Positions 1 to 64,000 of a DNA stretch of 64,000 bases are shown one piece after another. A model generated the notes under the pieces. The model searched no databases and was not told the origin of the DNA. It worked only from the letters and a program-made list of their open reading frames with translations. Made by a program: the position numbers and the translations under genes. Every line of letters begins with the position of its first letter. The first letter of the stretch is position 1. The stretch lies in NCBI GenBank assembly GCA_009733575.1, contig ML769396.1, positions 325,217-389,216 on the forward strand, in the 5' to 3' direction. This DNA is from Gymnopus androsaceus JB14 (taxonomy: Eukaryota > Basidiomycota > Agaricomycetes > Agaricales > Omphalotaceae).

Positions 1-248
1 CAAGTTGCTTCATATGAAATGCATAGCATTTGGATATATTATTGATAAAATATCATGAGGCAGCCATCTCCGATTCTCCCTCAGTTTCCCTGTGCACTTG
101 GGTGGTGAATGTTTGAGATTTCCTGAGATTCCGCTTCCGATATGGTACTTAGCGGTACTCTCTGGCCTCTCAAGCTCACAAAACGCTTGAAGTGATGTCC
201 GGATATACCTTCTTAGCTCAGAGGTAGAGCGTTGCACTTACTCTCTCT
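1..248. repeat. Duplicated flank with 5' half of a tRNA-Thr copy
   Basis: This stretch matches about 7057-7095 joined to 7724-7935. In that second copy a 623-bp MITE splits the sequence, so this copy is the empty site. It ends in a tRNA-Thr 5' half (about 209-240) that stops after the anticodon-stem region. No protein gene is visible; short minus-strand ORFs are antisense readings of tRNA sequence. Confidence 0.75.
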
Positions 249-756
249 CGAGGCTTACTCACTGACTACCATAATTATCAATAGTTCCTGATGTATTTTA
301 TTCCACTTTCCAGTCAAGTACTTCAACATCTCCGATCCTCACATTATGAACCAGTTTTGAGGGATCAAAAACGGCGACGATTCAACGAGGTTTAGCTACG
401 AGTTTTTCAGATAAATAAGAGGTCAAAATAAGGTGCTTATCTGAAGTATGGCCAAACGCTTTGTATATGTGTTGTATATGCGTGTAAAGGTTGATACATT
501 ATTTAATTCTGCCAGGTCCGAGAATCGAGTGCAATGCGATGAGACCGCATTGGTCGACCTGCGGTCAGTGAAGGCAAGGGTAGAGATGAAATCCTTACTC
601 TCCGAGTTGTTTGGATGCCTTTTTGGCCTCAAGCTGAGGAGATGCTTGAAGTATTTGACCTCGAAATGCCTTCTTAGTTTAGAGGTAGAGCGTTGCACTT
701 GTACGTCTTTCGATGCCAAGGTCAGTCGTTCAATCCGGCTAGGAGGCATGGCCTGA
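249..756. repeat. 508-bp segmental duplication, copy 1 (partner 8421-8927)
   Basis: The two copies are almost identical by eye and both end just after a tRNA-Thr-like sequence (GGCATGGCCTGATT). Beyond that point the flanks differ: here the truncated copy of the 461-aa gene follows, there an unrelated sequence does. The small ORFs inside are shared by both copies, but the shared DNA is mainly tRNA and flank, so I do not call them genes. Confidence 0.8.
668..748 (+). tRNA. tRNA-Thr(UGU)-like, probably degenerate
   Basis: Acceptor arms GCCTTCT and AGGAGGC, an altered D arm (TTAGTTTAGAGGTAGAG), the loop CTTGTA giving anticodon TGT, a short intron of about 9 nt, and the T arm AGTCG-TTCAATC-CGGCT are all present. 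The 3' anticodon stem reads TGCCA instead of TGCAA, so the stem has a mismatch. It may be a pseudogene. An identical copy is at 8838-8918. Confidence 0.6.
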
Positions 757-1868
757 TTTTTAATTCGAACAGTAGAATGGCACTTCGGCATGAAGGCAGC
801 AACGTTCAATCTTAATTCACGTTGGAATATCATTTTATGTACGTCGGAGATTGTTCTGCCTACACTCTCTCCACATATTCTTTCAGTGCGTTTCGATATC
901 CATCCTTGGTTTGATAAAATGGGCTTTGTATTCATTCCTGTCGATATCGAAGTTTTAGAGAAAATGCTGGAAGTAGCCAACCCAACGTTGAATGTGTCGA
1001 AGCAGATGCTCGCATACGCTACAATCATTTCAGGGTGTGTCTACATTTATGCATACCTATACTAGGTGGAGTGTGTAATTGTTTATTTAGGAGCTCAGGC
1101 GTCGCACCTATCGTTATCGTCTAGTTAAACTCCATATGGACCCTAGTCGGTCCATTTCCCCGAAACAACTTCTACCTGATGGGACCGACAAACCCGGCAC
1201 CAGACCCGACTGGCATGACTATCCTTATGAGGATGGTGTGATGCAAAATCTCAGAAGTCATCTCAACCCCTTCTATGCCTTATATCATGCTCGCTATCAG
1301 ATTAACCAAGCGATTAAACAAGAGTACATTGATCACGATGAATTCTGGGAGCGGAATGATGACCATCCCCTGTTCTATGCGCTCCAATTGGTTAAGCAAA
1401 TCACAGAACAGTGGTATGATCCGAACACAGTTCCTGACTCTGAATTTTTGGGAACCGACAGTCCAATCCCATCGCCTAGCAAATCGAGGTTCTCGAATAA
1501 CCCCAGACTTATTTGCAGAAGGTAAGTATCTACTATATTTCTGACATTCTCATCTCAATTTTCATTGTAGGTCTGGCCGGTCCTAGTGCTCCTCCTCGTA
1601 TGGGGCGTTTGACACGATCATCCACACGATCTCAATCCAGTAGTTCGTCTGCGATGTTGGCTGGGGGCTTGGAAGATGTATTCTCAAGCAATCAGCCAGC
1701 TGCATCATCATCATCCCGTCCTCCAAAGAAGCCGAAAACGAGGCGCGAGTGTTGAGATTTTTTCAGGGAATGAGAGGGGGAAGGCGAAGGCGGGGTGGCT
1801 AAAGTTCCAAGTGATGCAGGCACGAAGCGAACACTTCAGCAGGCCTGGGCTGAGTCCGAGTCCGTAGT
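757..1868 (+). pseudogene. 5'-truncated, frameshifted copy of the 461-aa hypothetical gene
   Basis: Exons 2-5 of the gene at 4496-6086 are duplicated here, but exon 1 is missing and the duplication starts inside intron 1. The acceptor AG before exon 2 is lost: the intact copy reads TTTTTAGATTCG and this one TTTTTAATTCG. Further single-base differences shift the frame, including an extra C near 1502, GAGGCGCGAG for GAGCGCGAG near 1741, and changes near 1790 and 1843. The readable fragment 1136-1525 begins with the same MDPSRSIS sequence as exon 4 of the intact gene. Some indels could be read errors, but the missing exon 1 cannot be. Confidence 0.8.
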
Positions 1869-2232
1869 AGGAGGGTAAGTATTTGTAATTAATTGATGTA
1901 TCTTATGAAGCACAGAATTTTCTTGAAGTATTCAAGTTCTTTGTTGAAGAATCTGCCTGAAAGACTCGGAACATGCTCGTTGCATTTGGCAGTGGCTGAC
2001 CACAAACGGACGAATAGCAGTTGAAAGTCAAGATTGTCCAGTAATTTGATCCAGACTGGATTGAAGATTCCGAGATGGGCCCAAGCGGAATTTGAGTTCT
2101 CTGTGACATCTTTACCTCACTTTACCTTGAATCGCAGTTACTACTTCGACTCCCAAGAACACACGCACGCTGTTTTAGCTCTCTGCTTCTCAAGGGCACA
2201 TCTAGACTGAAGTTATATTTTATACTACTTAT

Positions 2233-2326
2233 GCCTTCCTAGCTCAAAGGTAGAGCGTTGCACTTGTATCAACACTCTCTGACAAGTTACATGCAAAGGT
2301 CAGTCGTTCAATCCGGCTAGGAGGCA
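2233..2326 (+). tRNA. tRNA-Thr(UGU) with a 22-23 nt intron
   Basis: A cloverleaf can be drawn: acceptor GCCTTCC/AGGAGGC with one mismatch, D arm TAGCTCAAAGGTAGAGCG, anticodon stem TTGCA/TGCAA with TGT in the loop, an intron at the canonical position after base 37, variable loop AGGTC, and T arm AGTCG-TTCAATC-CGGCT. The acceptor mismatch makes function less certain than for the copies at 6697 and 8022. The following 200 bp are shared with those copies. Confidence 0.7.
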
Positions 2327-2476
2327 CTGCCTGAATTAGTGTGCACTTGAGTGCTATTTTTTCTCGAATTATTACTCCGCTCAGACTATTGCTACTAGTA
2401 GTCCAAATACCAGAGTCTCTCTCTCTGTGTCTAGATTAATGCCGAAGCTCACCAAAGATGCTGGAATTCGGCTTTT

Positions 2477-2758
2477 CTACAGGCCTCTGTAAGTATCGAG
2501 AAATGGAGGAGCGATGAGGAAAAATGATCGTATAGGGGATTTGGAGGTGGTGAATGGGTTTGAGTAGGTCGTGCCATCGTTCCACTCGAACTTGACGCCA
2601 CAGGTATTCGGTAGAGTAGAAGGCAAGGTTCCGGAGCGGGAGGCTAATATGACATCGATGGGACGTTGGGTGGCAGCGAGAAGACGAGCGATGCGACTGG
2701 AAACCTTTTCTGTTCCGCCGATGAGAAGAACTGTAGCATTTTCCTGGCTACTCGACAT
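2477..2758 (-). pseudogene. N-terminal fragment of an NmrA-like NAD(P)-binding protein
   Basis: The 93-residue ORF starts with a Rossmann nucleotide-binding segment (VLLIGGTEKVSSRIARLL) and continues as the first quarter of an NmrA-like or ergot-alkaloid-reductase-like enzyme, ending FLDTYRGL and a stop. Such proteins usually run near 290 residues, so this is a truncated remnant. Shorter pieces of the same 3' end recur at about 6924-7010 and 8245-8337 next to other tRNA-Thr copies, so it was carried along by the local duplications. Confidence 0.6.
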
Positions 2759-3172
2759 GTCTTCCAGTTCAGGATTGCTTCAGTTCGGATTCATCCGTGA
2801 TCGTTCAGATGAGAAATTGTATGTATTTCCAATGTATTTCTGATATCATCGGCTCGGATGTTTGCTTTGATTCCACTTCATTCATAGTTTTTATGTTTAT
2901 TTGAGGCTAATATTTGCCTCCTAGTGTTCTCTGGATGATAGAGCAGCAGTGAGTACTGTACTTAAATGTTGCAAAGTCACAAACTAAGATGCGAACCCAA
3001 GCCCACAGAAGCGTGATTACACTGAAATGCATAAAAGAAAACGAAGAGACGTGGATATACAAGAATGCATGAATCAAATATAGCAATGGGAGAGATAGAG
3101 AAGAATATGCATAGCACGATAGCAAAGGGAGAAAATATATTATACAACCTGAATCGTTACTTAAATCTACAT

Positions 3173-4225
3173 CTAGTCCACGTCCACGGGCGTCCTAGAC
3201 TCCGAAACCTGAATTGAACCATCCTTCAAGTCCGTAACGACGATTGGCGCTACCGGCTCAAGAGTCTCGCGCCACGAGGCAATATGCTTTGCTGCCCGCT
3301 TGGAGAGGGAAACAGGCCCAGTATTCTTTGGTCCTTCGATAGAGACAGAGTCATCTGAATCGGATAGCATATCATCCTCTTCAGAAGAAGTTGAATCCAA
3401 GTCGGAATAAGGGTCATCACCGTTATCAGCAGCAGCATCAGCAGCGATTATTGCAGCGACGCGAGGAGAGGTAACGAAGCTACCGACATGAGGATATTCA
3501 GATGCCCACCGAAGGGATAACTTGAAGATACCATGAAAAGTTTCATGAATGGGGCGTGAACGAGGTATTGCAAAGTCGCTGTGCATTACGGAGTGGAAAG
3601 GATAACAGTCTAGGGTGAACAGCGGAAGGTTGTCATACGGATAGTCGAATCGCTGAAAAGTACCAGAGCTGGAGTCGAAGGCAAAGAGAGGGATTGGATT
3701 CTTCATTTCTTTACCAGGAATAAGTCGGTACTGGTAAGGTCGATCAGGAAGAGCCTACAAGACAATAATGAGAATTTGACAAAACGTAGCGCGACTTCAT
3801 TGGACACACCTCGAAGCACCGCCGTCTCTCGAAAACGGAGTGCTTTTGATTATACAGAGTGAGCTCCAGCATGGTATCAATGACATCCTTGGTAGGGACT
3901 AGAGTCAAAGCTCTCCCAGATAGAAGGCGTTCAATATCACTGCGCACTGAGATATCTTGAGAGAAGATTCAAGGGCCAAGACGCGTGGGCTCACCTGAGA
4001 CGCGATTAAGGTGAGAATCAATGTCAATTTCGCCGGGTTCAAGGCCCCACCAGTATTCGCGAGCGCGGAACTAGGTTTCAGAAATGTAAATCATCAGGAT
4101 ACCTTGGAATTTGACGGAGAACATACTCGTCCTATTTGTTTGAATAAGTAGAATTCCTTAACTGGTTCCAGGCTCTCAACCGCTGAAATTGACGTGAGCG
4201 AGGTGATTGGGAATGAGGACGCCAT
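3173..4225 (-). CDS. Hypothetical protein, 297 aa, four exons
   Basis: I do not recognise a named family. The spliced model has exons 4225-4127, 4070-3995, 3946-3810 and 3754-3173, all with GT-AG introns and frame kept throughout. The N-terminus is MASSFPITSLTS. Exon 2 encodes an aromatic segment (REYWWGLEPGEIDIDSHLN). The middle is a globular stretch with several Tyr and Phe residues. The C-terminal third has an acidic Ser/Asp/Glu-rich linker (about residues 210-245) before a basic segment. The layout resembles conserved agaricomycete hypothetical proteins of unknown role. It is transcribed divergently from the gene starting at 4496, with about 270 bp between the start codons, so the two may share a promoter. 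No targeting signal is visible. Confidence 0.75.
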
Positions 4226-4495
4226 ATTACAGTGGCGAAAGAAGGAGGACAGGGCGCGTTTTAAATAAGCGCGCAGATAGTTATCCCACGCGCGACCACC
4301 TGCACGACCTTTGTTCTCTATCTTCTACATAATAGGCAACGGATTCTCATTGTTCTTTCTAATTGGAAATCTGCAGAAATCAACCCCATTCTTTTCGCGA
4401 TATGGAAACAGTAGAACCAAGGACAAAGCAACCCCAAGCGCCTTATAAGTTCCAGATGTTTTCGACGCAAAACTTCAGTAAATCTCCATCCCACA
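4226..4495. promoter_or_regulatory. Shared intergenic region of a divergent gene pair
   Basis: These 270 bp separate the start codons of the minus-strand 297-aa gene and the plus-strand 461-aa gene. A TTTAAATAA stretch at about 4259 is the best TATA-like candidate for the minus-strand gene. I see no other clear motif. Confidence 0.45.
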
Positions 4496-6086
4496 ATGTC
4501 CGAAGGCATTCCTCCCTCTCATAGTCAGAGTATTCACGGTCCATCTCAATCTACCTCCAGCAACAACAACGATGGTGACTGGGACTCAGACCTTACACCG
4601 TCCAGTCATTCATCGGACCACGGAGAAGACGTTGACGAGGAAGACGTTCCCAGTCTGACAGACTCAGGCGATGAGCAAGATTCGAGCTACAATCCTTTCA
4701 CTGCGACATTCACGCTCAAGGTGAAAACGCCAGCTCGGAATATTGTGTGGCGAGAAGCAGTTAGCAAGAAGACGAAAGAAAGGGTTTTTGCTGCTGCTCC
4801 GGCTGGAGATCGCTGTCTTGTTACCCTTGTCAAATTTCCAGCACCTCCAAAGGGGGAGAAATTTCCTTCAGACATAGCCCTATGCCATGCCATCGAGAAA
4901 GCACTGGCTGCGCGGAAACACCAATCTTTGGTGAGGACGATATCTTCCTCTGTAACCTTTGCTGCTCTTTAATGCATTTTTAGATTCGAACAGTAGAATG
5001 GCACTTCGGCATGAAGGCAGCAACGTTCAATCTTAATTCACGTTGGAATATCATTTTATGTACGTCGGAGATTGTTCTGCCTACACTCTCTCACATATTC
5101 TTTCAGTGCGTTTCGATATCCATCCTTGGTTTGATAAAATGGGCTTTGTATTCATTCCTGTCGATATCGAAGTTTTAGAGAAAATGCTGGAAGTAGCCAA
5201 CCACAACGTTGAATGTGTCGAAGCAGATGCTCGCATACGCTACAATCATTTCAGGGTGTGTCTACATTTATGCATACCTATACTAGGTGGAGTGTGTAAT
5301 TGTTTATTTAGGAGCTCAGGCGTCGCACCTATCGTTATCGTCTAGTTAAACTCCATATGGACCCTAGTCGGTCCATTTCCCGCCAACAACTTCTACCTGA
5401 TGGGACCGACAAACCCGGCACCAGACCCGACTGGCATGACTATCCTTATGAGGATGGTGTGATGCAAAATCTCAGAAGTCATCTCAACCCCTTCTATGCC
5501 TTATATCATGCTCGCTATCAGATTAACCAAGCGATTAAACAAGAGTACATTGATCACGATGAATTCTGGGAGCGGAATGATGACCATCCCCTGTTCTATG
5601 CGCTCCAATTGGTTAAGCAAATCACAGAACAGTGGTATGATCCGAACACAGTTCCTGACTCTGAATTTTTGGGAACCGACAGTCCCATCCCATCGCCTAG
5701 CAAATCGAGGTTCTCGAATAACCCAGACTTATTTGCAGAAGGTAAGTATCTACTATATTTCTGACATTCTCATCTCAATTTTCATTGTAGGTCTGGCCGG
5801 TCCTAGTGCTCCTCCTCGTATGGGGCGTTTGACACGATCATCCACACGATCTCAATCCAGTAGTTCGTCTGCGATGTTGGCTGGGGGCTTGGAAGATGTA
5901 TTCTCAAGCAATCAGCCAGCTGCATCATCATCATCCCGTCCTCCAAAGAAGCCGAAAACGAGCGCGAGTGTTGAGATTTTTTCAGGGAATGAGAGGGGGA
6001 AGGCGAAGGCGAGGGTGGCTAAAGTTCCAAGTGATGCAGGCACGAAGCGAACACTTCAGCAGGCTGGGCTGAGTCCGAGTCCGTAG
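4496..6086 (+). CDS. Hypothetical protein, 461 aa, five exons
   Basis: No named family is recognised. The model joins 4496-4930, 4984-5059, 5107-5255, 5312-5741 and 5791-6086; phases agree at every junction. The N-terminus is Ser/Asn-rich and acidic (about residues 1-65). A folded central part follows, with residues such as RTVEWHFGMKAATFNL and FDIHPWFDKMGFVFIP, then YRYRLVKLHMDPSR, and an aromatic acidic stretch (HDYPYEDGVMQNL). The C-terminus is Ser-rich and basic with PPKKPK, a possible nuclear-localisation signal. Single-exon predictions would wrongly start the protein at the internal Met at 5357. A 5'-truncated copy lies at 757-1868. Neighbouring and repeated tRNA-Thr sequences suggest this gene was mobilised only by local segmental duplication. 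Confidence 0.75.
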
Positions 6087-6451
6087 TAGGAGGGTAAGTA
6101 TTTGTAATTAATTGATGTATCTTATGAAGCACAGAATTTTCTTGAAGTATTCAAGTTCTTTGTTGAAGAATCTGCCTGAAAGACTCGGAACATGCTCGTT
6201 GCATTTGGCAGTGGCTGACCACAAACGGACGATAGCAGTTGAAAGTCAAGATTGTCCAGTAATTTGATGCAAGACTGGATTGAAGATTCCGAGATGGGCC
6301 CAAGCGGAATTTGAGTTCTCTGTGACATCTTTACCTCACTTTACCTTGAATCGCAGTTACTACTTCGACTCCCCAAGACACACGCACGCTGTTTTAGCTC
6401 TCTGCTTCTCAAGGGCACATCTAGACTGAAGTTATATTTTATACTACTTAT

Positions 6452-6530
6452 GCCTTCCTAGCTCAAAGGTAGAGCGTTGCACTCCATATACATGCAAAGG
6501 TTGGCAGTCGTCCAATATGGCTAGGAGGCA
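6452..6530 (+). pseudogene. Degenerate tRNA-Thr copy
   Basis: The 5' half is intact (GCCTTCCTAGCTCAAAGG...) but the anticodon loop is changed to CTCCATATA and the T arm to GGCAGTCGTCCAATATGGCT. No TGT anticodon remains and the T-loop consensus is broken. Confidence 0.7.
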
Positions 6531-6696
6531 TGTTGCAATTAGATTGGCTTAAACGATCTGTGCTGTGTTTATTTTATTTTATTCATCGATACTCTGCTCT
6601 GACTACGAGTCTACTAAGGGCTGAAGTCTTTCACTGTCTGGATTAATTAATATAGTCCAGTAATCTCAAACTCACCAGAGTGCTATCTGGATAAGC

Positions 6697-6791
6697 GCCT
6701 TCTTAGCTCAGTGGTAGAGCGTTGCACTTGTATCGACGCTTCCTTTAGCTGGTACATGCAAAGGTCAGTCGTTCAATCCGGCTAGGAGGCA
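6697..6791 (+). tRNA. tRNA-Thr(UGU), intron-containing, best-formed copy
   Basis: All arms pair: acceptor GCCTTCT/AGGAGGC (one G-T pair), D arm TAGCTCAGTGGTAGAGCG, anticodon stem TTGCA/TGCAA with TGT, T stem AGTCG/CGGCT and loop TTCAATC. An intron of about 23 nt follows position 37. The copy at 8022-8116 is identical over its full length. Confidence 0.9.
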
Positions 6792-6923
6792 CTGCCTGAA
6801 TTAGTGTGCACTGGAGTGCTATTTTTTCTCGAATTATTACTCCGCTCAGACTATTGCTACTAGTAGTCCAAATACCAGAGTCTTTCTCTCTGTGTCTAGA
6901 TTAATGCCGAAGCTCACCAAAAA

Positions 6924-7010
6924 TGCTGGAATACACTTTGCTACAGGTTTCTGTAAGTATCGAGAAATGGAGGAGCGATAAGGAAAAATGATCGTATAGA
7001 GGATTTGAGA
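6924..7010. repeat. Fragment of the NmrA-like remnant (copy 2)
   Basis: This short stretch repeats about 2470-2545, the end of the NmrA-like ORF, downstream of the tRNA-Thr at 6697. A third piece is at 8245-8337. None has an extended reading frame. Confidence 0.6.
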
Positions 7011-7095
7011 CTTGGAATTGGCATTGTCCTTGAATTGAGTTTGTGAGCCAATATTTTTGCTTCATATGAAATGCATAGCACATTTGGATATATTA

Positions 7096-7718
7096 GGGAC
7101 GGTCAAAGTGGCTGCTGAAGTGACTGCTGAAATGATCGCTGAAAGCTGTGCTGAAAACACATTTCAGCGGCCAAAAAATTCAGCGGCGATTTAAGTTGTC
7201 AGCAGCTCGGGAGCTGCTTAAACAGCTTTCAGCGGCTGAAACTTGCATGAACCCTAAATCATTTGTGTAGTTATAGGGTTAGGGCTTCGCGAAAATTGAA
7301 AATTCCTTATTTGACTCAAGAAAAGACCGCGGCCGATCGTCACTGGTAAGGAAAGATCTTCGAAGCCGCGAAAAAAAACTGTTGGAGACACCAGCCTCTT
7401 GTTCGCGTTCAGCATGATGTTTTGCGCGCTTTTCTCGCCAAGACTGAAACTTGGTGTAGATTCGAACAAGCCATTTGGCTCGTGCTGGACGTCGTTCACC
7501 ATAGGGCATGAGGAGAGTTGTATAGAAGTGGAATAAATTTCCTTTTGTGGCATGATTACAGTATAAACTCAAATTTAGCAGTTATATTTCAGCAGCCAAA
7601 TTAAGCGGAAAAAAAAGGTCGTTCAACGAAACTGCCGCTGAAACATGAAATGTGATTTATTCAGCAGTCATTTCAGCGACGTTTCAGCGATCATTTCAGT
7701 GGCCACTTTGACTGTCCC
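7096..7718. mobile_element. 623-bp non-autonomous DNA transposon (MITE)
   Basis: The ends are inverted repeats, GGGACGGTCAAAGTGGC on the left and GGGACAGTCAAAGTGGC read inward from the right (16 of 17 identical). Both subterminal regions carry many copies of GCTGAAA or its complement, like transposase-binding repeats. It is flanked by TATTA on both sides (7091-7095 and 7719-7723), and the related sequence near the window start is the uninterrupted site with a single TATTA. The interior has only short ORFs (minus 7279-7572 and 7254-7553) with no recognisable domain. The superfamily is not certain: a 5-bp duplication fits poorly with the commonest families, and a TA duplication plus slippage is possible. 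Confidence 0.85.
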
Positions 7719-7900
7719 TATTATTGATAAATATCACGCGGTAGCCATCTCCGATTCTCCCTCACAGTTTCCCTGTGCACTTGGATGGTGGGTGAATGTT
7801 TGAGATCTCAGATTTCGCTTCCGATATGGCACTTAGGGTGAATTAGCGGTACTCTCTGGTCTCTCAAGCTCACACAACGCTTGAAGTGATGCCCGGATAT

Positions 7901-7934
7901 ACCTTCTTAGCTCAAAGGTAGAGCGTTGCACTTA
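7901..7934 (+). pseudogene. tRNA-Thr 5' fragment
   Basis: About 34 bp match the tRNA-Thr 5' half up to GTTGCACTT, after which homology stops. It is the counterpart of the fragment at 209-240. Confidence 0.7.
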
Positions 7935-8021
7935 CATATGTGAGGGATGTATTTCGCTTTTGATATATACTCAGTGATATAGTCCAGTAATCTCAAACTC
8001 ACCAGAGTGCTATCTGGATAA

Positions 8022-8116
8022 GCCTTCTTAGCTCAGTGGTAGAGCGTTGCACTTGTATCGACGCTTCCTTTAGCTGGTACATGCAAAGGTCAGTCGTTCA
8101 ATCCGGCTAGGAGGCA
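8022..8116 (+). tRNA. tRNA-Thr(UGU), intron-containing, second identical copy
   Basis: This copy has the same sequence as 6697-6791, including the intron. It lies in a duplicated block that includes about 40 bp upstream (CTCAAACTCACCAGAGTGC) and over 200 bp downstream. Confidence 0.9.
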
Positions 8117-8420
8117 CTGCCTGAAGTAGTGTGCACTGGAGTGCTATTTTTTCTCGAATTATTACTCCGCTCAGACTATTGCTACTAGTAGTCCAAATAC
8201 CAGAGTCTTTCTCTCTGTGTCTAGATTAATGCCGAAGCTCACCAAAAATGCTGGAATACCACTTTGCTACAGGTTTCTGTAAGTATCGAGAAATGGAGGA
8301 GCGATAAGGAAAAATGATCGTATAGAGGATTTGGAGTGTTTATTTTATTTTATTCATCGGTACTCTGCTCTGACTACGAGTCTACTAAGGGCTGAAGTCT
8401 TTCACTGTCTGGATTAATTC

Positions 8421-8927
8421 CGAGGCTTACTCACTGACTACCATAATTATCAATAGTTCCTGATGTATTTTATTCCACTTTCCAGTCAAGTACTTCAACA
8501 TCTCCGATCCTCACATTATGAACCAGTTTTGAGGGATCAAAAACGGCGACGATTCGACGAGGTTTAGCTACGAGTTTTTCAGATAAATAAGAGGTCAAAA
8601 TAAGGTGCTTATCAAGTATGACCAAACGCTTTGTATATGTGTTGTATATGCGTGTAAAGGTTGATACATTATTTAATTCTGCCAGGTCCGAGAATCGAGT
8701 GCAATGCGATGAGACCGCATTGGTCGACCTGCGGTCAGTGAAGGCAAGGGTAGAGATGAAATCCTTACTCTCCGAGTTGTTTGGATGCCTTTTTGGCCTC
8801 AAGCTGAGGAGATGCTTGAAGTATTTGACCTCGAAATGCCTTCTTAGTTTAGAGGTAGAGCGTTGCACTTGTACGTCTTTCGATGCCAAGGTCAGTCGTT
8901 CAATCCGGCTAGGAGGCATGGCCTGAT
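8421..8927. repeat. 508-bp segmental duplication, copy 2 (partner 249-756)
   Basis: This block is nearly identical to 249-756. The junction with downstream sequence after GGCATGGCCTGATT is different in the two copies, which marks a duplication boundary. Confidence 0.8.
8838..8918 (+). tRNA. tRNA-Thr(UGU)-like, probably degenerate (copy of 668-748)
   Basis: It is identical to 668-748, including the mispaired anticodon stem and altered D arm. Confidence 0.6.
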
Positions 8928-9930
8928 TCGGCGTGTTGTGCTATTTTTGAAATTGTACTCCGTTCAGACTACTGTTTCAAGTTCAAGTCCTCTGTCTGGA
9001 TTGATTTGAGGCTTACTGTAACGCTTTTTTAGAATTCCATTTCCAGGTAAGTACTACTTCCACACCTCCGATCCTCACAGTTACCTCCAGAATACTAGTT
9101 ACCGGAAATCACTTTGGTTTGGTTACGCCTAGTGCTCACTAAGCTAACCTCCGCCTCTCTCTCCTCTGTCTCGCACTCTAAAGCTCGACTCACTCTAAAA
9201 AAAATGCGCTCTTCAGATACTGTCAAGTACGCACATTATCCCTGTGTACAACTGCTACCAATGCCAGTGTCTTGGATCCGTCGACTTTCGGGTGATGGAC
9301 CATGGTCCGATTTTTATGGAGGTGCGTCTGCTGATATCTGAGCGCAACAGGTTTATATTATGTTCAGCTAGCCTCTTACTATACGCAGCAAACCTCATTC
9401 ATTTCACAGCAGCATGGGCTTTCTTGACGTCGGGCGGCAGTAGTAAGTACCTACGCATCGATTGAAATCCGAAACCCTACGCCACTACATCAGAGGGAGG
9501 AAGAAGGTGGGCGTTGTGGACTCATGATCTACTCTCAATTCAACAAATACCTGCAATTGAACAACTTATCCAAACCTGGACTAGACTTAGTAGGTCAAGG
9601 CTCAGTTTTGATAAAGCATCTTTGGCAACAAGGGAACGAATTGTCTTGATTTTTCATTCGTACTCCCGTTAATGCATCGATTAATGCCTGAACAGCTGAG
9701 TTGCATGGTGTACATCGTATAGAACTTCCCTGACTTAGCCCCAAAAAATTGATAAGCCGCGGTTTTCGCAGATTATTTTACATAGTTTTCTTTAAATTCT
9801 TAAGAGGTGGCATGCGTACTTGTATTCAAGTTAAAGTTTGATATTGTCTTTCTGTTAGTACATACCATCGACACAGCTGCAGGCTTTTCGCATGCGGGAC
9901 ACCAGAGCGCTTGCTGCTGCTCAGAAGTAG
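8928..9930. other. Intergenic sequence without a supportable gene
   Basis: The first 100 bp are the common downstream flank of the tRNA-Thr copies (TACTCCGTTCAGAC...). Open frames at 9114-9341 and 9244-9465 have no domain and no convincing splice continuation, so I call no gene. Confidence 0.5.
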
Positions 9931-9937
9931 TATAAAA
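9931..9937 (+). promoter_or_regulatory. TATA box of the small secreted protein gene
   Basis: TATAAAA lies 58 bp upstream of the ATG at 9989. The spacing fits a fungal core promoter. Confidence 0.55.
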
Positions 9938-9988
9938 TCCATGATAATTTTTATAGGGCCTTCCTTACTTACCATCTGCAGTGTAATC

Positions 9989-10386
9989 ATGTTCAAGGCA
10001 ATCATCTTCCTTGCTATGGCCGCCGCTATCAATGCAGTCATCGCAGATTCTACCGACTCGGAGACCTCTACAAGTACTGCGTAAGTCGCTTTTCTAACTG
10101 TACTATTTAAACCATGACATTCTAACCATGTTCATTTTTAGAAGTGTTGCTGGTAGTACGGTGAGTTCAATGGCAAACTAGTTGTCTTCGCGTTTTCTGA
10201 TACTCTGTTCAACTTTGGCAGTCGCGCGTGCCCAATGTACTGGCAGTGGAAGCTACTCCGGGGTGTGGACAAGTTTGCGCAGAAGGAGATCCTTGTCTTT
10301 ACCCGTGTAACATCGGCGGTTGTCAATTTTCGTATACATTTTGCGACGAGAACTTTTGCACAGATGTATTCACATGTCAAACCTGA
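9989..10386 (+). CDS. Small secreted cysteine-rich protein, 91 aa
   Basis: Three exons (9989-10080, 10142-10160, 10222-10386) are separated by two 61-nt GT-AG introns, and the phases match. The middle exon is only 19 nt, so simple ORF scanning misses the gene. The N-terminus is a clear signal peptide (MFKAIIFLAMAAAINAVIA, probable cleavage before Asp20). A short Ser/Thr-rich spacer follows, then a compact C-terminal domain with eight Cys residues in about 40 positions, including PCLYPCN, GGCQFSYTFC and ENFCTDVFTC. Eight Cys suggest four disulphides. This architecture fits fungal effector-like or antimicrobial-type secreted proteins, but I do not recognise a family. It has its own TATA box at 9931 and no operon-like partner. 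Confidence 0.75.
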
Positions 10387-10816
10387 GTCTGTAATTAAGG
10401 CAGAGCTCTGCTTCAGTGGTGAGTCCCCTTCTGACTTCCTCCTCCAAAGAATACAGTTACTTACCGTTTGAATTCAAATATCAGGATTTCGGAGATCGAT
10501 GCTGTAATTTACTAGTTTTGTACTATGTATGTCGACTCTCGAGTCGTTCGGTTGCTGTTATCATATTCTGTTCTACAGCGCTAGCGGGAGTCTCGGTTTG
10601 AGTTGAATTCTTTTGCGAAAAACCTCAGGATTAATGGCACTGAAGACGAGTTTTGAAAGGGAGATGGATTCCGGGAAATATCCACTCAAAGCAGCTATGT
10701 AATTTGATGAAGAGAGAGAAGAGGACTAGTATTGGACTATAAGTCTATAACAGACGTGGAACGTTTGGAATCTGTGTCCATAGAGTTAGAAGAGGCTTGA
10801 AATGATGCTCGAACGG
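10387..10816. other. Intergenic, no gene seen
   Basis: The last 40 bp (GGCTTGAAATGATGCTCG...) are the conserved upstream flank of the tRNA-Thr family. I see nothing else. Confidence 0.5.
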
Positions 10817-10910
10817 GCCTTCTTAACTCAGAGGTAGAACGTTGCACTTGTATGTGAAACTGCCAGATGCATGCAAAGGTCAGTTGTTTAATCCAACTTA
10901 GTAGGAGGCA
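10817..10910 (+). pseudogene. Diverged tRNA-Thr copy
   Basis: Acceptor arms and the TGT anticodon region are recognisable, with a different intron sequence. The A box is mutated (TTAACTCAGAGGTAGAAC), and four extra bases separate the T stem from the 3' acceptor arm. It is the most diverged full-length member of the local family. Confidence 0.65.
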
Positions 10911-11237
10911 TAATACCGAAACGATTTGTGCTGTGTTTATTTTTTGTACTCCGCTCCGACTGCTAAGTACCAAAGTCTTTGATTCTCCAGTGTCTGGATT
11001 AATCGTGAGGCTTGCTCAACTACCAACAAATATTGCAATTGCTACTAGACTCTAATGCATATTTAGAATTCCGCTTGCCAGTTACTGTGAGCACTTCCAC
11101 ACGGTCAATAAAACGTTACTGGAATCCACTTCGGTTTGCTCACGACTGACCGAAGCTAACTTCCTCTCTATCTGAAGTGAATCGCAACTCATAATAGGTA
11201 GATAAGTAAATATCTAAATTATTCCGACACTTGTTAT

Positions 11238-11339
11238 GACCCCTTAGCTCAGTGGTAGAGCGTGTGATTCCAGTGCATTTGCTATTGCTAACTGTATAGT
11301 GAATCCACAAGGTCGTCCGTTCAATCCGGGCAGGGGTCA
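11238..11339 (+). tRNA. tRNA-Trp(CCA) with an intron of about 30 nt
   Basis: Acceptor GACCCCT/AGGGGTC is fully paired, with D arm TAGCTCAGTGGTAGAGCG, TTCCA giving anticodon CCA, an intron after position 37, and T arm GTCCG-TTCAATC-CGGGC. The top anticodon-stem pair is an A-C mismatch, which lowers certainty slightly. It is the only non-Thr tRNA I can support in the left part of the window. Confidence 0.8.
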
Positions 11340-11851
11340 ATGACGGAATATGATTCCTATATACTCTATTTTTTACCTTTTTTTTCTCCATCTCAAAAAC
11401 AACCCAATCTTCTACTTATTTCTTCTAATTTGGTAAAAATTCCCCGAAACACTTCAAGTACCGCCGCGCATGCCGGCCGGAAGTTTCCGATTGACGCCTG
11501 ACAAATCATTACGCCGATCCTTTCTTGTCCTCCAGTCCACTTGAGGCATTCCCCAGTCGCTGGCCCGTACGAAAACTTGCAGGCACAGACTCAAGCTCAA
11601 AGTACCGGACAGCTATAAAGCTCCAACCCTTGTAGTGCTATTGGAAAGCTCTTACTAGCTGAAGGCTGGCTTTTCGCTAGTTTCCGACTCTTTCTCTAGT
11701 TCTCGAGGCAGTTTGCAGACTCGCTTGCGTGTCTGTCTTTTGTGCAAGTCGAGAATCTCAAAGAATAAAGGTACGCTCGTTTGTTGATGTTATTGTAAAA
11801 TCGGAATCAACAGCTTGCGAATAGTTTTCTCTCCCTCTGAAGGCTATCGCC
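11340..11851 (+). promoter_or_regulatory. Upstream region of the VNX1-like gene
   Basis: This 512-bp gene-free region is pyrimidine-rich near the start codon (TTTTCTCTCCCTCTGAAGG). A TATAAAG at about 11614 could be a core promoter element. A possible 5'UTR intron begins at GGTACGCTC (about 11770). The rest shows nothing recognisable. Confidence 0.4.
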
Positions 11852-14800
11852 ATGTCCAACCCGAATCCCAACATCCCTTCCTCTCCGTCTTCCGATGACG
11901 ATGAAGTCTACACAAGCTCGACCCCGACCCCTTTCAGCAATTTGCATGCACATCGTGGAGCGAGGTCGCCTCACCCACATCAACAGCAGCAATCCTCATA
12001 CTTCAGCTCTAGACATGGTCAGCGAGCTACGTCTCCAACTCCAAGACGACCAAGCTCGGCAACTAGACCTGCTTCATCAGCCACGCCAGCCCCAGCGCCA
12101 ATTCCGATCCTCATGCGTTCATCTTCTGCTCATTCCACACATTCTACGACTCAGAGGAGAGGTATGAGAAGTACCAGTGTCAGTTCCAGCTCGAGAGGGT
12201 TTAGAGATGATGAAGCTGTCAGTGAAGCGGATGAGGATGTTGACGCTGAACACAATGACCTTGACCCCTCATCCGCCGACCCCGAAGATGTTGACGATTC
12301 CGAGGCAGATACCGACACTGATGGAGACGGAGACGGAGACGCTACTCCCGTCATTAACAACCTTCGTGCCCGTCAATCCCTCATAAATGTCCAACATCCC
12401 TTTGGTCTACCCATCTGGAAACCTGCCTTGTACAAAAAATCGAGGTCGGTGACACGTTACGCTGATGAGGCTCTGCATTCCATACCTTCAGCGGAGGTAG
12501 AAAGGGAAGTGTGGAACATAGCCAATCTATGTTGGCTGTTTGGATTCGGATGGTGGATGGCAATTGTACTTGGGATTCTGGCGGGTGTCATGGGGTTAGT
12601 GGAGACGGTTGGGAGGGGCGTGATATACTTAGGGAGCAAATTGAGCGGGGAGAAGAAAGATGATGATGCGAACGCAGATGGAGACGCGGAACCAGTGCAC
12701 GGAGGAGGCTACACATCGCTGATCTTCGGATTAGCTTGGTACATCGCCTGGCCATTCGGTAAATACGTCGAAGGGGTCGTGGATGATGATGCGTTGGATG
12801 AATATGGGTATTACACACCGTACGAAGGGTATGAAGAGGAGGATGAGGAAGACGGACAAGGATCGAATCATACTGTACGCGAAGGCCCAGCCGGAGCTCA
12901 AAGCTCAGGCTCAGGCGACAGCAACAGCAACAACAACTCGTCATTCTCTACTATACGTGGCGTACCCGGTGCTGCTGGCCATCAGCAAACCTCCTCCTGG
13001 ATACCTACATCCGAGCACGAGCGGACTTCCCTTTTGCAGACTACCCCTGCCAAATCATACGGTGCTCTCTCCACTGCAGGGTTGGGTAAAACCACCCCTC
13101 CTTCGTCTTCCTCGTCATCTTCTCCCAATACGCATCCATCTATATCCCTTCCTTACTTGATCTCTCTACTAAACACCCTTATATTCTACATCCTCTTTTG
13201 CATTCTCATCACCCCTCTCCTGTTAATCGTATCCCTAATCTGCTGGGGCCTCGTTTTAACGATCCCCATGGCCAAGTTGAACTGGGCGCTGGTTAGGTGT
13301 GTTTGGGAACAGCCAAGGACTGTCCGGTTTTGTGCGGCGCCGGAAATAACAACTTTAGAGGATGAAGAACAAGGAGAGGACGGAATCGCACACGGAGACG
13401 GAGAGGTTGAGCCTGAGCCTGACACTGGTCTTTCCGCTTCCGTGACATCCATCTCCGCTCCTAAACTCCATCCTCGCTCATCCTACTACCCTACCAGCCT
13501 ATCTAAACCAGGTCAACCTCGAAGAGTAGTCCTCCTATGCACATACCGTGCCCTCGGTCTCAAATACTACAAATACACCATCGGAGGCGTCAATATCATG
13601 TTCGTCAACCTCCTCTTTGTCGTTTTCTTTGTGATATTCGATTGGGCTGTGTTGTTAGCGTGGAAGGAGGAGTTGGAGGAGGAGGGAAGGCCAGTCCCGC
13701 ATTTCTTGCACGCGGTTGCTAGCCAAGGCGTGATCTTCCTCCTCTCTTTGTTGAGTGTGATTCCGTTGAGTTACTTTATCGGTATGGCGGTGGCGTCTAT
13801 TAGCGCGCAGTCTTCGATTGGGATGGGAGCGGTTATTAATGCGACGTTTGGTTCGATTATTGAGATTTTGTTGTATTCGATTGCGTTGGTGAAGGGGAAG
13901 GGGAGGTTGGTGGAGGGGAGTATAGTGGGGAGTTTGTTGGCGGGAGTGGGGTTGATGCCGGGGATGAGTATGGTTAGTAGTGCGTTGAGGAGGAAGGTTA
14001 GTGTCTAGTTCTGGGGAATTGATGGAAGAACTGTACTGACTACAACTTATTTTTTTTTCGTTCGCAGGAAACCCGTTTCAACGCTGGTAGCGCGGGAGTC
14101 ACTAGCGTCATGCTCATCATGGCGATTGTAGGAGCCTTGACGCCGACGTTGTTCTATCAGACTTATGGGAATGTGAGTATCATTTTCAGACTCGTTGTCG
14201 ACTTTGGTAGAGGTCGTTTTTCTGTTTCTTTATGTTTCGCGAAGGATTTTTCGTGACTCTTGCTTTTGATAGCCTCTGTTACTTCCCGTCCTCCGACGTT
14301 CTTCGTTTCTTTGCGTTGCTGTGCTTTCGTCGTTCATCGTTGTGATTTATTTCTCTTTTTTCTTCCTTGTTTTAATCACGATTCCTATTTTCGTTTACTG
14401 ACTTGCCCCGTGCAGTTCCAACTAATCTGCACAGGCTGTCCGAACACACCATCTCTCACCCAGCTAAATAAACCCTGGGTCTGCGATCAATGCTACTACC
14501 AGCATCCCGACCCCGTCCACGACCCGTTCTATCAGTCGACGGTGAAGAGTCTGATGTTCTTTTGTGCGGCTGTGTTGATCTTCGTGAGTCTCCCATCTCT
14601 TCTCCAATATCGAGTTTTCCCTAACTTCTCAAAACACACAGTCCTACCTCGTCGGTCTCTGGTTCTCCCTCCGCACACATGCATCCCAAATCTGGCAGAA
14701 CCCGCAGCAGTTATTGAATCCGATGGATCTGCATACGCTGCCTGTTCATAATCCTCATCTTGCTGGTGTCCACCCACATGGCGCCGGTGGAGTAGGCGGC

Positions 14801-16427
14801 AACGATCGCACATCGCTTTACACCAAATTCATCCCACCCGTGCCTGCGACTGTGAAGACATTGAGTCGGAAAGCGAGTAGTATCATCGGAGGAGGCAAAC
14901 ACCAAATCAATACTAGCAACGCGCCTCGTACACCGGCATCACCGACCTACCAAAGGAGGGTCTCGTATGCTCCTGTTCCTGCTACCGGTGGTTCTGCGTC
15001 CATGACTATTCCCATCCCTCCTCAAAACCTGACCGGAACCAGCACCGGAACAGGAACTGGGTTTACACCACTCCTCGAGTCCGTCGACCAAGCAGTCAAG
15101 TCCCAGACCATGCCTTCTCTACAACTTCCTGAATCTGCATCGGGCACTGCGTCGGGCACCAACACCTGCACCACGCTCAACGTCACCACAGACGACTTTA
15201 CAAGGGCTGTGGCGGTGGCTACTGTTAGTGCTTTGAAGCTCCAACAGCAGCAGCAACTAGCCCATTCACAGCAGCATCCAGGCTTGAGAACCGGATACAG
15301 TCATAGTCCGGCACGGATGCGGTCGAGTGGTGGGATGGAACCTGTTGCACATGGTCACGGTGTCGGGGCTACTGCTCATGGTGTCGCGCACGCTGAAGGT
15401 GCCGGAGGAGGCCACGGAGGTCACGACGCACCCAGCTGGAGTCGATTCACGAGTGCAAGTGTGCTGTTGGGTTGTACGGCTTTGTATGCGGTTATTGCCG
15501 GTATGTTTCCCTCTTGTTTCTCTGACTCTCTTCTCGTCTTCTTACCTGCCTTCCTCAACAGAAATTCTCGTCGATGTGATCGACGTCATCCTCGGTGACT
15601 CTGGGTTGGACGAAAAGTTTTTAGGAGTGACACTTCTTGCGCTAGTGCCCAATACGACAGAGTTCATGAATGCGATTTCGTTTGCGCTCAATGGAAATAT
15701 TGCGCTGAGGTATGTGTATTCTTATCGGTTACGTTTACTGTACACTCGTTCTTTATGTTACTTTCACTTCCGTTTGTCGGTTTTAAACCCTACCTGCTCC
15801 TTCTCTTTCTTTTTTCGTCAACTCTGACGCCGCTGCCTTCTGTTGACACTCATTTCTTGACCCTGATTGACTGACCACTTTCTGCAGTATGGAAATCGGT
15901 TCCGCATACGCTCTTCAAGTCTGCCTACTCCAGATCCCCGCTATGGTCGCGTTCTCGGCTTGGTGGTTCCCAGATAAGATGGGAGAGGTTGCGCATACTT
16001 TTTCGTACGTGCTTTATTTCCTTCCTTTCCTTTCCAGCGTCTGATATAATCTTCCCTTCTCATCGTTCTCTCCCTTCCTTCTTCACATCGTCCGTTCGCC
16101 CTTGCATAGACTCATCTTCCCGCGCTGGGACGTCATCGCCATCATCCTCTCGATGTTTTTGTTGACGTATACATATATCGAGGCTAAGAGTAATTATCAT
16201 CGGGGAGTATCCTTATTCTTAGGTGTGTATTTGTTTTCCTCTCCCATTCCTGCTGCTTATCCTACTCCTACACCCGCAGCTACCTCGTCCTCATCGCCGG
16301 ATTCTACTATGCTCCTCGTGCGGAAGACATTCACTCCGATATAAATCCACTGTCGTCAGGCTTGGTACAACAATTCGATTCGTTGACGTTTTGGGAGTAT
16401 GCTAGGTGGTGGCTGACTTCGTTGTGA
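11852..16427 (+). CDS. VNX1: VNX1/CAX-type vacuolar cation/H+ exchanger, about 1268 aa
   Basis: This CaCA-superfamily antiporter resembles the yeast low-affinity vacuolar monovalent cation/H+ exchanger Vnx1 and probably exchanges Na+, K+ or Ca2+ for H+ at the vacuole. Eight exons: 11852-13996, 14068-14172, 14416-14583, 14642-15500, 15562-15709, 15888-16004, 16110-16226, 16280-16427; frame is continuous. The N-terminal 200 residues are low-complexity and acidic. Hydrophobic helices are near residues 220, 290, 432-474 and 578-603. Alpha-repeat 1 (MGAVINATFGSIIEI) is near 658 and alpha-repeat 2 (VPNTTEFMNAISFALNGN) near 1121. A long His/Gln-rich loop separates the halves. A paired CxxC segment (CTGC...CDQC) follows the first repeat. 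The seventh donor (GTATTT) is weak but keeps the conserved YLVLIAGFYYAP frame. Broken pieces of this gene recur at 28170, 29953 and 32500. Confidence 0.85.
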
Positions 16428-16949
16428 TTGGTGGCTGCAATTGGCGCGTCTCTCTGATTCGTCGGACATTTTCTTACAAAAGTTTTATCCTTTTTATTCT
16501 GTTTCCGTTTCGATTTCTTGTCTTTATTATAAAGTTTCAATTTCATTCTCAACTCCCTCCCTCCTTGAAACGCATCCCACCTTACCGTTTATGATATATC
16601 TCCCCGTAATGACCCATCACGACCTTATTATGACCTTTTCTAAAATTCTTTCCCTGTTCGCCTCTCTGCCTCTCATTATTCGCATCCCGACCATTCGACT
16701 CAGTTTTCTCGAATTCAGTCATCCAATTAATAATCCCTTCCTTCGTTTTCAAAGTCTTATTTTCTTTGTGGTACCAGATGCATCCTCATTCTCATATTTT
16801 CGGAGTCAAATACCAACACCATTGCAATACAACATCTTTGTACATACTTCACATTCTAAAAGATTTCTTAGCATTAGGACCAGCAGTGTTCTTTCATCGA
16901 ATACTGCGACTAAGTAACAAACGGCGGGCTATGGCTATGGCTACCAATT
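16428..16949. repeat. VNX1 downstream region, duplicated at 19383-19840
   Basis: This region serves as the 3' flank of both VNX1 (plus) and the first amidohydrolase gene (minus), so the two genes converge. From about 16458 (GATTCGTCGGACATTTTC) it is repeated with small indels at 19383-19840. No gene is visible. Confidence 0.75.
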
Positions 16950-18360
16950 TTACTCATTCAACTTCAACAGTCCAATCGCCGTCTCCCTCGTAAACTGTCT
17001 CATTTCCTCCCTCGTCAACACCCGCCCCTCCTCAAGCTCATCAAGAAACGCCTTCCCATCCTCCATCTGTACAAACGGATAATCGATTGAATACATCATC
17101 CTCTCCAAACCGATCTCCTTTCGATGGAATTCAAGGAGGGATGGGTTGAACGAGCCGGAACAGGTTTCCCAGATATTGGTGTGGAAGTAGGTTGAGACAT
17201 TGAGGAGCATGGGCATTCCATTGGATTTTTGTTCCGCAAGGGCTATCGGTACATTAAGTATTAGTTTGAAGAAAAATTACACCGACTCCATAGTGCGTAC
17301 ATTTGTCAATGCGATCCAAGTCGGAGGGAATACGTTCTCCCATATGACCTACGATGACTTTTAAAGTCGGGAAACGACTGTGCGGCGTGGACATCAGAGA
17401 GGGAAAGAAAGAACACAAGTAGAGAGAAACCACTCACTCAAAGACTCCATTCGTACACAACCCCAAAACATGAGTTGACAGTGTTGCAGAGAATTCTTGT
17501 GCAGGGCCTTTTAACCACGGCACTTGGGTGTAGAAAAGAGTCGATATGGGTGCGACATTGTTCCGAGGGTGAAAGTAAACTGGAACATCAAGCTCGGTGA
17601 CTGTGTCCCAGAATACGTCGTACTCTGGCTGATAGAAGAATAGAAGTGTATCTGTGCGTAGATGACATCGTTGATGAGAGCAAGTTTCAGAGCATTGTCA
17701 GTACATACACCGTACTTACCATTAGTCTGCTGATAATCATTAACCAGTGCTCCCAGGAATCCCAGTTCTTGTATGGCCCGTCTCAACTCTACTGCCGCTG
17801 CAGAAGCATTGTGCATTGAGAGGGCAGCGAATGCGCCGAATCTCCCGGTGATATTCGGGTGAGAAGAGTCATTGTATATCTGAGCAGCGAGCTGGTTGTT
17901 AAGGCTGATTGCCATTGACTCGGCAGTGGCTGGGTCGGAGATTCCTTGGATGCAGGGGGAGGAGCAGGAGAGGGCCATCTATATGCAATGAATAAAAGCA
18001 TTAAAGATCAATACATTATGTAGACTTACAAAATCGACGCCGTTCTCATCCATACGAGTAAGTCGTTGATCATAGATATCAAAGAGGTCAGAATTGAGCT
18101 CTGCGACGGTTAAACCGGCTTCTGGAACACTGAGCACAGCAGTATGCATTGGTACGCCACGATCATAGTATTGATATAACTCACTTTACACTCAACTCTG
18201 GAATGGTCCATGCCTCTTCTATAGCGATAGAGCCTTTTCCTGTATCGTGCCATTTTATTTTGTGGGTATCGGCGCGCTTTGAGGAGACAGAAGTGATAAA
18301 ATACAGTGTGTGGAGCAGTGCCAGTGCGATAGCCGACATTTGTCCTCGAAGAAAAATCAT
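16950..18360 (-). CDS. Secreted amidohydrolase-2 family protein (2,3-dihydroxybenzoate-decarboxylase-like), copy 1, 372 aa
   Basis: It belongs to the ACMSD/2,3-DHB decarboxylase branch of metal-dependent amidohydrolases, which act without oxidation on small aromatic carboxylates. Six exons on the minus strand (18360-18185, 18129-18030, 17978-17720, 17651-17438, 17377-17301, 17242-16950) keep one frame. Expected metal and active-site residues are present: IEEAW near residue 49, YFHPR (His206), GHMGE (His261) and SIDYP (Asp329). The N-terminus has a hydrophobic signal-like segment (IALALLHTLYFITS), unlike cytosolic family members, so secretion is likely. The substrate is unknown. Three paralogues follow at 24513, 30190 and 32743, and the block 16.88-19.38 kb is nearly identical to 24.44-26.94 kb, implying a recent duplication. 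Confidence 0.85.
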
Positions 18361-19382
18361 GCTAAAATAGTAGCAAGATGTTAGTAAAGCAGTTGATGAA
18401 ACTTTTTAAGGGTTTTTATACCTACCTAGTTCGCAAATATGTCAAGGACTTCGCGGAAAACTGCGGCCATTGAATAAAACTGATACGTTCGGTAAAACTG
18501 GACTAAACTCATCGTTAGCACTTACAGCCTCAAGATCAGTAAACGAGTGCCTGGAGGTTTTCCAGCAGATATTGTAGCATGATTATTCCCAAGACTTATG
18601 GAACAGTTTGATTTTTTAAACCTCTAGTCCTATGAATACATTTCCTTCAATTTTGACTCGATATCGTCAATGATCAACTTACCTGTGGCGAACCTGTGGG
18701 CTGCTTTTAGCGCAAGCTTTTTCATAGCTGTGACAGGAATCTGCAGATGCAGTGCAATTAGCAGAGCGCAGAGCGCGCATGGTTGATATCATTGTCGAAG
18801 TTGGAGGATGAAACGGAGTAAACGCACATCTGCGGGATCATATGATGCCAGGGAAGGGCATGTATATGGCGAATCATCTCAACTGAGAACATTATCGCTA
18901 TGTTTCTGGTCCCATAAACATCATCATTTAACCCGATTATCCATTAATTTTCTGGATGAGTGAAGAATCTCTGACATTCTCAGTGAGAGTAATGCGCCAG
19001 ATGCTTTCCAAAGATTGATTTGCTAACTGGTATCATACCATGAAGATCTAACAAGTTATTAAAGATCACCCAGACTAAGATAGCAAAAAGATTTATAGAA
19101 AACTAGACCACAATACGACGCGGAATCTCATTGACATACAGTACTAACCTTAAAAATCACATCCAATGGTGTCCTTTACCAATCTCTCCAGTAGACCTAA
19201 TTGCCTCGAAAATTCAAATGATTATTTTTAGTTCTTTTTCGAGGAGGTTGTGTTCGATTTGAGTTCCCCTGGACAAAATTATTCGCACGAACACTCTGAT
19301 TTCGGTTGTATCCATCATTGCATTTCGATTTCGGGTATCCGGCCCTACTGCACTGATACAGGCGCTAGAATAACTAATAAAT
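18361..19382. repeat. Upstream region of amidohydrolase copy 1, in the recent duplication
   Basis: No gene is seen in this 1-kb stretch. It is nearly identical to 25923-26937. Its segment 18843-18990 appears inverted at about 27497-27650, and 19165-19255 appears inverted inside 21400-21540 and 27330-27460. These are parts of a dispersed repeat of unknown class. Confidence 0.65.
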
Positions 19383-19840
19383 CTGAATTCGTCGGACATT
19401 TTCTAACAAAGTTTTATCCTTTTTATTCTGTTTCGCGATTTCTTGTCTTTATTATAAAGTTTCAATTTCATTCTCAACTCCCTCCCTCCTTGAAACGCAT
19501 CCCACCTTACCGTTTATATAATCTCCCGTAATGACCCCTCACAAGAACTTGTTATGACCTTTTTCTAAAATTCTTTCCCTGTTCCCTCTCCTCTCATTAT
19601 TCGCATCCCACCACGACTCAGTCTCGAATTCAGTCATCCAATTAATAAACCCTCCCTTCGTTCTCAAATCTTATTTTCTTTGTGGTACCAGATGCATCTC
19701 CATTCTCATATTTTCGGAGTCAAATACCAACATACCACAATACAACATCTTTGTACATACTTGCATTTTCAAAAGATTTCCTAGCATTAGGACCAGCAGT
19801 GTTCTTTCATCGATAGTACTGCGACGAAGTAACAAGCGGG
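19383..19840. repeat. Second copy of the VNX1 downstream region
   Basis: It matches 16458-16905 with many small indels and begins immediately after the end of duplication unit 1, so the units were in tandem. The match stops at GTTCTTTCATCG...AACAAGCGGG and resumes at 24445, on the far side of the candidate RiPP locus. Confidence 0.75.
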
Positions 19841-19850
19841 AAGCCAATGC

Positions 19851-21800
19851 TCACGGACCATCGTCATTGACATTCGGATTGGTATAGGCGTAAGCGGCAT
19901 TGTTGTCTCTCTTCTCGCAGGATAAGTCAGAACTCCAGAATGGAAACCAATGGTCATGGACTAACCTTAGTGGCATCGTCATTGACGTTCGGATTGGTAT
20001 ATGCGTAAGCGGCATTATTGCCTCTCTTCTTGCCAGGATAAGTCAGAACTCCAGAGTGGAACCAATGGTCATGGACTAACCTTAGTGGTATCGTCATTGA
20101 CGTTCGGATTGGTATATGCTAAGCGGCATTATTGCCTCCTCTTCTTGCCAGGATAAGTCAGAACTCCAGAGTGGAAACCAATGGTCATGGACTAACCTTA
20201 GTGGCATCGTCATTGACGTTCGGATTGGTATATGCGTAAGCGGCATTATTGCCTCTCTTCTTGCCAGGATAAGTCAGAACTCCAGAGTGGAAACCAATGG
20301 TCATGGACTAACCTTAGGTGGCATCGTCATTGACGTTCGGATTGGTATAGGCGTAAGCGGATTGTTGCCTCTCTTCTCGCCAGGGNNNNNNNNNNNNNNN
20401 NNNNNNNNNNATCATTGGTCCAAGGGGTACTATCGATGACCCGGAAGTTAAAAAAAAATGTCTATATAGAAAAAGTTTTGCAGTTCTCAATGGATGGCTC
20501 CCGGATTTTGGGAGAATATATTTAAGATATTAAAGAGTCTTTCCATGAGCTTTGGTGATTTTTAAGAGACATTTGGAAGGATACCAGAGGGAGCCGACGA
20601 GACCCTTGAAATTGGCGGAGAAGTTAAAAGAGCGCTTAACGGCAATTGGCAGTGTCTGAAACTGCACTTTTTTGACATTTCTGCTCGCGAAACCACAACC
20701 ACACGTCGGGCACCTTAACAGGCTGGCATTACTAATTATATAAATGTACAAAAGGTGGTGTTAAAATCTTATACCTGCCCGTGAAGTATTTGTGGCTCTA
20801 AAAATCAAGAAGCTCATGTGAACCTGAAAACAGTGTGATTTTGCACAAGTTCAAAAATCCTGAATTTTTTCCTCGCAATATTCCTTCAAAGTAAATAGAC
20901 AGATGCCTTTAAAACATGTACAACACCTTATATTAAAAGTCTTAAGCAGAAAGAGTGCGAGTTGCAAGCACCGCAAGCGATTTACTGTGGTTTTTTTAAC
21001 TTCCGGGCCCTTTTTAACTTCCGGGTCATCGATAGTATGTGAAATAAAAGTATTGGCATCGCATTGTCTTTAAGGTTTATTTGAGCTGGGAAGCTCTATA
21101 TTGGCATATTTTTCCGATTTTATTCAGATTTATACTGTTTATACTACCTACCTTCCTAAAAATTTGGGGGGGAGGGGCGTCTGTTCCAAAGAAAAAAAAT
21201 GAAAATGATGCACAATTAATGGCTCAATTGATTAAGAATAAGGTCAGAGAAAAAAATCATTTTATTTCCCACTAAAGTTCATATGTTGCAGGAATGACTG
21301 ACTCTAGATATAAATGGACTTCATATTTGGATCCAAAACTCATTCAAAACAACATGATGTCAAAAAAAAAATAACATACCACTTGCATTGATCACTGTGA
21401 ATTCAGGTGGAGAAAGTTGATTCAGAGATGCAGGACCCAATCAAACACAACCCCCTCGAAAAAGAGCTAAAGCAAATCATTTGAATTTTCGAGGCAATTA
21501 GGTCTGGAGAGATTGGTAAAGGACACCATTGAGTATCTCTCTCTTCTCGCCAGGGTAAGTCAGAACTCCAGAGTGGAAACCAATGGTCATGGACTAACCT
21601 TGGCGGCATCGTCATCCCCGTAAGTAATAGGGACGCGGTGTTCCAAAGCAGCAGTGTCGCCTTTCTGTTTGTTCTACATACTCAGTCAAAACTCTCACCG
21701 CCTGCATGTAGAAAACATAGTTTACCTTGTTCACCTCTGTGGGAAATGCAACAGTGACACAAACAACAGCAAGTAATACTTGGGATAAAAGGAACTTCAT
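19851..21800 (-). CDS. Candidate repeat-containing RiPP precursor (dikaritin/UstA-like); gapped and possibly interrupted
   Basis: The gene starts at ATG 21800 with a signal peptide (MKFLLSQVLLAVVCVTVAFP). A leader exon follows after a 61-nt intron, ending DDDAAK before a GTTAGT donor. At 20385-19851 five tandem units of about 116 bp each hold a 53-nt GTTAGT...AAG/GAG intron and a 63-nt exon. Each exon encodes Lys-Arg, then a segment with the core YAYTNPNV and the tail NDDATK. The last unit ends NDDGP and TGA at 19853-19851. Dibasic KR sites suggest Kex2 cleavage in the secretory pathway into near-identical peptides. Units next to the gap carry compensating 1-bp indels. Between leader and repeats lie the 25-N gap and an inserted repeat with its own MITE (20411-21540), so leader and repeats may be one interrupted gene or two gene copies. 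Confidence 0.6.
19866..20385 (-). repeat. Tandem array, five units of 115-117 bp
   Basis: The phase-marking motif ATTGACGTTCGG (plus strand) occurs at 19866, 19981, 20096, 20212 and 20329. The consensus unit is 116 bp, which is not divisible by three. Coding is kept only if the 53-nt segment with a CTGAC branch site is removed as an intron. The array runs into the assembly gap, so the true copy number is unknown and probably larger. Confidence 0.9.
20386..20410. other. Assembly gap (25 Ns)
   Basis: A run of 25 N lies at the edge of the tandem array, which is where collapsed repeats are expected. The real length is unknown. Confidence 0.99.
20411..21540. mobile_element. Dispersed repeat copy (partner 26937-27467), containing a nested MITE
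   Basis: Outside the nested MITE the sequence follows 26937-27467 from ATTGGTCCAAGGGGTA to GGTAAAGGACACCATTG. Its right end abuts a partial unit of the precursor repeat (CTCTCTTCTCGCCAGGG), so it appears to be inserted in that gene. The termini CATTGGTCC and CAATGGTGTCC (inverted) resemble weak terminal inverted repeats. No coding capacity is visible. Confidence 0.65.
20430..21035. mobile_element. 606-bp MITE with TA target duplication
   Basis: Terminal inverted repeats begin CTATCGATGACCCGGAAG on the left and read the same inward from the right; the right end has a second TTTTTAACTTCCGGG. TA flanks both ends (20428-20429, 21036-21037). The paralogous sequence at about 26952 (CCAAGGGGTATG) is the empty site with one TA. 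A TA duplication fits a Tc1/mariner-type element. No transposase is visible. Confidence 0.85.
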
Positions 21801-23386
21801 TGTGATATGGATGTATGGAGCTGGTGATACTGCCAATCTCTTACTTAGCTATTTATATAGCAGTTGGTATACAGCAGTTTGGTATCTCGAGAATAATATT
21901 GCATACTATCGAAAGATTGGTTAGATTTGTTCGGTACTTCGAGAAGCTAGGTATGAGAACAACCTTGAATTAGGCATTTCAAGTTCCAACTAACATGCTT
22001 CTTTGAGCCACTGGCAGATGAGCTTCGAGAGGCAGCAGAGTACTAATGCTAGCTTTTGGCTATCTAGTGAACACACAATTTCGTTATAGCTTCCTTCAAG
22101 TTCCATAGATAACGGTGCTTGCCACACCGAATGCTCTAGAACCGGCATTCAGCAATTGGACCATGCCAGTGCCGTGTAATATACCCTTCTCGATCTAAGC
22201 CTTTCACAATTGTGACTCAAAATTTCAGCTTCTCATCCAGACTTTGAAGCCCCGTGTCAGTGCCGAACTAATATTTTTGCCTGAGGTTGGTGACCTTCAA
22301 GAAGCAGCAGTGCGAGCTTAGTAGTGAATACAAAATGTCCTTATACTAGCATAGCTAACGGTGCTTGCCACTCCGAATGCTCTAGAGCCGGTGTATTTGC
22401 AAGCAGAGTGGATAGAGTAAGAATGGTAGATGACACTGATAGTATAAGTAGAGGTTAACAGATAGAGAATTGACATACTATGGTTTGGCGTACAGATAGT
22501 TCAACCTATCATTGAAAATAATGTATCTAGTACTACGGTACTTGCGAGTCTATTCCCTGCGCATTTGCCAGGCCTTATATTAGGTGAACTGAACGCACAT
22601 ATTCACAGTGACTCGGATCATGTTCAGTGTCCGGTGTGAAAAGTGTGTCTGGAAAGAGACACTTGTTGACGAAATCATCTGACTGTTTTAAAAAGCAGTA
22701 GCAGGGTCTGATGGAGCGGAAAGTTATGAGTCCGTTAACACTATTGGGCTTTGAGTTGTTGAGGAGCGTTTGAGATAGAGTGTAAACTCTGAGTCAGAGT
22801 CCGAGCTAACCTCGACTCGCATCTAGCGTCAGGCAGATAACCCCCAGCATGAATAAAAGTCATGCTATTTCCATTCTTGTCAATCTTTTCGAGATCGATA
22901 GTGAGTTTCTTCGGGTTGTGTTCCGTGATACGTGAACTAGAATCAAGGCAGATACACTTCGAGAAGCTGTTGGGAAGTAGCAGAGTAGTCTTAGTAGGTA
23001 TGCTAAATACGTTTACGATTGTGACCCCAAACTTATAGCTCCTTAGCGTACTTTGAAGCCCGATGAACCGAAATTTTGGAGGCAAATAAACTTCGAGAAG
23101 TGTTTGGGAAGCAGCAGAGTAGTCTTAGTAGGTATGCTGAATACGTTTACGATTGTGGCCCCAAACTTTTAGCTCCTTAGCGTTGAAGCCCCGTGTCAGC
23201 GCCGAATCGTAATTTTTGAGGCAGATGAACTTCGAGAATGCAGCAGAGTAGTGCTAGCTTCGTGGTGGTGAATCAGGATACGAAAATTATTAGTTTTTCC
23301 TTCCTACAGCACAAGCTGCACAATGGCTTGGCACTTTCATTCCCATAGTTTAAGAACCTGCCTAGATCGATCTACTAAGGCTAAAC
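21801..23386. promoter_or_regulatory. Divergent upstream region with degenerate tandem repeats
   Basis: This 1.6 kb separates the start codons of the RiPP-type precursor (minus) and the UstYa gene (plus). It is built from diverged repeats. One unit of about 138 bp (ACTTCGAGAAG...GCAGCAGAGTAGT...TTTACGATTGTG) occurs at about 22956 and 23089 with weaker copies at about 22022 and 22290. Another motif (GGTGCTTGCCAC.CCGAATG) occurs at 22110 and 22367. The minus-strand ORF 22741-23085 lies across these repeats and is not supported as a gene. Confidence 0.5.
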
Positions 23387-24367
23387 ATGCCCTTTCAGCC
23401 CAAGATGAGAGAGACCCAAGTTTACGAGCCGCTCCTAGTAGACGACGAGGGATATGATCGACTGGTCGAAACAAAGCCTGAGTGTGACCATAGCTCCCTG
23501 TGCAGAACCATATACTACCTTTCGGGGTAATATTTGTCCTCCTGCTCTCGAACTTGGTATTTCTCGGAAAATTGGTTTACACAAATCATTCTTTGGAGCC
23601 ATTCCTCCTCTATTGTGCGTTTTTTGCTTGAATCCAATATTGAGCGTTTCCTGAACCTGGAGCCTTTTAGCCCCTGCTCAGGACGCAGTAGAATATGAAA
23701 TTGTCAAATTTCACTCGGGACCGTTGAACAACGAAACGGACGACATATACAGCTTGCCGCCTTCCCCAGAAGTTGACCAGGCCTGGCGCGATCTTTATGA
23801 AGGTGAGTACGAGACATACTTTACCCAAATTGACTGATGACCGTGATTCCAGTAGGTGCCGTCGTCGTCACGGCTGACATTGCATCAAGAGTTGTGAATC
23901 GTACTGAAATGAAGGACGATCAGTATGTCTTTGGCATCGACGTCTTCCACCAACTTCATTGTCTAGTACGTTGTCCTTTACGATTCCTGAAAAAAAAATT
24001 ATAACATATCATTCGCGGTTTAGAACAAGATTCGGAAAGCTTTGAGTCCAGGTGAATCAGATTCCTTCCTTCCAGCCATTGGAAATTTGAAGTTTTCTAA
24101 CCTTCACCAGATTACTATGGAAGCAGCATTACCGAGAGCAAAGAAGTTCACGAAGTTCACATGACCCATTGCTTGAACTCAATCCGCCAGTCACTGCAAT
24201 GCAGTGGGGACATCAGTCCGATACCTTTCAATGTACAACCCTTCAAGTTTTCATCTAAATCTTTGTTCCTACCTACATTCAATGTGCTTCATAGCTGCCG
24301 CAATTTTGGAAAGATTCAAGAGTGGACTAGAGAGAGGTGGACAGGTGAACCCCTTGATCTACAGTAA
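23387..24367 (+). CDS. UstYa-like (DUF3328) protein, candidate peptide-cyclising oxidase
   Basis: UstYa-family proteins are membrane-anchored and take part in oxidative cyclisation of fungal RiPPs such as ustiloxin, cyclochlorotine and asperipin. The N-terminus (MPFQPKMRETQVYEPLLVDD) is typical. A transmembrane stretch (VIFVLLLSNLVFLGKLV) is encoded at about 23530-23580 but in another frame, so an intron with an unusual donor or an indel lies near 23465. Later exons are well defined: about 23671-23802 (LPPSPEVDQAWRDLYE), 23856-23965, 24024-24051 and 24111-24367. They carry the two family motifs, HQLHC and HMTHC, each HxxHC, and the conserved ending LHSCRNFGKIQEW. The gene is divergent from the repeat-containing precursor. 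Beyond the N-terminal uncertainty the frame is open. Confidence 0.8.
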
Positions 24368-24512
24368 ATAAGTAGGTCATACATCAATGAGAGGGCAGCG
24401 AATGCGCCGAATCCAAGGGGGTCCAAAAAAAATTAATTTCGTGTGTTCTTTCATCGATTACTGCGACGAAGTAACACTGGCAACCGGCGGGCTATGGCTA
24501 TGGCTACCAATT
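24368..24512. repeat. Junction where duplication unit 2 resumes
   Basis: From 24445 (GTTCTTTCATCGATTACTGCGACG) the sequence again follows unit 1. The same motif is present at 19801, so the RiPP-type locus is bounded by two copies of this stretch of about 40 bp. Confidence 0.7.
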
Positions 24513-25922
24513 TTACTCATTCAACTTCAACAGTCCAATCGCCGTCTCCCTCGTAAACTGTCTCATTTCCTCCCTCGTCAACACCCGCCCCTCCTCAAGC
24601 TCATTGAGAAACGCCTTCCCATCCTCCATCTGTACAAACGGATAATCGATTGAATACATCATCCTCTCCAAACCAATCTCCTTCCGATGGAATTCAAGGA
24701 GGGAAGGGTTGAACGAGCCGGAGCAGGTTTCCCAGATATTGGTGTGGAAGTAGGTTGAGACATTGAGGAGCATGGGCATTCCATTGGATTTTTGTTCCGC
24801 AAGGGCTATTGGTACATCATGTATTAGTTTGAAGAAAGATGTACACCGACGTAGTGCGTACATTTGTCAATACGATCCAAGTCGGAGGGAATACGTTCTC
24901 CCATATGACCTACGATGACTTTTAAAGTCGGGAAACGAATGTGCGGCGTAGACATCAGAGAGGGAAAGAAAGAACACAGGTAGAGAGAAGCCACTCACTC
25001 AAAGACTCCATTCGTACACAACCCCAAAACATGAGTTGACAGCGTTGCAGAGAATTCTTGTGCAGGGCCTTTTAACCACGGCACTTGGTTGTAGAAAAGA
25101 GTCGATATAGGTGCAATATTGTTCCGAGGGTGAAAGTAAACTGGAACATCAAGCTCGGTGACTGTCTCCCAGAATACGTCGTACTCTGGCTGATAGAAGA
25201 ACAGAAGTGTATCTGTGCGTAGATGACATTGTTGATGAGAGCAAGTTTCAGAGCATTGTCAGTACATACACCATACTTACCATTAGTCTGCTGATAATCA
25301 TTAACCAGTGCTCCCAGGAATCCCAGTTCTTGTACATGCCCGTCTCAACTCTACTGCCGCTGCAGAAGCATTGTGCATTGAGAGGGCAGCGAATGCGCCG
25401 AATCTCCCGGTGATGTTCGGGTGGAAGACGTCATTGTATATCTGAGCAGCGAGCTGGTTGTTAAGGCTGATTGCCATTGACTCGGCAGTGGCTGGGTCGG
25501 AGATTCCTTGGATGCAGGGGGAGGAGCAGGAGAGGGCCATCTATATGCAATGAATAAAAGCATTAAAGATCAATACATTATGTAGACTTACAAAATCGAC
25601 GCCGTTCTCATCCATACGAGTAAGTCGTTGATCATAGATATCAAAGAGGTCAGAATTGAGCTCTGCGACGGTTAAACCGGCTTCTGGAACACTGAGCACA
25701 GCAGTATGCATTGGTACGCCACGATCATAGTATTGATATAACTCACTTTACACTCAACTCTGGAATGGTCCATGCCTCTTCTATAGCGATAGAGCCTTTT
25801 CCTGTATCGTGCCATTTTATTTTGTGGGTATCGGCGCGCTTTGAGGAGACAGAAGTGATAAAATACAGTGTGTGGAGCAGTGCCAGTGCGATAGCCGACA
25901 TTTGTCCTCGAAGAAAAATCAT
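24513..25922 (-). pseudogene. Amidohydrolase copy 2, near-identical to copy 1 but with a 1-bp frameshift
   Basis: Exon order and splice sites equal copy 1. In exon 3 the plus strand reads GTACATGCCCG where copy 1 has GTATGGCCCG, one extra base, which turns RRAIQELGF into an early stop (RRACTRTG...). All other exons stay open, including the end GLLKLNE. Because the rest is nearly identical to copy 1, this is either a very young pseudogene or a base-calling error. Confidence 0.8.
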
Positions 25923-26937
25923 GCTAAAATAGTAGCAAGATGTTAGTAAAGCAGTTGATGAAACTTTTTAAGGGTTTTTATACCTACCTAGTTCGCAAAT
26001 ATGTCAAGGACTTCGCGGAAAACTGCGGCCATTGAATAAAACTGATACGTTCGGTAAAACTGGACTAAACTCATCGTTAGCACTTACAGCCTCAAGATCA
26101 GTAAACGAGTGCCTGGAGGTTTTCCAGCAGATATTGTAGCATGATTATTCCCAAGACTTATGGAACAGTTTGATTTTTTAAACCTCTAGTCCTATGAATA
26201 CATTTCCTTCAATTTTGACCCGATATCGTCAATGATCAACTTACCTGTGGCGAACCTGTGGGCTGCTTTTAGCGCAAGCTTTTTCATAGCTGTGACAGGA
26301 ATCTGCAGATGCAGTGCAATTAGCAGAGCGCAGAGCGCGCATGGTTGATATCATTGTCGAAGTTGGAGGATGAAACGGGTAAACGCACATCTGCGGGATC
26401 ATATGATGCCAGGAAGGGCATGTATATGGCGAATCATCTCAACTGAGAACATTATCGCTATGTTTCTGGTCCCATAAACATCATCATTTAACCCGATTAT
26501 CCATTAATTTTCTGGATGAGTGAAGAATCTCTGACATTCTCAGTGAGAGTAATGCGCCAGATGCTTTCCAAAGATTGATTTGCTAACTGGTATCATACCA
26601 TGAAGATCTAACAAGTTATTAAAGATCACCCAGACTAAGATAGCAAAAAGATTTATAGAAAACTAGACCACAATACGACGCGGAATCTCATTGACATACA
26701 GTACTAACCTTAAAAATCACATCCAATGGTGTCCTTTACCAATCTCTCCAGTAGACCTAATTGCCTCGAAAATTCAAATGATTATTTTTAGTTCTTTTTC
26801 GAGGAGGTTGTGTTCGATTGAGTTCCCCTGGACAAAATTATTCGCACGAACACTCTGATTTCGGTTGTATCCATCATTGCATTTCGATTTCGGGTATCCG
26901 GCCCTACTGCACTGATACAGGCGCTAGAATAACTAAT
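25923..26937. repeat. Upstream region of amidohydrolase copy 2 (partner 18361-19382)
   Basis: It is nearly identical to the region upstream of copy 1. No gene is visible. Confidence 0.75.
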
Positions 26938-27467
26938 TCATTGGTCCAAGGGGTATGTAAAAATAAAAATATTCCCATCACGTTGTCTTTGGGGTTTATT
27001 TGAGCTGGGAAGCTCTATATTGGCATATTTTTCCCGATTTTATTCAGATTTATACTGTTTATACAGCCTCCGTCCTAAAAATCTGAGGGGAGGGGGGTCT
27101 GTTCCAAAGAAAAAAAATGAAAATGATGCACAATGGCTCAATTGATTAAGAATAAGCCTTAAGGTCAGAGAAAAAAATCATTTTATTTCCCACTAAAGTT
27201 CATATGTTGCAGGAATGACTGACTCTAGACATAAATGGACTTCATATTTGGATCCAAAACTCATTTACACCCCAAAACAACATGATGTCAAAAAAAATAA
27301 CATACTCCTTGCATTGGTCACTGTGAATTCAGGTGGAGAAAGTTGATTCAGAGATGCAGGACTCAATCAAAGACAACCCCCTCAAAAAAGAGTTAAAACA
27401 AATTTTCGAGGCAATTAGGTCTACTGGAGAGATTGGTAAAGGACACCATTGGGTACCCTTCCTGTGT
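26938..27467. mobile_element. Dispersed repeat copy without the nested MITE
   Basis: This is the partner of 20411-21540; it carries the empty site for the TA-flanked MITE. No coding potential is seen. Confidence 0.65.
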
Positions 27468-28900
27468 GAACACTCAGGTTTTCCTAATGTGGTGCATTGC
27501 TCTCACTGAGAATGTCAGAGATTCTTCACTCATCCAGAAAATTAATGGTAATCAGGTTAAATGATATAAGGAACCAGAAACATAGTAACAATGCTCTCTG
27601 GTTTTGAGATGATCCACCATGTACACATATGCCTTCCCTGGCATCATTGATGCAATGGAGACCTGCAAGACTCCAGGAGCTTCTGCATCTGCCAGTGATG
27701 TCAATATTTGAACGCTCAAGCTGTTGGGTCATGGTGATGTACAGTGTTCACAAGTGTCTTAATATCAAGGTACCAAGCTCAGGTCCCCAAACAATTGAAG
27801 TCCCTTAATTGCGGTGAACTGTTTGAACTATATGTGTTACATGGTGATATGCGCCCTTGATGCGCCCATTGACATCTTGCACAATCTTTTAACAATGCCA
27901 GATCACGAGCATTTCTTTTAATACTTATTTCAAGCTTGTTATAATGTTTGTCTAGACAAGTTAATGAGCACACTGATTTGGGGACGCTCTGTTGTTCCGA
28001 CTGGTTTTGAGTGGGCTAAGGTTATTATGTTACTGTACCTAGTTATCCTATCCTACGGAAATAGCCAACTCAGAATGATAGGAAAAATGAGAGCGCGAAA
28101 CGAAATCCATGCCGAAATCAAAATGATATGTTCGAGCATAGGGGAGACCTGGGAGACTAAAGTAAATCTTTGTGATATTCGTTTGGGGTGTCTTGCTAGC
28201 GTGGGAGTTATTTACTCGGAGTTGGAAGTTCAGTGCCGGCCACCGTTGATTGTCAGCGGTCCGCCAATGATCACTGCAAGCCAGCGCTATCCAAACTCAG
28301 CCAGTGACCTCCATCCTCCTCCATCGTTCTTCATTGCGACTTGCGCTGGGTCGCGTGATTTTACTGTTCTGGTCATGAATTTTCTTCGTAATCGTGCCTT
28401 TCTTCTTTGTTGATATTCTGAATCTCTGCGCTCTCGTATCAATGTCCTAACTTCCTTGTCTCTGAATCGCTGAATACTTCCAAAGCGCAAATCCACGGCA
28501 ATCTGGACTTTTCCTAATAATATTGAAAACTTTTCTAAACACATCCATCCCCCAAACAACACTTAATTTCAATGAGGCTGAGGTGCAAAAAAATAGATAT
28601 GAAAGGATATGTTTCGGGCTTGGTACGCTGTCCATGCTATGTACCTTTGGAATAAACTGACGAAAAAATTTCATCTTTAGGTATCCGTCTGCATCAAGCA
28701 AAATTTCCATTCTCATATTTTACAGGACTTTCATCCATACAGGAGTAGCGGAATTATGCATTCTTGGTGCCTCTTTCAGCAGCACTTCGACTTACGCGCT
28801 AGCTTTGTCTCATCAGGAGCATTCTGTACATACCAATTCATTCTTCCTCATCACCTTATGCGATCGCCATGGTACTCTCGGGAATTGGTTTCCACTGAAG
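27468..28900. other. Repeat-derived intergenic region with a VNX1 exon fragment
   Basis: 27497-27650 is an inverted, diverged copy of 18843-18990. Around 28170-28225 the sequence TTTGTGATATTCG...TTAGCGTGG-like matches VNX1 exon 1 near 13630. The ORFs at 27964-28413 and 28287-28716 show no domain. I see no complete gene. Confidence 0.5.
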
Positions 28901-29720
28901 TCAGGTAATGCCAATGATTTCTGTTGCTGACTTCACTGATGCATTATCCTGGCAGGTGAACTTCAATGGCCTTCATTGACATTGTGGGCATATGGTAAGT
29001 CTTTGATCGACGGTTTCCACTGACTTTCATTGACTGTCCACTATTTTTCCCAGTAAACTTCAACGGTTTTTGTCAAGTACAGAAGGTAGGACCAGTGGCT
29101 TTCGCTGACTTTTCATTGCTTATAGGGCAACATTCGGCGGTTTTCATCGGAGTTATGGGCGTATGAGAGGTCGGGATCAATGGCTTTTCCTGACTGGCCA
29201 TTACTTTTATAGGTGAAGTCCAATGGTTTTCATTGGTATTTGGTGTCTGAAAGGTGATGGCTTTTTCTGACTTTCTGCTGGTTTTTCAGGTGAGTTTCAA
29301 CGGGTTTCATTGAAATTGCAAGTGCATAACAGGTATGTGAATGTCGCCGGTTTTTACTGGATGTATAGCGCAAGTAAAGGTGAGGAACCGATAGTTTTTA
29401 TACGTTAAACTGACGGCTTCACTGATGATTCCCCCGTTTTAGTATGCGAACATCACCGGTTTTCGTTGGATGTACAGCGCAAGTAAAGGTGGGGAACCGA
29501 CGGGTTTGATACCTTCAACTGACGGCTTTCACTGACGATTCCATATTTTAGTACATGGTTTTCGTCGGTTTTCATTGGGGGTGCAGCGATATTGTAGGTG
29601 AGGATCCGATGGTTTCTGCTGCTTAAACCACCAGCTTTTGCTGATGATCCACTCTTTTAGTATATGAATGTCACCGGTTTTCATTGGAGGTACAGCTATA
29701 GTGTAGGTGAAACCTCAATG
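28901..29720 (+). repeat. Array of about eight diverged exon/intron-like modules
   Basis: Units of about 105-110 bp each hold a core such as GTCACCGGTTTTCATTGG and end with a textbook 3' splice region (CTGAT or CTGAC, then TTTTAG or CAG). In the last four units the exon-like part is 46 nt long. Translated, the cores resemble N-x-N-G-F-H-W or N-V-x-G-F-H-W. The 46-nt length does not keep frame, early units contain stops, and no start or signal peptide is visible, so this may be a decayed gene. Confidence 0.55.
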
Positions 29721-29952
29721 GTTTTTATCAAGGATGTTGACTTAGGAAGGGTTGTAGTTAGATTTATTGTAGTTTCTATTTAATTTCTTTTGTCGGTGTA
29801 CAACAGCGAAAGTCAGTGCCAACCACTGGCTTTGGCTATTCGCTGAATGTCAGCCGATGTACTTCATTGAAGTCCGGCGGTGGCAAGGGAAACTTCACTG
29901 GCTGCCGTTGGTTTTCGACAATGTTTCACAGTCCGCGTGTATTACTGTAGCG

Positions 29953-30078
29953 TGGAAGAAATCGAAAGCGGAGGGAAGACAGCTCCGCATTTCTTACAAT
30001 TGGCTGCTGGCCAGGGCGTGATCTTCTTCCTCTTCTTGTTGAGTGCGATTCCGTTGAGTTACTTTACAGGTCTATTAG
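29953..30078 (+). pseudogene. VNX1 exon-1 fragment
   Basis: GCGTGGAAG... to TTGAGTTACTTTA matches VNX1 13660-13790, covering the helix before alpha-repeat 1 (GVIFLLSLLSVIPLSYF in the parent). It has lost the flanking parts and lies just downstream of amidohydrolase copy 3, like the intact VNX1 relative to copy 1. Confidence 0.8.
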
Positions 30079-30189
30079 CGGATGGTACCTAATGATATCA
30101 GTAAAACGTACGTTGGCCTTTGCAATGTTCTTTCATCATCAATTAAGTACTGCGACAAAGTAACAAGCGGCAGGCTATTGATACCGATT

Positions 30190-31558
30190 CTACTCATTCA
30201 ACTTCAACAGCCCAATCGCCGTCTCCCTTGTGAACTGTCTCATTTCCTCCTTCGTCAACACTTGCCCCTCCTCAAGCTCATCAAGAAACGCCTTCCCAAC
30301 CTCCATTTGTATGAACGGATAATCAATTGAATACAACATCCTCTCCAACCCAATCTCCTTCCGATGGAATTCAAGGAGAGAAGGGTTGAACGAGCCGGAA
30401 CAGGTTTCCCAGATGTTGGTGTGGAAGTAGGATGAGACGTTGAGGAGCATGGGCATTCCATTCAATCTTTGTTCATTAAGGGCTATCGGTGAAATATCAG
30501 TTTGAAGAAGAATTTACACCGACATAGTGCGTACCTGTGTCAATGCGAGCCAAATCGGAGGGAATACGTTCTCCCATATGACCCACAATGACTTTCAAAG
30601 TCGGGAAACGACTGTGCAGTGTGGACATCAGAGAAGGAAAGAAACCGCTCAAGTAAAGAAAAACCGCTCACTCAAAGACACCATTCGTACACAACCCCAA
30701 AACATGGTTTGACAACGTTGCGGCATATTCTTGTGCGGCGGTTTTTAACCACGGCACTTGGCTGTAGAAAAGAGTCGATATGGGTGCGACATTGGTCCGA
30801 GGGTGAAAGTAAATTGGAACGTCAAGCTCGGTGACTGTCTTCCAGAATACGTCGTACTCTGGCTGATAGAAGTATAGAAGTGTATCTGTGTATAGATGCC
30901 ATCGTTTTTAGAACAAATTGTTGGTACATATACCGTAGTTACCATTATCATTTCCACTCTGCTGATAATCATTAACCAGTGCCCCCAGGAATCCCAATTC
31001 TTGTACGGCCCTTCTCAATTCAACTGCCGCTGCAGAAGCATTGTGCATTGATAGGGCAGCGAATGCACCGAATCTCCCGGTGATGTTTGGGTGGGCAGAC
31101 TCATTGTATATCTGAGCAGCGAGCTGGTTGTTGACGCTGATTGCCATTGACTCAGCAGTGGCTGGGTCGGAGATGCCTTGGATGCAGGCGGAGACGCAGG
31201 AAAGGACCATCTATATGCATTGAATAAAACAGTAAGGATCAATACAATATGTAGACTCGGAAGGACTCGCAAAATCGACGCCGTTCGCATCCATACGAGT
31301 AAGTCGTTGGTCATAGATATCAAAGAGCTCAGCATTGAGCTCTGCGACTGTCAAACCTGCGATTGTGTCTCCTCCTGTTCCTATGGTACTGAATTCTGGA
31401 ATGGACCATGCCTCTTCTAGAGCGATAGAGCCTTTCCCTGTATCGTGCCATTTTATTCTGCGGGTATCCGCGCGCCTTGAGGAGGTAGAAGTGACCATAT
31501 TAAGCGTATGGAGCGCCAGTGCGATAGCCGACAATCGTCCTCGAAGCAGAAAAATCAT
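30190..31558 (-). CDS. Secreted amidohydrolase-2 family protein, copy 3, 379 aa
   Basis: Five exons (31558-31271, 31210-30943, 30885-30672, 30611-30535, 30482-30190) give an uninterrupted protein. It differs from copy 1 in two ways. The first intron of copy 1 is absent, and the corresponding residues (STIGTGGDTIAGLT) are coding. The next intron starts with GCGAGT instead of GTAAGT, a GC-AG intron if it is spliced. Catalytic motifs IEEAW-like (ALEEAW), YFHPR, GHMGE and SIDYP are intact, as is the N-terminal signal-like segment. It is diverged enough from copies 1 and 2 to be an older paralogue. Confidence 0.85.
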
Positions 31559-32499
31559 GCTGAATTAGGAGCACGACGTTGGTAGAGCAGTTAATGAGAC
31601 CTTTTAAGGGCTTTTATACCTATCCAGTTTGTAAATAGGTCAAGGACTTTGCGGAAGGAAAGCTGTGGGAACTGGTAGCAAAACTCATCGCTAGTACAGG
31701 ATGAATAAACGAGTGCCTGGAGGTTTGCCAAAGGTGGCTTGGGAGATGTGGCGAGCCATGTAGCCATACTGAAGCATGGTTATTCCCAAGACCTTCGGTT
31801 TGATATATTACGCCTCGAATACACCTCCTTCAATTTTAACTTGGTATCGTCCATGGTCAACTTCTAGTTAGTACGGGATGAGTAAACGAGTGCCTGGAGG
31901 TTTGCTTGGGAGATGTGGCGAGCCATGTAGCCATACTGAAGCATGGTTATTCCCAAGACCTATGGATAACGGTTTGATATATTACGCCTCTAGCCTGCGA
32001 ATACACCTCCTTCAATTAACTTGGTATCCTCAATGATCAACTTCTCCTCCTTTACTAATATACTTATGTCGGACCTATGGCTGTTTTTAGCGCAAGCTTG
32101 CGGCCATTGAATCTAGAACAGGTACGTTCAGTAAAAATGGACTAAACTCACCGTTAGCACTTACAGGATGAGTAAACAAGTGCCTGGAAGTTTGCTGAAG
32201 CATAGTTATTCTCCCAAGACCTATGGATAACGGTTTAATATAACGCCTCTAGTCTCATGAATACACTTCCATCAACTTTAACTCGGCATCTTCAATGATC
32301 AACTTACCTGTGGCTGCTTCTAGCGCAAGCTTTTTGATGCAGTGCGTAGCTGTAACAGTTATCAGAGCGCGCATAGTCGACGTCATTGTCAAAGTTGGAG
32401 GATGAAACGGAAGTAAACACACATCCAACGGATCGTCAGTGAGTGTATATTCGAGTCTGCCTAGGGGAGACTACTTGAAGTAATTTTTGTAATATTCAA
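31559..32499. repeat. Promoter-side repeats upstream of amidohydrolase copy 3
   Basis: A block of about 170-290 bp spacing (GAGTAAACGAGTGCCTGGAGGTTTG, then GGTTATTCCCAAGACC, then TACACCTCCTTCAATT) is present three times, at about 31700, 31878 and 32168. Related single copies lie upstream of copies 1, 2 and 4. No gene is visible. Confidence 0.7.
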
Positions 32500-32590
32500 T
32501 TGGGGTAGCGTGGAAAAAATTGGAAGAGGAGTTTCGCATTCTTTACAGGCCAGGGCGTGATCATCCTCCTCTCCTTGCTGAATGTGTTAG
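32500..32590 (+). pseudogene. Second VNX1 exon-1 fragment, strongly decayed
   Basis: GCGTGGAAAAAATTGGAAGAGGAG...CCAGGGCGTGATCATCCTCCTCTCCTTG follows the same VNX1 part as 29953-30078 with an internal deletion. It lies downstream of amidohydrolase copy 4. Confidence 0.7.
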
Positions 32591-32742
32591 CCATGATACC
32601 TTTTTAAAAATAAGAATCGGATCAAATATATATCCGCAATACAACATCTTTGAGTACATTGCATTTTCAAAAGATTCATAGCTTTAGGACCAGCAATGTT
32701 CTTTCTAATCGATGAAGGAACAAGCAGCTATGGCTACCCATT

Positions 32743-34172
32743 TTAATAAATGTAATCATTCAACTTCAACAATTCAATCGCTGTCTCTCTCGCAAACTGT
32801 CTCATTTCCTCCCTTGTTAACACATGCCCCTCCTCAAGCTCATCGAGAAACGCCTTCCCATCCTCCATTTGTACGAACGGATAATCAATCGAATACAATA
32901 TCCTATCCAACCCAATCTCCTTTCGATGGAATTCAAGGAGGGAAGGGTTGAATGAGGCGGAGCAGGTTTCCCAGATGTTGGTGTGGAAGTAGCTTGTGAC
33001 GTTCAGGAGCATGGGCATTCCACTGGTTCTTTGTTCGTCAAGGGCTATTGGTGTGTTATTAGTTTGAAGAAGAATGTACACCGACGTTACGTAGTGCGTA
33101 CTTTGTCAATGCGATCCAAGTCGGAGGGAATACGTTCTCCCATATGACCTACGATGACTTTTAGAGTCGGGAAACGACTGTGCGGCGTAGACATCAGAAA
33201 AGAAAGAGCACAAGTAAAGAGAAATGCTCACTCAAAGACTCCATTCGTACACAACCCCAGAACATGAGTTGACAGTGTTACAGAGAATTCTTGTGAGGGG
33301 CCTCTTAACCACGGCACTTGGCTGTAGAAAAGAGTCGATATGGGTGCGACATTAGTCCGTAGGGTGGAAGTAAACTGGAACATCGAGCTCGGCGACTGTG
33401 TTCCAGAATACATCGTACTCTGGCTGATAGAAGAATAGAGTGTGCGTAGAATGACATTGTTGATGTAGCAGTTTCAGAGCATTGTCAGTACATACACCGT
33501 ACTTACCATTAGTCTGCTGATAATCATTAACCAGTGCCCCAAGGAATCCCAGTTCTTGTACAGCCCGTCTCAACTCTACTGCTGCTGAAGTAGCATTGTG
33601 CATTGAGACGGCGGCGAATGCGCCGAATCTCCCGGTTATGTTCGGGTGGGAAGACTCGTTGTATATCTGAGCAGCGAGCTGGTTGTTGACGTTGATTGCC
33701 ATTGCCTCAGCAGCGGCTGGGTCGGACATTCCTTGGATGCAGGGGGAGGCGCAGGAGAGGACCATCTATACGCAGTGAACATTAACGGTCAATACAATTG
33801 TATACAATATGTAGACTCGGAAGGACTTGCAAAATCGACGTCGTTCGCATCCATACGAGTAAGTCGTTGATCATAGATATTAAAGAGGTTATCATTGAGC
33901 TCAGCGATTGCTGCGGCTCCTCCTCCGACTCTGAGCAAAGCAGTATGCATTAGTACGCCACGATTATAGTATTGGTATGCATGTAGTCTAACTCACTTTG
34001 AACTCGACTCTGGAATGGTCCATGCCTCTTCTATAGCGATAGAGCCTTTCCCTGTATCGTGCCATTTTATCCTGTGGGTATCGGCGCGCGCTGCGGAGGT
34101 AGAAGTGATAAAATACAGCGTGTGCAGTGCCAGCGCGATAACCGACAGTCGTCCTCGAAGCAGGAAGACCAT
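32743..34172 (-). pseudogene. Amidohydrolase copy 4, decayed
   Basis: The paralogue has the copy-1 exon layout, including its first intron, and the second intron begins GCAAGT (GC-AG type). Two lesions are visible. An extra T at about 33360 shifts the frame directly after the FHP motif (reading FHPTD and stop). The acceptor before the exon with YQPEYDVFW is lost, because the AGATA of the other copies is deleted near 33440. The C-terminus is altered to LLKLNDYIY. With two lesions it is more likely a real pseudogene than copy 2. Confidence 0.75.
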
Positions 34173-34687
34173 GCTGAAATAGCCGTTAGTAAAGGAATTA
34201 ATGAGGCATTGCAAGGGCTTTTATACCTATCGAGTTTGCAATTATGTCAAGGACTCAACGGAAGGAAAGCTGAACGCCGCTTCGACTCTTAGAGTCGGAT
34301 GAGTCGGCCGCGAATAAGATTCCCCGTTGAACCTGGAACTATCAACGCTCGTTGTTACGGGACGAGTAAACGAATAGCTGGAGGTTTGTCAAGGGTAGCT
34401 TGGGAGATGTGGCGGGCCATGTAGTCATATTGAAGCCTGGTACCCTTTATTATTCGCTCCCAATTACCTCAAGACCTATGGGTAATGGCTGATACGCCCG
34501 AATACACTTCCTTCAACTTTAACTGGGATCGTCCGGACCTGTGGCTGCTTTTAGCGCAAGTTGTTTCGTAGCTGTGAATCGCGCGCGCGTGCAGCGCGTA
34601 TGGTTTGATGTCAAAGTGGGAAGTAAACCCCGTGATCTATAACAATAAACCTCTTGCTCCGAAACCTCCTCCATCCGGACCTCGAAA
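34173..34687. promoter_or_regulatory. Intergenic region between amidohydrolase copy 4 and SNF1
   Basis: These 515 bp separate divergent genes. The left 340 bp carry one copy of the amidohydrolase upstream repeat (CCCAATTACCTCAAGACCTATGG). I cannot point to a TATA box. Confidence 0.4.
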
Positions 34688-36899
<2,212 letters not shown>

Positions 36900-36910
<11 letters not shown>

Positions 36911-37110
36911 AGCAAGCAGTCTAGCAAAGGACTTTTCGTATATACATTTGGAGCCATGTACATTTACCGCATTTCTGCTACTATGTACAACACTAACCGC
37001 CGCCATCCTCGTGGAACTTGAAGCAAACAGTCTAGCAAAGGACTTTTCGTATACACATTTAGAGCCATGTACATTTACCGCATTTCTGCTACTATGTACA
37101 ACTACACACC
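36900..37110. repeat. Direct duplication of the SNF1 3' end
   Basis: About 113 bp starting at TGGAACTTGAAGCAA are repeated in tandem at 36900 and 37013. The unit includes the stop codon and the sequence GAGCCATGTACATTTACCGC. The downstream copy is outside the coding region. Confidence 0.85.
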
Positions 37111-37175
37111 CGCTGCCATCCTCAGCACTGGATGCTGCCTCGTGGCGGCGCTCGATTCATTCATCGTGGATTCAT

Positions 37176-37853
37176 TCATGGTGGCTTTATCATCCTCTTG
37201 TAAGAGTCAGAGTATGATTCGGCCATGCGGATGGTGTTGGTAATGGCTCGCTGGCACTGAGCTAATGCTTCCCGATTATCAGCAGCGTAACCCCAGGTGG
37301 GTGATGTTGGATTGCGCGTTTGATTTCGAGGTTCGAATGGTACCGGTGTCGGGGTAACTGTTTTTGGAGTTGGATTGACTCATTCTAGAATAGAATACAC
37401 GCACTCACCGGTTGGTGGCTCGGATATGTCGGTGTTGGTGATATCAAGCCTCGGTGGCATGTTTAAGTATGGGGGAGGATATGGGGTAACTGCCAAGGGA
37501 TGTTCGAGCTGCAAGCCTGACGTTGGATGATTCTCTGAAAGGTCTAAAGTCTTTCGAGGATCTGTAGGCCCATGGCCACCCTGAACAAATGCATTGCCAG
37601 CCTGCTGTGAAGTTTCCCTAACCCTCGAGATGCTGGCAGTGAGGATGTTGGGCAAGGGACAATTTTCAGGTGGACGTTGTTTCACTGTAAATCACGTTCA
37701 GCAGTATCGTTAAAATTATGAGGAGAGAATAATACTTGTACGGGTATGTGTTTCGGAATCAGCTGCACTACCCTCTTGCGGATTCAAGAGCCGAGGAAGA
37801 GTAATTCGACGACTGCCCTCAGAATGGGGTGTCAGAGGACTTGGAGGTGGCAT
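37176..37853 (-). CDS. Hypothetical protein, 191 aa, Pro/Ser-rich
   Basis: Three exons (37853-37736, 37684-37409, 37357-37176) read through in one frame. The start MPPPSPLTPHSEG is chosen because the same frame has a stop just upstream. The sequence is Pro/Ser/Thr-rich, apparently mostly disordered, with a short conserved-looking C-terminal segment (WGYAADNREALAQCQRAI). No domain or signal is recognised. It converges with SNF1. Confidence 0.55.
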
Positions 37854-38595
37854 TACTATGCGTTGTCCTAGTGTGGCGGTCGGAGTTCATATCTAGCATC
37901 CGATAGACAAAGCGAGCATAGGTAAATTACCTTCGAGAATTCCTTCTAGGGTTGCACTTTGTAAGAAACAGATGTAGGCCATATTTAACGTCTTTATGGT
38001 GGAAGCCACGATCACTGTCAACCTGGGATCTTATGCCTCGCCGAGAGGTGATATGATCATGATGTGCAGTCCGGAAGAAGAAGTTGCTCTCTTTCAGTGA
38101 CGCGTATTGTTATAATTCTGGGCTTTAGCACAGATAACAATTCATTAACGGGGTGCTCGGTGATCTCGAAAGGGAATGAAAATTATCCATTTACCCGGCT
38201 CGGAGGATACCTTTTCTTCCATACCTTTTGACCCGAGTTCTTGGTTGCCCCGAGCGCGCGCATTGTAAGTTTATTTGTGACATTGACAGGGTGCTCGGTG
38301 ATCCTCCTGATCAGGTTGAATCGATTTCCCTTTCCCTGCGAGATTTGTATGACGATCAAGGATCAGCAAGTTCGTGGTTAGAGCTCAAGTTTGAAGTCGG
38401 TGATCTCGGCTACCTAAGCGCCCTAAGCAGTGTTAGGGGCTAGTAAGTTTCAAGGCGAGCGACTCCTACAACTCGGTGCGTATGCACTTGACAAAAGTGG
38501 ATTCAAAGAACTAATCTTTGAAAGTGGGTAGACGGTGTATTTTTATTTCAAAACTCATATTTTAGCAAAACATGGATCCAGGTGAATCCTGCCAA
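37854..38595. other. Intergenic, no gene supported
   Basis: Short open frames (for example 38228-38443, with a repeated GTGCTCGGTGATC motif at 38153 and 38291) lack domains. A possible upstream exon on the minus strand (about 37980-37930) cannot be joined in frame to the gene at 37853. Confidence 0.4.
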
Positions 38596-38760
38596 TCAGC
38601 AAAACCTGTATTTTCGCTGGAGAAAACCCACTCATTTGGGAAATCTCTGGAGCAAGGTACCCCATTCCAGAGACCTCTGGAGATCTCTGGAGAAAATTGA
38701 CAGTTTTTTTTTTTTTTTTTGACCACTGTCAAGCTCCAGTGAAAATACAGGTTTTGTTGA
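38596..38760. mobile_element. Short palindromic MITE (165 bp), copy 1
   Basis: The ends TCAGCAAAACCTGTATTTTC and the complementary GAAAATACAGGTTTTGTTGA form a foldback. The partner is at 47821-47995. An internal T20 run splits it. Confidence 0.75.
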
Positions 38761-39008
38761 TCAGTGAAATCTGTTTCCAAACAGCTGTCATATGAATGAT
38801 TTATCCTGTGGCTTTTGGAGTACTTAGATAAAAGGTTTTTGATGAGTTTCCAAGGGCCGCCGGATATACTGCAGCATGCAAATATATATATTATAGGATA
38901 GGCAGTTTATCCTAGGACACCCCAGGATGACTAGGATACCTGAGGTGTCCAAAGTTTTGCCCTTTTTCCTGGGCCGACTAGGTTGCCTTAGGTTGCCTAA
39001 GAGGTCTA

Positions 39009-39200
39009 CATCAGCAAAACCTGGGCTCTGTACAGAACCCACAGCACTTATAGGACCCATAGCAAGGTATCCCTCTGTACAGAACTGTGGGATGCTACAG
39101 GTTGCTGTGGATTGCTGTAGACTTTGCAGGAACACCACCATCAGGGTTCTATTCAATACCAATATATTATTCTTTTGAATTGTTTCCCTGGCTTGTGAGA
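39009..39200. mobile_element. Truncated MITE of the CATCAGCAAAACCTGGG family
   Basis: The left end CATCAGCAAAACCTGGG is preceded by TA. The rest follows one end of the 61630-62202 element in reverse (GGGTTCTATTCAATACC...TTGAATTGTTTCC) and stops where the Harbinger-like element begins. Confidence 0.6.
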
Positions 39201-39352
39201 GCAAAATGACTTCCTGTAGGATTTTTATAGTTATTGCCGAGCTACAAAAGTTTGATCAGATTTTGATGCAAAATTTGTAGACGGAATTTGTAGACATGTG
39301 CATCCCGTAGCTTTTCTAGATATCAAATTTCATCACTTTCATTGTCTGATCA

Positions 39353-40705
39353 TGGATGTAATCCTCCAATGCCAGCAGGAAGAAGACTTGGACAATGAAG
39401 CACACCTGCAGCAGCTTGCTCTGCTTGCTACTCTTTTCCTTGGCATAGCCGAAAATGAACAGAACAAAGTACAGCATCAAAACCCTTCACGTTTGTATCT
39501 GCACCAACATCAGCTCATGCCATTCCCTTGTCTCAACTCACCTTGGCAATGACTTTGGGCTGCTCAGGATGACCATTCATTCATAACTACAATGGGGTTT
39601 GATGTCAGGACATTCCACTACATCTTGGAAGGCTGGAATTGCTTTGCTGAGCAGTGGAATAATACACCTATTCCAAGAAACAATGTTCCCTCTCAAGCTG
39701 GACCTTGCATTCATGCTCGTTCACTTGATGCTGCCGGTGCCCTTGGCCTGGTTTTGCATTATCTCAGCTCTTCAATGCTTGAGATAACTTTGCAGCAGGT
39801 TTTTGCTCTTGTACCTTCCGTATTGACAGGATATTTGGACTTTGCAAAGCAAATCTTACTTCAAACTCTCTGCAGTATGCCTGAGGCTCAAATTAAATTA
39901 CCAAGGAATTTGGACGAGTTTCAGGCTAACTCAGACCTCATCACTGCATGCCATTCCCAGCTTGAAGGTGGTTTTGGTAGTATTGATGGACTTTCACTAC
40001 CTACTGAGGTCGGATGATGTTGAAATGGAAAATGTGACCTACAATGGGTGGAAGAGTGAGCATCGCATCAATAATGTCTTTGTGTTCTCTCCTCAAGGTT
40101 TTTTAAAAATTTTTAACTCGGTTTATCTTTCCTATTCTAATGAATCTTTGAACAGGTCAAATTATTGATGCATCTCTCAATGCTCCCGGAAGCTGGCATG
40201 ATGCTCATGTCTCGCATCATATTTTTGAATGCCTCAGGACTCGTGTTCCAGAGGGTTACTACCTTGTAGCTGATACTGCTTTTCCTCGTGGCAATGACTC
40301 AATTAGTGGAAAGATACATGCACCCGCGTAAAAGCAGGAGAGCGTATCCCTGCTAATCCCACAGAGCAGGAACAGTTTATGGCATTCAATCAACAGCTTT
40401 TATCATTTAGACAAACAGCTGAGTGGGGTATGCGAGCCTTACAAGGGGGATTTGGATGACTCCAAGTTCCTTTGCCTATCAATGATCCTCAGGGGCGTCT
40501 TCTGCTTCTGGAGATAATTGCCCGTTTGTTCAATATTCAGACAGTTTGTGTTGGGATTAATCAAATCAGGAATGTTTATGAGCCTATTTGGTGTGCTTCT
40601 GAAGATGAACAGTTATGGAATATACTTGGAGATATGGTCTTTGGGGAAATTCAGAAACAAGATAGAGTGTCTCAATTTCATGTGGTTGCAGTACCGGATA
40701 CATAA
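39353..40705 (+). pseudogene. Harbinger-like DDE endonuclease (transposase) remnant
   Basis: The reading frame is broken into pieces at 39298-39552, 39592-40017, about 40018-40350 and 40472-40705. Family features are visible: GSIDG, YNGWKSEHRINN, SPQG across an intron (about 40100-40156), GSWHDAH and VADTAFPRG. Together they match the HARB1/DDE_4 endonuclease layout. In-frame stops occur after DGLSLPTEVG and after SGKIHAP. Only two of the acidic catalytic positions can be placed with confidence. Confidence 0.75.
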
Positions 40706-40720
40706 AATATGTAATGTACT

Positions 40721-42842
40721 CTATCTTTTACTTGGTGATATATCAATTCTATAGCCTCCCTCCTTGTGCAGTGTGACAGACATTGACTGTCCAGGTGGAA
40801 GAGTGCTAGCAGCATTTGCAAGTATGGAAAGATCAGTAACAGCAGATGGACCACCTACTCCACGAACAGAAGAAGATGATGTTGGTCCTGGAGGGTAAGA
40901 ACAATGGTATTTGGGAGAGCGTAAACGGAAACAGTGATCAGGTGGAGTGGAATGATGAACTCCAGGGGACCATGAACAGAAACAGCAATCAGGTGGACTG
41001 GAATAATGAGCTCCAGGGGACCAGTGAACCAAAACGGCAATCAGGTGGACTGGAATGATGAACTCCTGAATGCAAGTGATGATCCGTAAAGTTATGGCGC
41101 TGGTAACTTGATGATGAAGAATGTGGATGCTCCCAATGTGAATCACGCTCACGGTAGCAGCTAGGAGAAGGTGTATGCATATGCTGATGATAAGGTGAGC
41201 CATAACAGTCATAATCATGGTTGCAAGACCTTCTAGCAAACGAAGCATATTCAACTCGTTCGTGGCAGCATCAGCCCTTCGCCTTTCCTCCTGTAACTTC
41301 TTGTTTAGCTCCATGTTCTGCTGCATAAGAGTGCAATTTTCAGATTGATAGAATGATATTTGCTGAATCTGGAAGTTGTAGGATGCATGAGCCTCATCCC
41401 ACTCATGCATGACATGAGGATCCAATGCTGTGGAAATTGAACTCAACACCTCTGTGGCATTAGTCTGGCGAAGATTTTCCTCACTGGCCTTTTGGAGGAA
41501 GGGGAGCTTCAATCTTGAATCCTTTGGTCAGAACAGTACTAGAAGGAGTGCTGGTCCAGTGCACTGAAGATTTGGTGGATACATGGACTGGTTTGGGAGT
41601 ATCATTGTCGGACTCAATGGAAATATGACTGCATGTATCATCTATATCTGCTTCATTGTCACCATCATTGTCACTGGCTGCAGGATCAAAGTCGCTATCC
41701 TGAATGTCACCATTGGAGCATTTTTCGAGAATGCCGGCTTCAGCATCCAAGATGTCTGTGTAGATTTGGAGGCGCTCAGCGTCTCCAGTCGGTTTCTTGT
41801 TTGCAGTCTTAAGCATCTGGAAAATATATCATTAGAATAAAACAGAGACAATAATCAAGGACATACTCCATTGTACTTTGCGTATAAAGCCTTTCATGCC
41901 CATACCACGAATTCTTGTCATTTTACCCAAGTATTATATTTCTCCATTAGGTCATACCAAGCTCAACCACCCAATGGAAGAAGTTCATGAGTAAGGTCTA
42001 CTGATCTTCCGCATCTCCGATTAGCCATAATTCTTTGAGCCTGCCCATTTACCAGCACCTGTACTTGCACTTGCTGTAGGCTTAGACTTTGCCTTTGCCT
42101 TTGCCTTTGCCTTAGGCTTAGGCTCATCCACATCCTCCTTCTTCACCTTTTTCTTTTTCTTGTCAGAAGAAGAAGTAGGCTCCACTGGCGGATGGGCATG
42201 TTTATGCTGGCCAGCAAGGATCAGATAATGGCAAGGGAAGCTCTTCGTCAGGTAGTGGAGGAAGCATGCACGTGGACATAGTCTGATTGATTTGAACTGG
42301 CAAGACTTCCACCAAAACTATCGGGAAGTGAAAAGTCAGGTGGATCTTGACATGGGACAGGATGAACGGGATCAATGACCATTAGAGTAAGCAGTGTTTC
42401 TTAGTGGAAAGTGTGTACTGCCAGGATACAAAGATCCTTGCAAGTTGCTGGGATTATTTCTGGGATTGATCAAATATGGTGGCAGGAATACTTGACTGCC
42501 TTCATGCTCATTTCGGCCAGCCAATGAAATTGCTACCAATTGAATGCTGTATTTGACAGAATATCAATTGTAATGAAAAGATGGGAAGGCAAGTCAAGAC
42601 TCACATTGCCAGCATTGCGCCATTGAACAGGGGGATGCGGAAGCCCAGGAGGTGGTCCATAATGAGCAAGACCAGCTCTGAGTTGACCCATAGGAGGAAG
42701 TTGATGGCTTGCAGTGGTAGATTGTTGAAAAGAAGCCCCTGGGCCAGGCAAACCAGGGTCCAGAACTGCAAGTTTGACCAGCTTGAAGCTGGCTTTCATC
42801 AGACCCATTCTGGGGATTGTTGGTTTCAGATGTAGTAGACAT
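40721..42842 (-). pseudogene. Second gene of the Harbinger-like element (DNA-binding/coiled-coil type)
   Basis: Pieces run from an N-terminal ORF starting at about 42842 (MSTTSETNNPQNG), through a Lys/Ala-rich basic tract (alternating KA/SK near 42090) and an acidic segment at 41816-41540, to a coiled-coil-like stretch near 41350 (LNKKLQEERRRADAATNEL). The C-terminal part consists of near-repeats (41060-40850). The usual partner in this superfamily is a Myb/SANT-like protein, but I cannot see a clear SANT domain. Confidence 0.5.
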
Positions 42843-43150
42843 TTTTAGCAGAGAGAGAGGGAGTCTTTGAAGGGACAACACAGAAAGTTGTTTAATTTTC
42901 AGACTGTCGGGCTCCAGTATATGCCAAAAACAGCCCAAAAAGGGAACAAAACTGATATCATCTTTGATGGATGTGAAATTCCATTGCAAAAACGGTCTGT
43001 AGGAGGGTCCGGACCCTTCTACAGATGTAAAGTTCCTAACCAGCTCTGAATTTGCAATTTTGTTGATGGGAACATTGGCATTGCGGCTGATGCAGATTTT
43101 TCATCGTTTGTAGCTTCGGATTTAGCTACAGAATGCTACGGGAAGTCATC

Positions 43151-43484
43151 CATTTTATTGGTGATTCTAAACACTACTATTGCCGTCACTGTAACCAACC
43201 TTCACTATAGCATCGTTTGAAATGGTGCACCAGTGCTGAATGGAAATTTTGTGCCCTTTTGGATCAATTTTGGATGGTAATGTTACTGGAGCTGTCTGGA
43301 GAAACATAAAGTAGGAATTCTAAAGTATAAGTATAGTTGGGCAATATTTTTTGGATTTTCTGAGATTTTCGGCGCTCACCGTGCAATTTTTGAAAATTCA
43401 TGTGACAATTCTTATCCAAAATAGCGTCAATTAGGCCGAAATCATAGCGCCATTTAGGGTGTCAGGCCGGGCAAGGTTCAGTAG
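43151..43484. other. Short intergenic region, no gene seen
   Basis: It lies between the right end of the Harbinger-like element and the decayed RasGEF copy. No motif is recognised. Confidence 0.4.
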
Positions 43485-44065
43485 GAGCTTCTGGGGGCCT
43501 TGAACAACAAATTAGAATCCAGTGTCATATCGCATGCAAGAAATTGAGCCATATCATATATTGCTGGCTCACCTGCGCCCAGGTACATTTGAGCTGTCAG
43601 ATTGGGAGCGTATTGAGCCCAGAGACAATAGCAAATATGGTAGATAAGTTGTTGAAACTTCGACAGTGCTGAGTAGGGCATTAGCTATCTTACATGAATA
43701 GAAACTCAGAAAAATCACCCACATCTGCCACTACAATGAAATACTGGACTCTTGTTTTTGCATCCTCATCCTCATTTGCACTATGACTCAGACTCAATGT
43801 CAAAACGCTCTCCACCACCCAATTCACAATCTGATTATTAGTCTGTATCATAGATTCAAGACTATTCTCCTCCAATGCGTTGTGGTCACGTAACCAGCAC
43901 TATTGCTAGCTCTTCTTTGCTCAAGCTTCCGAGCGCAAACACGAGCCTTAACCCCCACTGAGCTCATTGCAAACACTTCATCTTTTGATGCAGCGCGAAT
44001 TCAAGCAACATTAGTTAGCGAGCGAGGTCGAAGGTATCGATATCAACAAGTTTGATTTTTTCAGA
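43485..44065 (-). pseudogene. Decayed RasGEF-domain fragment
   Basis: Read on the minus strand, parts match the catalytic domain of the CDC25-like gene at 54.6-60.4 kb: DIDTFDLAR, QIVNWVVESVL and QYFIVVADVG, then a piece equivalent to the CRTLNNFST...TLDSN exon in several frames (43681-43485). It has stops and frame changes throughout. A better preserved relative is at 45062-46077. Confidence 0.7.
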
Positions 44066-44195
44066 GGAAGAGCACATCAAGAAGCTGTATAGGGCAGAAT
44101 GCGCATGTGTTTCTTCGGCACTAGAGGGAGGACAAGGCTTGCTTCTACAGTTGACGTCAGTGAGCATGGCTTTGAAGCATTGACTGCGCTGCAGC

Positions 44196-44755
44196 TAGTG
44201 ATGTGCCGGCCTGGCTTTGGCCCACAGGCCCTTGGCTTTGGCCTGGAGAAATTGAAGCCGGGCCCTACTAGGAGGGCTCCGGCTTGGCCCGGCCTGGCTT
44301 TGGCCTAAGCCGCGGCTTTTCAGGTGGCTGTGCATACATCCTGTATGTGGATATCTTTGAAAAATTCTTGAAGCAAGGTCTTACAGGGAGCCATGTATCA
44401 TAATTGATACTGTAATTAAAGCTTATACTATCACTGGTAACCGAAAGGGAGCATCAAAGGAACTTTCATAATTGAACATTACTGTCCCAAAATGGAAAGA
44501 CAAAGCTAGCAATGTGCCGGAACTGGAATTTACACTCAAAATGTTAAACAATGAATTCCGATCATTCAAGACTATACAAATAGGCTGGGAGATTTCACAA
44601 AAAATGACATTAAATACCTGCGAAAAATAGCTGAAAAGCCCCGGCCTGAAGCCGGGCCAAAAGCCGTCTCAGGCCAAAGGGGCCCGGCTTTTGACGGCCT
44701 GGCTTGGCTTGGCTTGGCCTGGCCCATGGCTTCAGGCCGAGCCGGCACATCACTA
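44196..44755. mobile_element. hAT-like MITE, 560 bp, 8-bp target duplication
   Basis: The ends TAGTGATGTGCCGG and the inverted CCGGCACATCACTA match. GCTGCAGC flanks both sides (44188-44195 and 44756-44763). GC-rich subterminal repeats (GGCCTGGC, GGCTT) are numerous. The 8-bp duplication and TAGTGATG-type end fit hAT. No transposase is encoded. Confidence 0.88.
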
Positions 44756-45061
44756 GCTGCAGCGCGCAGAATCAAACCTCGCTTAGATGACCGACTAGTT
44801 AAACGCATATGTACAACACTAATTCTTGATTCAGGATCGGGATCTTGTATGCGAAAGGAGATAAATTCATCTAGATTGAATGGTTGCTCAACGAATGAAA
44901 GGAAAGAACGAAATCGAGATAAGCGCCCAACTTGTTGCATTTATGAATAATGCTATCATACATATTGCGTTCTACTCTACATTTGCTCTACATCACTCTG
45001 CTTCTCTTCCCACAAATTCGCATTCTTCATGGTAGAATCCGGTCACGGAGGCCAAGAAGAT

Positions 45062-46077
45062 TCACCGTCTGCATCCAATCCATCTGAATCCACATCGCTT
45101 ACTGAAACATCGCCAACTTTGTTTTTGATTCTGTTTTTCACTCTGTTTTTCCCTCCAGTCAATCACGCAAAGTCTGGCATGTCGTATGTTATCATCCAAC
45201 GCTAGTGATTCCTCGATATACTGCTGAATGTCAGGATCCACTTGAAAGTCGTACGAACACTGCCATTGTGTAATTTCGGAAAGAGCTGATGACTTCTTTT
45301 TAGCGAGGAAGTCTTTGTTCGAATTCGTGCTTCTAAAGACACACAGAACTCTATAATTGGCGAAGAGTGTGCCTAGAGGGTGAGTAGGAGGAAGGAATAG
45401 ATTAACAACAGAAACCCCCGAAGAATACCCATTGAATGATGAACGCACTAATGACTGGCACACAAGGTAGGCCTGCAGCTTCCAACATCGCCCGATGCTT
45501 GTTGAAATCTCGGCTAGAGTCCATCGTCACCTTGCATACACGGAATTGAACCATGTGCCACTGGCTGACTTGGTTCCAAGTACGTTTGAGCCTCCGGATC
45601 GACAGTGTGTTAAGCCCAGAAAGGATGGCAATCATAGTCGAAAAGTTGTTGAGACTTCGACAGTGCTGGGTAAGTGAAGCGAAAACGTCAGTTGTTGTTA
45701 TATGATAAGTAATGAGAAATTCCCAAGAAAACACCCACATCAGCTACTAAAATGAAATACTCAATCGTTTCGGCACCCTTGCTGGAATCATAATCCGAAT
45801 CATCCATGGTAATATCGTTTCGACTCGAGCTCAATACACTCTCCGCGACCCAATCCGAAATCCTTTTACTTGCCTGGATCGCAGATGAAAGATTATCCTG
45901 GTTCTGTTTCACTGACACGTCGGCGTGCTCAAGCTTCCATTGAGCCTGGAGCTGCTGAACTCGCTGTAAACAATCCTCTGGCTGTATCTTTTGATACAGT
46001 GCAGATTCGAGTAATGTTAGCTGACGAGCAAGGTCGAAGGGGTGGAAATCAGTGAGTTGGACTTCTGCAGAGGACAT
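45062..46077 (-). CDS. Stand-alone RasGEF (CDC25-domain) paralogue, 288 aa
   Basis: Three exons (46077-45739, 45665-45449, 45372-45062) give an intact frame with its own ATG (MSSAEVQLTDFHPFDLARQL). It corresponds to the catalytic half of the large CDC25-like gene: ALYQKIQPEDCLQ, SDWVAESVL, FILVAD, NNFSTMIAILSGLN, RTWNQVS and YIEESLALDD. SH3, WW and RasGEF-N modules are absent. A stretch before SNKDFLAKKK (CVPVISTLFANYRV...) departs from the parent (CVPFIGVFLSTLQFIQ), in the region expected to hold catalytic-hairpin-supporting residues, so activity is uncertain. Catalytic-only GEFs normally need the N-module for stability. It may be a captured, diverging gene or a slow pseudogene. Confidence 0.65.
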
Positions 46078-46865
46078 TGGGAGGTGGAAACGAGAGACTG
46101 AGGGGTGAGCTCACTCGTTTAAAAAGGATTCCGATTAATGTTGTATAGGATTCGGGAAGTCATAAATTCGTCGTTATATGGTACCCGAATTTTGGCTGTG
46201 AATGTAAAAAGAGAATGTTTCAGCGACTATTATCACGACCGGCAAGATACTCTATACTACTCACCAAAGGCTGAAATACGTCAACACAATGTCTTCCGAG
46301 TTGGATGCAAAGACCTTCAGATCGTAGACTCGGCCCCATTCGCCTTCGATCAAAGTGCCGCGAACTGTTCGATATCCAAGTTTACCGGGCCGATATAGCC
46401 GGCTGGGGCTGAGTCTAGATCGAAGCCACTCGCAACTGAATTGTACGCTCTCGAACACATCGTGCAACCAACAAATTCCTTGACACCTGGAAACGTCCCC
46501 TGTAACCGCTTGAAGATAATCTGAAATTATTCAATTTTAGCTAGAAATACACCGTGATTCTTCTTGTCAAGTGAAGAGATGCCATGAATGTAGAAAAAGA
46601 ATGGAAGATATGTCGCTGGATCGCGGCTTCTAAGCGTTTACCCCTCTTCCTCTGCCACAACCTTTGGAACAGGAGTATGTATGGACACATTTATCACTTG
46701 GGTCTTCATATTGCTCACTTATTTTTGTATAATTGACCTGTAGAGACCAGAGATCAACTTTGAATGCAGACTTTGCAATGTCTACAGTCTGCCTCTGATG
46801 TTCAACCAGCCTACGCTGGGAAGAGCTATGAAGAGCTCCTCACTACAAGCAAAGGCAACACTATC

Positions 46866-47540
46866 CATCAGCAAAACCTGGGTGTGCTGCACAGAACTGG
46901 ACAGTTCTGTGCAGCACTCATAGCAGCCATAGCAGCCATAGCAATGTACCCATCTGTCCAGAACTATGGATTGCTATGGACTGCTATGGGTTGCTATGGA
47001 ATGCACCGGTTTCGAGGCATTTGATCGTGGAATGGCTCTATTCAATAAAAATATATATTAATCCTTTGAATTGCTTCGCTGCACTTTGCGAGACCAAAAA
47101 TGGATGAAAATAATTATAAAATCATATTATATTGCTGTAGTCATAGTAGGAAGAGCGAAACTAGTAGAACTACTAATATAACTACATATCTGTAATAAAA
47201 CTAGTATACTATATCATAGGTGGTGACGAGACATTGCTTGAATGCAACTACATACCATAGGCCAAACCAAAGTGGCTCAGGATTGACTTGGGGGGAAAGA
47301 AACAGAGCTCGTCGAAGTCCCAGTTACGACGATGCATTATATAGTGTTGGCGGGAGAAACTGACAGCTGTCAAGCAGCGACACTGATGCCGAAATGGGTT
47401 GACAGCTTTGTGATCCTGGAGAAACTCATAGCAAGCCATAGGAACCCATAGCAGCTCATAGTTCTGTGCAGGACTATGGCTGCTATGACCCGCTATGGCT
47501 TGCTATGGCTCCTATGACCATCTCCCAGGTTTTGCTGATG
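46866..47540. mobile_element. MITE of the CATCAGCAAAACCTGGG family, 675 bp
   Basis: The left end CATCAGCAAAACCTGGG and the right end CCAGGTTTTGCTGATG are inverted. Subterminal regions consist of repeats of CATAGCAGCCATAGCAG and CTATGGCTGCTATG type. No gene is visible inside. Confidence 0.75.
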
Positions 47541-47820
47541 TCCCACAATCAGCTATTGAGCATTCTCAGCTACACACTCTCATTAAAGATTCCCATTGAG
47601 ATCTGGAGAAATGCACTTGGAATGAGAGCTGGTTGCATTCAGCTAACAAAAAGCCTAGACATCCAAAATCCCTTTTTTCACCCATTTGAACTCTGCCAGT
47701 GGAAATCATGTGCTTTATTTTCACCCTATTGTTCATGGCTGCAGTTATTATGCTGGATTTATCAAATTGACCCTGAATGACTATTCCCAACAATTTCAGT
47801 GCTTTTGAATCCACGGACCA

Positions 47821-47995
47821 TCAGCAAAACCTGTATTCTCACTGGACAAAACCCATTCATTTGGGACATCTGTGGAACAAGGTACCCTATTCCAGAGACC
47901 TCTGGAGATCTCTGGCAAAAATTGACAGTTTTTTTGACAGCTGTCAAGCTCCAGAGATCTCTGGAGACCTCCAGTGAAAATACAGGTTTTGCTGA
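47821..47995. mobile_element. Short palindromic MITE (175 bp), copy 2
   Basis: The partner is 38596-38760, with shared interior (CAAGGTACCC, CCAGAGACCTCTGGAGATCT) and inverted ends. Confidence 0.75.
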
Positions 47996-48007
47996 CAACA
48001 GGTTAAT

Positions 48008-48505
48008 ATGTATACCTTGCAAGAATCCAGTTTCATACCTATGGGCATCTGCTTGAAGGAATTGCTCCTGTGTTCAAGGAATGCCACACCTATATGTCTT
48101 GATATTTACTTTGACAATGATCCTTGTAATGATTCCTGTGGACCGTTCCCTGTTCTAGATGCTCTTGCCGAGAGTGTGAGTAAATGGAGGGAGGTAGAAC
48201 TTGTGTGTAAATGGTCAAAGCCTCATTTGTCCCACATAATAGGACAGCTTCACTCCCAAAATATGACCTTCTCCAACCTCACAAGTCTGAGACTTTTCTC
48301 TTTGGATGTTTTTAATTCTGGATTTTTTGGGTTGACATTCAGCCACTGCCCTCACCTGCATACCCTTGAAATATGTTCCTACCATTCCACAGATCTCTTT
48401 GATCTCCGGCAATTGACCACTATGAAGATTAACAGATATACTGATCACTCCTTCACCGCTTTACTATGTAATTGTCCATGTCTGGAAACCCTTGAGTTGG
48501 GCTAG
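48008..48505 (+). pseudogene. F-box/LRR-like protein fragment
   Basis: The 165-residue ORF has leucine-rich repeat-like turns (NLTSLRLFSL, CPHLHTLEIC, LRQLTTMKINR, CPCLETLELG) typical of the C-terminal half of agaricomycete F-box proteins, a large family. There is no F-box and no plausible upstream exon, and it starts right after a MITE, so it is probably a remnant. Confidence 0.55.
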
Positions 48506-51500
48506 TCAACCCCCCAGCCCTGATTCAGAATCCAAAGTATCAACCATGCCCTCAATTCCACTGACTCACTGATTAGCAAGGTTGGAGGTTAAGATTGGGT
48601 TAAGAACATTGATTGCTCTTCACTTGGTTTTTGGCAACACATCTGCTACCCAAATTAATTTATGTGCAAGCTACTATCAAGGGCATAGAGTCCAATCAAA
48701 ACCAATTCAATGAATTCAAAAGGATGCTCATCAACTCACAATGCATTTTGGAGCAAGTCAATTTGCTCTGGTAAAAAATGTTTGAGTGAGTCTTTGGAAT
48801 CACTTGTCTAGGGAATACATGTCAGCTCATAATCCCATATGCACTACAAAATCAAGAATGGCTGGAGTGGACCTCATAGTCACTCAAAGTTTATGGTTGC
48901 TCTACCTCCTTCTTGCAAATACTGTCCACATACAGCTGTATGTTACATCCCTTAATCCTCTGAACAATTGTCACACTGAATTCTGCTTTTGTTTTAGGTC
49001 TGGATCCATGATTGCACACTCTAAAATATTAGTACTGTAATTTTCTGTTATTTGCTACCATGAATCACACAGAACAATGATGATGGAGGTTTGTAAGTGA
49101 GTTTCTTCTCCCTCAAAGGCACTGTAAAAATTTGAGTGAGTAATGGCAGCACTGCAGCAGACACAGCCCTTACATGAGTCAGCCATCCATGACTGCAGGC
49201 AAATGACTGTTCAATGGGTCTATTCATTGCAGCACATGGAAGGAAGGAAGAAAGGAAGAAAGGAAGTATATTACATGGCTCATGTGCAACGGTCTGGTTT
49301 TCCCTTTTCCCAATATTTGAGCTCCTCTTGACTCCACTCACTCTTCCTTTCCCTGACGTATGGACAAGAAAAGAAACAAATGACCAATGGTGCGCACGTA
49401 TACAACACCCCATCTCAATGATCTCTGTCCCAATTTTAATTTTTTCCACAGAATAACAGTACTTATGTATATAAAACCAATATTTCCATCCAATTAATCT
49501 TCCGCTTTCTCATTTTTTCTGCTGGTCAGAAAAAACTATTTTAATCCCTGGTATCATACATGCTTCCTTCATGATTGCTTTGAGCTAGATCATTCTCACT
49601 ATTGGCTTTTTTCCGGCTACTGTGTATGCTGCACTGGTTGTTGAATATTTGGATATTGATCCGCCGGTCCAGAGCTGCTTGTCACATGAGCTCAGGATTG
49701 ATTGCCCTACAATCAAATGGTATCATTGATTTATCATATAGGGGAAAGTTATATGCATTTTCGAGATATACTGCAGCTATCTCGAAAATGCATATAAACT
49801 TTCCCCCACCATCTCAGAGCCCATCTCAGAGCCTATCTCAGAGTATAAGAGTCTTTATTTCCAACACCGGTAAGTGTATATGAATTTCTTGTACCTTGAG
49901 CAATGGATGTTGAGTCTTGCCCTTTAGCAATCTCTGGTTTGCACTTTGGCTGTCACACTGACACCTTCAATTTTCAGATAGAGTTGACTCTGAGTTGTTG
50001 TACTTATCAACTTACTTACCATGTTATTACTAATTAGCATTGCTAGATACCAGGATAGCATTGTCAGACATGGAGATTTCTGCCAGAGAAATATATATCC
50101 ATACCAAACCGTATATAGCCTAAAAGGTGATGGGAAATACAAGCCTCAGGGAGTCAAGTGCGGTATCACACAGGACTCAGAGCAAGGGGTGTTCAACCCA
50201 CTAAGTCCCGACATGACCTTGTTTCTGGGTCATAAGGATTCATGAAGCCACCCCCCCCCTTCCACTGCCTATATATAGTAAAAATTTCTCACACTTTGGA
50301 GGATTTCCAATTTCAAATTTGTATTACATAACAATTTTGTCTCCTTTGCACCTTTAAACAACATTTCCAGAGGCAATTTAATACACAGCAGTTCATTTAA
50401 GTTCAATTCAACCTGGTGTAAGTGCACTTGCATTGACAATATTTTTTGATGGAGGTGCTAAATTGGTACTAAATTGCATCATATCCTATAAAACCCATGT
50501 TTTTCAGGGAGATTTGAGATGTTGAGTGCTTTAAATGGTTTTTACAGCCTTATTTCAGTGGTTGAATTGACCTAGAACACCCCTCAGAGCCTCAATAGTA
50601 TGAAAAAAATTTTGGCCATAAGGACTTCTAAGTATGGGATGCTTCAGAATCCAAAGAAGTTGAGGCTAAACAAGAACTTGGAATCCTTGGCAGCCATTCT
50701 TTCCTTGACTAAGGATGCTGCTCTTTGTTTGGCAAAGGAGGAAAAAGAGAAGGATTAAGGAAGATCAAAAAGTGCTGGAACAAAGAAACCTGCATCTCAG
50801 GCTACTACTGCAGACATAGAGCTACCAGAAAATGTTCTGCCCAAAGCAAAAAAAAAAAAAAACTTTTGGGAACCTATGTTGGTTAATCCAGCTTCAGGGG
50901 GCTGTATATGATTGTATTTTCTCTACTTGGTTATACCATCGGATTAACCATGACATCCAGTGTTACACTATGACTTTCTATTACTTTTGAGCTTGAGTGG
51001 TGGAAGGTCTAGAAAAAAGAAAAAACTGAATTATGCTGTTCTAATTACTTTAAATAGCCATAACATCTATCTCGTAGGACCTAGGTATATTGATGCAGGA
51101 TCAAACCGGAGGCCTTTTGTTTAGATAGATGTCCAAGCAAATGACACAGGCCACCATTGAACCATATATTCCACAGCATATACAATCATTTTACTCTCTT
51201 ATTTTTGCTCTATGAATTTGTGTAACTTCAAGTATGTACTATCTGGCTTAGCCACATAAGAGAATCAATAGCCACTATACCACCAAACATGCTCAAAGCA
51301 TTTGCTAGTACTGTACATGTACTTTAAGTACTAATCTGGTATCCCCTAACCAAGCAAGTATAGCCAGGAGCATGAACATACTGTAGCTGATTATAATACC
51401 AAAATGAACTTGATTTATCACCATGCAGAGGAGCATTTGATAAGTATATATTTGCTTTAAAAAATAAACAAAAAGAGTATTTTCCATAATACCACATGCA

Positions 51501-54500
51501 TTTACTCCCTCTCTACCTATGGCCAGGGGGTTCACACTCATTTCAAATTTTGCGCTTTTAGAATCACAAATGACCCTGTTCTTGGAATTACTAGTATCAG
51601 CGGTTATGTTGTGAATAAAATATATTCGCTCTGGTACGGAGCAATGACAGCTAAAGGGGCTGTTGCGTCCCAGCTTATTAACGGTAGTAATACCTAATAC
51701 GGAACTTAATTAGACGCTCGGTCATCTAAACGACAACTAGATTCCGTAATGGTATGGCATGCAAGAACCAGCTTTGGCTGGCTTAGCTTCAATTTTAGAT
51801 AATAATAATTAATGTGCATTTGGACAATAAATCCTAACCAGTGTATTGAGACCTGAACTGAGATTGACACCAAAAGTTGAAAGTACATAGCAAATTTCGG
51901 CCAAGATTTTACTAGGGCCAGTCCCTTCAAGGGGTTCAAAGATTTTAGCGCCAACCGGGGTAGGTTAGTTAGTCCAGCCCTCCAGCCGAAAAAAAAAAAA
52001 TTTCGACACCCCAAATATTGGCCTATTTTGACCACTTTTGGCAGCCTTAAAGCTTCATAAATGAGTATATCCTTGGAAGTGTAAGTATGTAGCCTCCCTT
52101 GTATACTCTACAGTCTCACTATGCCTCCAGGCTCCCATGTAAGTACTTGCTTTGACTGGCCAAAACAGGACATATGATGAGTGGAGGTATCAAGACATCA
52201 GTGCATCAGTGTATCATATTTTTCAGACTAATGATGTCCTATAGCTTTTGGATGTCAATATACTTAAAAACAAGGCTCAAATTGAGGGTACGAGAGAATA
52301 CATGATGATATCTTATCTTGATATACTATATATGGGCGTGGGAATGCTTACATAGTTAGTTAGTCCACCAACCAGGCTCAAGAAAAAAAAATCGACGTCT
52401 GGTCATTTTTTAAAAATTTTACACCCCCTTGAGTCCCTTCGAGTTCCAGAAGACCAATCAGTATCTAAGTGGTAAGTTTTTTTTTTTAATTCAGTGAAGA
52501 AAACAGAAGCCAAAGGACTGAAATTTCCAACTGGATCTCGAGTCCGACTCGGACTTGGACTCGTCCAAGAGTAAGACAAAAAAAAGAAAGATATCAGGCT
52601 CCTTGATGGGCAACTTGATACGTTATGATTTAACTCGGGATCGAAACGGAGACCTTCTCTGAACCGCTACGCCATCAAACCATGTTCACCATAGCAAGTC
52701 CGCATTGTCCAATGTGCTTTAAGTATCTAGTATCCCTACCCAAGTGGCGATTCTGATACTATAAGGAATTAATGAAGAATCGTGGAACCAAGAACCAAGT
52801 TGCAAATGAAGAACGGAAATTTCATTACTGTAATTACTGTGCATTGATTAGACTTGAACCACTCTCTGCTGCAGAGACGTGATGTGCGGAATCACTTTCG
52901 CTGGCACCTTTGATTGTCAGAAATCAAGGCGTCAATACAGAAGCTATTGGCTCGAGTCTAAGCATCAATCCTCGAAGAATTGAAGATCGAAACATTGAAA
53001 GAAGCATCCTAGCATCCCGAGTCCCCAATGTGCGGAATACTGTAGGATCCGGGACTACTTATCTCTCTCTCTCTCTCTCTCTCTATCTAAGAAGCATCGA
53101 GCAAGTGAGAAACAAATGGAACATCGAATCGAAATGACGAACCTGGCAACCTTCCTGGCAATGCATATTGACCCTTGGGTCCGACTCGGGGCGAGCAACG
53201 GTATACGATATGCACGGCAAGGAAGACTCCAGTTATGAGTAGAAAAGGGAAGGAAGCGCGCTATGCCCAGGCTCCTACTGGACAAATAAATAGGCGTGAT
53301 GACTTTTGAAAGCACCTACTTTCACACCATATGCTGCTGAGCAGCGTAATACTGATGGCAAATGCCAGTTTCGCGTGCGGCGGATGGCCCTGGGACTCGG
53401 GAGGGAGGGGGGAGAGACAAGATATTGAGAATCGAGATGAGATGAGAGCGTATGGCGAGTCGAACACGTTTCAGAGTGAGGATTGGGAAGTACTGTATCA
53501 GGACTCGCATTCAGTGTATGTATCTGTGAGACGAATTTATCAAGTGCCAGAATGTGAGTGGGACAATCTGACTGAGTCGAGTCGAGGGAATGATAAATCC
53601 TCGCCATGACCGTCGGATAGCTGTACTAGACTGTCGCCGTCAGTCGCCGTGATAATATTGAGTACCTGAGCGGTACCTGAGTACATAGTACCTGAGTCAT
53701 GAGTATGCTCGAGCCTTGACGCGTAGTATGATGGTATGATTAATAGTATTGATACTTGGAGGATGATAATGCAAGACTTGATGCAGCTTCTTACAAAAGT
53801 GGCAGTGATTCAGAATAACTGGCAGAGCGATAAACGTGGTAAATAAACGTTGGATTCCGACAATGGAGGATGGAGCCGCTGAGTTCGAAACTGAAAACTG
53901 ATTGAAGCCTTGTCCAACCTTGTCCAACTCACTTGGTCGGGAATCGGCGCACTGCCAGGCTGCAGAATAAGCTTCAAGAGCACCCGAAAAATCCATTATT
54001 CGACAAGCCGCGCACTCACCGGCGAGCGAGTTCTGCCTGAGATAGAGAATAAATAGGATGAGTACCAGTGATGAGTGCAGCAAAGTTCCGAGTCGAGAAC
54101 GCAGAGGTTGATCGTCGCGGTTGTTGCCAGTAACAGTAGTCCTGAATGAAAACAGGCACAGCGTCAAGTTTCAGTGCTTCAACAGGAAACAGGAACTCGA
54201 GCTCGGCTTTCGTGCGTGTCCGAGTCCGAGTCAATGCAAGGCGCGGAATCTGCAGAGCCTGGTTCAGACGTCGGAGAACTAGACGCCCAACGACTCGGAC
54301 TCGGGACTCCATATATAGTACATACGCGGCTGACGTAATACCGTTTCCGTCCGGGTACTCTGTATTGATTGATGTGATGGTCGTTTTCATCTGACTAGTA
54401 ACTCATCTCATCTTCTTCCGTTTCCGTTGTCGCCGTCGGTTACTCCAAGCTCATACGACTCTTTTCAGGAAAGGGAGTATACGAATAACTAGGTTCGGGG

Positions 54501-54554
54501 CTTGAAGAAGAAAAGGAGTAGAAGTCAATAAACGTCGAGACGCAGGCCAATGCA
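48506..54554. other. Gene-poor region of about 6 kb
   Basis: No supportable protein gene is seen. It contains a long palindrome at 49741-49806 followed by a 14-bp tandem repeat (CATCTCAGAGCC), a CT microsatellite at about 53062, and three tRNA-like stretches on the minus strand (about 51080-51170, 52625-52690, 52855-52910). These have T-arm-like motifs but no good cloverleaf. It looks like decayed repeat DNA. Confidence 0.5.
49741..49806. repeat. Long inverted repeat (hairpin, arms about 27 bp)
   Basis: GGGGAAAGTTATATGCATTT... pairs with ...AAATGCATATAAACTTTCCCC around a centre of about 9 bp; one or two mismatches. It could be a solo foldback element. Confidence 0.8.
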
Positions 54555-57500
54555 ATGAACCACATCTCCTCCGACCTCGAAATGGACTCGGACTCCTTAC
54601 TAGAAGATGGTGACTTTCCCCCCGCACTCTTCTGCCGCGCCAAATATCCCTACGTCGCACAAGACGCATCGGCATTATCCTTTTCCACAGGAGACATCAT
54701 CGAAGTACTCACGCAGCAGCCGTCGGGATGGTGGGATGGGTTGCTTGGGGAGGAGAGGGGGTGGTTTCCGAGTAATTATGTGGAGATTGTTGATTTGGGG
54801 GAGATTGAGGGAGAGGGACTAGGGATGGGGATAGAACCGTCGGATGGGGAAGGGGAACAGGGACAGGGAAGAGGAGAAGAGCAGGAAAGTGATCTGGATA
54901 TGGAGGCAGGGATGGTGGATATGGGACAGGCGTTGGGGATGGGGATGGGAGATGCGTGGATGGAGGAACCTCCTTCCATATCAGCAGCAGCAGCCTCAAC
55001 CTCCGTCTCAGGTGCAAGCGGCTCTGCAGCTGATTTCTGGATGCCACAGGTGGCTAGTAATGGGCAGGTGTGTGCAAGTCTATCATTTATCATGCTAATA
55101 CTAATAGATTATACTCTAGATCTTCTACATAAACACCAAAACAGGCCAACAATCCCGTGATTTGCCTACAGACGAAAACGGGGACGATAATTTATTAGAA
55201 CTCGGTGCAACTAATACAGCCCCAGACACCCCCTCATTTGGCCTCTTCCGTCGCTCAAACACGCCAGAACCGTGGACTCGGAAACTCGCAGACGATGGGT
55301 TGTCGTATTATTATTTGAATAAAGTGGATGGAAGGGTTGTTTGGACTAGACCAGACCCGGACCTGGAGGAGCCTGCCTCTCGTCCACGAACGCCGAATAC
55401 TGCTGTTCCACCCTCTGCTCCTCGACCGATAAGCGTATACTCGGATACTTCAGAGATACATCCTGCTCCGGCGTCTGCATCTGCGTCGGCTGTCTCTAGA
55501 GGACACAGTTCGCAGGGGAGTACAGGGACTGCTACTGCCGTGGATTCGGGCTCGTATGTCAACGGATCGTCCTACGAGAAAGCTACTACAGACCCCTCCG
55601 CACAACTACAACAACTCCAACTGCAAACCCTATCCATAGCTCAATCACTTCAACAATCTCTTCTCCCAGCACACCCCTCACCCTCCCCATCGGTATACGA
55701 CCTAAGCGCAGAAGCTCGGAGATCAATACGGAGGATCGTGGATGCCGTGGGGAGTGGGGGTTTGGGGGTACCTGGGATGGGAGTTGCTAGTCCAACGCGA
55801 GATGACCTAGATCTGGAGCCGATAGACCAAGAAACGGGATCTCGAAAGATGGATGTGTTGATTAACGCTGTAGTTCTGGCGGTGAGGAACCTCTTGTATG
55901 TGGCTAATGCTGTGCCTGGGGCTGGACATGGGCATTCCCACTCGTCTTCGAGGGACCAGCACCATTCACACTCGCACCACTCGTCTTCGCACGACAGGGA
56001 AAGGGATCGCAGCCCACTAAAACCCTCCCAACGAAAAGTAACCGCCACACTCTCCCGTCTCGTCCTCTCTGCCCGCGCGATCACGTATGATTCGGGTGCG
56101 GTGTCGTATGAGAATACTTTGGAGAGGATATCAGGGGATGCTGAGGAGCTGGAGAGAGCTGTGAGGGGGTTTGAGGGGGATGTAAGGAGGTTGACGACGA
56201 CGGGGAGTAACGGCATAGCAGGGGAACCCAGGGGAGGGATCAAGCCTCTCCCGACTATACCTTCCACACAAACTCAAGTACTCAAACAGAAACATCTATT
56301 CGCCCTATTCGATCCGGATAATATAGGGCTGGGACTGCCAGGTGCTGGGAGAGCCGGTGCGTGGACTGGGTTTGGGTATGTCCGACCGAGGGGTTCGACC
56401 AAAGACAAGGAGAAGGCCAAGGACAAGTTGAGAGAGCGCTCGGGGTCGTTTGCTTCGGCGTTTGATGGGTTTAGCGAGGAGGACGAGGATCAAGACGAAG
56501 ATGAATGGGATGAGGAGTGGGACGGAGATGAGTCCGGGTTTGACGATTCCGCAGATTCTTCATCTGATGTGTATGATGCTGATGAGTTTGCGTTGAGGAG
56601 ACGACCACCGAGTAAAGGTAATGGACAAGCGAATGCGAGTGGTAGGACTAGGCCGAGAGGACCTCGGAAAGGACCCCGGAGACCCTTAACCTCACCCACC
56701 CTCCTCCCAGAGGTACGAGAAGCCATTGACAGGCTCGGGGTGTGTTGGGCGGTGTGCTAGCGGCTGTATCCGTATCCTCTCCCAACTTGGCTTCTTTTTC
56801 ATCGGGGTCACGCTCAGAGATTTCGCTTTCGCTTTCAACACGAGAGGTCCTTCGACGGGTGCAGGTGTTGGTTGAGCTTGTGGGAGGTGTGGATGTTAGT
56901 GGTGGGGTGCCGTATCCTCCGACGTGTGTGGAAGAGGATTCTTCGAGGTCTACGACGTCGATGAATGGGACAGGTGCTTCACTATCCACCGCTGACAGCA
57001 GCAGTAGTAGTAGCAGCAGCATCAGCAGCAATGGCACCGTGTTAAACGGGAACGGATCGACTACGACACTTCCTACAACACTTGCGCATTCCTCCTCATC
57101 CACATCGTTAACCTCCAACTCGACCCTACCCAATGGCAAAGGCAATGGAAGCGGAGCCGGAGTTAACACACCAACGCAGACACAGTCACTAACCCTCACC
57201 CTCCTCCGAACCCTCGAAAACGCCCTCCAAGCAGTCTACGACGATAGCGCATCATTGTGGGTCGAGGTTGGGCGCGAGGCGCTTACTAATTCTATAGGAG
57301 GTATAAACCCCCACCTCCTCAAACTAGACATGATAACAGTCCTCTGCACATCGATTAAAGCGAATGCGGGGGTTGTGGGGAGGGTGCTGGAGAGGTTGGT
57401 TGGGGTTGCTGGTGCTGGTGCTTCCACATCTACTTCTGCTTTTACTTCTTCGTATCCTGGAACCACTTTATCCACGTCGACATCTGCGTTCTCGGGATCT

Positions 57501-60421
57501 CCTGCGTTCTCGAGCTCGCAGAGGAGGATTAGTCGGGTCCCTGGAAACCAAGGACTAGTACCAGGACTGGGGCAGGGGCAGGGTCAGAGATCCCGAGCCA
57601 GCGTGATGGGTGGACGTCCTATGAGTGTTGTCCGCGTACAACAGGGAGGATTAGGAGGACCAGGTGCTCCGCACGCGCAAGGATTCGTCGACCTATCTTC
57701 GTCCATGTCGTCCCTAGGATCGTTGGAGAGTACGGGTGAGAATGATGAGTATGGGTATGGAGGCGGATATGGTGCTGGTGCTGGTGCTGGGGGCGGAGAC
57801 GACGACGACCAAGTAGGGTTAGAAGACGCATTTGGGTCCCGGCCTATGAGGAGGTTTGAGCCGAATAGGTATCAGCCGCAGAGTCCTGATTCGGGGTATG
57901 GCCTCGGGAGTGTGGGTGCGGGGGCTCCTCCGGTGAGTTTTCTGCCTGTATTTTGGTTTCGTCGTTTATTCGTTTATTCGTTTTACTGCTTACTGATTTC
58001 CTTCCTTCTACTATACTACGTAGTTGCAACAATCCATCTCATCCTCAGCGATACCCACCTCTCTCCAACCCGGCGCGAAGCTAGGCATGGGTATGGTCGC
58101 CTCTCTTGGAGGTCTCATACAGCGGAACGCTAGTGCGCCAAATATCAACGTCAATTCCAATTCGTCGACATCTACACCTAACGCTGGTCCAGGTTCAGAT
58201 GGCTTCATCCCACACTCACTCGTCCAACAACAAATCCAGAACACCTTATCCCAAACCCCGGCCCAACTCAATGTGAAGCGGGTAGAGGGGTATAATCAGA
58301 GAAATGGGATGGGATATACGGGACAGGGGAATATTGTTGGGGATGCATATGTGAATCGGCCCAATGCTGGTCCCAATGCGGGTGCCATGAGTGGAGGTGC
58401 TGGAGTTGGAGGCAGTACCAGTGCCAGCTCGGACGAAGACGGCTACGCATTTGCTCCAGCAGGACCAGTACCAGGATCGGGCTCTGGATTCGAAGACGAT
58501 GATTTGGTCTATACGGATGATGAGATGGGTGAAGATGGTGTTGGTGGGTTCGTGGATGATGGGTTTGGATTTGGGGATGATCGTGAGTTCTTTTGGTTTT
58601 CTTCCCTTCTTGTAGATCCATCTAACTAACTAACCTCTCCCCTTCCCTCCCCCTCCCCCGCGCAGCTGTAACACCCAAGCCCACCTCCTCCGGCAAAGGC
58701 GCCTCTTCCTCTGGCGCTGCAGCCAAAATATCCAACAAGGCAGCCAAGATCCTCGGCGAAGAAGCACCCCCGTGGTTCCTCCTGCCGGCAGCGGATCCCA
58801 ATGCAGGAGAGTTGATTCCGGACTCAGATAAGAGTGTCAAGGGAGGGACGGTAGCTGCGCTTGTGGAGAGGTTGACGGCGCATGATACGACTGGTGAGTG
58901 CGCGCGCTATTTTGGTTTATTTTTCGTTCATCTACCAACTAATACTTACTCGATCGTTTCGTTTCCCTAGATCCAAACTACTCTAAAGCATTCCTCATGA
59001 CGTTCAAATCCTTCACGACGCTCAATGAGCTGTTTGACCTCCTTGTGCAGAGGTTTAGGATCCAGCCTCCGCCAGGGTTGTCGGTGCTCGAGTTGAGGCA
59101 GTGGTCATCGAAGAAGAAGAGTATCGTGCAGTTTCGGTGAGTGGTTCTGGAAGTGATTTTATGAACAGCTGGTTAACCCCTTCAAATCGTGTCGACCAGT
59201 GTCATCAACACCTTCAAATCCATGCTCACCGACGAGGACATTCTCGAAAAAGACGACCTGTACATCCTTGCTCGAATGAAAGAGTTTGTGTTGTCGGAGG
59301 ATGTGGCGCAGATTACTGCCTCCAAGCCTTTGGCGAACTTGATTGACAGGGTGGTGAGTATCATACCTCTCTCCTATATTTCTCATCCAATTTACTTACT
59401 TTACCTTTACCAGCAAAAATCCGGCGAAACCAAACGCATCGTCGTCAAAGCTGCACAAACCGCCCCAACCCCCATCGTGCCCAAATCCTTCACTACCTCC
59501 TCCAAGAAGCTCAAACTCACCGATATCGACCCCCTCGAGCTCGCACGCCAGCTGACGCTCTTTGAATCAGCGCTGTATCAAAAGATCCGTCCGATGGAGT
59601 GTTTGCAGCGGGCGAGAGAGCAGAAGAGTGATACGATGGATAATATTGCGTTTGTGATTCAGACGAGTAATAGGATTGCGGATTGGGTGGCGGAGAGTGT
59701 GTTGAGTAAGGAGGATTCGAGGAAGAGGGCGGCGACGGTGAAGCATTTGATTTTGGTTGCTGATGTGGGTGTGCTTTTCTTTTGCGTTTGGTGTTTATTT
59801 TGGAGACGGATGGCTGACGGACGTTTCGTTTCGTTTGTAGCGCTGTCGAACCCTCAACAACTTTTCCACCATGATCGCTATCGTCTCTGGGCTCAACACG
59901 CCTCCGATTCGACGGCTCAAACGTACTTGGGAGCAAGTGAGCCAGAGGCATATGGCACAATTCGGGGCTTGTGAGGTGACGCTTGATTCGAACCGCAATT
60001 TCAACAAGTATAGGTCAATGTTGGCGACTGTGGTTCCGCCCTGTGTACCGTTTATTGGTGCGTTGCAACAGATCTTTTGGGGTTTTGGATTTTTACTCAT
60101 CCCTCCCCCTAGGTGTCTTCCTCTCCACCCTTCAGTTCATCCAAGACGGAAACAAGGACCTTATCTCCGAAGGCATAGTCAACTTCAAGAAGCGTCAAAT
60201 GGCGTCCGAGGTCATCTCCGACATCAAACGCTGGCAAGCGCATTCGTACAATTTCCAAGTGGTCCCGGTGATTCGGGAGTACATTGAGGAATCACTAGCG
60301 TCGTTTGATGATACGCGGATGAGCAGCGATCGGTTCTGGCAGATGAGTTTAGGAGAGGGAGCCGAGAGAAAGGGAGGATGAGAAGATGGCGAGGTTGTTG
60401 CAGGAGAGTGGGTTTTTATGA
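54555..60421 (+). CDS. CDC25: CDC25-type Ras guanine-nucleotide exchange factor, about 1770 aa
   Basis: It activates Ras by GDP release, upstream of cAMP/PKA signalling. Exons: 54555-55067, 55120-57932, 58024-58582, 58666-58893, 58971-59136, 59200-59353, 59414-59764, 59841-60057, 60113-60421. Domains in order: SH3 (residues about 25-80: AKYPYVAQDASALSF, WWDGLLGEERGWFPSNYV), a WW-like segment (WMPQVASNGQIFYINTKTG), a second WW (PWTRKLADDGLSYYYLNKV), a long Ser/Gly-rich middle, RasGEF-N (FLMTFKSFTTLNELFDLL) and RasGEF (DIDPLELARQLTLFE, IADWVAESVL, SGLNTPPIRRLKRTW, QFIQDGNKDL, YIEESL). A 2-bp excess near 56742 (GGTGTGTTGG) and a 1-bp excess near 60351 break the frame; removing them restores full continuity, ending RLLQESGFL. 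Read errors are likely. Partial paralogues lie at 43.5 and 45.1 kb. Confidence 0.9.
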
Positions 60422-61181
60422 TCCCCTCCGAGGTGCCTATGCATGCTCTTCTTTTGTTGTTGTTTGCTTTCTTCTTGCGTCTTTGTTTCGGTTTCTCTTT
60501 CTCGATTCCTTTTCACTGGGACGGTTTTATCTCTCTCTTCTCATATCTCCAACTGTATCATGATCACTCACTCGCGCTTGCCCAATCAATCAATCACTTG
60601 GAGTACTGGTACTATCCTGCCTCCTCTTCTCTCATCGCGGTCATGGAATCTCACTGTTCCCGTTCACCTAAACTCAAACTTGCTTACAGTATTGGTTTTA
60701 TTTTATTTTATACATAGTGCTTTTTCTCGCCTCTCCATCTGTCTTTTTACTGCTTGTTTACTTATGGCAGAATTTTGTTCGTTCGTTGTACATTATTATG
60801 TAGGATGCATTCAAATATTCCTGTTTTCGTCTCATACTCATTTGTTGACCGTCGGGAGACTCAAGGAGTTGATATAGTGACGAGCTGGTGTGTTCCTCAG
60901 AGACTGTTGGTATTCCCTTCGAACATTGCAGCCCCGCGTTCCTGGCAGTATCCCCCTCACACCATATCTTCTGCACAACTTGACTTTCTTTTAAGATTTG
61001 TTTTGACAACATCCCCTGTTGCAACATTTAATTGTGTTCATCGCTTAAGGTCAAATCTATACTGCCATCAAGGTCAACTCAGTCCATCCTACTGCATGGA
61101 TCGGCACTTACTGTTGTATGGCACTGTTCTTCTTGCTTGCTAGGGCTGGGAGCATTAAATTCAATAACAGTTGCAGCTGAG

Positions 61182-61242
61182 TTTTCTCCAAAGCATTATA
61201 CTTAGAGCTGCAGCAGCTCTAAGTATAATGCTTTGGAGAAAA
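61182..61242. repeat. Perfect 30-bp inverted repeat with a 1-nt centre
   Basis: The left arm 61182-61211 (TTTTCTCCAAAGCATTATAC...) is exactly complementary to 61213-61242. It is the longest perfect palindrome I find in the window. Confidence 0.9.
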
Positions 61243-61390
61243 AGAAATCTAAGTTGATTCCCTCAAAGTGCCCCTTGCGGGAGGTTACAGTATATGTATA
61301 GTAACAAGCGGGCTCAGCTGGTACAACCTTGACAGAGGAGGGAATCAACGGGATTGACAAGATGGATAACACACACTCTATTTCAAATAA

Positions 61391-61453
61391 CCTCAGATGC
61401 AACACACCTTCGAAATGCAACACATTAGGATACCAGGTGTGTTGCATCTGAGG
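61391..61453. repeat. 19-bp inverted repeat
   Basis: CCTCAGATGCAACACACCT at 61391-61409 is complementary to 61435-61453; the spacer is 25 bp. Confidence 0.85.
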
Positions 61454-61629
61454 GCACATGTTAATCTAAGATTGTGGTCTTAAGAGTCCCTGAGGCATTA
61501 ATTTGTGGCCACAGGCTGCGCCGCTATTAGGGCTAGCTCTGCTAGCCCTAACAATGCAGATTGCCTGAGTTAAAGTCTAGCTGGTTAGGGTTCGGGGTTG
61601 GGGCGCTGAAGGCACTAGGTTAGGGGTTA

Positions 61630-62202
61630 CATCAGCAAAACCTGGGTAAACACTACAGCACCTGTGGCTGCTGTGGATTGCTGTAGGTTGTTGTGGGTTG
61701 AGCGTTGCTCGACCGTTCTGACATCTGTCATTCTCAACTGATGGATACAGCCTGATGCGGCAACAGGGATCTGGGACGTTGTTTAATCAGTGCACACGCA
61801 ATGCAGTTTCAAACTTTTTCTCCCCCCACTGAGCTCAACTTGACTTGGACTGTAAGTTCTCCTCTTTCAAGGTCCTCAATATATGTTTGATCATTTCTTT
61901 TAGCTTCATTCACACTAAAGTAGACATTAAGGTAGCAGTTAGTAATTAGTCTTACATAGAGTACTGTAGACCCAGTAGTTGCAAACTAGTACTATTATTT
62001 TTTGCAATTGACAATGATTTTATGACCTTAATTTTGCTCCAATTTCACTCCTGCAAACCTGGGTCAAGGAAACAATTCAAAAAAGTAATACATTTGGTAT
62101 TGAATAGAACCCTGACACTGATTTTGGATGGTGTACCTGTGAGATCCACAGCAGTCCACAGTTCTGGACAGTTCTGTGGCAAACACCCAGGTTTTGCTGA
62201 TG
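61630..62202. mobile_element. MITE of the CATCAGCAAAACCTGGG family, 573 bp, TA duplication
   Basis: The ends CATCAGCAAAACCTGGG and CCCAGGTTTTGCTGATG are perfect inverted repeats flanked by TA (61628-61629, 62203-62204). Subterminal CTGTGGATTGCTGTAG-like repeats are present. This is the best-preserved member and defines the family. Confidence 0.85.
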
Positions 62203-62945
62203 TAGGGTTGCCTGAAGGGCTTGAGGACATTTTTCCTGCACAAAATGAACACTACGGGAAGAAAACACGCTTAATATCATTGTGTGCACACAATAATTGG
62301 AGGTTTGACCAATGAATATTATTGGGGTTTCACCCCGCGAAAAATTAATGTGTTCAAACACAATACTAATCATTGGTATCCACACATTAGTTCAAGTTTT
62401 TGATTCGACACAATAATTTTAATTGTGCACACAATAATAATAATTATTATAATTGCATTTTTTAATTAGTCATACTTCAAGCTGCATGCATGTGATCGGG
62501 GCGTCGTCGATCCTTCTATTAAGTTCTAACAACCATCTTCTCGATTCTCGATTCTCTGGCCCTGTACCTGCCAACCCATACGCTCGGGTGGCCTCGGTTG
62601 TGCGGTACAGGGACTAAGAGAATGCAATTTCTTTTCTATACAATCTGTACAATTTACCTGCTAACCCAATCGCTGGGGCAGCCTCCGGTTGTGCGGGTAA
62701 GATTGTACAGATTGTATAGAAAAGAAGTTAACGGGTATTACCGCTGGCCATAAAAATTCATATGCTGCTTCTCGAAACAGTTGCTGTATGTTATCAAGAA
62801 AGTGATGATGAAGTACGGCAAAATTTGAACGGCGCATCATGGTCTCTGTACGTCGTCTTCTATATTTTTCAATATTGTGCTTATGGCTCTTGGTAAAGCT
62901 TGAATGAAATCTGTTCATCCTTGAAATTTCTTAGCATGTTTCGAT
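62203..62945. other. Intergenic with AT-rich and stem-loop repeats
   Basis: 62280-62460 is an AT-rich foldback-like stretch (CACAATAAT, ATTATTGTG). Two related stem-loops follow at 62564-62613 and 62629-62726; both loops hold ACCTGC.AACCCA...GGTTGTGCGG, and the second has perfect 25-bp arms (62629-62653, 62702-62726). No gene is seen. Confidence 0.6.
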
Positions 62946-64000
62946 GTGCAGAGTGGTTCAGCTGTTGCGAAATCGGAACCATCCATGCCCAAAGATGACG
63001 CTAGGACCGATTACAGAGATGCTACTAGTGACAGTGCTTCCAGTGTCCTTGCACAGGAAGGCAAGATTCTCAATATTCCAGACATCGAACGTTTAAATTG
63101 GGGGCAACAGCTACACTGTGCTTCTCCTAATTTCGAGGTTGCCAGTGATACTCCGGGTTCGTCGAATGCTTTCGAGGTCGACGCGGGTAGTACGGACGAA
63201 GAAGACGATACATATCTATTGTTCTTCAGACCCTGGCGCGAGACCATTTCACTTCACTTCCCGACTCGAGGCCCTCCCAGCTCTTTCACCGCAGCTATGA
63301 GGCACAAGTCGCGTTCTATTTTGGTCTTGCCCCGCTCACAATCACGTTCCGTGTCTGCCATGAAGCGGTCATCATCAGCTGCAGTTCAGACCCCCGTTCT
63401 AGCAGCTTCTCCTGCCTCTACCAGTCCAGTCCCTGTTGCAAGAGCGGGTGATATCGGTGTACTACCATTTTCCTCACCCGAGCTAGACCGAATGCGGAAC
63501 GAATACCAGACTCGTCGAGCCACAGATCCCTTTCCCCTCCCATATACACCACGGAACCGCATCCAGACGGGACATGCACATACAGCAACACTGGGTCGTT
63601 CAACCGGGACGAAGATGATGGCGCAGGCTAGTGCCTTGGCTATGCGTCGTGGTCAATATAGTGACCATGGCTAACCTGGTGGAAGTAGACATGGGCAAAA
63701 TAGTGCTCCTGCTATGCCACTGCTACCAAAGTGGAGTCAGTTCTTGGAGAACGAGCTGACGAAGGCGGTGTTGATTGCTATGGATAGTGGGGACATTGGG
63801 AATAGCGATTTCACCGTCGCGACTGGGACCACGAACACCAATACCAACAGCAGAGCGAAAACGCGAAGCAGCGCTCAGAATCTGCATGTTTCGACCGAGG
63901 CGGATATGAGGCAAGGGCAACCAGCTGTAGAGGTTGTACCGATGACTTCGTCGAGTCGGTTGAATAGGCCGTCTTGGGCTGGGATCATGACATCCAAGGG
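62946..64000 (+). CDS. Hypothetical protein, partial, with an in-frame stop
   Basis: The open frame runs from a probable exon start (acceptor GTGCAG at about 62954) to the window end, broken only by TAA at 63672-63674. After this stop the same frame stays open to 64000 (SAPAMPLLPKWSQFLENEL...). The protein is Ser/Pro/Thr-rich and basic, with repeated RSRS-like stretches (RSQSRSVSAMKRSSS) and an acidic patch (GSTDEEDDTYLLFF). No domain is recognised. The 5' exons and the 3' end lie outside what I can define. The stop could be a real nonsense mutation, a read error or the true end. Confidence 0.5.

Follow-up and report, generated by a model that had tools for sequence, protein, structure and literature searches.

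A stretch of 64,000 nucleotides from the genome of the basidiomycete Gymnopus androsaceus JB14 (hereafter the window) raises the question of whether a repeat precursor and a UstYa-type gene that lie side by side in it constitute a working locus for a crosslinked peptide. A preliminary description had proposed that they make a new cyclic peptide from a core reading YAYTNPNV. We consider, at a probability of about three in four, that the window holds a rearranged and probably decaying member of a group of UstYa-paired, Kex2-type repeat precursors of G. androsaceus, in which the core or cores lie on symmetric mini-exons.

The UstYa gene and the divergent precursor

The gene at 23.4–24.4 kb, on the plus strand, had been assigned to the UstYa family pending a DUF3328/UstYa profile check, and the assignment holds. 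In a six-frame genome search, positions 23888–24337 match PF11807 with an E of 3.3e-23 to 3.5e-23. When exons 2–5 are spliced, the match covers profile positions 55–220 of 220 with an E of 4.2e-42 and 144.9 bits, which exceeds the curated cut-off of 25 bits. The spliced match comprises exon 2 (23671..23802), exon 3 (23853..23965), exon 4 (24024..24051) and exon 5 (24111..24367). Two HxxHC motifs are important for the UstYa/DUF3328 family and both are present, HQLHC in exon 3 (23948–23962) and HMTHC in exon 5 (24158–24172). Exon 1 (23387..23614) corresponds to the cytosolic part and a putative membrane helix. Judged against the relatives P0002–P0004, its frame shifts near 23523–23530, so that helix-like sequence is present in a frame different from that of the exon start. 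In the database the gene is entered as P0001, which includes exon 2 and is labelled 'partial', and no solved structure matches the relative P0002 at E<=0.01.

The precursor lies on the minus strand, divergent from the UstYa gene and approximately 1.6 kb from it, as had been described. Its leader exon (21726..21800) encodes MKFLLSQVLLAVVCVTVAFPTEVNK, a signal peptide as judged by eye only, and is followed by a GTAAAC donor. Exon 2 (21599..21664, 66 nt) encodes KGDTAALEHRVPITYGDDDAAK as a divergent first unit and lies between AG and GTTAGT. The predicted intron 2 that follows (21546..21598, 53 nt) closely resembles the introns of the downstream array, at 92–95% over pieces of 77–79 bp, and leads into the start of exon 3 (21532..21545, KREI..), which is truncated by the end of a TIR element.

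In the array itself, Tandem Repeats Finder (TRF) reports a period of 116 with 4.6 copies and 95% matches at 19859–20384. Each 116-bp repeat consists of a 63-nt phase-0 exon and a 53-nt predicted intron and, therefore, each core has its own exon. With a period that 3 does not divide, an in-frame join of the segments requires the removal of an intron of 52–53 nt after every core. Units 2 (20197..20259, KRGNNAAYAYTNPNVNDDATK) and 4 (19966..20028) are intact 63-nt exons on the minus strand, in which the YAYTNPNV core follows KR, and the terminal exon with its stop codon (19851..19913) encodes KRDNNAAYAYTNPNVNDDGP. In two of the five units of the array, paired +1/-1 indels keep the length at 63 nt and shift or stop the core: in unit 1 (20313..20375), -1/+1 indels put the core out of frame, and unit 3 (20081..20143), with +1/-1 indels, contains a stop. 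Thus, the leader, the KR-preceded cores and the TRF repeats of the proposed precursor stand, and its being one readable unit does not.

The preliminary description knew of no product with this core. Consistent with this, none of 338 candidates matched the precursor at E<=1 in the protein database searched, where comparison covered proteins of 0.55–1.75 times the query length that share short words. Further copies of the array were not found in the genome. The first 19 bases of its introns occur exactly only at the five window introns, with two 2-mismatch sites elsewhere in the genome.

Probable rearrangement of the window locus

In the assembly, the leader and exon 2 (21800–21599) are separated from the array (20385–19851) by part of the TIR element, a nested MITE and 25 N. 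The right part of the TIR element (20411..21531) is homologous to 26938–27452 and contains the MITE-like element (20428..21037), which is bounded by terminal inverted repeats of 27 bp, is flanked by TA at either end and, by hand count, occurs at 38 other places in the genome. The assembly gap (25 N) occupies 20386..20410. The copy of the TIR element at 26.7–27.5 kb has 52-bp terminal inverted repeats. In addition, a 2.5-kb direct repeat frames the region: its left copy (16886..19378) holds an amidohydrolase-like gene together with the TIR element's left end, and its right copy (24443..26937) is 98.1% identical to the left.

The split precursor, the disturbed array units and the frame break in UstYa exon 1 are the result of decay or misassembly, and the split in particular may be an artefact of assembly. 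A locus that is intact and working, with the transposon placement, the N gap and the frame breaks all being errors of assembly through repeats, is nevertheless unlikely. It would fit the gap adjoining the array, the single-base nature of the small indels and the break in one copy of the TIR element, which falls precisely at the point where its counterpart runs through (26937/26938) and could stem from a scaffolding error. Yet the junctions at 21531/21532, between element and exon 3, and at 19378/19382 lie in sequence free of N, and the UstYa frame break is located outside the repeats. Because transposon sequence and a gap divide the precursor, and exon 1 of the UstYa gene has a frame break, the locus as assembled does not support the claim that it makes a cyclic peptide. 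Nor did a wider cluster emerge: six-frame, exon-by-exon Pfam scans (E<=0.001) of 10–40 kb, which could miss genes made of very short exons, returned no tyrosinase, methyltransferase, P450 or MFS. The only domains found there were UstYa, Amidohydro_2, kinase-related domains (Pkinase, PK_Tyr_Ser-Thr, UBA_2, AdenylateSensor) and Na_Ca_ex.

Recurrence at other UstYa loci

The one-core-per-exon layout and its recurrence do not figure in the preliminary description. Across the G. androsaceus JB14 genome, 24 UstYa neighbourhoods were compared with 15 control stretches, an array being formally defined by at least three dibasic repeat units. Such arrays occur in 7/24 neighbourhoods versus 0/15 controls, with the reservation that nine controls (2.4–3.6 kb) are shorter than most test stretches and six of the 15 were taken from the window; in one control (L015) a lone repeated pair falls short of the array definition. 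By this comparison the window array exceeds chance. The proposal of a Kex2-type repeat precursor in a basidiomycete host is supported. Six of the arrays are mini-exonic (the window, L023, L024, L027, L036 and L048) and one, L028, is classical. When L022 is included, a degenerate mini-exon array recognized by TRF and hand inspection that falls below the formal definition, repeat precursors are present in 8/24 neighbourhoods, seven mini-exonic and one of the classical one-exon type, and the remaining 16 have no array. All eight lie within approximately 2 kb of a UstYa match.

As a test, three further UstYa loci of our own choosing were analysed after the claim had been made. One of these, L048, has a new mini-exon array of six complete units, and L047 and L049 have none. 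When 15 UstYa loci that lack mini-exon arrays were scanned under looser conditions, the only finds were L028 and a pair at L029, stop-interrupted on one strand. Across the set, mini-exons measure 39–90 nt and predicted introns 49–67 nt, and one locus carries one or two cores per exon. Arrays in better condition than that of the window, elsewhere in the genome, have the same layout. At least two of the seven mini-exon arrays are partly broken. Frame breaks run through most of L022, and at L036 a stop lies in the last of the complete units.

It is very improbable that the repeats represent non-coding satellite DNA whose KR reading frames arose by chance. They are tandem, some units are broken, and the opposite strand also passes the dibasic test in the window, L024, L027 and L036, which follows from the DNA itself being repeated. 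Against this, with all introns predicted and donor and acceptor motifs hand-chosen per locus, exon length is a multiple of 3 in 5/5 units of the window (two via compensating indels), 5/5 of L023, 3/3 of L024, 6/6 of L027, 7/7 of L036 and 6/6 of L048, and in only 1/3 of L022. Intron lengths are free, and the donor-to-donor distance is not a multiple of 3 in 18/20 steps from five arrays. Variable exon columns fall on the third codon position in 42/77 cases (p 7.6e-5); the four 90-nt L027 units have no such excess (6, 6, 5). A single frame runs through the leader and array exons in the predicted anatomy of L023, L024 and L036, and Lentinula has five annotated proteins with similar repeats, whose leaders resemble that of L027 by eye. 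The codon-position and frame evidence led us to reject the satellite interpretation. Two details of the splice sites are weaker: four of the five L023 units require GC-AG introns, and unit 2 of L024 lacks GT at the donor position used, with GTGGAT located 6 nt upstream and also in frame.

From this anatomy we infer how an intact member would be spliced, processed, crosslinked and cyclized into a product. The mini-exons would be spliced together in frame and the signal peptide would direct the precursor into the secretory pathway. Kex2 would cleave behind each KR, and Kex1 would remove the basic residues left at the ends. The membrane UstYa protein encoded alongside would crosslink the side chain of an aromatic core residue, namely Tyr in YAYTNPNV in the window and one of Tyr, Trp and Phe at the remaining loci. 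We regard it as unlikely that these precursors instead yield linear Kex2-processed peptides while the neighbouring UstYa proteins act elsewhere. The accessible text of PMC9769878 describes the peptides detected from KEX2-processed repeat proteins (KEPs) in four agaricomycetes as linear or minimally modified, and the cores of L027, L036 and L048 (3/7 mini-exon arrays) have no Tyr. These cores contain Trp or Phe instead, however, and the proximity of all eight arrays to UstYa matches, with none in the controls, speaks against this reading.

As the mini-exons of one locus share the same phase, any of them can be skipped without loss of frame, so alternative splicing may choose which cores are made and how many. 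The layout may also be overlooked by gene-finding programs. A protein-database search with the window and L027 precursors returned no Gymnopus protein, though the Gymnopus UstYa protein is present there. More speculatively, one core per exon could be common in UstYa-paired precursors of mushroom-forming fungi, with alternative splicing perhaps setting their cores. If so, the layout would hide many precursors from the mining of protein catalogues, the material surveyed in PMC6339444 as far as its accessible text indicates, and would contribute to the reported scarcity of such precursors in Basidiomycota. An annotation blind spot for exons of 39–90 nt could explain part of that scarcity, and RNA-aware mining would provide a test.

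Comparison with known systems

The dikaritins include ustiloxin B, phomopsin, asperipin-2a, victorin and possibly the epichloecyclins. The present loci share with them a putative signal peptide, tandem cores at KR sites, an adjacent DUF3328/UstYa gene and an aromatic core residue; the predicted anatomy gives a secreted precursor with such cores in L023, L024 and L036, and a split one in the window. Most examples had been said to be ascomycete, in agreement with the accessible text of PMC7329392. Unlike the dikaritins, the loci described here have one exon per core and a basidiomycete host, and the 10–40 kb scans of the window contain no methyltransferase, MFS-type transporter or UstQ/PhomQ-like tyrosinase of the ustiloxin/phomopsin type. 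The asperipin cluster of four genes is also described without a tyrosinase in the accessible part of PMC6514808.

The KEPs of Agaricomycetes are likewise secreted precursors with repeated cores and dibasic sites, and the available portions of PMC9769878, PMC6339444 and PMC7329392 do not describe an exon for each core. A wider literature search, with most subscription journals outside its reach, found no description of this layout either. Unlike KEPs as described, the arrays here adjoin UstYa genes. A further comparison comes from the same genome: L028, like the window, has a leader-like reading frame, a repeated core (EEDTIAFSAGPDGTWLKKR) and a UstYa match approximately 0.9 kb away, but its four dibasic sites lie in one continuous frame with a 57-nt period and no intron between the cores.

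The window UstYa gene and precursor

Gymnopus androsaceus belongs to the family Omphalotaceae, order Agaricales, and the window corresponds to C14:325217-389216 in a genome of 83.3 Mb and 934 contigs. A genome search with the UstYa profile PF11807 matched 23888-24337 (E 3.3e-23), with a second match on a piece of exon 2; against spliced exons 2-5 the profile gave E 4.2e-42. A JB14 database protein, annotated as partial, is 99% identical to this UstYa, and the nearest relatives from other named species come from Mycena crocata, M. rebaudengoi and M. pura (66-71% identity). The cytosolic part and membrane helix share one frame in two database relatives, P0002 (with CMSGALVVLLISN) and P0004. The window counterparts of these residues, YYLSG and VIFVLLLSN, are split over two frames. 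As read in the assembly, exon 1 has a frame break, which may be natural or may come from an error in sequencing.

The precursor lies on the minus strand. After its leader exon, read from the sequence (21800-21726), and exon 2 (21664-21599) come the predicted intron 2 and the opening bases of exon 3, where the exon is cut off by transposon sequence at 21531. The array (20385-19851, minus strand) has a period of 116 bp by tandem repeat search, each unit comprising an exon of 63 nt and a predicted intron of 53 nt, or of 52 nt in one case. These introns start with GTTAGT, end in AG and contain CTGAC, which would suit a branch site. A period of 116 bp is not divisible by 3, so the cores share one frame only when the introns are removed. 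Three of the five units are intact (two internal and the terminal one), and the other two carry paired single-base indels.

Exon 2 and the array are separated by a gap of 25 N together with the right-hand portion of an element with terminal inverted repeats (TIR). Another copy of this element, with 52-bp inverted ends, is continuous (26723-27452). The split copy has a left part at 19163-19378 and a right part at 20411-21531, with array-bearing DNA between them. The two parts abut at 26937/26938 of the continuous twin. The stretch 19379-20410 is therefore placed within the element; it contains the array and the gap as well as a 90% copy of 16453-16924. Nested in the TIR element is a 610-bp MITE-like element (20428-21037) with TA on both sides, whose family occurs at 38 other genome places by hand count of the match list; the segment containing it has 67 listed matches in all, small end-to-end pieces included. 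In addition, 2.5-kb direct repeats, 98.1% identical, stand on both sides of the cassette. This disruption would reflect either a real rearrangement or a misassembly. Elsewhere in the window there are a 1.5-kb direct repeat near the left end (756-2264 and 4976-6483, 98.9% identical) and a 109-bp tandem array at 29333-29710 (3.5 copies, 74% matches).

Predicted mini-exon arrays at other UstYa loci

The list of matches to UstYa exons from the PF11807 genome search has 51 entries, and the first sample comprised 20 UstYa stretches of about 9.9 kb each. Tandem repeats of 104-139 bp were found by TRF in five of these (L022, L023, L024, L027 and L036), and every repeat consists of a short exon with KR and a predicted intron of 49-67 nt. 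The translated units are ARTVPEPDNVFAAKYTTLDKREE in L023, IPDPDESFNNKYAKRVE in L024, KRDSSSAASATTTPLTPPLIFAKEAWEA in L027, AALEVPQPLAVFKRTIDNDPAE in L036 and TRTVPEPDSLFNVGYFKREE in L022, where two of three units are frame-broken. The predicted introns are in phase 0 in the window and in L022-L024, in phase 2 in L027 and in phase 1 in L036. As L022-L024 lie on one contig (C5) with common leader and core features, they were counted as paralogues and not as independent cases. A classical one-exon repeat precursor, EEDTIAFSAGPDGTWLKKR, adjoins UstYa in L028 (3470-3830, minus strand), with a 57-nt period and four dibasic sites in a single frame.

Three further author-chosen UstYa stretches of 5 kb, fetched once the claim was formed, served as a held-out test. 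One, L048, combines a leader-like sequence, MQQLIFLIAILSIPAMVQGQ, with an array of six complete mini-exons, each 39, 42 or 78 nt long; its units include AELGISFKR and DELSPELEKSFKR, and the mini-exons are separated by five predicted introns of 55 nt each in phase 1; the array scan of the 5-kb stretches found no array in L047 and L049. Overall, at least three dibasic repeat units were present in 7 of 24 UstYa neighbourhoods (six mini-exon, one classical), several of which share a contig, in a sample without the UstYa matches on C371, C445, C342, C437 and C159, versus 0 of 15 controls, a weak set totalling 85 kb in which nine stretches are of 2.4-3.6 kb and six come from the window, two of these overlapping by 1 kb. 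L022 was added by hand, beyond these seven.

For the window, L023, L024, L027, L036 and L048, every unit counted has an exon length divisible by 3, against just one of three units in L022. Of 20 donor-to-donor steps across five arrays, 18 span a distance that is not divisible by 3. Third codon positions account for 42 of 77 variable exon columns (p 7.6e-5), a count that omits L022, L048, the two disturbed window units and one unit each of L023 (the one of 66 nt) and L024 (the first, which is longer). Taken alone, the four L027 units of 90 nt have no third-position excess. With predicted splicing, one frame runs through leader and array in L023, L024 and L036. Four successive L023 units (within 5898-6347) have GCGAGT donors (GC-AG introns) and the fifth has GTGAGC, and the second L024 unit needs a non-GT donor or GTGGAT 6 nt upstream.

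Homologues and neighbouring genes

Among the 8000 candidates with the most shared words, five annotated Lentinula proteins match the L027 repeat region (E 5.2e-30 to 1.0e-5). They have IFAK(E/D)-W repeats, yet many KR sites are absent; their leaders are similar, by eye, to that of L027. By eye, the L. edodes protein P0052 lacks one whole IFAK-type repeat relative to P0051 of the same species. This difference is what one repeat per exon would allow, as if an exon had been skipped or lost. The protein database search returned no Gymnopus protein for the L027 and window precursor queries.

Four amidohydrolase-like copies (PF04909), all on the minus strand, surround the window locus (16953-17282, 24516-24866, 30193-30498 and 32755-33084). 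An amidohydrolase peptide from the window has seven genome matches (E<=0.001). Four of them are close to UstYa in the window itself, and a further one, on C155, is some 4 kb away from a different UstYa match; five of the seven are at most about 9 kb from such a match. The putative amidohydrolase may belong to the pathway.

Comparison with known pathways

In the available text of PMC7329392, DUF3328 neighbours are given for 30.1% of ascomycete KEX2-processed repeat proteins versus 6.1% of basidiomycete ones, and the portion of PMC8893723 consulted describes 16 UstYa-like genes in Pleurotus, 6 of them developmentally expressed. Word searches of PMC7329392, PMC6339444, PMC12048977 and PMC7099791 found neither "intron" nor "exon", and "intron" occurs once in PMC9769878, concerning cDNA cloning. 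In the literature searched, no description of a one-core-per-exon layout was found.

As excerpted, PMC6514808 states that UstA has 16 KR-flanked cores, that the first ustiloxin intermediate requires ustQ, ustYa and ustYb, and that asperipin-2a, from a four-gene cluster, requires one UstY-type protein, AprY. If the Gymnopus loci work in a similar way, intact ones would yield crosslinked peptides. The window cores offer two Tyr. The predicted L036 and L048 cores end in Phe directly ahead of KR; the ring of victorin closes via its C-terminal Phe (PMC9233826, in the extract available).
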